NCBI GenBank assembly: GCA_019242395.1
Contig: JAFAVP010000150.1
Span: 1 to 41,476, forward strand
Direction of reading: 5' to 3'
Source: Alphaproteobacteria bacterium
GTDB lineage: Bacteria > Pseudomonadota > Alphaproteobacteria > Micropepsales > Micropepsaceae
Length of the DNA: 41,476 nucleotides
Each line of letters starts with the position of its first letter. Within the stretch, counting starts at the first letter, position 1. The notes under the pieces were generated by a model, which saw only the letters and a program-made list of their open reading frames with translations, was not told where the DNA came from and searched no databases. The position numbers and the translations under genes were made by a program. Below, piece by piece: positions 1 through 41,476 of this stretch.

Positions 1-2
1 TC

Positions 3-368
3 CGGGGCGTAGCCCTCGATGTCGGCCTGCGCAGCCGGCTGAACGCCTACGAGCCGGTGGTGCCGAGGCTCGACATCGCGCGGGCACCCGATGCCCTGCC
101 GGAGGAGGATACCGAACGGCTGCTTAACGCGCTGATCGGCGAATGCCACTTCCTCATGCGGGAGGTGGCCTTCCGCTCCATGTGCCAGTGCCCGGTGCTG
201 GATGACCGCCTCATCTGGATGAACACCGCCATGAAGCTCGCCACCACCGGCGGCAAGGTGGCGAAGTCCGTCGCGCAGCTGCGGCATGGGCCTCCGGTGA
301 AGCAGACCCATCACAACATGACGGTCGATAATCGGGTCGCGGGCGTGGTGCAGGGGGAGGGGGGGTAG
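3..368 (+). CDS. Hypothetical protein, 5'-truncated by the window edge
   Basis: The frame is open from base 3 to a TAG at 366-368, so the true start lies outside the window; an internal GTG at 57 is only the first possible start inside it. The visible 121 residues are hydrophilic, have no signal peptide or membrane segment, and contain a Cys pair in 'MCQCPVLDD'. I do not recognise a domain. Nine bases downstream starts a small ORF with a 'GNRNALKHG' motif; pairs of short unrecognised genes like this occur in accessory patches of alphaproteobacterial chromosomes. Reality as a gene is supported by the long open frame and normal codon use, not by homology. Confidence 0.45.
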   Translation, partial: RGVALDVGLRSRLNAYEPVVPRLDIARAPDALPEEDTERLLNALIGECHFLMREVAFRSMCQCPVLDDRLIWMNTAMKLATTGGKVAKSVAQLRHGPPVKQTHHNMTVDNRVAGVVQGEGG

Positions 369-377
369 CGCGATTCC

Positions 378-572
378 GTGAAAACAACGATCAAGATTTT
401 GTGTCCGAACGATGTTTGGCATCCACGGGTGGGAGCGCCCCGTGGCAATCGCAATGCGTTGAAGCACGGCCGCTTCACGAGGGAGAAGCGCGAGCTCCGC
501 CGCCAGATCGCCCGCTTCCTCCATGAAGCCAACGCTATCGCGGAGATGTCGGAGGCGAGGGTGAAGGGACGG
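378..572 (+). pseudogene. Small 'GNRNALKHG' motif protein, C-terminus overwritten by a repeat element
   Basis: A GTG at 378 opens a frame encoding about 65 residues with the motif 'GAPRGNRNALKHGRFTRE', which I know from short hypothetical proteins of Alphaproteobacteria of unknown function. From about 577 the frame runs into a G/C-block inverted repeat and then antisense through adhC. It meets no stop until 2937-2939, where it has merged with the OmpA-domain gene. I infer that the repeat removed the normal 3' end and stop codon, leaving a broken gene. The annotated end is where recognisable sequence ends, not a stop codon. Function unknown. Confidence 0.45.
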
Positions 573-576
573 ATTG

Positions 577-764
577 CTCCCCTCGCCCCCGCGCAGCGGG
601 GGAGAGGGGCCGGGGGTGAGGGGGGCTTCAGCAGTCAGAAAACAGAAATCAGAAGTCAGAATGGGATGCGAGTACAGGGCGTTCCGATTTCTGACTTCCG
701 GCTTCCGAGTTCCGAAAACCCCCTCACCCCTTTCCCCTCTCCCCCTAAAGGGGGCGAGGGGGAG
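577..764. repeat. Nested G/C-block inverted repeat (REP/MITE-like)
   Basis: The left arm 577-625 and right arm 719-764 are imperfect reverse complements. Each arm also contains its own palindrome of C-rich and G-rich blocks around a short loop (GCGCAG on the left, TAAA on the right). Inside them, 643-661 and about 684-700 carry a second imperfect inverted pair built on 'GAAGTCAGAA'. The whole can fold into one long stem with two terminal hairpins. It carries no ORF of its own. It lies 6 bases past the adhC stop codon on the minus strand, so it may also terminate or stabilise the adhC transcript. It breaks the small gene that starts at 378. Confidence 0.7.
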
Positions 765-770
765 TTTCAG

Positions 771-1880
<1,110 letters not shown>

Positions 1881-1988
1881 GCACTTGCCTCAATGCTCTG
1901 GCGCAATAGACCACGGATTTGCCGCAGCGGGCCAGTGTTGAGGGGCCTACTTGCGGGCACTATGTTCATGGCTTGCAGCCGGAGGCAT

Positions 1989-2939
1989 ATGTTGAATTCG
2001 CGTAGCCGATTGTGGGCGGGGGCAGTCACGCTTCTTCTTGGGGCGGCGGTTGGCGCCGCGCCTGCGCTCGCGCAGACGACGGAGGGCCAGTTCACGCCGG
2101 ATGCCGCTCCCATCCAGCTGCACATGCCCGTTCATCTGAGACCGCCGGCAGAGCATCGCGCGCCGAAACGCAAGGCCAGGCGCGCGGCGGCTTCTTCTTC
2201 CGCTGCGCCGCGAACCGTGGAAATGGGATCCAGTCCTTTCGGCAGTGCGGCCCCGCAGGAGAGCGCGCCCAAGCTTCCCCCCGGAAAATCCGCGTCACAA
2301 CCTTCCAGGGAGCAGCGGCGCAAAGCGGTGCAGGACGTTCTGTCAGGGCAGGGCAGCGTCTCCCGCGGGTCGGACGCCGCCATCGACGTGACGGCGCCTG
2401 CTGGCGCGATACCGTTCTCTTTCGACAGCGCCGCTCCCCCGCCGCCGGCCCCACGGCAGAAAACATCCGCGGCGGTTCCATCGAAGGTGAGCGCTCCCGC
2501 GAAGACGAAAGCGACACCGCCGGCTCGCCGGGACACGCAAGTCGCGCTACGCGAACCGCCGCCTGCGCAAACCCCTGCTCCCAAGCCGAAGGCCGATCCG
2601 CATGCCGGTCTTACGAAGAAGGGGGAAGTGCTGTTCGCCGGGACCAATATCGAGCCCAAGCCCGACAGCGCGGACTCCGTAAAGAGCATGGCAGGCGCGC
2701 TCAGTTCGGCGCTCGATTCTGCCGGGGCGCGTGTGGAGCTGGAAGCTTTCGGCGGTGCGCCCGGTGACAAGTCTTCCGATGCGCGGCGGCTTTCGCTGCG
2801 GCGCGCGCTCGCCATCCGCCAGCTGCTCATCGATGGTGGCATTCCGGCGAACCGCATCGATGTCCGCGCGCTCGGTGGCGTGGACGATCGCGGCAATGCG
2901 GACCGGGTGGACGTCTATCTCCGCGGCGCTCCGGGCTGA
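1989..2939 (+). CDS. Secreted Pro/Ala-rich protein with C-terminal OmpA domain
   Basis: Predicted periplasmic or cell-wall-associated protein of 316 residues. A signal peptide (about residues 1-29, ending 'APALAQ') is followed by a long low-complexity Pro/Ala/Lys-rich linker (about 30-210) and a C-terminal OmpA-like peptidoglycan-binding domain. The domain shows 'DARRLSLRRALAIR' and 'ADRVDVYL', where OmpA domains bind diaminopimelate. The ATG at 1989 is preferred because it puts the signal peptide at the N-terminus and has GGAGG just upstream, although the spacing is short. ATGs at 1962 and 1968 are alternatives. The linker length suits spanning to peptidoglycan. Its stop TGA abuts the stop of the convergent transporter gene. 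Confidence 0.8.
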   Translation: MLNSRSRLWAGAVTLLLGAAVGAAPALAQTTEGQFTPDAAPIQLHMPVHLRPPAEHRAPKRKARRAAASSSAAPRTVEMGSSPFGSAAPQESAPKLPPGKSASQPSREQRRKAVQDVLSGQGSVSRGSDAAIDVTAPAGAIPFSFDSAAPPPPAPRQKTSAAVPSKVSAPAKTKATPPARRDTQVALREPPPAQTPAPKPKADPHAGLTKKGEVLFAGTNIEPKPDSADSVKSMAGALSSALDSAGARVELEAFGGAPGDKSSDARRLSLRRALAIRQLLIDGGIPANRIDVRALGGVDDRGNADRVDVYLRGAPG

Positions 2940-4187
2940 TCAGGCCTTGGCGGGCTCGGCGGCCATCTTGACGTGGCGCGCTTCGGGGCCGAGGGCCGTG
3001 AGAACGGCAATGGCGATGGCCGCGGCGATGGCGACGCCGGCAAGCGCGATCGAGTAGTTCTCGTGCTGGGCCGTGGCGATGCCCGTCTGCAGCGGCAGGT
3101 TGTAGGAGGCGATGAAGTTGCCGAGCTGGTAGACGGTGCCGGGAAAGGTGCCGCGCGCCTCCGCCGGCGAGAGTTCGTTCAGATGCGCCGGGATCACGCC
3201 CCACGCGCCCTGTACGAAGAACTGCATCATGAACGCGCCCAGCGCGAGCATCGGCGCGGTCTGCGAATAGGCCCAGAGGTATGTCACTGGGATGGCGAGA
3301 AGGGCGGCAAGGACGATCGCGCGCCGCCGCCCGATGCTCTGGCTGTAGAGCCCAAAGCTCCAACCGCCGAGGATCGCGCCGATGTTGTAGACGATCGCAA
3401 TGTTGCCGGTGGTGCGGACATCGAAATGGTGCTGCACCTGCAGGAATGTCGGATAGGCATCCTGCGTCCCGTGGCTGAAGAAGTTGAACGCAGTCATCAA
3501 CAGCATGGAGTAGAGCGCGAGCTGCCAGTGCCTGCGCAGGACGTTCAGCATGGTGCCGGTGCGGGCGTGCGCGCTCGACCAGCCGGGCGACTCCGGTACG
3601 TGGCGGCGGATATAGAGGATGAGGAGCGCGGGAACGATCCCGATCAGGAAGAGGCTGCGCCACGGCGCCAGTCCGGTCAGATGTCCCAGCGGCTCGTAGA
3701 AGTTGCGGTACACAATAGAGGCCAGCAGATATCCCGTGGGATACCCGGACTGCAGCAGCCCGGAAACAATCCCGCGGGCCTCCGGTTTGATCGTCTCCAT
3801 GGTGAGCGAAGCGCCGATGCCCCATTCGCCGCCCATCGCCACACCGAAAAGCGCACGGATCATGAGGAACCCGGTCAGGTTCGGCGAGAAGGCTGTCGTG
3901 AAACCAAGCAACGAATAGAGCGCGACGTCCGCCATCAACACCGGACGCCGGCCGAAGCGGTCTGCCAGCCGCCCGAAGATGAAAGCCCCCGCCGGGCGCA
4001 GAGCCAGAGTGAGCGTGGTCGCCCAGGCGATATCTACCTTTGTGGCGCCAAAGGCATGCGCCACATCCTTGATGACGAAAACCATGAGGAAGAAGTCGAA
4101 GGCATCGAGTGTCCAACCAAGCCAACTGGCGACCACCACGTGCCGCTGTGAACCGGTCCAACCCCGCAATGCCTGAGGAAGCGCCAC
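2940..4187 (-). CDS. MFS transporter, sialate/lactate-type (SHS-like) proton symporter
   Basis: Inner-membrane 12-helix major facilitator protein of 415 residues. The N-terminal 'DAFDFFLMVFVIKDVA' segment and the loop 2-3 motif 'GRLADRFGRRPVL' resemble the sialate:H+ symporter group, which includes lactate/pyruvate carriers. The GTG at 4187 is 3 bases beyond the scoB stop, so the gene is the last of an operon with CoA-transferase subunits and a sulfotransferase. I infer that the substrate is a small carboxylate linked to ketoacid activation; the sequence alone does not prove this. No strong ribosome site is visible, consistent with translational coupling. Confidence 0.85.
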   Translation of the reverse strand: MALPQALRGWTGSQRHVVVASWLGWTLDAFDFFLMVFVIKDVAHAFGATKVDIAWATTLTLALRPAGAFIFGRLADRFGRRPVLMADVALYSLLGFTTAFSPNLTGFLMIRALFGVAMGGEWGIGASLTMETIKPEARGIVSGLLQSGYPTGYLLASIVYRNFYEPLGHLTGLAPWRSLFLIGIVPALLILYIRRHVPESPGWSSAHARTGTMLNVLRRHWQLALYSMLLMTAFNFFSHGTQDAYPTFLQVQHHFDVRTTGNIAIVYNIGAILGGWSFGLYSQSIGRRRAIVLAALLAIPVTYLWAYSQTAPMLALGAFMMQFFVQGAWGVIPAHLNELSPAEARGTFPGTVYQLGNFIASYNLPLQTGIATAQHENYSIALAGVAIAAAIAIAVLTALGPEARHVKMAAEPAKA

Positions 4188-4190
4188 GCG

Positions 4191-4820
4191 TCAGTTCACA
4201 AGCGCGGCTTCGGTCTTGGCGGCGATCTCATCGCGGGTCACACCCGACGCGAGGTGCGATATGTACAATCCATCCTCGACCACATCGAAGACGCCAAGAT
4301 TGGTGATGATCCGCTGGACACAATGAAGGCCCGTCAGCGGCAATGTGCATCGCTTCAGCAACTTCGGCCGGCCCGCTTTGTCCGTGTGATCCATGATAAC
4401 GACGCAGCGCTTGACGCCAGCGACGAGATCCATGGCGCCGCCCATGCCTTTCACCAGCTTGCCGGGAACCATCCAGTTGGCGAGATCGCCTTTCTCGGAA
4501 ACCTCCATGGCACCGAGGATCGACAGGTCGATATGCCCGCCGCGGATCATTCCAAACGAATCCGCAGACGAGAAATAGGAAGTTTTGGGCAGTGCGGTAA
4601 TCGTCTGTTTTCCGGCATTGATGAGATCGGCATCGACCTCGTTGTCGCGCGGGAAAGGCCCCATGCCGAGCATCCCGTTCTCCGACTGCAGCGTAACTTC
4701 CATGCCTTCAGGAATATGGTTCGCCACCAATGTCGGAATGCCGATACCCAGATTAACGTAGAATCCATCGCGCAATTCTTCCGCCGCGCGCTTCGCCATC
4801 TCATCGCGTGTCCAGGGCAT
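4191..4820 (-). CDS. scoB: 3-oxoacid CoA-transferase subunit B
   Basis: Beta subunit (209 residues) of succinyl-CoA:3-ketoacid CoA-transferase, which moves CoA from succinyl-CoA to acetoacetate or a related ketoacid. The conserved 'SENGMLGMG' segment carries the glutamate that forms the enzyme-CoA thioester, and the N-terminal '[15 protein letters not shown]' is typical. The stop of subunit A is directly upstream: scoA ends at 4821 and this ATG occupies 4818-4820. The two chains should form the usual heteromer. The exact acceptor (acetoacetate or 3-oxoadipate) cannot be fixed from sequence; the absence of other 3-oxoadipate pathway genes favours ketone-body use. Confidence 0.93.
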
Positions 4821-5519
4821 CTACGCCTCCCGCACGGTGCGCTTCTCGATCCGCTTTTCGTAAGTCGCACCCTGGATGATGCGCTGCACGAAGATTCCCG
4901 GGGTGTGGATGCAATCGGGATCGAGGGTACCTACTGGCACCAATTCTTCCACTTCGGCCACAGTGACTTTGCCCGCGGTAGCCATCATCGGATTGAAATT
5001 GCGCGCCGTCTTTCGATAGACGAGATTGCCCTCAGCATCGCCGCGCCAGGCTTTGACAATCGAAAGATCGGCGGTCAAGCCGCGCTCCAAAATGTATGTC
5101 TCGCCGTTGAATTCCTTGTGCTCCTTGCCCTCGGCGATCAGTGTGCCAACACCCGTTCTCGTGTAGAAGCCCGGAATGCCCGCCCCGCCAGCACGGATTC
5201 TCTCCGCCAACGTTCCCTGCGGATTAAACTCCAGCTCCAGTTCGCCCGAGAGATACTGCCGCTCAAAGGTATCGTTCTCGCCCACATAGGACGACACCAT
5301 CTTCTTGATCTGCCGCGTTTGCAGCAGAAGTCCAAGTCCGAAATCATCCACGCCACAATTGTTAGAAATGACAGTGATGTTCTTCACGCCGGACTCGCGC
5401 AGCGCCAAAATCAAGTTCTCTGGGATGCCGCAAAGCCCAAACCCGCCCGCCATGATCGTCATTCCATCGCACAGCAATCCGTGAAGCGCGGCCTCCGCAT
5501 CGGGATGGACTTTTTTCAT
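4821..5519 (-). CDS. scoA: 3-oxoacid CoA-transferase subunit A
   Basis: Alpha subunit (232 residues) of the same CoA-transferase. It shows the glycine-rich CoA-binding signature '[13 protein letters not shown]' near residue 25 and the conserved '[12 protein letters not shown]'. The ATG at 5517-5519 overlaps the TGA of the upstream sulfotransferase gene (ATGA, 4 bases), so translation is probably coupled. The frame continues upstream to 5645, but that part is antisense to nothing conserved and overlaps the sulfotransferase, so it was rejected as an N-terminal extension. Together with scoB and the transporter it forms a ketoacid-use operon. Confidence 0.93.
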
Positions 5520-6169
5520 GCCGCACCTTGTGCGCTCTGCCGCTGCCGCTCCTCGATCCGTTTCTTGAACTCTCCTGTGGTATTGGTGAGCGGGAATGGC
5601 TCGGACGGCACCGGCACACCCAGGAAACTGCAGAGCGGCTCCCACCCCTGCGCCGCCTCGAAGACCAGCAGCCGTTCCGGCGGTATGCGCCGCTTCACCT
5701 CTTCATTGTGCCGGTTGAACACGGCCACCATGTGCTCCTCGCTGAAGTCGTTGCCGAAGGTTTTTTCACCAATCAGCAGCGCGGCGAAATCGCCGGGGGG
5801 ACCAGCGCGGGAGCCATCCGGCAGCACAATCGGCCCTTTCATTGCGGGCAGGATCGTGTTGCAAACACTCCTGTACCAGGCGTGCGGATCGCGAAGGGTC
5901 AGAACTACTTTCGCGGCGGGATAGCGGGCAGCAAGTTCCTTGTAAAACGCGCAGCTGGGCCAGTCGCAGCTCGCACGATAACCGGCGAACACCTCTTCCC
6001 AATCGACCGGCTCACCTCGTGCCGCCGCCTCCCAGAACGCCGCCTGCTCCGGGTGCTGGATTACTTCGTACATATGATGGCACGGGGCAAAACCTAGCTT
6101 TTCCAGTGCCGTCTTTAGCGTCATTGTTCCGGTGCGCCCGAGCCCTGCCCCGATCACGTCCAGCGGCAT
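5516..6169 (-). CDS. Sulfotransferase family protein (Sulfotransfer_4-like)
   Basis: Predicted PAPS-dependent sulfotransferase, 217 residues. The N-terminal 'GAGLGRTGT' matches the 5'-phosphosulfate-binding loop of the small Sulfotransfer_4 family. '[15 protein letters not shown]' (about residue 110) matches the 3'-phosphate-binding strand-helix with its RDP motif. The ATG at 6169 is chosen because a GAGGGGA ribosome site lies about 5 bases upstream and the binding loop then starts at residue 7; the frame stays open to 6616 without homology. It is the first gene of the operon with scoA, scoB and the MFS transporter. The acceptor is unknown, and such a gene is an unexpected partner for a CoA-transferase. 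Confidence 0.8.
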
Positions 6170-6227
6170 TGCATTCCCCTCATTAGCGGCAAGGATGTAA
6201 TATGGAAGAAACCTGGGAGACAATGCC

Positions 6228-6740
6228 ATGCACGCCCTGCTCTTGCTGCTATTGGTGCTGTTCGCCACCTCCGCTTCAGCGCTGGAACTCAGCAGCCCCA
6301 ATATCCATGAGGGCGCGACCATTCCACAGGAGCAGGTGTATTCGCGCTGCGGCGGGCAGAACATCTCGCCCGCCTTGGCCTGGGGCGGGGCGCCCGCTGG
6401 CACCAAGAGCTTCGCGATCACCGTGATCGATCTCACCGTGAAGCCGAACGGTTGGTCGCATTGGATCGTGATTGGCCTTCCGCCGACCACCACCGCTTTG
6501 GGCAAGGGCGCCAGCCTGCCACCGGGCGCGCAGGCGGTGATGACCGATTTCGGCGATGCGGCGTATGGGGGGCCGTGCCCGCCGGAAGACTCCGGCCCAC
6601 ACCAATATCGGTTCACCGTCTGGTCGCTGCCAGCAGCGACGGTTAGCTTTCCGGCTCATGCCAATGCGAAAGACGTGTTGGCGGCGCTGGATAAGGCTGC
6701 ATTGGCAAGAGCATCCGTTACCGCATTGTACCAGCGTTAG
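6228..6740 (+). CDS. YbhB/YbcL family PEBP (Raf-kinase-inhibitor-like) protein, exported
   Basis: Periplasmic phosphatidylethanolamine-binding-protein fold, 170 residues. Residues 1-18 form a Leu-rich signal peptide ending 'SASA'. The mature part has the family motifs 'SPALAWGGAP', 'WSHWIVIGLP' and 'GGPCPPEDSGPHQYRFTVW', which line the anion/phosphate-binding pocket. The biological role of bacterial PEBPs is mostly unknown. The ATG at 6228 fits the signal peptide. The 3' end overlaps the convergent MFS gene by 23 bases. It is a single-gene unit divergent from the sulfotransferase operon. Confidence 0.9.
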   Translation: MHALLLLLLVLFATSASALELSSPNIHEGATIPQEQVYSRCGGQNISPALAWGGAPAGTKSFAITVIDLTVKPNGWSHWIVIGLPPTTTALGKGASLPPGAQAVMTDFGDAAYGGPCPPEDSGPHQYRFTVWSLPAATVSFPAHANAKDVLAALDKAALARASVTALYQR

Positions 6741-7959
6741 CTGCAACTTCCGTGAGACGATCCACTGTTCGGAGCGGTGGAAAAAGTTTCATCCAGAGCA
6801 CCATCACCAGCAGCGTGCCAATCCCGCCAATCACGACCGCCTGAACTGTGCCGAACCAGGCCGCAGTGATCCCCGATTCGAACTCTCCTAATTCGTTAGA
6901 GGCGCCGATGAAAAGCATGTTCACGGCGCTCACGCGGCCGCGCACAGCGTCGGGCGTGGCAAACTGGATAAGAGCCGAGCGAATGAAGACGCTTACCATG
7001 TCGGACGCCCCCAGCACGAACAGCGCTGCAACAGAAAGAAGGAAGTTCGTTGAAATGCCGAAGACGATGGTCGAAATACCGAAAATGAGGACGGCGCCGA
7101 ACATTTTGGTGCCAGTTCCAGTCTCCAATGGCCGCCGTCCCAGTGAGAGGGCGACGAGTGCTGCGCCGGCGGCCGGCGAGCTGCGAAGTATCCCAAGCCC
7201 GAGAGGCCCCACATGCAGGATGTCGCGCGCGTAAACCGGCAGCAGGGCCGTCGCGCCGCCGAGCAGCACTGCGAATAGGTCTAAGGAAATCGCGCCAAGC
7301 ACCACAGGCCGATGCCGCACGAACCGAATGCCCTCCTTCACGCGCTCTAAGCTGCTTGTTGTAATTTGTTGCGCGCCGCGCCGGCGCCCTCCCAACAGGA
7401 TCGTACCAATACCCGACAAAAGAAAACCAACGGCGCCGCTTCCGAACGCCGCTGGTGCACCTAGTGCGAAGAGAAAGCCGCCCAGTGCAGGGCCCGCGAT
7501 CACAGCAATCTGAAAGGCGGAAGAGCCCCAAGCGATAGCGCGGGTTAACCGTTCTTGCGGAACGATGAAGGGCAGAAGAGATTGTGCTGCAGGCCCCGAA
7601 AATGCTCGTGCACCACCGAACAGCATCAGCACGAAGTAAAAAGGGGTTGTACTTTCGACATGGGCAACGGTGAGGGCGAGCAGTAGAGCGCCGCAGATAC
7701 ATTCAATCATAAGGCTCCCTGTCAGGACCTTACGCTGGTCGAAGCGGTCGGAAATATCGCCGGCCGGCAGCGTCAGCAGGAACATCGGGGCGAATTGCGA
7801 CAGGCCGACAAGGCCCAAGGCCAGGGTGCTGTGCGAGATGTCGTAAATGTGCCAGCCTACCGCCACCGATAAAATTTGCATCGCCACGGTGGAGAGAAAC
7901 CGGCTGGTCAAATAAATCTGCAGATCACGGCTGCGGTAAACAGTTGGTACATCTCTCAT
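6718..7959 (-). CDS. MFS transporter (MFS_3 / EntS-like exporter)
   Basis: Inner-membrane protein of 413 residues with about 12 hydrophobic segments. The start 'YRSRDLQIYLTSRFLSTVA' and the loop 'GDISDRFDQRKVL' resemble the MFS_3 group, which includes enterobactin and drug exporters. The ATG at 7959 overlaps the stop of the upstream GNAT gene (ATGA), so the two are translationally coupled; an ATG at 7983 is a weaker alternative. The substrate cannot be told. Pairing with an acetyltransferase hints at modification plus export of a small molecule, but that is only inference. The 3' end overlaps the convergent PEBP gene by 23 bases. Confidence 0.87.
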   Translation of the reverse strand: MRDVPTVYRSRDLQIYLTSRFLSTVAMQILSVAVGWHIYDISHSTLALGLVGLSQFAPMFLLTLPAGDISDRFDQRKVLTGSLMIECICGALLLALTVAHVESTTPFYFVLMLFGGARAFSGPAAQSLLPFIVPQERLTRAIAWGSSAFQIAVIAGPALGGFLFALGAPAAFGSGAVGFLLSGIGTILLGGRRRGAQQITTSSLERVKEGIRFVRHRPVVLGAISLDLFAVLLGGATALLPVYARDILHVGPLGLGILRSSPAAGAALVALSLGRRPLETGTGTKMFGAVLIFGISTIVFGISTNFLLSVAALFVLGASDMVSVFIRSALIQFATPDAVRGRVSAVNMLFIGASNELGEFESGITAAWFGTVQAVVIGGIGTLLVMVLWMKLFPPLRTVDRLTEVAANAGTMR

Positions 7960-8495
7960 GATGTTGATGTGCACCTGCGCCATTCCCGGCGGCTGATGCT
8001 CCAGACCTGCGTAAGGTAGCGGTTGCCGGCAATGACAAGCTCGAACTCCGCGCCGCAGGTTTCTCCAAGTCGCTGCGCCACCGCTTGCGAAGGCCGGTTG
8101 CAGGGATCGATCAGGGAGATCACGTTCTCCACCGATTGGGTGACGAACGCATAGTTTAAAGCGGCTCGAGCGGATTCCGTCGCGTAACCTTGCCCCCAAT
8201 ATTCCCTGCCTAAGGCCCAGCCTACTTCCAAACCGGGCCACCCTTCGGGACGGATCAGGCCGACGCGCCCGAGAATGGCGCCGTCGGCCTTTCGCTCCAC
8301 CACCCACAGCCCGTACCCCCGCAGCAGCCAGTGTCCAGCGGAGGTGGCCATGTTTCGCCACGCGTCGTTGCGGGTTAGCTCTCCACCCAAATAGAGCATC
8401 ACATCCGGATCGCCATAGATTGCGGCAAAAGCATCGAGATCGCTGTCGCGCCACTCGCGCAAGATCAAGCGTTCGGTGTCGAGTCGCGGGATCAT
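7956..8495 (-). CDS. GNAT family N-acetyltransferase (RimJ/RimL-like)
   Basis: Cytosolic acetyl-CoA-dependent acetyltransferase, 179 residues. It opens with the typical 'IPRLDTERLILREW' strand. The acetyl-CoA pyrophosphate loop is the segment 'YWGQGYATESARAAL' (about residue 95). Later, 'NRPSQAVAQRLG' is the usual end helix that stacks on CoA. The ATG at 8493-8495 is chosen because family members start just before the Pro-Arg-Leu; an in-frame upstream start at 8537 would overlap the DUF2141 gene. It sits 10 bases after that gene and overlaps the MFS gene start. The acceptor is unknown: ribosomal protein, antibiotic or metabolite. Confidence 0.88.
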   Translation of the reverse strand: MIPRLDTERLILREWRDSDLDAFAAIYGDPDVMLYLGGELTRNDAWRNMATSAGHWLLRGYGLWVVERKADGAILGRVGLIRPEGWPGLEVGWALGREYWGQGYATESARAALNYAFVTQSVENVISLIDPCNRPSQAVAQRLGETCGAEFELVIAGNRYLTQVWSISRREWRRCTSTS

Positions 8496-8505
8496 ACTCT
8501 GCCTC

Positions 8506-8940
8506 TTATCGCAGATGGACCGCGATGGTATTCTCACCGGGCCGCAACGCGAACTTCGTCGCCTCGAAATCAGGTTCGTGGAAGAAGACGATAGGATCGC
8601 GGGAGAATCCGTATTTTTCCGCTGGCAACCCTATCCAGGTAAAATCGAACTCCCCATTTCGATTGTAGTCCTGAAACAGCTTCACCCCGTACGTGCCAGG
8701 CTTCAGGTCATGAAGGACGATAACGGTTCGTGGAGAGATCGCCGTCACCACCGCTCCGGCAACCGGTTCCACCTCATGGTTCACCCATGAGGTACTGTCG
8801 TACATCCCAACGCGGATATTCCCGCCATTCCGTGAAACACGCTCCACGGTGATGGCAAGAGTAGCCACCGGCTGGCCGGCTGGCGCTGCCGCGGACAACT
8901 GGAGGGCCAGCAACATGGGATAGAACACCAAAGTTCGCAT
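8506..8940 (-). CDS. DUF2141 domain secreted protein
   Basis: Exported protein of 144 residues. An N-terminal signal peptide (about 1-22, ending near 'AAAPAG') precedes a DUF2141 domain with 'GNIRVGMYDS', 'LKPGTYGVKLFQDYNRNGEFD' split by a turn, and 'GLPAEKYGFS'. The DNGEFD-like turn resembles a calcium-binding loop, but no function is established for the family. The ATG at 8938-8940 is preceded directly by AAGGGGAG; the longer GTG start at 8973 lacks a ribosome site. It is the first gene of a short minus-strand operon with the GNAT and MFS genes. Confidence 0.82.
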   Translation of the reverse strand: MRTLVFYPMLLALQLSAAAPAGQPVATLAITVERVSRNGGNIRVGMYDSTSWVNHEVEPVAGAVVTAISPRTVIVLHDLKPGTYGVKLFQDYNRNGEFDFTWIGLPAEKYGFSRDPIVFFHEPDFEATKFALRPGENTIAVHLR

Positions 8941-9031
8941 CTCCCCTTTGCGACAAGTCGCGACAAAGCTCACGGAAGGATGAGCAAAATTATCTTGGCG
9001 GTGTAACCGCTTACCGCCATATGGAGGGTAC

Positions 9032-9049
9032 GCGAACCCAACCGTTCGC
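9032..9049. promoter_or_regulatory. Short perfect inverted repeat upstream of the DUF2141 operon
   Basis: GCGAAC (9032-9037) and GTTCGC (9044-9049) form a perfect 6-base inverted repeat with a 6-base spacer. It lies about 90 bases upstream of the DUF2141 start and about 60 bases downstream of the phosphofructokinase stop. It could be a small operator or part of the pfk 3' end. Nothing ties it to a known regulator. Confidence 0.2.
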
Positions 9050-9053
9050 TAGA

Positions 9054-9098
9054 GAGAGCCTCGCGCGGATTGCCCCTCCCCCACGCCGAGGCTTTCTC
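9054..9098 (-). terminator. Possible stem-loop downstream of the phosphofructokinase gene
   Basis: Bases 9054-9063 (GAGAGCCTCG) pair with 9087-9098 (CGAGGCTTTCTC) with one small bulge, around a C/G-rich loop. The stem begins 12 bases after the pfk stop on the minus strand. There is no T-run after it on that strand, so a classical intrinsic terminator is not shown. It could stabilise the 3' end or work with Rho. Confidence 0.3.
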
Positions 9099-9109
9099 GC
9101 TTTCAATCT

Positions 9110-10264
9110 TTAATACAAGAAGAAGGGCTTGCCGCGAATAGTGTTGATTCTCGCGCGATAGGCACCTGCATCGTACAGCGCTGCAACGTCCACCCGGCGC
9201 TTGCCCTTGATGCAGGTATCGCCTGGCACCGTCGTGTACTTGCCGTTCTGAATGGCCATCATCAGTCCGGCGCGGCCCTCATCCAGCAGCTGCACGGCCA
9301 TGGTGCCGTAGTTCAGCGCAACCATCCGGTCTACAGCGTCCGGCGGACCGGCTCGCATGAGGTAACTGAGCTTCTGGTTTAGGATGCCGAGTCCTGTGCG
9401 CTTCTCAAGTTCGTCGCCGACGATCTCACCTATGCCGCCGAGCTTTCGATGGCCGAAGGCATCTTCCGGCCCGGTCTCCACGATCATCCCTTGCTCTAAC
9501 TGCGCGCCTTCGGACACCGCAACGATCGCATAATTGGACGGATTCGTCGCGCGATCCTTCACCACCAGCTCCGCAAGCCTATCCACATCAACGGGCACTT
9601 CGGCGATGAGGGTGCGATCGGCATCGGCAATGTAGCCAGAGATGAGAGCCGTTTCCCCGGAGTTGCGGCCGAACAGCTCCACGACCGCGACCCGCTCATG
9701 GCTGCCAGCCGGTGTGCGCAATGCTTCCAGCATCGCAGCGGAGCGCGAAACCGCAGTGGAAAATCCCATGCAGTAGTCGGTGCCGAACACATCGTTGTCC
9801 ATTGTCTTCGGCAAGGCCAGGATTTTCATGCCCTGCTGGTGCAGGTGCGCGGCATAGGACAGCGTATCGTCACCGCCGATGGCGAATATGGCATCGATCT
9901 TCAGCGACTCGAACACCCGGAGCACATGTGCCGTGCAATCCACAGTGCCACCGCTCTCCGGCTGAAAACCGCTCTGCAGGAATTGAGGCAGATCTTTCGG
10001 CTTCACGCGGCCGGGATTGGTGCGCGAAGTATGGAGGATTGTGCCGCCCTGACGATCGATGGTGCGCACCCGCTCGGCAGTCAGCGGCACCAATTGGCCG
10101 CTGGCTGTTTCCGGATTTCCCGGATCATAATTGAGCGGCCCGGCCCAGCCACGGCGGAAGCCGATGACCTCCCAACCACGCGACAGCGCCGCCCGCGTTA
10201 CCGCCTTGATGCAGGGGTTAAGTCCCGGCACGTCGCCGCCACCGGTGAGAATACCTATGCGCAT
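9110..10264 (-). CDS. 6-phosphofructokinase, predicted pyrophosphate-dependent
   Basis: Cytosolic PfkA-superfamily enzyme of 384 residues. The N-terminal nucleotide loop is 'TGGGDVPG' (7-14). The key 'GGDDT' motif (130-134) has Asp133 where ATP enzymes have Gly, and 'PKTMDND' (152-158) has Lys153 where ATP enzymes usually have Gly. In characterised PfkA proteins this Asp/Lys pair marks PPi as phosphoryl donor, so reversible PPi use is predicted. The catalytic Asp156 is present. The gene lies 33 bases after mdh, so co-transcription is likely. ATP use cannot be excluded without an assay. The ATG at 10264 places the P-loop at residue 7 as expected. Confidence 0.9.
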   Translation of the reverse strand: MRIGILTGGGDVPGLNPCIKAVTRAALSRGWEVIGFRRGWAGPLNYDPGNPETASGQLVPLTAERVRTIDRQGGTILHTSRTNPGRVKPKDLPQFLQSGFQPESGGTVDCTAHVLRVFESLKIDAIFAIGGDDTLSYAAHLHQQGMKILALPKTMDNDVFGTDYCMGFSTAVSRSAAMLEALRTPAGSHERVAVVELFGRNSGETALISGYIADADRTLIAEVPVDVDRLAELVVKDRATNPSNYAIVAVSEGAQLEQGMIVETGPEDAFGHRKLGGIGEIVGDELEKRTGLGILNQKLSYLMRAGPPDAVDRMVALNYGTMAVQLLDEGRAGLMMAIQNGKYTTVPGDTCIKGKRRVDVAALYDAGAYRARINTIRGKPFFLY

Positions 10265-10297
10265 GTGCTGCGTGAGGCTTCTGCCTTCCTGGGTCGC

Positions 10298-11302
<1,005 letters not shown>

Positions 11303-11330
11303 TCAATCAGCGTTCGCAAGCGCACGGAAA

Positions 11331-12257
11331 TTAAGGCGGGCATTCTGCGCAAACTGCCACCTCCACAGTTACATGCGAAAGATCGGGATGACGCTGCCGC
11401 AGGCGAGCCTTAACTTCTTCTGCGGTGATCGGCCCGGGGCTGACAAGCGAGATAATCAGGCTGTGGTGTCCCGGGCCGACGCGCCATAGATGCAGGTCCG
11501 CGACTCGCGCGCCAATTTCTCCTTCAATGAAGCCGCGCACTTCCTGAGCGCGCGAGGGATCGATGTCAGCATCGAGCAGCACCATCGAGCTATCGCGAAT
11601 AAGACCAAGGGACCAGGATGCAATCACAACTGCACCGGCTATTCCCACGGCCGGATCAAGCCAACCAATACCAAATAGATAACCGGCACCCAGCGCCCCG
11701 AGGGCGAGAAGGGATGTCGCGGCGTCGGCAACCACATGAACATAAGCCGCGCGCAAATTGTGATCGTGTGCGTGGTGAACATGCTCGTGCCGGTCATCTT
11801 TGAGAAGGAACGCGCTCGCCAGATTCACGAGCAGGCCCAGTGCAGCAATGGGGAGCGCGCTACTGTACTCGACTGGCACCGGCGCGATCAGGCGCTCGAT
11901 GGATTCAGCCGCAACCGCCAGGGCGATAACGCCAAGAGCGATGGCGCTCGCAAAGGCGGCCAGGTCACCGAACTTGCCGGAGCCGAAGCTGAACCGGGCA
12001 TTTCCGAGATTGCGGCGCGCCAGCCAGTAGGCTGCCGTCGCCAAACCCAGCGCACCCACATGGGTTGCCATGTGCACGCCATCTGCCAGAAGTGCCATCG
12101 AGCGGAACCATGCACCCGCAGCGATTTCGAGGAGCATGAAGAGCGCCGTCAGCAGCATGGCGGCGCGAGCGCGGCGCTCAGCTTGCGCATGCCCATGACC
12201 CAGAAACCGGTGATCATGGGTCCAAAGCCCATGATCGTGCGCATGGATTCTTACCAT
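11331..12257 (-). CDS. Cation diffusion facilitator transporter (DmeF-like)
   Basis: Inner-membrane divalent-metal/proton antiporter, 308 residues with six predicted helices and a cytoplasmic C-terminal domain. The N-terminus is His-rich ('HAHDHGLWTHDH'), and a second His cluster ('RHEHVHHAHDH') sits in the loop before helix 5. The transport site is seen in 'LADGVHMATH' (helix 2) and 'HVVADAATSL' (helix 5). The pattern 'HDHRFLGHGHAQAERR' is like DmeF, a cobalt/nickel-tolerance exporter, but zinc is possible. The ATG at 12257 is chosen because it keeps the His-rich tail; the ribosome site is weak. No metal-responsive repressor gene is next to it. Confidence 0.87.
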   Translation of the reverse strand: MVRIHAHDHGLWTHDHRFLGHGHAQAERRARAAMLLTALFMLLEIAAGAWFRSMALLADGVHMATHVGALGLATAAYWLARRNLGNARFSFGSGKFGDLAAFASAIALGVIALAVAAESIERLIAPVPVEYSSALPIAALGLLVNLASAFLLKDDRHEHVHHAHDHNLRAAYVHVVADAATSLLALGALGAGYLFGIGWLDPAVGIAGAVVIASWSLGLIRDSSMVLLDADIDPSRAQEVRGFIEGEIGARVADLHLWRVGPGHHSLIISLVSPGPITAEEVKARLRQRHPDLSHVTVEVAVCAECPP

Positions 12258-12358
12258 CGGGGTGAAGATAGGCGCTCGGCCGGATGGGGCCAACATGCCG
12301 TTCCAATCGGCAGCGGCACCCAGCCGCCCCTTATCGTTCCGCACCTGAAACAGGAAAT

Positions 12359-12433
12359 TGGAGCGGGCGAGGCGAATCGAACGCCCGACCCTAACCTTGG
12401 CAAGGTTATGCTCTACCCCTGAGCTACGCCCGC
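12359..12433 (-). tRNA. tRNA-Gly, anticodon GCC
   Basis: On the minus strand, acceptor arm GCGGGCG (12427-12433) pairs with CGCCCGC (12363-12369). A D-arm with AGGGGTA, an anticodon arm with loop TTGCCAA (anticodon GCC) and a TTCGATT T-loop follow. The discriminator base is at 12362, and CCA is encoded in the DNA at 12359-12361. The gene lies about 100 bases upstream of the cation transporter, in the same direction. No integrase or direct repeat of its 3' end is visible in the window, so there is no sign of use as an attachment site here. Confidence 0.97.
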
Positions 12434-12532
12434 ACTCCAAGCGGACGGCGGTTATGGCCAAGGCTCCCGCCCGGGTCAAGCGGCTCCCTTAGGCGCCCGC
12501 TGGCCCGGAAGGCTTGCAGGGCAGCCGCTGCA

Positions 12533-13081
12533 ATGCCAAGCGCTCCGGCCATGGAACTGCTGCTTCCCAGATCAAGCTCGCCCGCGACCGATCTGGACCT
12601 TTTCCGGATGCTGGATGCGCTTGGTATCCGCCACCGCACATTCGACCATGCTCCGGTGTTCACGGTGGAAGAATCGCGAAACGCCTGTGCGCACATTCCG
12701 GGTGGACACACGAAAAACCTGTTCTTGAAAGATCGCAAAAACCGCCTCTGGCTCGTGGTCGCGCGCGAGTCGCTCCGAATTGATCTGAACGCGCTGGCGA
12801 AACACTCCGGTGCGGGGCGTTTCTCCTTCGGCGCCTCGGAACTGCTGATCGAAGTCTTGGGGGTGCCCCCAGGTTCGGTCACGCCGTTCGCACTCATCAA
12901 CGATCACGCGCAACGGGTTTCCGTGGTGCTTGACGAGGGGATGCTGGCACTCGATCCGCTCAACTTCCATCCCCTGCGTAACGACCGCACGACGGCTATC
13001 TCTCCGGACGATCTTCTGCGATTCATTCGCGCGACGGGGCACCGGCCATTCATCACGACGCTCCCCGCGCGGGATAGTTGA
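12533..13081 (+). CDS. YbaK/ProX-type prolyl-tRNA deacylase (trans-editing factor)
   Basis: Free-standing editing domain of 182 residues, homologous to the insertion domain of bacterial prolyl-tRNA synthetase. It is predicted to hydrolyse mischarged Ala-tRNA(Pro) (ProXp-ala group). Visible marks are 'HRTFDHAPVFTVEES', 'GGHTKNLFLKDRK' with the conserved Lys that holds the tRNA 3' end, 'RFSFGASELL', and 'GSVTPFALIND'. Starts at 12533 and 12551 are both possible; neither has a strong ribosome site. It stands alone between tRNA-Gly and a convergent TPR gene. The substrate assignment follows from the family, not from this sequence alone. Confidence 0.88.
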   Translation: MPSAPAMELLLPRSSSPATDLDLFRMLDALGIRHRTFDHAPVFTVEESRNACAHIPGGHTKNLFLKDRKNRLWLVVARESLRIDLNALAKHSGAGRFSFGASELLIEVLGVPPGSVTPFALINDHAQRVSVVLDEGMLALDPLNFHPLRNDRTTAISPDDLLRFIRATGHRPFITTLPARDS

Positions 13082-13145
13082 ATCCAGCGCGACATTTCTT
13101 CTTGCTCTGCAAAACGGCGGAGGCCAATTCCGGGAAAGATTGCGA

Positions 13146-14993
13146 TTATCGAGCCGCAAGATCGCGGGCCAGCGAGTCATGGGCCGCCTGCCATTCGCGA
13201 AAGAGTGGCCGCTTAAGAAGCGCGCGGTATTCTGGGCTTTCGCGAAATCCAGATGGGACAAGTTTGTCAGCAGGTAGAAGGAAGATGAGAAATTCACGCC
13301 TGTCATACGAACGGTTGAACCACACGCCAGCATTCCGAAAGTCACCCAGGATGGAGTATTTCTCTCCCAGCTCCCAGGCGCTTATGCCGCTCTGCGGGTA
13401 GCCGTTCGCGAAACTATCGACGATGGCGTGGGCCTCGTGCCGGCGATCTTCGTTTGCTGCAATGGCAAACCGGCACAAGGGTTCGGAGGTGTCGTCGGCT
13501 GAACGCGCTTGCCCTGTTGCCACGGCATCCGACAGGTCTTTCTCAGTTGAGTAAGCCAGCGCCATCTGTCCTGCGTTGGCCGCGGCGACACAAAGCACCG
13601 CGAGAGCGACCGGTTGATGTGGACGCAAAGTCAGAGCTACCTTCCCGGCCGCGATGGCATCCGAAAATCGGGCATCGTGCAGCAGGAATGTCTCGATGTT
13701 AAAGCGATCGGCGAACGAGAGGGGATCCAACCGGGCAGCTCCTTCGGCAGCCGCCAGGGCGAGATCGGGGAACGCCATGAACTCATAGTATCGAAACATT
13801 TCGTGTAGTACTTTGGCGCTGTTCGGTGCCGCTTGCTGAAGATTCCGTGCATCGCGTCTCGCACCTTCCCAATTCAGTTTATGAAGCGACAGGTCCAGTT
13901 GTGTACTCAGCGCGTCCACGTTCTTCGGATCGAGCCGGAGCGCGCGGCCTAAGGCGATCTCCGCGGAGGGGATCAAATCCGTGCGCGCAGGCAGCTTATC
14001 CGCGAGGATCACGTCGGCGTCGGCGAGCGCGGCAAATCCATCCGCGAAACGGGGCGCCTTTGAAACTGTCTTGGTGAACAGAGAAATGGCTGCGTCCGCC
14101 CCGGCTGCAGTGCGTGGCTCAAGCTCGCGCCTGCCGAGCAGGTAGGCGCGATAAGCCTCTGAACTGATTTTCTGCGCAGTCGAAGAATGAAGGGGGTGCC
14201 GGAGAAGCTGTTTCGTCAGTGCGCTGGTGATCGCTTGTGCAATCTCCTCTTCGATCAGCAGAATGTCCGTTAGATTGCGGTCATAGGTAGCGGACCACAG
14301 ATGGTAGCCGCTGCTGGCGTCGATCAGCTCACCGGAGATGCGCAAGTGTTGGCCGCTTTCGCGCACGCTGCCCTCCAATACGGACCGTACCGAGAGCAAT
14401 CTGGCGATGTCCTTGATGCTTTCGTTTTTGTTCTTGAAAGCGAACGAGGAGGTGCGCGCCGCGACTTGCAGCTGCGGCGTTCCTGCCAAGTCGTTGAGCA
14501 GTTCTTCGGCGATTCCGTCGGAGAAGTAATCCTTCTTGGGATCGCCGCTCATGTTTGCAAAGGGCAGAACCGCAATCGAGTTCTTTGGCGGCAACAGGCT
14601 AGCCGCGGCGGGCGAGATGCCTTGTGCAGGTTCTATTCGTGCGAGCAGGAGTGAAAGATCTGCCGCGAGAGCGGCCAGAAGAACGGCGCTTCCGATAAGA
14701 ACTGCGTAGGTACCTTTTGAAGGCGTCTTCCGCTGATTCCTAGTGCCGAAATGAGGGGCCGCAAACCAGGCTGCGATTAGGGTGATGGGAAAACCGAGCA
14801 GCAAAAATATGATTGTAGCCCGGATTAGCTGTGCATTGCCGTTGAAGCTCGGCACCACGATGGATGCGCCCTGCACGATTATCCAAGCGGATACGGCATA
14901 ACCGACCGCAATTCGGTCCAAACGCCGCCCGCGCACAGCGCGCACGATCTCCTCGAGGCGCGCAGGCAGGACTTTGTCGTGCGGAAGGGGCAT
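13146..14993 (-). CDS. Membrane-anchored TolB-like / TPR protein
   Basis: 615 residues. Three hydrophobic segments lie at about 25-48, 60-80 and 95-118. They are followed by a TolB-like module, 'SIAVLPFANMSGDPKKDYFSDG', which here is split by a short linker from 'IAEELLNDLA'. The C-terminal half (about 270-600) is made of TPR-like helical pairs. The same TolB-TPR arrangement follows winged-helix domains in CadC-like regulators and cyclase domains in rhizobial adenylate cyclases. Here neither output domain is present; the N-terminus holds only membrane helices. A scaffold or sensor at the inner membrane is likely. The start ATG at 14993 is the only one that keeps the N-terminal helices. Confidence 0.72.
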   Translation of the reverse strand: MPLPHDKVLPARLEEIVRAVRGRRLDRIAVGYAVSAWIIVQGASIVVPSFNGNAQLIRATIIFLLLGFPITLIAAWFAAPHFGTRNQRKTPSKGTYAVLIGSAVLLAALAADLSLLLARIEPAQGISPAAASLLPPKNSIAVLPFANMSGDPKKDYFSDGIAEELLNDLAGTPQLQVAARTSSFAFKNKNESIKDIARLLSVRSVLEGSVRESGQHLRISGELIDASSGYHLWSATYDRNLTDILLIEEEIAQAITSALTKQLLRHPLHSSTAQKISSEAYRAYLLGRRELEPRTAAGADAAISLFTKTVSKAPRFADGFAALADADVILADKLPARTDLIPSAEIALGRALRLDPKNVDALSTQLDLSLHKLNWEGARRDARNLQQAAPNSAKVLHEMFRYYEFMAFPDLALAAAEGAARLDPLSFADRFNIETFLLHDARFSDAIAAGKVALTLRPHQPVALAVLCVAAANAGQMALAYSTEKDLSDAVATGQARSADDTSEPLCRFAIAANEDRRHEAHAIVDSFANGYPQSGISAWELGEKYSILGDFRNAGVWFNRSYDRREFLIFLLPADKLVPSGFRESPEYRALLKRPLFREWQAAHDSLARDLAAR

Positions 14994-15098
14994 GACGATT
15001 ACCGCTTGTTCATCTCGGGTGGGGCCTCTCGGTGTTGAGATTTACAATGTATCGCTGGCAGAGTATCATATCATCGGTAAGACCAGTCGGGGGGCATC

Positions 15099-15335
15099 AT
15101 GCATCGTACAGTGATCGCGCTTGCCGTGAGCTTATTGCTTGCGCCGTCTTTATCCTTCGCACAGGGCGGCGGCGGTGTGCATCCGCCACCACCGCCGCCG
15201 CCGCCTCCCCATGTGCCCCCACCGCCCCCGAATCCTCCGGCAACACCGGTCCCGATGGCGCATCACCATCATCGGCACCATCACTGCATCTGGATTCACC
15301 ACCGCTGCTACTGCCCCTGCCACCACCACCGATAG
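15099..15335 (+). CDS. Small secreted Pro/His/Cys-rich peptide
   Basis: 78-residue protein with a clear signal peptide (1-21, 'SLSFAQ' cleavage). A Gly run and a polyproline stretch (about 29-51) follow, then a C-terminal tail (55-78) holding 12 His and 4 Cys, including 'HHRCYCPCHHHR'. I recognise no domain. The composition suggests a periplasmic or cell-surface metal-binding peptide (copper, nickel or zinc) held out on a stiff polyproline arm. A G-rich ribosome site precedes the ATG at 15099. The frame, signal peptide and natural stop together support a real gene despite low complexity. It is divergent from the TPR gene and upstream of the cnoX-like gene. Confidence 0.6.
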   Translation: MHRTVIALAVSLLLAPSLSFAQGGGGVHPPPPPPPPPHVPPPPPNPPATPVPMAHHHHRHHHCIWIHHRCYCPCHHHR

Positions 15336-15526
15336 CAGTCGATATCGGCAGTTCTGCCGTGAGGGACTAAGAGACAATGTCGCAGAATCCCCCTCTGCGG
15401 GTTGCGACTTTGCGGCAGAAGATGACCGAGCCGTAGCGCTTCCGACTTGAGATTTACTGAGGTTGCGGGGCTTTTCTTTTGCCGTCCGAGTGGCCATGTT
15501 TGGAGCCAGAACCCACAGGAATTCGC
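15336..15526. other. Intergenic region before the cnoX-like cluster
   Basis: 191 bases without a supportable gene. I see no strong hairpin with a T-run. It must hold the promoter of the downstream cluster, but no clear -35/-10 pair could be picked. GGA precedes the ATG at 15527 at a normal distance. Confidence 0.4.
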
Positions 15527-16507
15527 ATGGCACTCATCGGTCCCACCGGGCGGCCCCTTCGCTCCAGCACGGGCGGCGCGAACGCACAACCGCCCGCGTC
15601 CGGCGTTGGTAGCGGTAGCCCCGGCGGCAGCGGCGGCGCCTATGTGAAGGACAGCAGCATCGAAACCTTCGCCGCCGATGTGCTGGACGCCTCGCGCGAC
15701 ACGCCCGTCATCGTGGATTTCTGGGCGCCGTGGTGCGGCCCGTGCAAACAACTTGGCCCCCTCTTGGAAAAGGTGGTGAACGAGGCGAAGGGCGCGGTGC
15801 GTCTCGTCAAGGTGAACATCGACGAAAACCAGGAGATTGCGCGCCAGCTGCGCATTCAATCCATCCCCACCGTCTACGCCTTCAAGAACGGCCAGCCGGT
15901 GGATGGTTTCATGGGGGCGGTTCCGGAGTCGCAAATCCGCGCCTTCGTGCAGCAATTGACGGGCGGTGCCGCTGGCGCAAGCCCTACGGATGACGTTCTG
16001 GCCGTGGCGGAAGAGGCGTTTGCCGCGGGGGACCTCGGAACAGCAGCACAAGCCTACGCGCAGGCGCTGCAAGACGAGCCGGGTCATCCCAAAGCCGTGG
16101 CAGGCCTGGCGCGCTGTTACCTGAAGAGCGGCGATGTGGATCGGGCGCGCAAGACCCTGCAACTGGTCCGCCCCGATGGCGCCGAAGATGAATCCATTCG
16201 CGCGGTCGGCGCCGAAGTGAGCTTGCGGGAACAAGCTGCGATGGCGGGGGACGCAAGCGGGCTGCGCGCCAGGATTGAGGCCAACTCCAACGATCATCAG
16301 GCACGTTACGATCTGGCGCTAGCGCTCGATGCCCAGGGTGATCGCGTGGGTGCCTTGGAGGCGCTATTGGACATCGTCCGGCGGGATCGGAACTGGAACG
16401 AGCAGGCGGCGCGGAAGCACCTCGTCACATTGTTCGAAGCAATGGGGCCGGCCGACCCCCGGACCGTCGAGGCCCGGCGCAAACTCTCCTCCATTCTGTT
16501 TGCCTGA
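15527..16507 (+). CDS. cnoX: Thioredoxin-TPR co-chaperone (CnoX/YbbN-like)
   Basis: Cytosolic protein of 326 residues with an N-terminal thioredoxin domain (about 40-150) and C-terminal TPR-like repeats (about 155-320). In E. coli, CnoX protects clients from aggregation after hypochlorite stress and hands them to GroEL and DnaK. The active site here is a full 'WCGPC' (Cys70, Cys73), so redox activity is expected, unlike the E. coli protein, which has SxxC. A Gly/Ser/Pro-rich stretch (about 15-38) precedes the fold. The ATG at 15527 has GGA six bases upstream; a longer in-frame start at 15479 was rejected. The LON-domain gene follows after 4 bases. Confidence 0.85.
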   Translation: MALIGPTGRPLRSSTGGANAQPPASGVGSGSPGGSGGAYVKDSSIETFAADVLDASRDTPVIVDFWAPWCGPCKQLGPLLEKVVNEAKGAVRLVKVNIDENQEIARQLRIQSIPTVYAFKNGQPVDGFMGAVPESQIRAFVQQLTGGAAGASPTDDVLAVAEEAFAAGDLGTAAQAYAQALQDEPGHPKAVAGLARCYLKSGDVDRARKTLQLVRPDGAEDESIRAVGAEVSLREQAAMAGDASGLRARIEANSNDHQARYDLALALDAQGDRVGALEALLDIVRRDRNWNEQAARKHLVTLFEAMGPADPRTVEARRKLSSILFA

Positions 16508-16511
16508 CCCC

Positions 16512-17162
16512 ATGCACAAGCCCTACCGGACAGTTGATGATCTGCCTTCGAACATCTCGGTGTTTCCGCTGAGCGGTGCGCTGTTGCTCCCACGGGGGGC
16601 GCTGCCGCTGAATGTGTTCGAGCCGCGCTACCTGGAGATGGTGGACAACGCGATCTGTACCCACCGGCTCATCGGCATGATTCAGCCGAGCGAGCCTGAG
16701 GACCAGACGCTGACGCCGACGCTATCGCAGGTGGGGTGCCTCGGCCGTATTACCAGCTTTAAGGAATCAGAAGACAACCGCTACCAGATCACGCTGACCG
16801 GCATCTGCCGTTTCCGCGTAAAGGAAGAGATCGCAGCCGATACACCGTACCGGCAAGTAGTCCCGGATTATTCTTCTTTTGCGGGCGATCTCGTGGAAAC
16901 CGAAGAATCCGATCTGCCGCGGGAGCGCTTGATGGCCGCCCTCAAAAACTATCTCGCGCGCCGGGATCTCAAAGCAGACTGGCAATCCGTAATGAACGCT
17001 CCGCCTGAGCATCTGGTAAATGCCCTGGCCATGTTGTGTCCTTTCGAGCCAGCGGAAAAGCAAGCACTGCTGGAAGCGCCCGGCTGGAATGAGCGCGTGG
17101 CCACGTTGGTGGCGCTGCTTGAAATGGCGGATGCGCGGGCCTTCAGCGGATCGCTCAACTGA
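16512..17162 (+). CDS. LON peptidase substrate-binding domain protein
   Basis: 216-residue cytosolic protein consisting of the N-terminal (LAN) domain of Lon protease without the AAA or peptidase parts. Family features are '[30 protein letters not shown]' split over the first strands, 'IGMIQP', and '[11 protein letters not shown]'. Such stand-alone domains are common in Alphaproteobacteria; a role in recognising unfolded protein or regulating Lon is suspected but not shown. The ATG at 16512 lies 4 bases after cnoX, and the stop overlaps the start of the Trm112-like gene by one base (TGATG), so the genes form one operon. Confidence 0.9.
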
Positions 17163-17356
17163 TGCGTGAGGTCGATCCTAAGCTGCTGGAAATCCTGGTG
17201 TGCCCCGTCACCAAAGGGCCGCTCATCTATAATCGCGAGAAGCAGGAGCTGGTGAGCAAGATGGCTGGCCTCGCCTATCCGATCCGCAATGGCGTGCCCA
17301 TCATGCTGGCCGCCGAAGCCCGCGAGCTCTCCGAAGAAGAGCGTGCCGGGACGTGA
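17162..17356 (+). CDS. Trm112 family protein
   Basis: 64-residue protein of the Trm112/YcaR type. '[16 protein letters not shown]' and '[14 protein letters not shown]' are the family hallmarks. Eukaryotic Trm112 activates several methyltransferases; bacterial members are thought to play a similar partner role, but no target is known here. Only one Cys remains of the zinc-ribbon cysteines, as is usual for proteobacterial members. Its start overlaps the LON-domain stop by one base, and its TGA overlaps the GTG of the DUF971 gene (GTGA). Confidence 0.92.
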
Positions 17357-17703
17357 GCGCCTGGCCGACGGAGCTGCGGCTCGACAAATCAAGAACCTTG
17401 CTCACCGTCAGCTTTGAATCCGGGGAGCGCTTCGAATTGCCGGCGGAATATTTGCGTGTCGAATCACCCAGCGCGGAGGTACAGGGGCATTCGCCGGATC
17501 AGAAGCAGATCGTTCGCGGCAAACACGCAGTGAAGATCACAGGACTTGAACCTGTCGGCAACTATGCCGCGCGCATCCTGTTCGACGACGGCCACGACAC
17601 CGGCCTCTACAGCTGGGCCTATCTCCACGAGCTCGGCCGCGACCGCGAGAAGAAGTGGGCCGCCTATCTGCAGGCGTTGAAATCCAGATCCCTCACCCGC
17701 TAG
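17353..17703 (+). CDS. DUF971 domain protein
   Basis: 116-residue protein of the DUF971 / gamma-butyrobetaine-hydroxylase N-terminal-like family. It shows '[20 protein letters not shown]', '[20 protein letters not shown]' and 'YLHELG'. Members lack the oxygenase catalytic domain; some are linked to iron-sulfur assembly by gene context, but the role is not established. The GTG at 17353 overlaps the Trm112 stop (GTGA). It is the last gene of the cnoX operon, and its stop TAG touches the stop of the convergent GloVer-repeat gene. Confidence 0.88.
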
Positions 17704-19001
17704 TCACGGCGACAGCTCGAACACCGTGCCTGCCCGATTGGGCCCGCCGTATTGAGTGATACCAAAAAGATTGCCGGAGCCGTCCATCACCAACGGTCCT
17801 TGCGGATAATCCCCGTCAGGGCAGCCGCTCTGAAGACAAAAACTGTAGAGCGTGTGGACAGCCCCGCCTGTGAGTTCAAAGACGGTGCCATCTCCAGAAA
17901 TCCCTCGGCCAACACCGCCGCCACCAAGCGCTGTAACACCGAACAGGTCACCCGAAGGATCGAGCAAGAGCTCGCCATAAGGTGACTGGCCGTCCAGACA
18001 GTTTTGGACGCTGCAGAAATCATACAGGCGCGTTTCGCTGCCGCCGGGCGCCAATCGGTAGAGTGTGCCGCAGCCCTTGGGCAGCGGTCCTTGATCCGAT
18101 TGGCGCCACCCACCCCTGCATTCCCGAGCAAATTTCCAACGCTGTCCGACGTCAGGCCAGAAGGCGCGCCTCCGTCCGGGCAATCTTTGACCGCACAAAA
18201 GCGATAGAAGGCCTCCACTCCTTTGTTCGCCTTCCCATCGGTCGCAGACAGTTTGAGAATGGTGCCCATGTCGTGCAACCCGCCTCTATCCGTGGACACA
18301 TACAGGTCGGAGGCAGATTGCAGAAGCATTCCCGTTGGCTGCCAACCATTACGGCAGTGCCTCTCTTGGCAGAAAGCATAAAGCACGCGAAGATGCCATA
18401 ACTTTTTCGCTGTCGGCGTGAGAGAGTAGACGGTTCCATAATGGTATCTTCCGCCGCCTTGCGCGGTGCCAAACAAAGGGGAGATGCCATCATAAGGGGC
18501 GCCGCTTTCTGCGCCCGCGTAAGTGAGGCTGCCTGTCGGATCGTACCCGTCTGAACAGAAGCTGTCGCGATGACAGAATTTGTAGATCACCTTCTTCGTC
18601 CAGCCCTGGCCCTTGCCTGGTGTCAGTTCGAACACCGCACCGGGGTCGCCCGAGGCCCCATAAAGATTGCCGCCCGTATCGATGATAAATCGCCCAGAGG
18701 GTGCGCCTCCAAAATTGTAAAGAACGCGGTACTTCCAAGTGCCCCTCCCGGCATCGTGGGAAAGTTGGAAGGCCGTTCCGCCGTTGAACACGCCGCCTTG
18801 ATGGGTGATGCCATAGAGACTGCCCGCTCCATCCATGGCAAGGCCGCCGGTCAGTTGCTCCCCATCGTAACAGCGGTCGCTGCAAAACGCGTGCAGCGTG
18901 GTCAGGGTCCATGCCTGAGCAGACGTCGATCCAACGACAATTGCGATCGAAGCCAGAAAGATCACCGCCGGACCGAGCAATATCTGAGCAATGTGGCGCA
19001 T
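17704..19001 (-). pseudogene. Secreted GloVer-repeat (TIGR03803-like) protein with a frameshift
   Basis: A signal peptide (about 1-30 from the ATG at 19001, ending 'STSAQA') is followed by repeats of the form 'GNLYG...GG...GTVFEL' with conserved Cys-containing 'YxFC' strands, as in choice-of-anchor GloVer proteins of unknown function. The frame breaks near 18096-18097. Upstream 'GVGGANR' is in one frame, and 'QGPLPKGCGTLYRL' plus two further repeats continue in another to a stop at 17704-17706. Adding one C (plus strand) there restores a 432-residue protein of exact triplet length. It may be a recent mutation, an assembly error or phase variation. An alternative start at 19031 has a better ribosome site. 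Confidence 0.75.
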
Positions 19002-19096
19002 GACTGCCCCCCGCCTGAATGCGAGTAGCATCTCAAGCCTCAGACTTTCGTGTTGTCCAGAGCAGCGCGAACAATTCTGCAGGTACGGGCTCGTAG

Positions 19097-19552
19097 TCAG
19101 GCCGCAGTGCTTTCCGCGGTAAGCCGGCGCTCCATGCGCTTCACGAGCGCATCGAAGTCGTAGGGTTTTCTGACGATCTCACCGATGTGGTCGCACAGTT
19201 CCTGCGCGACATCCTTGGCCTGAGCATGACCGGAGGTGAGGATCACGGCCGTGCCGGGGCGGTGCTTCCGGACCCAAGCTGCCAGCCCGAAGCCGTCCAT
19301 GGAACCGGGCATCTGTACGTCGGAAAAAACCAGGTGGACGATGCCTTCATATCTCTCGAGCGCTTCGATGGCCTCGTCAGCGTTGGCGGCGCCTAATACC
19401 TTGAATCCACAATCCTGCAGATGATCGGTGATCGCCCAGCGCACCAAAAGCTCGTCCTCGACGACAAGAACAGTCGCCTCGGGGCCGACGTTCTGTTCGC
19501 GATTGTTCAGAGAGTCTGCCACCTGAGCCCACTTGCCTGACGCTGGTGTCAC
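19097..19552 (-). CDS. Single-domain response regulator (CheY-like receiver)
   Basis: 151-residue cytosolic receiver protein without output domain. The acidic pocket 'VVEDE' (31-35), phospho-acceptor Asp78 in 'FSDVQMPG', switch Thr106 and Lys129 ('RKPYD') are all present, so it should be phosphorylated normally. The GTG at 19552 gives a 26-residue N-terminal lead; a later GTG inside that lead is possible. No histidine kinase gene lies next to it. It probably works as a shuttle with a kinase elsewhere. The upstream neighbour on the plus strand is the IHF beta gene. Confidence 0.87.
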   Translation of the reverse strand: MTPASGKWAQVADSLNNREQNVGPEATVLVVEDELLVRWAITDHLQDCGFKVLGAANADEAIEALERYEGIVHLVFSDVQMPGSMDGFGLAAWVRKHRPGTAVILTSGHAQAKDVAQELCDHIGEIVRKPYDFDALVKRMERRLTAESTAA

Positions 19553-19835
19553 TTAGGCGTAAGTGCCTGATGCGGCCATAGGTATATCCCCTCGGCGGCC
19601 GCGTCGTGCCCTGCGCCGGCGTACCTGTTCGAGGGAGCCGCTCCGGTGCCACTCACACGCTGTTGCGGCGCTGCCGCAGCCTGTGGGATTCCTCCAACAG
19701 CGGCCGAAAAGCCGTTGCCTTTCAGGGGCTTTCCCTTGACGGGATAGGGCCGCGGCACCACTGTCGTTCGCATCCGGAGCGGGAGAAACAGCGGCCATCC
19801 GGAGGTCGGGCAGGGGTGCTCCCTCGGGGAAGGGA
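19553..19835. promoter_or_regulatory. Intergenic region between the response regulator and ihfB
   Basis: 283 bases, divergent genes on both sides, so promoters for both are expected. TTGACG at about 19737-19742 is a possible -35 element for ihfB, but no good -10 follows at 16-18 bases, so the call is weak. GGGAAGGGA just before 19836 is the ihfB ribosome site. Several G/C inverted repeats are present, none followed by a T-run. Confidence 0.3.
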
Positions 19836-20177
19836 ATGATCAAGTCTCAATTGGTGGCGCGGCTATGCCAGCGCTATCCGCATCTATACCATCGTGACGT
19901 CGAGCGGATTGTCTCAACGGTTCTCGACGAGATTTCGAAAGCTCTAGCCAAGGGCTGCCGGGTGGAGTTGCGGGGTTTCGGCGCATTTTCTGTCAAGAGC
20001 CGGCCGTCGCGGCAGGGGCGCAATCCGCGCACCGGGGAGGCAGTTATCGTGCAGGAAAAGCGGGCAACGTTTTTTAGGACTGGCAAGGAGTTGCGCGAAC
20101 GGTTGAACGTAGGGCCGGCTTCGCCGCCGCCCGCGTCTAGCCCGCGCGAAACGGCCGACAGCCACGCGGGCCACTAA
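19836..20177 (+). CDS. ihfB: Integration host factor beta subunit
   Basis: Nucleoid protein of 113 residues that bends DNA as a heterodimer with IHF alpha (not in this window). It starts '[15 protein letters not shown]'. The DNA-inserting arm carries 'RNPRTGEAV' with the conserved Pro, and '[11 protein letters not shown]' is the core strand. The C-terminus is about 15 residues longer than E. coli IHF beta and is Pro/Ser-rich. The ATG at 19836 has a strong ribosome site (GGGAAGGGA). It lies 50 bases before pyrF, the usual alphaproteobacterial position upstream of pyrF-trpFBA. Confidence 0.93.
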
Positions 20178-20227
20178 TTCGTGAGTTAACTTGCCCCGGC
20201 GGGTGCGGGTGCCTAAGAGGGCGGATT

Positions 20228-20947
20228 ATGACCGCTCGGCGATTTGCAAACCCAATTTTCGTGGCGCTCGACACTCCGGACCTGGCTTTGGCCACCGCGC
20301 TCGTGAACGCTGTTCGGCCCTATGTGGGTGGTGTGAAGGTTGGGCTGGAGTTCATATCTTCTCTCGGTCCCGCAGGAGTGCGCGAGCTTGTGGGGATGGG
20401 CCTTCCGGTGTTCGCGGACGTGAAATTGCACGATATCCCGAATACTGTCTCGGGCGCGGTACGCGAAGTGGCAAAGCTCGGCGTCGCCATGCTGAACGTT
20501 CACGCCGCCGGTGGGGAGGCGATGCTTCGGGCCGCAAAGGAAGCCGCAGCGTCCGTTGATCCGAAGGTTCGGGTGCTCGCCGTCACGGTTCTTACGAGCA
20601 TGACCGATGATGACCTACGGGCCGTTGGGCAAGGTGATTCGGTCGCGTTGCAGGTGGGGCGGTTGGCGCGTTTGGCGCAGACCTGCGGGCTCGACGGCGT
20701 GGTATGTAGTCCGCGGGAAATAGAGGTCGTTCGCCGCGCCTGTGGCGACGAGTTCCTGGTCGTAACGCCGGGGGTTCGTCCTGCTGGCGCTGCATTGGCC
20801 GATCAGCGCCGTGTCATGAGCCCGCGGGAGGCTATCGCTTATGGCGCCGACATCCTGGTGATAGGAAGGCCGATCACGGCCGCTATCAATCCGGCTGAAG
20901 CCGCCGCTGCGATCGCGGAAGACGTCGCGCCAGCCCGTGCCGCCTGA
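20228..20947 (+). CDS. pyrF: Orotidine 5'-phosphate decarboxylase
   Basis: Last step of UMP synthesis, OMP to UMP plus CO2; soluble TIM-barrel dimer, 239 residues. The catalytic Asp-Lys-Asp motif is in 'FADVKLHDIPNTV' (Asp64, Lys66, Asp69), the first Lys37 is present, and the phosphate loop 'VTPGVRP' follows near residue 178. The ATG at 20228 has GAGGGCGG upstream. It is 12 bases before trpF, so pyrimidine and tryptophan genes share a transcript here. Confidence 0.96.
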   Translation: MTARRFANPIFVALDTPDLALATALVNAVRPYVGGVKVGLEFISSLGPAGVRELVGMGLPVFADVKLHDIPNTVSGAVREVAKLGVAMLNVHAAGGEAMLRAAKEAAASVDPKVRVLAVTVLTSMTDDDLRAVGQGDSVALQVGRLARLAQTCGLDGVVCSPREIEVVRRACGDEFLVVTPGVRPAGAALADQRRVMSPREAIAYGADILVIGRPITAAINPAEAAAAIAEDVAPARAA

Positions 20948-20959
20948 TATCTAGTCTTC

Positions 20960-21619
20960 ATGGTTCAGGTGAAAATCTGCGGGGTGAACAGCCCGGCAGC
21001 GGCGGATGCCGCAAGTGCGGCCGGGGCTGACTTCGCCGGGTTCGTTTTCTACCCGCCGTCGCCCCGGCATGTTGAATATGCACAGGCGGCTTCTCTCACT
21101 GCGCGGCTGCGGGGCCGCTGCCGGGTCGTTGCTCTCTTCGTAGATGCAACCGACGCCGAGATTGCTGCGGGGATAGAAGCGGGATCTCCCGATTTTCTTC
21201 AACTTCACGGGCAAGAGACCCCGGGGCGCATAGCGGCCATTCGCAATCGTTTTGGAATCCCACTTATCAAAGCCATCCCGATTGCCGACATAAACGACTT
21301 GGCCCTTGCGACCGCCTATGAGCAGGTGAGCGACATGTTGCTGTTCGATGCAAAAGCGCCGGCGGGAGCGTCCCGTCCCGGCGGCCATGGCGCCGCGTTC
21401 GACTGGCAGGTTCTGCAAGGACGGACATTCTCGCGGCCCTGGCTGCTGAGCGGGGGCCTTACGGCGGAGAATGTCGCGCGCGCCATTCGCGCTTGCGATG
21501 CGCCGGGCGTGGATTGCTCCTCCGGAGTAGAGAGCGCACCCGGCATAAAAGAGCCAAACCTCATCCGCGCGTTCACGGAGGCGGCGCGCACGGCAGAGCT
21601 CGCTGGAGCACTGGCGTGA
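20960..21619 (+). CDS. trpF: Phosphoribosylanthranilate isomerase
   Basis: Third step of tryptophan synthesis: Amadori rearrangement of phosphoribosylanthranilate to CdRP. TIM barrel of 219 residues. The catalytic Cys7 is in 'VKICGVN', the acid Asp is in 'LLFDAKAP' (about 130), and the phosphate-binding end '[10 protein letters not shown]' is complete. The stop overlaps the GTG start of trpB. The missing steps trpE, trpG, trpD and trpC must lie elsewhere in the genome. Confidence 0.95.
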
Positions 21620-22833
21620 GCGCGCCGCTGCCGAATTCGTATCGCTCGGGGCCTGACGAGCGGGGCCATTTCGGAGAATACGGCGGCCGCTATGTGGCCG
21701 AGACGCTTATGCCGCTCGTGCTGGAACTCGATCGCGCTTACCGCGAGGCGCGGAACGATTCCGCATTCCAGTCACAGCTGAACGGGTTGCTGAAACACTA
21801 TGTCGGCCGCCCGAGTGCCCTCTACTTTGCCGAGCGGCTGACAGAGCATCTCGGTGGCGCCAAGATTTATCTAAAGCGCGAAGACCTGAACCATACGGGT
21901 GCGCACAAGATAAACAACTGCCTTGGACAGATTTTGCTCGCGAGACGGATGGGAAAAACGCGCATCATTGCAGAGACCGGCGCGGGCCAGCATGGCGTCG
22001 CCACGGCGACTGTGGCCGCGCGGTTTGGGTTACCATGCGTGGTGTACATGGGCGCGGTCGATATCGATCGGCAGAAGCCGAACGTCTTCCGGATGCATTT
22101 GTTGGGGGCCGAGGTACGCAGCGTTACATCCGGCTCGCGCACCTTGAAAGACGCGATGAACGAGGCGCTGCGTGACTGGGTCGCTAATGTGCACGATACC
22201 TTCTACATCATTGGGTCGGCTGCCGGACCACACCCTTATCCGGAGATGGTGCGCGATTTCCAATGCGTGATCGGCAACGAGACGCGCGCACAAATCCGGG
22301 AGGCGGAGAGCCGCTTACCGGATCTGGTCGTGGCGTGTGTCGGCGGCGGCTCCAACGCCATCGGCATGTTTCACCCCTTTCTTGACGACCGCGAGGTCGA
22401 GATTCATGGCGTGGAAGCCGCAGGCGAAGGCGCGGACACCGCGCGCCATGCCGCTACCCTGTCCCGAGGCGCGCCGGGCGTGCTGCATGGGGCGCGCAGC
22501 TATCTGCTGCAGAACGGCGACGGTCAGGTGCTGGAAGCACATTCGATTTCCGCAGGCCTCGATTACCCCGGCGTGGGGCCGGAGCATTCCTGGCTCAAGG
22601 ATAGGGGCCGAGTGCAATACTTCTCTGCAACCGACAAGGATGCTCTGGAAGCCTTTCAGCTGTTGAGCAAACTGGAAGGTATCATCCCCGCACTCGAACC
22701 ATCACACGCTTTGGCCCATGTGATGCGTATCGCGCCAGAAATGGCCAAGAACAAGATTATTGTTGTTACACTCTCAGGCCGCGGCGATAAGGACGTGTTC
22801 ACCGTCGCAAACGCGCTGGGCGCATCCATATGA
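21616..22833 (+). CDS. trpB: Tryptophan synthase beta chain
   Basis: PLP enzyme joining indole and serine; 405 residues from the GTG at 21616, which overlaps the trpF TGA (GTGA). Lys98 in 'HTGAHKINN' is the PLP Schiff base; '[14 protein letters not shown]' holds the catalytic Glu, and '[10 protein letters not shown]' binds the PLP phosphate. The frame extends upstream to 21493 only inside trpF, so that start was rejected. The 3' end overlaps trpA (ATGA). It forms the alpha2-beta2 complex with TrpA. Confidence 0.97.
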
Positions 22834-23675
22834 GCCGCATCGCCCGGCGGTTCGCAGAGTTGAAGCGCGCAGGCCGCTCCGCCTTCGTCCCGTTTGTAAC
22901 AGCCGGTGATCCAGACGCGGCAACGAGTGCTGCAATTCTTAAGCAGCTGCCATCCTCGGGGGCCGACCTCATCGAGCTCGGTGTGCCGTTCTCCGATCCC
23001 ATGGCTGACGGTCCCGCCATTCAGGCCTCCTCGCTGCGTGCGCTGAACGCGGGCATGACCGTGCCGGGCGTCTTCGAATTGGTGCGCGCTTTTCGGCGGA
23101 GCGACAAAGACACGCCGATCGTGCTCATGGGCTATTTCAATCCTATTCACCGCTATGACACGTCGTGTTTCGTGAAGGAGGCCGCCGAAGCGGGTGTGGA
23201 CGGGCTGATCGTGGTCGATCTGCCGCCGGAAGAAGACGAGGTGCTGCGGGGACCTGCGTGCGACCGTGACCTCGACATCATACGGTTGGCAACGCCCACC
23301 AGCCATGACGAGCGCCTTGCGGTGATCCTGAATGGCGCCAGCGGCTTTCTCTACTATGTCTCCGTGTCTGGAGTCACGGGCACCAAGGCTTTGGCGGAAG
23401 AGGAGGTACGCGGTGCGGTCGCGCGCGTCAAAGCGAAAACTGATCTTCCCGTCGCGGTGGGGTTTGGAATCAAAACGGCGGAGCAGGCGCAGGCGGTCGC
23501 CGGCTTTGCCGATGCTGTGGTGGTTGGGTCCGCCATCGTGACCTGCATTGCGGAAGGGGCAGAGGCGCAGAAATCCTCCGGCGCTATAGCACAGGACGCC
23601 ATCGCCTTTTGTGCAACGCTCGCCCAAGCAATACATGCGGCGGGACGCGAAGGGCATGATATGGTGGCCCCATGA
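22830..23675 (+). CDS. trpA: Tryptophan synthase alpha chain
   Basis: Cleaves indole-3-glycerol phosphate to indole, which is channelled to TrpB. TIM barrel of 281 residues. Catalytic Glu49 and Asp60 sit in '[17 protein letters not shown]', with the same numbering as the Salmonella enzyme. 'SGVTGTK' is the flexible loop 6, and '[10 protein letters not shown]' binds phosphate. It is coupled to trpB upstream (ATGA) and to accD downstream (ATGA at 23672), the standard alphaproteobacterial order. Confidence 0.97.
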
Positions 23676-24574
23676 ATTGGATAACCAACTTCGTCCGGCC
23701 GCGGATCAAAAACCTGATGGCGGGCAAGAGCGGCACGCCGGACAATCTGTGGAAGAAATGCGCTGGCTGCGGCGAGATGATTTTCCATCGCGACCTGCAA
23801 GCGGCGCAGAACGTGTGTCCCAAATGCAATCACCACATGCGCATCGGCCCAGGGCAGCGGTTCTCGGCGCTCTTCGACGATGGCCGGTTCGAGGAATTGC
23901 CCCTGCCGCAAGTGGCACAGGACCCGCTGCGGTTTAGAGATGAACGCCGTTACCCGGATCGCCTGCGCGATGCGCGGCATAAAACCGCGCGGCATGAGGC
24001 CATCGTAGCTGCCCGCGGCGAGCTGAGGGGCATTCCAGTGTTGATTGCCGTGCAGCCATTCGATTTTCTCGGTGGGTCGTTAGGCATGGCCGTGGGTGAA
24101 GGTTTCGTTCACGCCATGCAAGCGGCTGTGCAGGACCGGCGGCCATTCATTCTGTTTGTGGCGTCTGGCGGCGCGCGCATGCAGGAAGGCATCCTCTCGC
24201 TTATGCAGATGCCTCGCGCCACCATTGCGGTTGATATGCTGCGGGAGGCAGGGTTACCGTATATCGTTGTGCTGACCGATCCCACTACTGGCGGCGTCAG
24301 CGCTTCCTATGCAATGTTGGGCGATATCCATATCGCGGAACCTGGGGCGCTGATCGGCTTCACCGGACAGCGGGTGATCGAGCAGACCATCCGGGAGCGC
24401 TTGCCGGATGGCTTCCAGCGCGCCGAATACCTCCGCGATCATGGAATGATCGACCAGGTCGTGCATCGCCACCATATGCGTGAGACGCTTTCGCGTCTTC
24501 TCGGCCTGCTGATGAAGAGCCCCATTGCGCGCGTAAACCCTCAAGTTGCCAACGCTGCAGGTCTCACTGGATGA
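23672..24574 (+). CDS. accD: Acetyl-CoA carboxylase carboxyltransferase subunit beta
   Basis: Beta subunit (300 residues) of the carboxyltransferase that makes malonyl-CoA for fatty-acid synthesis; partner AccA is not in this window. The N-terminal zinc ribbon has Cys30, Cys33, Cys49 and Cys52. The crotonase-like domain shows '[10 protein letters not shown]', 'SGGARMQEG' and '[16 protein letters not shown]'. Start and stop both overlap neighbours by ATGA, linking tryptophan, fatty-acid and folate genes in one transcript. Confidence 0.97.
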
Positions 24575-25887
24575 GCGTTGTCGCTCGTAGCAAGGCAATT
24601 CTCCAGCGCTTGCTGACACTGCATCCGAAGCGGATCGATCTCGTCCTAGACCGCATTCTGCGGCTGTTGGCAGCGCTCGGGCATCCTGAGGAAAGACTGC
24701 CTCCTGTCATTCATGTGGCCGGAACCAACGGGAAGGGCTCAACCTGCGCGTTCGCGCGAGCCATGCTGGAGGGGCAGGGCCTGCGCGTTCACGTCTACAC
24801 GTCGCCACACCTGGTGCACTTCCATGAACGTATCCGGCTGGCAGGGTCGCTAATCTCGGAAGAAGAGTTGAGCAATTTACTGGAAGAATGCGAGGCCGCT
24901 AACGGAGAGCGGCCGATCACGTTTTTTGAAATCACGACCGCAGCAGCTATCCTTGCGTTCTCCCGTCACCCGGCCGATGCATTGATCCTGGAAGTTGGTT
25001 TGGGCGGTCGCTACGACGCCACCAATGTCATCCGCCGGCCAGCGGTAACGGTGATAACCCCGGTGGGCCTCGATCATCAGGAGTTTCTTGGCAGCGACAT
25101 TGCGAATATTGCCGCCGAAAAGGCTGGCATCATCAAGAAAGGCGTACCGGTGATCGTCGGTCCCCAGGAGGACCGTGTCCGCGATGTGATCGAGCGCACG
25201 GCCGATTCGTTGTCAGCACCATTTTACGGGTTCGGCCAAGATTTTTTCGTGCATGCCGAGCGCGGCCGCATGGTTTACCAGGACGCGGACGGACTATTGG
25301 ACCTACCCCTGCCGCGATTGCCAGGCCCGCACCAGATCACAAACGCAGGCAATGCGATCGCAGCGCTCCGCCACGCCGGCCTTGACTGGGGGGAAGAACC
25401 CGCAGTTGAACGAGGGTTGCGGCAGGTGGAATGGCCCGCGCGGCTCCAGCGGCTCACCCACGGTCCACTGATGGCCCTTGCCCCGGAAAGGGCGGAGGTG
25501 TGGCTGGACGGCGGCCACAATCCGCATGCAGCGCTCGCCGTCGCGCAAGCCGTCGCGGATTTCGAGGAGATATCGGAGAAGCCGCTCTATCTCATCTGCG
25601 GGATGCTGAAGACAAAAGATGCTGAAGGATTTTTCGCGCCGTTCCGTGGACTGGCACGCCACGTCACAACCGTGACCATTCCCGGAGAAACATCGAGTCG
25701 AGGGGCAGGCGAACTCTACGATGCGGCCCGCCACTTGGGATTGGAAGCAAGCCCCGCCGATGATCTCGAGGATGCGATGATGCAGGTCGCCGCGTGGGCG
25801 CAGGGCCGGCCCGGCGAAGGCGCCCCGCGCATCCTTATCTGCGGGTCACTCCATCTTGCGGGCGCAGTGCTCGCGGAAAATTCGTAG
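24571..25887 (+). CDS. folC: Folylpolyglutamate synthase / dihydrofolate synthase
   Basis: Mur-ligase-family enzyme that adds glutamate to dihydropteroate or to folates, using ATP; 438 residues. The P-loop is 'GTNGKGST' (51-58); '[14 protein letters not shown]' is the folate-binding omega loop; '[13 protein letters not shown]' and 'LDHQEFLG' carry the magnesium ligands; and 'DGGHNPHA' marks the C-terminal domain. It starts inside the accD stop (ATGA) and is the last gene of the plus-strand operon that starts at ihfB or pyrF. The convergent GIN-domain gene ends 23 bases away. Confidence 0.96.
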
Positions 25888-25910
25888 GCAAGCTCTTTAG
25901 CGGGCTCGCT

Positions 25911-26486
25911 TCAGCCTCCCTTGCCGACATTGCCGCCACCATTCACGGCGGAGGTGACGGAAGGATTGCCCCAGTAGAGAATGTTCCCGCCGCCATCGAC
26001 GGCGGCTTCTAAACTTCGCTCGGCGCGAAGGTCGATATTTCCGCCGCCGCTAACGGCTGCATCGGCATGATCCGCATCTATGGAGCGGATATCGATATGG
26101 CCGCCCCCCTCAATTGCAGCATCGACTGTTCCTTGCCGGCCAAACCTTGGTTCGGTCTCGATCTTGCCTCCGCCTTCTATGGCAACGCCCTCTATGCGCG
26201 GGGTGACGATTTCGACTTCAAGGTTGTAGCGGTGCGGACAGTGTTGATTGCAGGCATCGATAACCAGACGCCCCTCATCCTTGATGTGCAGCCGCGCGAA
26301 TTCGGTGCTTCCCTCCACGACTGTGACCCGTTGTTCCGGGCCCCGCCGCAAAACGATATGCCCGCCGCCGCGCAATTCGACGGACCGGAACGGGGGCACT
26401 GAGACAGTCGTAGCAGATAAAGCGTACTCCGGCAGCGCCATGCCCACGGCCACCGACACAAGGGCCGGGAGAAAAGAACGGTTCAT
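25911..26486 (-). CDS. Exported head-GIN-domain (DUF2807-like) protein
   Basis: Secreted protein of 191 residues with a signal peptide (about 1-26, ending 'YALSA'). The rest is a putative adhesin head GIN domain: a right-handed beta-helix-like repeat in which 'GGGxI' returns six times ('RGGGHIVL', 'EGGGKIE', 'EGGGHID', 'SGGGNID', 'DGGGNIL', 'NGGGNV'). 'ACNQHCPH' may form a disulfide. Function unknown. The ATG at 26486 is chosen because GGAG lies 8 bases upstream and the signal peptide then starts cleanly. It follows trxA after 104 bases on the same strand. A hairpin overlaps its ribosome site. Confidence 0.8.
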   Translation of the reverse strand: MNRSFLPALVSVAVGMALPEYALSATTVSVPPFRSVELRGGGHIVLRRGPEQRVTVVEGSTEFARLHIKDEGRLVIDACNQHCPHRYNLEVEIVTPRIEGVAIEGGGKIETEPRFGRQGTVDAAIEGGGHIDIRSIDADHADAAVSGGGNIDLRAERSLEAAVDGGGNILYWGNPSVTSAVNGGGNVGKGG

Positions 26487-26491
26487 CACGA

Positions 26492-26511
26492 GCACTCCCT
26501 TTTTCGAGTGC
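26492..26511 (-). promoter_or_regulatory. Hairpin covering the ribosome site of the GIN-domain gene
   Basis: On the minus strand, GCACTC (26506-26511) and GAGTGC (26492-26497) form a perfect 6-base stem with an 8-base A/G-rich loop. The Shine-Dalgarno GGGAG straddles loop and stem, and the ATG begins 5 bases past the stem. Folding should hide the ribosome site and lower or condition translation. No T-run follows, so it is not a good terminator for trxA. Confidence 0.45.
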
Positions 26512-26590
26512 CTTTATGTGGGAGCCGTCCGCTAGTTTTGCTGCCCTGAAGGAATGCGCAAGCGATCTGCGCCCGGCGCAGCCGTGGAAA

Positions 26591-26941
26591 TCAGGAAACG
26601 GCGCTCGTGGCGCTTGCCTGAATCGAGCTTTCGATCCATTCCTTAATTTTAGACTTCGGGAGCGCGCCGACCTTGGTCGCAGCGACCTGGCCGCCGGAGA
26701 AAATCATCAGGGTTGGAACGCCGCGCACACCGTACTTTGTGGGCACATTGGGGTTCTGGTCGATGTCAATCTTGGCGATGGTCACCCGATCCTTCATCTC
26801 GCTCGCGAGTTCCTCGAGCGCGGGGCCAATCATGCGGCACGGGCCGCACCATTCCGCCCAGAAATCCACCACCACGGGCTTTTTCGCGTTCAGCACATCG
26901 GTCTGGAAGGAAGCATCGGAAACCTTGATGGGGGCGGACAT
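26591..26941 (-). CDS. trxA: Thioredoxin
   Basis: Cytosolic dithiol-disulfide reductase, 116 residues. 'FWAEWCGPCRMIGP' gives redox Cys32 and Cys35, and 'VRGVPTLMIF' holds the cis-Pro. It keeps the ancestral 'PVVVDFWA' strand and is about 8 residues longer at the C-terminus than E. coli Trx1. It follows addA after 57 bases on the minus strand, a conserved alphaproteobacterial link. It probably serves ribonucleotide reductase and PAPS reductase; neither is in this window. Confidence 0.96.
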   Translation of the reverse strand: MSAPIKVSDASFQTDVLNAKKPVVVDFWAEWCGPCRMIGPALEELASEMKDRVTIAKIDIDQNPNVPTKYGVRGVPTLMIFSGGQVAATKVGALPKSKIKEWIESSIQASATSAVS

Positions 26942-26998
26942 GAACGGCCTTTCGAATTATGGTGGAGCCTCAAGAATGTAGGTGCGAGTGGGGCAGGG

Positions 26999-29900
26999 TC
27001 AAGCAGAACGGAGGCGGGCCGCTTCCTTGTCCAGAATTTCGGCCGGAAGTGGCATCAAGCACGGACCTTCCGTCCACACCAGCGCGCACGCGATCCGCTT
27101 TTGCGGGAACAATTTGGCCAAAGCGAGCCAGTAGAGCGCCATCTGGCGAATATAGATTGGCGGCACGTCTTCGACCCGCGTGGCCGGCGGCCGATTGGTC
27201 TTGAAATCGATGGCGAGGACTTCCTCGTGTGTGACGGCGAGCCGGTCCATGCGGCCGCTGACGCGGGCGCCCTCGCCAAGCTCTGGTAGGTCCGCAACGA
27301 TGGCAACCTCGGCTTTCGAGCCGGGTGCAAAAGCGGCGGCGAATTGGACATCGTTCAACACGCGCAGTGTGGCATCCACATGCGCCGCCGCATCTTCCGG
27401 TAACTCACCTTGCCCGGCGAGAAAGGCGAGGGCGATGGTACGACGTTCGTCCGATGCGATCTCAGGCAATCGCGCCAGCAAGGTGTGGATCAGCAAGCCG
27501 CGCCGGAAGCGCTTCGCCTGCTTCGGACCAGCGGGTGACAGCGTGGCCGGCTCGCCGCCTTCAGCTTCGTCGGACGGACGAATAAGCCGCGGCCGCGCGC
27601 GTTCGGGTTGCGGCATGGTTCGTACCCACTCCGGCAGTTCCATCTTCACAATTTTAGCGACGGCGGCGCCCGCTCGGTCTGCGGCGTCATCTCCGAGCGA
27701 ATAAACTGCGGCGTCGCCGCGTTCCACTGTATTACCAATCTTGGAGATGGCCGCTTCGGCAAGCCGGTACCAGGAACCATCGCGAATACCATTCTTGTTC
27801 TCGAAACCACAGACGTAGAGCCGCTCCTTGGCGCGCGTCAGCGCCACGTAGAGCAGGCGCCGATGCTCCTTAAGCGCCTCCTGTTTGGCGATCTCCTTCG
27901 CAGCGCTCACGGCTTCGCAGGCATCCACCTTGCGGATTGGGAAGATCACGTGATCGTCCTGGTACAGCAATTCGCCGCGGCGGCCGGGCGCATCAGGCAG
28001 CGTCGTGGTGTCCGGCAGGAACACGATGTCTGCTTCCAGCCCCTTGGCGCCATGCACCGTCATTACCCGGACCTGATCACGCCCGCGCTCCATGTCGCGC
28101 TTCACTTCCGCGTCGCCCCGCTCGACCCAATGTAAAAAGCCTTCCAGCGAGGGCGTGGCGAGCGCTTCGTATTCCAGCGCAAGCGAGAGAAACTCATCTA
28201 CGGCATCGTTTGCTTCCGGCCCGAGCCGCGCCAGCAGCCGCGCGCGCATGTTATCGGCGGACAGCGCGCGCGCGAAGAACTCGTAAGGCGGAGCGTAGTC
28301 GGCGCGGTGCAGCATCTCGGAGAGGAACGCGTGCGCGGAGGCGAATGACGGCAGCTCCTCGCGGCGCGTGACAAGCGCACTCCACAGCCGTCCTTGGCGT
28401 CCATTGGCGACCGCAAACAACTCCTCTTCGCTCAACGCCACCAGCGGCGATCGCAGCAGCGCAGCGAGATTGAGATCGTCTTCCGGCAGCAGCGCGAAAC
28501 GGCCGAGCGCCATCAGGTCCATCACGGCGATTTCATTCTTGAGGCGAATGCGGTCGGCGCCGGCTACCGGCACCCGCATCTGCGTCAGCTTGCGGATGAT
28601 TTCGGTAGCAAACGGTTCGCGCCGCGGCATCAGGATCATGATGTCGCCGGCGCGGATGGGCTGCTCGTGGCCCGGCAGCCTCACCTTGTCGTCCAGCCAT
28701 TTGCGAATTCTTGCGGCGATCTTCTCCGCCAGCTGCACCACGGGGCTGGTTTCAGATTCCACATCCACCGGCCGCCAATAATCCGGCTCCGGCGTTTTAA
28801 CCGGCTTGATGGCCGGCCAGAACTCCACCAGGCCCTTCGCATCCTTGCGAAAGGCCTCATGCTTGACCGGCTCACCCGACGAGGTGAGCCCCTCGCGCGC
28901 GGCGGGATCGGAGAAGACTGCATCCACGAATTGCAGAATCTCCGGCGCGGAGCGGCGGGATGTCTGCAACCGCACGTCGGCGAAGTCGTCTTCCGCGTGT
29001 GCAGCGAAATGCTGCCGGTTAACCTCGAACTCGTCCGGATCGGCACCCTGAAAACTGAAGATGGATTGCTTCTGGTCACCAACCGCAAAGACCGTGCGCG
29101 GCGCGGCGAAGAGGTCGCGCTTTCCAACGCCAGCGAAGAACTCCTCCGTCAGCTTGCGCACGATCTGCCATTGCTCGGGGCTGGTATCCTGCGCCTCGTC
29201 GATCAGCACGTGATCGAGTCCGCCGTCGAGTTTGTAAAGCACCCAGGCCGCGGCATCGTTCCTGTTAAGCAGCGAAAGTGTGTCCGAAATCAAATCGTTG
29301 TAATCGAGCACGCCACGCGCGCGTTTTGCTGCCGTGTAGACCTCGCGCACGGCATCCGCCAAAGTGAGAGCGGCATGCGCCAGCAGGGCGGCGCGCGCTG
29401 CCCGGCAGCGCTGCTCGGCGGCAATGAAGCGTTCCGCCAGCCGCGTGACATAGGCCGCAAGCTCCGGCCGCGCTTCCGCAAGCGCTTTGGTGACGAGCTT
29501 CTCCTTCGCCTCCCCATCCGTTTTGCAGAAGGCACCGCGCAACGCACGGAACGAATCGGTGCTGAAGCCGCGGGTAACAAAGGCTTGCAACTCGTACGCG
29601 AAGCCCTTGTCCGTCTTGCCGCCATCGGAAAGCCACGCGACGACGGAGGCAAGCTGCTCGGCTTCGGCTTTTGCTTCGGCACAGAAAGTCTCCGCGATAT
29701 TCTCCACCGTGTCGCACTGATTGACGCCGTGCGCGCGCTCAGCCAATCGGCGCAGCGCGTCTTCGCCCTCCGGCAGTATGGAAAAGAAGCGCTCCAGCTT
29801 GCGGCGGTCGTTCCCCAACGCCGCGTCCAGAATCTGATGCAGCCGATTCTCGCTGGTTTCGGTGACGATGTGCGCAACTGCTGCGGAAAGTTGGCTGTCA

Positions 29901-30400
29901 CCGGAACCGGCGCGCCCCAGCACCTGCGCGCGCGCTTCCGCGATCAGGTCGCGCGCGCTCTGCTCATCGAGCACCCGGAAGGCCGGCGGAACGCTGGCTT
30001 CGATGGGAAACCGCCCGAGCAGCCGCTCACAGAAGGAATGGATGGTCTGGATCTTCAGACCACCCGGCGTTTCCAGCGCCAGCGCAAACAAGCGGCGCGC
30101 GTGCTTCAGGCCTTGCGCGTCGGGAACAGGCGCACCGATTTCGGCAATCGCCTCGCCGAGCTTCACATCGTCGAACATGGCCCAGGCGCCGAGTTGCGTG
30201 AAAAGCCGCGCCTGCATCTCGGCGGCCGCCGATCTGGTATAAGTGAGACAGAGGATTCGCTCCGGCTTGGCGCCGTCCAGCAGCAGCCGCGTCACGCGAT
30301 TGGCCAAGGTGTGCGTCTTGCCGGCGCCCGCATTGGCGGAAACCCAGGCGGAACGGCGTGGGTCGGCGGCCGCGAGCGCCGCGTTCAGCACGGTGCTCAT
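26999..30400 (-). CDS. addA: Double-strand break repair helicase-nuclease AddA
   Basis: UvrD-family 3'-5' helicase with C-terminal RecB-type nuclease, 1133 residues; with AddB it resects double-strand ends to load RecA. Walker A 'ANAGAGKT' is at 22-29. Walker B 'LIDEAQDTSP' is near 400. 'VGDQKQSIFSFQGAD', 'VHGAKGLEADIVFLPD' and 'LYVALTRAKERL' are helicase motifs III, V and VI. The nuclease core 'GRMDRLAV...AIDFKTNRPP' is near 1060 with the Asp and Lys intact. The ATG at 30400 overlaps the addB stop (ATGA) with GGAGG upstream. The longer start at 30433 was rejected. Confidence 0.96.
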   Translation of the reverse strand: MSTVLNAALAAADPRRSAWVSANAGAGKTHTLANRVTRLLLDGAKPERILCLTYTRSAAAEMQARLFTQLGAWAMFDDVKLGEAIAEIGAPVPDAQGLKHARRLFALALETPGGLKIQTIHSFCERLLGRFPIEASVPPAFRVLDEQSARDLIAEARAQVLGRAGSGDSQLSAAVAHIVTETSENRLHQILDAALGNDRRKLERFFSILPEGEDALRRLAERAHGVNQCDTVENIAETFCAEAKAEAEQLASVVAWLSDGGKTDKGFAYELQAFVTRGFSTDSFRALRGAFCKTDGEAKEKLVTKALAEARPELAAYVTRLAERFIAAEQRCRAARAALLAHAALTLADAVREVYTAAKRARGVLDYNDLISDTLSLLNRNDAAAWVLYKLDGGLDHVLIDEAQDTSPEQWQIVRKLTEEFFAGVGKRDLFAAPRTVFAVGDQKQSIFSFQGADPDEFEVNRQHFAAHAEDDFADVRLQTSRRSAPEILQFVDAVFSDPAAREGLTSSGEPVKHEAFRKDAKGLVEFWPAIKPVKTPEPDYWRPVDVESETSPVVQLAEKIAARIRKWLDDKVRLPGHEQPIRAGDIMILMPRREPFATEIIRKLTQMRVPVAGADRIRLKNEIAVMDLMALGRFALLPEDDLNLAALLRSPLVALSEEELFAVANGRQGRLWSALVTRREELPSFASAHAFLSEMLHRADYAPPYEFFARALSADNMRARLLARLGPEANDAVDEFLSLALEYEALATPSLEGFLHWVERGDAEVKRDMERGRDQVRVMTVHGAKGLEADIVFLPDTTTLPDAPGRRGELLYQDDHVIFPIRKVDACEAVSAAKEIAKQEALKEHRRLLYVALTRAKERLYVCGFENKNGIRDGSWYRLAEAAISKIGNTVERGDAAVYSLGDDAADRAGAAVAKIVKMELPEWVRTMPQPERARPRLIRPSDEAEGGEPATLSPAGPKQAKRFRRGLLIHTLLARLPEIASDERRTIALAFLAGQGELPEDAAAHVDATLRVLNDVQFAAAFAPGSKAEVAIVADLPELGEGARVSGRMDRLAVTHEEVLAIDFKTNRPPATRVEDVPPIYIRQMALYWLALAKLFPQKRIACALVWTEGPCLMPLPAEILDKEAARLRSA

Positions 30401-33387
30401 TCCTCCGCCTCCTCCCATCCGGCCAGCGCCCATTCGCCCACGCGCGACAGGTGGTCGTAATCGCCAGGCTGATCGGCGCGGAACGGCATCACGCGCGGCA
30501 GATACGGCATGTCCTGGTTGCAGTAGTCGGCGAGGCGCATACGCAAATTGACCTCGGCCTTGATAATGAGATTGGAGACATCCGGCGTGGGACGAATTTC
30601 CCCCGGCTCTACGCCCCCGCCGAAACGGATGTAGATGAGTTGGGATGTTGTAAGCTTGCCGGCATCGGCGAAACCACCTTCTGCGAGAATGAGGGCTTCC
30701 AGCGGCAGTTGCGGCGAGAGCAGCAGCTTCACCTGCTTGGGCGAAGGCAGCGCACCCGTCTTGTAATCGATGATCGCGGCGGTGCCGTCCGTCAGCACAT
30801 CGATGCGGTCAGCGCGGCCGCGCAGCACGAATTCGCCCGCCGGTGTTTCGAACGTGCGCGTACCAGCGATCTCCAGATGCGAGCGCGCGATGCTGTCGCG
30901 CCGCAGCTTTTCTTCCGCCACGAACCAGCGCGCCGCATTGATGAAGCGCGGCCGCCAGAGCGCAATGGCGACATTCGGCAGATTCGCTTTACGGAACACA
31001 TCGTCCGCGATGTGGATCAGTTCGGCATAATTCTCCGGCAATTCGCGCGGAAACTTCCTGATGAATTGCTCAAGCGCGGAGTGCACCACGCTGCCACGCT
31101 CCAGCGGCCCGATTTGCGCGTCGAGCGGATCGAGCGGCTTCAGGCCGAGCACATACTTCGCGTAGACCGCATAAGGGTCGCGCAGCCAGGTCTCGATATC
31201 GGTGACGGAGAGACCTTTGGGCCGCTTGTCCACCGGCGGACAAGGACGCGGACGTTTCATACGCTGCGGGCGGCCACCCGGCTGGTCGCGCAGCGCAGCG
31301 AGGCTCGCGTAAGGCGTTTCTGCTTTCAGCTTATCACTGAGCCCTAGACCGCCGGTCAACTGCTGCAGGCGCTGCAGCCAGCGCGAGGCAACCGTGGGCG
31401 CGCCCTCCGCTTTCAGGGCGCGCGTTAGCACCACCTTGGGCGAGGAAGCGAGCGTGGCGAAGTCATGCGCCGCCAGGCCGATGCGGCGTTCCGGCGATTC
31501 CAAACCGAGCTGCGTGCGCATGGGGCGCGACAACCAGGGATCGGTGCTGGCACCGGAAGGCCAGGTGCCTTCGTTCAAGCCCCCAAGAATGATAAGATCG
31601 AAACTTTGCAGCCGCGCTTCCAACGGTCCCAGAATCGCGAGCCGCGCGTGCTTGCCGAATGGCGGCCGCACGGCGCGCTCTTCCGCGAGAGCGCGAAACA
31701 GCACGGGGTAGGAACTGGTTTCGATCTCCGGCAGGTCGCCGCAGGCTTCTTCCAATTCTGTGACAAGGCGAGCCGCCGCTTCGCCGGCCGGCTCCCGCCA
31801 CAACCGCGCGTCGCCACATTCTACGTCCGTTGTGGCGAGCGCTTCCGCACCAGCGACGTGCGCATTCAACATTTGGGATAGTGAGGCCGTGGCGTTTGCG
31901 AACGCGTGTTCCAGCGGGTCCAGAATTTCGCGCAGGGCTTTCAACCAGTAGGCGAGTTCAGCCATCCGCTTCAGCGCAAATTCGCTGTTGCGCCTGCGCG
32001 CGTCCTGCAAGGCTGCCGAAGTGGCGCGTTCGATGCCAACGATGCCGGGATCGGGCCGCGGCCCGCGCAATACAAGGCGATCCAATTGGCGCACGCGGCG
32101 GCGAAAATCCGCTGGCGCCTGATTGCCTGCTGCCAGCGGGTGCTTCAGCAGCGCCAGCAACGGCACCGGTGCGAAGTTTTCCGCCGCCGCTTCGGCGAGC
32201 AGGCAGAGGAAGGTGCCCGGCGGCGTGTTGGCGAGCGGCCGGCCCGCGGAATCGTCGATCTCGATGTCCCAGCGGGCCATCTCCGCCGCGACGCGCCGCG
32301 CCAGCTTGCGGTCGGACGTGACCAGAGCCGCCGTGCGGCCGGGTGTCTCAAGTGCGTGCCGGAGCATCAGGGCGATGGCGGCGGCTTCTTCGTTCGGCTG
32401 CGCTGCTTCCACCAGCGACAAACCATCGAGCCCTTGCGCGATCTCTCCGCTGCCGTGCTCGGCGATGGCGCGCCAAGCATCGGTGGTGGGCGCCGGCCGC
32501 AAGGTCTCGCGGATCAAGGTTTCGCGCGCAGCGAACGAAGGCGCAGCATTGAACGCCTTCACCTCGGCGCGCTGGACACCGATGCGCTCTAGCAGCTGCT
32601 TCAGCCCGTATTGCGGATGGCCGGGATCGAGATTGTTCCAGCTCGTGTCATCCAGTCCTTTGTCGAGGCCGGGCAGCACGACAAAGCCGTTCGGAAGATC
32701 GGCGATCGCTTTCAGCAAGTCCGCGGTGGCCGGAATGCTGCCGGTTGAACCGGCGGCGACGACCAAACCTTCCGGCGGGTTCTGCTCAAGCCGCCTCGCC
32801 AGCGCGCGCAACGCCAGATTGCGCCGCGCCGCGGGATTCATCTTGCCTTCCTCCGCCAGCACGTCGGGCCAATGGTTGCGCACGATCTGCAGGAAGGTTC
32901 TCACCTCTGCCCAGTGTTGCGCGAAGGCCTCCGGCGCCAGCTTGTCCAGATTGGCCAGGTCGCAGCCTTGGGTCTCAGCCTCGTCGAGGAAATTTGCAAG
33001 GGCGCGCGAAAGCGCCACCGCTTGCGCGAAGGAAATGTGTTCGCGGCGGCGTTTGCGATCCCACTTTTGCACCAGAGTTGACAGCAGCAAGGCGCGCCGC
33101 AGTGGCGAAATCGCGGGCGGCAGGGTCAGCGCGTCGGCGCCGACGTCGAACAGGAAGTCCTCTTCCTGGACATCGCCGAGCGGCCGCATGTTCGGCAGCA
33201 GCGCGGCGCCGCCAAGAATTCGCGCGAAGGCTTCGTTCAACGTCCGCGCCGCGCGCCGCGTCGGTAGGTAAAGCGTGACGTCAGAGAGCGCCAACGGATC
33301 GCGCTCGGCCCCGACTCGCGCAATCAGATCGCGCGCCAAGGTTTCGGCGAAGGGGGCGCTCGCCGGAATGGTGTAGACATTGGCCAT
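30397..33387 (-). CDS. addB: Double-strand break repair protein AddB
   Basis: Partner of AddA, 996 residues. Alphaproteobacterial AddB has an inactivated helicase-like body: at the N-terminus, where Walker A would be, the sequence reads 'VYTIPASAPFAETLAR' with no GKT. The C-terminal RecB-like nuclease is intact ('RGRADRIDV' ... 'AIIDYKTG', about 855-880). It is predicted to recognise Chi-like sites and cut the 5' strand. It starts 6 bases after the murU-like gene and overlaps addA by ATGA, so AddA and AddB should be made in equal amounts. Confidence 0.95.
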   Translation of the reverse strand: MANVYTIPASAPFAETLARDLIARVGAERDPLALSDVTLYLPTRRAARTLNEAFARILGGAALLPNMRPLGDVQEEDFLFDVGADALTLPPAISPLRRALLLSTLVQKWDRKRRREHISFAQAVALSRALANFLDEAETQGCDLANLDKLAPEAFAQHWAEVRTFLQIVRNHWPDVLAEEGKMNPAARRNLALRALARRLEQNPPEGLVVAAGSTGSIPATADLLKAIADLPNGFVVLPGLDKGLDDTSWNNLDPGHPQYGLKQLLERIGVQRAEVKAFNAAPSFAARETLIRETLRPAPTTDAWRAIAEHGSGEIAQGLDGLSLVEAAQPNEEAAAIALMLRHALETPGRTAALVTSDRKLARRVAAEMARWDIEIDDSAGRPLANTPPGTFLCLLAEAAAENFAPVPLLALLKHPLAAGNQAPADFRRRVRQLDRLVLRGPRPDPGIVGIERATSAALQDARRRNSEFALKRMAELAYWLKALREILDPLEHAFANATASLSQMLNAHVAGAEALATTDVECGDARLWREPAGEAAARLVTELEEACGDLPEIETSSYPVLFRALAEERAVRPPFGKHARLAILGPLEARLQSFDLIILGGLNEGTWPSGASTDPWLSRPMRTQLGLESPERRIGLAAHDFATLASSPKVVLTRALKAEGAPTVASRWLQRLQQLTGGLGLSDKLKAETPYASLAALRDQPGGRPQRMKRPRPCPPVDKRPKGLSVTDIETWLRDPYAVYAKYVLGLKPLDPLDAQIGPLERGSVVHSALEQFIRKFPRELPENYAELIHIADDVFRKANLPNVAIALWRPRFINAARWFVAEEKLRRDSIARSHLEIAGTRTFETPAGEFVLRGRADRIDVLTDGTAAIIDYKTGALPSPKQVKLLLSPQLPLEALILAEGGFADAGKLTTSQLIYIRFGGGVEPGEIRPTPDVSNLIIKAEVNLRMRLADYCNQDMPYLPRVMPFRADQPGDYDHLSRVGEWALAGWEEAEE

Positions 33388-33393
33388 TCCGGT

Positions 33394-34116
33394 TCAGGCC
33401 GGCGCGAGATCGGCGAGAAAGGCTTCCGCCTCCTTTAGCGCCTCCGGCGTGCCAACATGCATCCACACGCCGTCCAGCCGCACGCCGAACAAACGCCCCT
33501 GTTCCATCGCGCGCTCCCACAATTGCAGCAGATGAAAGGCGCCGCGCGGCGCACCTTCGAACAGGCGCGGATGCAGGATGGACGCGCCGACATATGCAAA
33601 CGGCGACAGGCGCCCTTCAGGCACCGAGGTGAGGCGGCCTTCCGAATCCATGAGGAAATCGCCGCGGCCCTCATAGCCCATGGACGTAACCAGCGAAGCC
33701 ATCAGCAGCAGCGAATCCATTTCATCCGCATTCCAGCGCGTCTTTAGGCGCTCCAGCGCGCGGCCATACCCTTCCGCCCAGATGGAATCCGAATTGTGCA
33801 GGAAGAACGGCTCGCCTTCGAAATGCGGCAGGGCCCGCACGATGCCGCCGCCCGTGCCGAGAATGGTGTCGGTCTCGTCTGATATGCGGATTTCCACATC
33901 GTCGCGCTTGGCCAGGTGATTGCGCAACTGTTCGGCGTGATAGTGCACGTTCACGATGATCGTGGTCACGCCCGCATCCTTCAGCCGGTCGATGGCGTGG
34001 TCGATGAGCGCGCGGCCAGCCACCTTCACCAGCGGCTTGGGCGTGGTGTTGGTGAGCGGTCGCATGCGGGTGCCAAGCCCCGCGGCCAGAATCATCGCGC
34101 GGGTGATGTTGCTCAC
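33394..34116 (-). CDS. murU: Nucleotidyltransferase, N-acetylmuramate-1-phosphate uridylyltransferase-like
   Basis: NTP-transferase of 240 residues with the sugar-nucleotide signature 'LAAGLGTRMRPLTNTTPKPL' at 10-29 and the metal-binding 'HNSDSIW' (about 108). Next to an AmgK-like kinase it is most likely MurU, which makes UDP-MurNAc from MurNAc-1-phosphate and so recycles cell-wall sugar past the fosfomycin-sensitive steps. A GDP-mannose-type activity is possible by sequence. The GTG at 34116 overlaps the kinase stop (GTGA); the longer frame to 34230 is within the kinase gene. Confidence 0.85.
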   Translation of the reverse strand: MSNITRAMILAAGLGTRMRPLTNTTPKPLVKVAGRALIDHAIDRLKDAGVTTIIVNVHYHAEQLRNHLAKRDDVEIRISDETDTILGTGGGIVRALPHFEGEPFFLHNSDSIWAEGYGRALERLKTRWNADEMDSLLLMASLVTSMGYEGRGDFLMDSEGRLTSVPEGRLSPFAYVGASILHPRLFEGAPRGAFHLLQLWERAMEQGRLFGVRLDGVWMHVGTPEALKEAEAFLADLAPA

Positions 34117-35234
34117 GCGGCCGCTCCGGTGATCGTCTGGTGGCGCGCGGCGGCGGGAATCTTGCGGTCGTACCAGCGCTTCAGATTGGCAAGCGCCGGA
34201 TGCTGCAGATCGCGCTCCAGATACCCCCACACCCGCGGCAGGTAGGAAAGATAGCGCGGCTTGTCGTCGCGCTTGTAAAGGCGGGCGAAGATGCCCGCGA
34301 TCTTGGCGTTGCGCTGCGCCGCGATCACCGCGGCTTGCGTGCGATAAGCATCCCCATCGAAGGCGCCGTCGGTTTTCTGCCGCGCCTCGATGTAGCGCTG
34401 CATCATGGCGTCCGCGAGTTCCGTTGCCACATCGCGGCGGGCATCTTCCAAGAGCGAAATCAGATCGTAGCTGGTGGTGCCGGCCACGGCATCCTGGAAA
34501 TCGATCATGCCGACACGCGCCGCACCTTCGCGCTCAGGCAGCCAAAACAAATTCTGGGCATGATAGTCGCGATGCACGAACACCGGCGGGGCGCTGAGCA
34601 CGGGCTGGAGTGCCTCGCACCACAACATGCGATGTTCCTCCCGCTCGTCTTCGTTCGCAGCACGGCCGAGCGCGAGCGGCACGAACCATTCCGTCAGCAA
34701 ATCTGTTTCGGCGATGAGCGCAGTTTCGTCATAAGCGTGCAGCGGCTTTCCGTTGCCGAGTTCTGCGGGTGCGGCTTCGCCGTGCAATTTCGCCAGCGCA
34801 TCGATGGCCGCGCCGTAAAGCGCGGGCTCCTCGCCCGCGTGGCCATTCGCCAGCACAACGGTGTAGAGATCGTCGCCCAGATCTTCGATCAGAACGAAGC
34901 CCTGCTTCACATCTGCAGCAAAAACATGCGGCGCGCTCAAGCCTCGCGCGCGCAGAAAATCGGCGACGGCGACAAAGCGCCCGCAATCCGCGCCTGCCAG
35001 ACGCGCGACCGCGTTGTAGCCGAGCGTGCGGCGCTGCTCCGGCGTGGCATTCGCCGGCGACTGCGGCGCTTCGGCATTCTGCGGCTGATCCATCAGCATG
35101 GCGCAATTGCCGCCGCGATGAAGGCGAATGTAGCGGCGCGTGGAAGCATCGCCGGGAAGCGGCGACAAGACCGCATCGCCCCAGCCGGCGCCGTGGAGAA
35201 ATTCATTCATCGCTTCCCGACGTTCAGGACTCAT
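34113..35234 (-). CDS. amgK: Anomeric amino-sugar kinase (APH family)
   Basis: Aminoglycoside-phosphotransferase-fold kinase, 373 residues. The catalytic loop is 'VHRDYHAQN' (His221, Asp223, Asn228), and the metal loop is 'MIDFQDA' (Asp245). The N-lobe has 'GDASTRRYIRL' and 'LIEDLGDDL'. In Pseudomonas and Caulobacter, AmgK phosphorylates MurNAc at the anomeric carbon for MurU. The ATG at 35234 has GGAAG seven bases upstream; 35249 is an alternative. It overlaps tsaE by 11 bases upstream and murU by 4 downstream, all consistent with one operon. Confidence 0.87.
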   Translation of the reverse strand: MSPERREAMNEFLHGAGWGDAVLSPLPGDASTRRYIRLHRGGNCAMLMDQPQNAEAPQSPANATPEQRRTLGYNAVARLAGADCGRFVAVADFLRARGLSAPHVFAADVKQGFVLIEDLGDDLYTVVLANGHAGEEPALYGAAIDALAKLHGEAAPAELGNGKPLHAYDETALIAETDLLTEWFVPLALGRAANEDEREEHRMLWCEALQPVLSAPPVFVHRDYHAQNLFWLPEREGAARVGMIDFQDAVAGTTSYDLISLLEDARRDVATELADAMMQRYIEARQKTDGAFDGDAYRTQAAVIAAQRNAKIAGIFARLYKRDDKPRYLSYLPRVWGYLERDLQHPALANLKRWYDRKIPAAARHQTITGAAA

Positions 35235-35709
35235 GCCGTTCACTTCCATGCAGACGCGAAGCCCATTCGGCCGGGCCACTCACGCGCGCGCGGCGGCAAT
35301 GTTCGCCGGCAATTTCCATTTTGATATGCAGCGCGCCAGCCGGCAGCCGCGTGCCCGCGCGCTCCGGCCATTCGATCAGTGCCGCGCCGTTCAGCAGCGA
35401 CTCATCCAGTCCCAATTGCTCGATCTCCGACTCGTCTTCAATTCGGTACAGATCGAAATGATCGATGTTGAGGCGGGGTGGCTCATAGTGCTGCACTAAG
35501 GTGAAGGTGGGGCTGGGTACGTCCTCCGCCACACCCAACGCCCGCAACATGGCGCGCGCCAGAGCCGTTTTTCCGGCGCCGAGATCGCCGGCCAGCGCCA
35601 CCGAATCGCCGGGCTTCAGCGCGGCCGCAATCGTTGCGCCGAAAGCGCAAGTCGCAGCCTCATCGGAAAGCAGGATTTCCCGCACGAACCCCTCGGATTT
35701 GCCCTTCAT
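35224..35709 (-). CDS. tsaE: tRNA threonylcarbamoyladenosine biosynthesis ATPase TsaE
   Basis: P-loop ATPase needed with TsaB, TsaC and TsaD for the t6A37 modification of ANN-decoding tRNAs; 161 residues. Walker A is 'GDLGAGKT' (41-48), followed by 'SPTFTLVQHYE' and 'HFDLYRIEDESE', the family marks. The ATG at 35707-35709 gives normal length; upstream frame to 35850 lacks homology and would overlap the divergent reductase gene. It is the first gene of the tsaE-amgK-murU-addB-addA-trxA unit. Confidence 0.93.
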   Translation of the reverse strand: MKGKSEGFVREILLSDEAATCAFGATIAAALKPGDSVALAGDLGAGKTALARAMLRALGVAEDVPSPTFTLVQHYEPPRLNIDHFDLYRIEDESEIEQLGLDESLLNGAALIEWPERAGTRLPAGALHIKMEIAGEHCRRARVSGPAEWASRLHGSERHES

Positions 35710-35833
35710 CGACAGGCTCTTAGCGGGCCATATCCCCCGCCGCAACGCAAGCACCTGCGCCGTTGATTCCACATCTTCCTTGCGCCTATCTAGCAGCCCA
35801 TCCGTGACCGCCGCGTAAGGGCCAGCCGCAAAA

Positions 35834-37380
<1,547 letters not shown>

Positions 37381-37384
37381 TCCG

Positions 37385-38029
37385 CTAAGCGGCGGCCTTT
37401 TCCCGCCTGAAAAGCTTCTTGAAAAAGCTGGAACGGTTGTGCCGCTTCGTCTTGCGGTCGATTTCCGCCTGGCTGCGCACCCAGGCGATTTGCACCACGC
37501 GGCGCTCGCCCACGAACGGGGTGTGCCCGTGCCAGGACTGACCGGCGCGGCGGAACGCTACGAACGATCCCATTTCGGGGCTGACTTCCGCTTCGTAGTC
37601 GCTGAAATCCTTCTCGCTGCGCAGGACGCGGAAGCGGCCCTCCGGCGAAAGCCAACCTTCATTCATGTAAATGAGCAAGGTCGCGATCTTGCTTTCGGAA
37701 TCGCAGTGGATGTTGCCTTCATGCGCGGCAGACACTTTGCGGACGGTGATGAGCGTGGGATAGGGCGACAAGTCCACCCCCAAGGCCTGGGAAGCCGCCC
37801 GGGTGAATTCCGGCCCTTCCATCTCTTCGATCAGTTGCGCAAAGGCGCCATCCACCTTCATCTGCGAGAGGGGATGAAACCCGGTCACTTTGATATCCGG
37901 AAAGCTTTCGCGCAGCGCCGGAATCCACTCTGCCCGTAGGGCGCCCTTGCCCGTCATCCAATCGTAAGGAACCCGATGCACCTCCGCGGCGCGAATGGCC
38001 TCGTAGTCGATGATGCTGCCGGCAGGCAT
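37385..38029 (-). CDS. 2-oxoglutarate/Fe(II) oxygenase (prolyl-4-hydroxylase-like)
   Basis: Non-haem iron dioxygenase of 214 residues. The facial triad is predicted as His108 and Asp110 in 'GNIHCDSES' plus His167 or His169 in 'QSWHGHTPF'; Arg176/177 in 'GERRVVQIAW' would bind 2-oxoglutarate. The C-terminus is unusually basic ('KRHNRSSFFKKLFRREK'), which could bind nucleic acid, ribosome or membrane. The substrate is unknown. The ATG at 38029 is the first in frame. It lies 58 bases after divL on the same strand and is convergent with the ferredoxin gene. Confidence 0.8.
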   Translation of the reverse strand: MPAGSIIDYEAIRAAEVHRVPYDWMTGKGALRAEWIPALRESFPDIKVTGFHPLSQMKVDGAFAQLIEEMEGPEFTRAASQALGVDLSPYPTLITVRKVSAAHEGNIHCDSESKIATLLIYMNEGWLSPEGRFRVLRSEKDFSDYEAEVSPEMGSFVAFRRAGQSWHGHTPFVGERRVVQIAWVRSQAEIDRKTKRHNRSSFFKKLFRREKAAA

Positions 38030-38087
38030 GATCGATCCCTGTTGGAGAGCGAAAGCGATTATAGCCTGGGCAGGTCCCCGCTCAAAC

Positions 38088-40409
38088 TCAGGCAGCGTGC
38101 GCCTGTTCGCTCAGCCGCCGGGGCAAATGACAGCGCACCAATGTGCCGCGCCCTTCGCCCGTTTCGATTTCCACCCAGCCGGAATGCAGCTCCACAAAAC
38201 TGTTCACGAGCGCCAGCCCCAGCCCGGCCCCCGCGCGCTTTCCGGCGCGCCCCCTCGCTTCGAACCGGTCGAAGGCACGGGCCTGGAAATCGGCGGCAAT
38301 CCCCGGTCCGCTGTCCGAGACGTAAATCTGGACATCGTCGCCGGCAATCTGCGCGCCGAGGGTGATGGCCCCGCCGCGCGGCGTATATTTGAAGGCGTTC
38401 GACAGGAGGTTGAAGACCACCTGACGGATGCGCCGCTGATCGAGCATCGCGGTGCCGAGATCCGGTTTCACATCGAGCCGGAATGCGATGTCGAGCCCAG
38501 CGGCATGCTGGCGCAAGGGCTCCGCGACCCGTTTTAGAAGATCGAACAGATCTACGCGGCCCAATTCGAGGCGCATGTTGCCGGACTCGATCATGGCCAG
38601 ATCGAGAATGTCGCTCGTGATTTCGGCCAGTTTGTGCGAGGCCGTCAGAATATTCTGTATGTAATCGGACTGCTTTGCCGTGAGCGCGCCCGCATGTCCA
38701 CCGGCCAACAGATCGGCGAACCCCTGGACCGCGTTGAGCGGGTCGCGGAACAGGAAGGAGGCGTGCTGCACGAAATCGGACTTCAGCTTGTCCGCCGCCA
38801 TCAGGGCATCGTTGCGTTCGCGCAGCGCCGTCTCGATGCGGAAGCGATCGGTGATATCGGCGAAGGTGACGAGCGTCGCGCCGTCCGGCAAGCCCGCGAG
38901 CGCCACCGCCACAATGCTGCCGTCGGACCGCTCGACATGACCCCATTCGTGCAGCCGTTCTCCTCCGGAAGAGATGCTGGCCGTGAGCTTTTGCCACGCA
39001 GCCTCTTCTCCGAATCGTTGCACGCACGCCTGAGCGATCTTCTGGACGTGCGGCTCGTCTGAGAGTTCGTCTTCCTCGAACTGCCACAGCCGGGCAAACG
39101 CGGTGTTGTGCAGTTTGAGCCGGCCGTCCGGGCCGAACACCGAAACGCCTTCGCTGAGGGAGTTGAGGGTGGCCCGTTGCACGCGGATCAAGGTGTTATA
39201 GGAACTCTCCAGCCGCAGCTTCTCGGTGATGTCCTCAAAAAGATAGGCGATGCCGCCAAGCGGATGGGGTTGCGCCACCACGCGCAGCGTCCTGCCATCC
39301 GGCAGGTGCCATTGTTCCTCGGGGATGAACTGGTCCGTCCGGTGATAGGCCGAGAGGCGTTCGCGCTTCCAGGCCTGGAAATCCCGTTGTTCCGGAAGCT
39401 TGCGTGCCTCGCGCAAGCGATCGAGCAACTCGCCGTCCGTCGGATGGGCCGCAAGCCAAGGCTCCGGGAGGTCCCATAACTGCGCGAAAGCCTGATTGTA
39501 AAACGACAGCCGCTGATCGCTGCCGAAGATGGCGACGGCTGTGGTGAGCTTGTTCAGTGTATCGGAGTGCGCATCCAGGTGTTGCTGCAGCGTGGCCTCG
39601 GCATTGGAGGCAGCGGTCACATCCAGCGCGATGCCAAGAACATTGCCATCTGGGAGCGGGATGGCGGTGAGCGACATGGCCCGCCGCTGACCTTGCACCG
39701 CGACATAGCGCTTGCCCTCCACGCGCACGTCTTCGCTGCGCGCGGAGCTGGCAAGCTCGCGCTCCGCTTTTTCCAATCCGCTTTGCATGCCGATTGCGGC
39801 CGCGGCATCCGGCGCGCCCACGGTTTCGACAAATGCGCGGTTGACCCAGGTGAGCGCAAGCGAGCGGTCGCGCAGCCACACCGGCATCGGCAGCACGTCC
39901 ATGGCCGCATGCAGATCACTGGAAACGGTGGCCACTGCTTGAATGGCTTCCTTGTCGAGCCACAGTGCGGCGAGCCCACCCACCGCCCGGCCGCGCACGC
40001 GCACGGTCTCCCCGCTGCGCGTTTGCGCATGCAGCGCGAAGGAAGCGCCGCTTTCGCCAAGATCGTCGAGCGCCTGCGAGAGGAGGAGCGCATCGGGGCC
40101 GGCAAGGCATGCCTCCAGGAGCTCCTCGCTTCCGCCGTAGGAGCGGGTCATCTCCAAATCGTGGCCCCACACCAGAACACGCTCGCGCCCCGCTTCGATG
40201 ATGGCATCGCGCGCCGACACGGCGGCGCGGGCGCGCGCGTTGACCTCGCGCATGGCGCGGCGCAGCTTGGCCGCGGCGCTGTGGGCCGAGATCGCCCAAA
40301 GGGATGCGGCGATCGAAAGCGCGACGGCGCCGAAGCTGATAACGCTTGGCACCATGCTGCCGCCGGACGCGAGCGCGGGTTGAGGCAGCAGCAAGAGGGC
40401 TGGGATCAC
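38088..40409 (-). CDS. divL: DivL-like PAS-domain cell-cycle pseudokinase (Phe at the phospho-acceptor site)
   Basis: Membrane-anchored sensor kinase homologue. The GTG at 40409 gives 773 residues, close to Caulobacter DivL (769), with N-terminal hydrophobic segments (about 1-40) and three to four PAS-like regions (about 95-540). The HisKA helix reads 'KSDFVQHASFLFRDPLN': Phe552 replaces the phospho-His and also the Tyr550 of Caulobacter DivL. The HATPase domain is intact ('NLLSNAFKYTP', 'DSGPGIA', 'GAGLGLAL'), and 'SFVELHSGWVEI' is a DivL hallmark. DivL tunes CckA and so CtrA phosphorylation in response to DivK. The start is uncertain; the frame runs to 40661, but upstream codons look intergenic. 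Confidence 0.85.
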   Translation of the reverse strand: MIPALLLLPQPALASGGSMVPSVISFGAVALSIAASLWAISAHSAAAKLRRAMREVNARARAAVSARDAIIEAGRERVLVWGHDLEMTRSYGGSEELLEACLAGPDALLLSQALDDLGESGASFALHAQTRSGETVRVRGRAVGGLAALWLDKEAIQAVATVSSDLHAAMDVLPMPVWLRDRSLALTWVNRAFVETVGAPDAAAAIGMQSGLEKAERELASSARSEDVRVEGKRYVAVQGQRRAMSLTAIPLPDGNVLGIALDVTAASNAEATLQQHLDAHSDTLNKLTTAVAIFGSDQRLSFYNQAFAQLWDLPEPWLAAHPTDGELLDRLREARKLPEQRDFQAWKRERLSAYHRTDQFIPEEQWHLPDGRTLRVVAQPHPLGGIAYLFEDITEKLRLESSYNTLIRVQRATLNSLSEGVSVFGPDGRLKLHNTAFARLWQFEEDELSDEPHVQKIAQACVQRFGEEAAWQKLTASISSGGERLHEWGHVERSDGSIVAVALAGLPDGATLVTFADITDRFRIETALRERNDALMAADKLKSDFVQHASFLFRDPLNAVQGFADLLAGGHAGALTAKQSDYIQNILTASHKLAEITSDILDLAMIESGNMRLELGRVDLFDLLKRVAEPLRQHAAGLDIAFRLDVKPDLGTAMLDQRRIRQVVFNLLSNAFKYTPRGGAITLGAQIAGDDVQIYVSDSGPGIAADFQARAFDRFEARGRAGKRAGAGLGLALVNSFVELHSGWVEIETGEGRGTLVRCHLPRRLSEQAHAA

Positions 40410-40720
40410 CGAAGCCCCAAAGGAGCGGCGCTTGTGTGCCCGGCTTATTGGCCCTGCCGGTTTGAAGCCTACTCTCAAGCCGCCCCCGATTCCGCGCTTC
40501 CGCCGCGAATCACTGCGGAATCGGAATGATATGCAGGTACCCCGGCATGGCATAGGCATAGGGGTTAACAAATCGTAAAAATCCAGATGTGGTTCCGCGG
40601 GCGACAGCTTGGGGATGGCGGGCGGAGCGGTAACGAGTGGCGCGAAGAGCCGCCGGAGCACCGCCGCTCGCTAGACTTTCCAGCCACGCTCTCTTACAAG
40701 CGCGCTCTCCCGCCCAGCGC
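40410..40720. promoter_or_regulatory. divL: Upstream region of divL with GANTC cluster, inverted repeat and CtrA-like box
   Basis: 311 bases between divL and tRNA-Phe. It contains a perfect 10-base inverted repeat, CCGATTCCGC (40486-40495) and GCGGAATCGG (40515-40524). Three GANTC sites (CcrM methylation motif) lie at 40488-40492, 40507-40511 and 40518-40522; two of them are in the repeat arms. A TTAA-N7-TAAA sequence at 40565-40579 differs by one base from the CtrA box TTAA-N7-TTAA. The stretch also could encode an N-terminal extension of divL in frame, but codon use and lack of homology argue against it. Confidence 0.55.
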
Positions 40721-40796
<76 letters not shown>

Positions 40797-41072
40797 TTCA
40801 TCCGGCGGTTGATGCTTTCGCTTCAGTGCTTTTTTGGAATTGGAGGCGGCGCCTCGTGCGCTGATGGCTTTAGCGTGCGCGCTTGCCGCTCTCGGCGCCA
40901 ACTAGTCAGACACCAATTCTTTCGCGCGCCATGCGCGTTGCAAAATCTGCAAGCCAAGCCATCTCCGGCTTTGCCGTTAGTTGGCGGCGGGAGCAGATTT
41001 GCAGGTCGCGGAGTCGTGACTTCAGGCCGAGGGCTCGAGTGTTAGCGTTCGCGCGCCGAGGACAAAGGCTTC
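40797..41072. other. Intergenic region after tRNA-Phe with two interleaved inverted repeats
   Basis: 276 bases without a supportable gene. A run of six T at about 40829-40834 follows the tRNA and may aid termination, without a convincing stem. CGCCAACTA (40896-40904) and TAGTTGGCG (40978-40986) are a perfect 9-base inverted pair. TGCAAAATCTGC (40939-40950) and GCAGATTTGCA (40993-41003) form a near-perfect second pair interleaved with the first. Their role is unknown. Confidence 0.35.
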
Positions 41073-41476
41073 GTGACCGTTTCAGCACCAGAAAGTTCAG
41101 TGCGCGCATCCGGGTCGCCCTACGGCGCCGCTTGTCGCAGCACCGCCGAGGCGAAGCGGCTGCTTGTTGGACGGGATGCGCCGTTTGCACCTCACGAAGG
41201 CGTTTCTCTGCTCGAAGAGGCGGCAACGCGAGGCGATGCGGAGGCGCTGTGCGCGCTGGCCACCTTACGCGCCGGAGGTGCCTGGACCCACCATAGCTGG
41301 CCGCAGGCGCTCGAACTGTTGCAGCGCGCCTCCGAGTGCGGCTCTCCCGATGCACGTACGCAACTCTGCCTTTTGGCGGGCGACCGCCTTCTTGCGGCCG
41401 CCGTGCGCAACGGGGAGGACCGCGCGCCTGATCGCTGGGAGCGCTTGAAGCACAGCATCAATCTGCAGGCCTGGAC
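41073..41476 (+). CDS. Sel1-like repeat N-terminus, CDS cut by the window end
   Basis: A GTG at 41073, preceded by AAAGG five bases upstream, opens a frame that stays open to the last base; the visible part is about 134 residues. It contains Sel1/TPR-like helical pairs: 'EEAATRGDAEALCALATLRA' and 'ALELLQRASECGSPDARTQL'. In Alphaproteobacteria such an N-terminal module often precedes a prolyl-4-hydroxylase (2OG-Fe) domain, which would lie outside the window; this is a guess from family knowledge. No signal peptide is visible. Confidence 0.6.
   Translation, partial: MTVSAPESSVRASGSPYGAACRSTAEAKRLLVGRDAPFAPHEGVSLLEEAATRGDAEALCALATLRAGGAWTHHSWPQALELLQRASECGSPDARTQLCLLAGDRLLAAAVRNGEDRAPDRWERLKHSINLQAW

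Follow-up and report, generated by a model that had tools for sequence, protein, structure and literature searches.

A fixed replacement of the DivL H-box, with phenylalanine at the acceptor position, in one lineage of an uncultured alphaproteobacterial genus

The window, i.e., the whole stretch of 41,476 nucleotides that was analysed, carries a divL gene on its minus strand with the following features:

38088..40661, minus strand: divL, 857 amino acids from the most upstream GTG, 773 amino acids if the GTG at 40409 is the start
39207..39557, minus strand: PAS_7 domain, residues 369-485, the better-scoring of two stretches (Pfam)
38844..39167, minus strand: PAS_4 domain, residues 499-606, immediately N-terminal of the DHp domain (Pfam)
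38580..38783, minus strand: HisKA (DHp) domain, residues 627-694 (Pfam PF00512, 6.6e-10)
38727..38765, minus strand: rebuilt H-box in DHp helix 1, residues 633-645, HASFLFRDPLNAV, containing 7 of the 14 fixed differences between the Phe and Tyr groups described below
38754..38756, minus strand: TTC codon of Phe636 (Phe552 from the GTG at 40409), corresponding to Tyr550 of Caulobacter DivL
38115..38441, minus strand: HATPase_c (CA) domain, residues 741-849, with the N, G1, and G2 boxes kept (Pfam PF02518; group consensus)

A Pfam search found the domains PAS_8, PAS_7, PAS_4, HisKA, and HATPase_c in the encoded protein, with HisKA and HATPase_c exceeding the Pfam cut-offs. The N-terminus contains a hydrophobic stretch and the protein is probably anchored in the membrane. 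The DHp helix reads KSDFVQHASFLFRDPLNAVQGFADLL in the translated reading frame, and the phenylalanine codon TTC that the earlier note had placed at the phospho-acceptor position is indeed found at 38756-38754 of the minus strand. Its statement that the ATP-binding motifs are intact was confirmed as well, as the boxes of the CA domain which we take to be N, G1, and G2 are kept. With respect to the gene start, an in-frame GTG is located within the divL frame at 40409-40407 of the minus strand. Many matches to divL homologues begin around residues 45-105 of the 857-residue query, and several homologues with matches beginning further up have stops within the upstream part. Thus divL more likely starts at this GTG, or at an ATG close to it, than at 40661. 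The residue number 552 first given to the phenylalanine holds from the GTG at 40409, while it is 636 from the most upstream GTG. Among the 25 of 76 NCBIfam matches listed for the protein, no family reached its cut-off and a DivL model was absent.

Four conserved neighbours of divL are encoded on the same strand:

35224..35850, minus strand: tsaE (PF02367 and TIGR00150; synteny)
34113..35279, minus strand: amgK-like kinase gene (below the equivalog cut-off; synteny)
33394..34230, minus strand: murU-like nucleotidyltransferase gene (below the equivalog cut-off; synteny)
30397..33387, minus strand: addB (TIGR02786 above cut-off; synteny)

The order divL-tsaE-amgK-murU-addB was found in all ten Rhizobiales loci compared (Rhizobium, Neorhizobium, Ciceribacter, and two further Rhizobiales records). 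In the window, three genes at 35834-38029 separate divL from tsaE: the plus strand encodes a ferredoxin reductase and a 2Fe-2S ferredoxin, the minus strand a 2OG-Fe(II) oxygenase. The sister locus L014 comprises the ferredoxin pair after divL too, followed by tsaE-amgK-murU. At the genus locus L013, tsaE was not found within 4 kb, and among six other loci from outside the genus with 1.5 kb flanks (L047-L052) it lies beside divL in two (L048 and L051). Ferredoxin matches occur near divL in many loci of the genus, in Phe and Tyr groups alike. Oxygenase matches near divL were limited to five loci, all of Phe type (L026, L234, L235, L236, and L238), with mostly 1.5 kb of flank searched.

The best PDB sequence match of the window protein is Caulobacter DivL (4q20; 2.1e-43), followed by a match of 2.5e-27. 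Similarly, an AlphaFold model of its kinase core (residues 607-857; mean pLDDT 73.5, with the DHp part at about 55-69) delivered 4q20 as the first two Foldseek matches. Within the window genome (3.1 Mb, 99.6% complete), this divL is the sole full-length DivL-like match; the other 25 matches to a DivL query consist of a kinase core or part of one with at most one PAS domain. As a second full-length match is missing, another kinase as the true DivL was ruled out. The earlier note had taken the protein for DivL and had named a phylogenetic position outside DivL, or another orthologue in the genome, as findings that would speak against it. Neither was obtained, and in our tree the protein groups among DivL sequences. 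Thus from its domains, the match to 4q20, the gene order shared with the Rhizobium group, and its standing as sole full-length match, the window protein is a full-length DivL orthologue. Its acceptor is Phe, so that, as expected of a DivL protein, a phosphorylatable His is lacking. The typical Tyr is absent too. However, we do not regard Tyr as defining for DivL, since Ala has been accepted in print (PMC4211667) and 16 of 111 loci outside the genus do not possess it. The motif of active HisKA proteins, H-E/D-x-x-T/N (PMC3510030), is replaced by F-L-F-R-D.

To allow a comparison within the genus, 69 genomes were searched. A DivL match was present in 64 of them, and 62 were readable at the acceptor, G268 (a PAS-only match) and G285 (beginning past the acceptor site) being left out. 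The column contains Phe in 13 and Tyr in 49 genomes. Since 12 genomes besides that of the window carry Phe in the same motif, with Asn replacing Asp in one of them (G286), the residue is no lone sequencing error. The tree excludes rows shorter than 450 amino acids (G005 with Phe, G001 with Tyr, and G285); in it the 12 remaining Phe rows lie on one side of a branch with an SH-aLRT support of 100 and thus form one group within the genus, as far as a quick method with long outgroup branches can resolve it, the Tyr row G023 standing beside the Phe group without firm placement. As Tyr occurs in 9 of 9 outgroup rows, it was taken as ancestral. Mapping the origin of Phe, as had been suggested, therefore supports the view that the hydroxyl was lost in a lineage, all 13 genes of which carry Phe.

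The survey beyond the genus covered 111 loci in 110 genomes (G080 has two loci, and G026 was added); they represent best matches, not each of them a proven orthologue, and 16 of 125 matching genomes were left out, mostly with low-scoring or cut matches. The acceptor is Tyr in 95 loci, His in six, Phe in three, Thr in two, and Cys, Val, Ser, Arg, or Gly in one each, leaving ten loci with neither Tyr nor His. The earlier assertion that Tyr is generally kept is hence broadly correct, yet it has exceptions, and these are more than the single one named in PMC4211667. The three Phe loci (L164, L185, and L194) belong to two other families and show different motifs (SFSLRSP, SFDLKAP, and SFELRSP), so Phe probably arose independently at least two more times outside the genus. 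With three Phe among 111 loci, and with the Caulobacter variant Y550F reported to bind DivK~P specifically (PMC4211667), Phe alone is unremarkable. If a single Phe is tolerable, the notable part is that a whole group replaced the remaining H-box chemistry and then held the replacement. The six genomes with His at the acceptor of their best DivL-like match (L161, L162, L169, L118, L188, and L197) have either a DivL with His or another kinase as best match. Furthermore, L198 and L201 (family f47, genomes of 0.8-1.0 Mb) combine a Thr acceptor with an acidic residue at H+4 (TELKEP and TELKDP), and the G1 and G2 boxes of these proteins are degraded.

The change in the lineage comprises more than the one residue first noticed. 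We called a difference fixed if it held for at least 90% of the genes in each group, and comparing the 13 Phe with the 49 Tyr genes gave 14 such differences in 768 columns. Seven of them fall within the 12 residues 634-645, where HVSYELRTPLNTI became HASFLFRDPLNAV: V548A, Y550F, E551L (H+1), L552F (H+2), T554D (H+4), T558A, and I559V in Caulobacter numbering. This block takes in the acceptor as well as the Glu of kinase and the Thr of phosphatase activity. The PAS regions contain one fixed difference in 465 columns. The clustering in DHp helix 1 has a hypergeometric P of 1.4e-4 if columns are treated as independent. Four Tyr-type clades, each compared against the remaining Tyr genes, gave 10, 3, 1, and 3 fixed differences, none of which lies in residues 630-650. 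The R-D-P sequence had been called unusual, and rightly so: within the genus, 12 of 13 Phe genes and none of the 49 Tyr genes have Asp at H+4, and only one of the 111 loci outside the genus has it. G286 has Asn there, so that one Phe gene retains a phosphatase-type residue at this position. Leu at H+1 was found in none of the 111 loci outside the genus, and no genome intermediate between both motifs was seen among the 62 readable ones. Residues 633-639 and 641-644 are identical in 13/13 Phe genes although their codons, except that of Arg, vary, and within a 19-codon box six pairs from the Phe group gave nonsynonymous to synonymous differences of 0/10, 0/4, 0/6, 2/4, 2/8, and 2/9. Consequently, the new motif is under purifying selection and not in decay. 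One might argue that a disused residue was replaced neutrally by Phe, in isolation and through drift only, as Tyr was replaced repeatedly outside the genus and the Caulobacter Y550F variant still binds DivK~P (PMC4211667). However, seven nearby positions are fixed differently and kept across 13 genomes, while the four Tyr-type clades lack any fixed difference in this stretch, and we thus regard drift alone as highly improbable. What is new is the fixed and well-kept replacement of a whole H-box motif in one lineage of an uncultured genus; our searches of the open-licence literature did not bring up any naturally occurring Phe-type H-box in DivL.

The residues concerned can be read against known chemistry. 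With Tyr set to 550, the published residues R553, T557, Y562, H579, D595, and A601 (PMC4211667) fit the 4q20 chain, and the Phe column of the window protein coincides with Tyr550. For the HisKA proteins tested in PMC3510030, an acidic residue after the His is described as necessary for kinase activity and Thr or Asn at H+4 as necessary for phosphatase activity. There, CrdS N375D had no significant phosphatase activity, and in HK853 the equivalent Thr is described as placed such that it can coordinate the water molecule attacking the phospho-aspartate. At the acceptor, H+1, and H+4, the window protein carries Phe, Leu, and Asp, respectively. In contrast to these losses, R553, a published DivK contact of Caulobacter DivL (PMC4211667), as well as P555 and A601 are retained in 13/13 Phe genes, and the N, G1, and G2 boxes are retained in the group consensus. 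The earlier note had proposed such a check of DivK-binding residues. Asn at 557, Phe at 562, and Tyr at 579 are common to the Phe group and most of the Tyr group (Caulobacter H579 and Y562 are Tyr and Phe in both, with one deviating Tyr-group row at each), and are thus not part of the H-box change. Asp595, the proposed partner of Arg553 in a switch model (PMC4211667), is replaced by Ser in 12/13 Phe genes and by Asn in 40/49 Tyr genes. Thus some details of the Caulobacter switch cannot apply here. Caulobacter DivL itself is reported to have neither kinase nor phosphatase activity and a dispensable CA domain (PMC4211667), while its phospho-specificity is described to depend on the PAS domain and not on the kinase region alone (PMC5361649).

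In the window genome we recognised, by sequence features and gene layout, proteins that are presumably DivK, PleD, CckA, CtrA, and CpdR. The DivK gene adjoins the PleD-like gene, and a ChpT family member (PF10090) is present. Among the Phe genomes, DivK was found in 12 of 12 sampled, CckA in 12/13, and the ChpT family in 12/13. Comparing DivK from 12 Phe and 25 Tyr genomes under an 85% rule revealed 0 fixed differences, with 109 of 122 columns conserved in both groups, which ruled out a co-change in this protein. For CckA (7 Phe versus 21 Tyr genomes), no reliable fixed difference was obtained; three columns were flagged, two with only one or two Phe rows and one reflecting a D/E preference, and we did not count them as real. 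Judged from these alignments, there is no sign of a rewired DivK or CckA partner. It had been proposed that the role of the hydroxyl is either dispensable or rewired. Earlier reports on Y550F and on the Ala of Magnetospirillum (PMC4211667) had already indicated that DivL can do without the hydroxyl, while rewiring remains unsupported on the partner side. A Phe-type DivL that no longer senses DivK, with an H-box that drifted after loss of docking and an influence on CckA through the PAS domains only, would fit to the occurrence of PAS-only DivL-like proteins in the genus and to the CA domain being reported as dispensable (PMC4211667). However, the H-box is under purifying selection, Arg553, Pro555, and Ala601 are kept, and DivK is present and conserved. 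We hence consider this scenario very unlikely.

Instead, we think it quite probable that the Phe-type protein is a pseudokinase sensing DivK~P which has given up what was left of its H-box chemistry and works through docking and conformational coupling. A PAS-rich pseudo-histidine kinase would sense phosphorylated DivK and relay this phosphorylation state to CckA, with no phosphotransfer involved. The ancestor of the lineage would have exchanged the tyrosine-type H-box HVSYELRTPLNTI for HASFLFRDPLNAV, thereby removing the acceptor hydroxyl, the acidic autophosphorylation residue, and the phosphatase Thr/Asn, while the DivK-contacting Arg, the next Pro, and the ATP-binding boxes were kept. Such a protein would possess neither kinase nor phosphatase activity, DivK would dock to the same surface, and a conformational change may couple the protein to CckA, as proposed for Caulobacter. 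That a whole H-box motif was swapped for a well-kept new one suggests action purely by partner binding. However, the ATP boxes are kept, though a pure binding protein might not need them.

The acidic residue at H+4 allows another scenario, in which the rebuilt H-box alters sensing and Asp, presumably close to the phosphoryl site of DivK, weakens or inverts the preference for DivK~P. Its main ground is Asp554, present in all but one of the Phe genes within a block that became conserved again, and the described role of the HK853 Thr at this place (PMC3510030) would be in line with it. In addition, none of the 101 loci with Tyr or His outside the genus has an acidic residue at H+4, but two of the ten remaining loci do, and these two belong to the same family. 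Yet DivK is unchanged, G286 has Asn at H+4, and the PAS regions, to which PMC5361649 attributes phospho-specificity in Caulobacter, hardly differ (one fixed difference in 465 columns). We thus consider altered sensing unlikely. A further reading, with Asp as a new phospho-acceptor, found no support. In a more far-reaching speculation, the whole surface with which DivL reads its response regulator would have been remodelled in one piece. Helix 1 (Asp554) instead of helix 2 (Asp595) would now supply the acidic latch partner of Arg553, and with both hydroxyl and Thr gone and Asp introduced, the sensor would read an unchanged DivK regardless of, or opposite to, its phosphorylation. We rate this as slightly less likely again.

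Compared to known systems, the pseudokinase proposed here most resembles Caulobacter crescentus DivL (4q20; PMC4211667): both comprise PAS, DHp, and CA domains, lack the acceptor His, and keep Arg553/Pro555 and the ATP boxes, and both genomes encode DivK and CckA. Where Caulobacter DivL has Val548, Tyr550, Glu551, Leu552, and Thr554, the window protein has Ala, Phe, Leu, Phe, and Asp, respectively, and 12/13 Phe genes have Ser in place of the switch-model Asp595 (PMC4211667). Magnetospirillum magneticum DivL, compared at the acceptor alone, shares a non-phosphorylatable residue, namely Ala (PMC4211667). The kinase-less DivL of Rhodobacterales is described to act without kinase chemistry as well; however, those proteins have lost the kinase part and their genomes lack DivK (PMC2877005), while the Phe-type lineage kept both. 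Corynebacterium ChrS is likewise a pseudokinase form of a histidine kinase, although it belongs to an unrelated signalling system (PMC9491836). Phe-type DivL proteins provide a natural mutant series for the question of what the Tyr and its catalytic neighbours still do once phosphotransfer is gone. As the Glu is gone as well, a swap of Phe to His is expected not to revive the kinase.

Besides full-length DivL, DivL-like proteins with PAS domains and no HisKA occur in the genus (loci L088-L095 and L277-L286). A DivL match that stops by query residue 649 was seen in 21 of 69 genomes, as the sole match in G268 and beside another DivL match in the other 20. Where the locus was read (18 cases), the frame ends 1-24 residues past the match in 17 and 52 residues past it in L286. 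A genome-wide match search found no such protein in the window genome, and among the 13 Phe genomes only G002 and G272 have one. DivK is also present in 17 of 19 sampled genomes with a kinase-less match, which runs against the statement in PMC2877005 that a kinase-less DivL always accompanies the absence of DivK.
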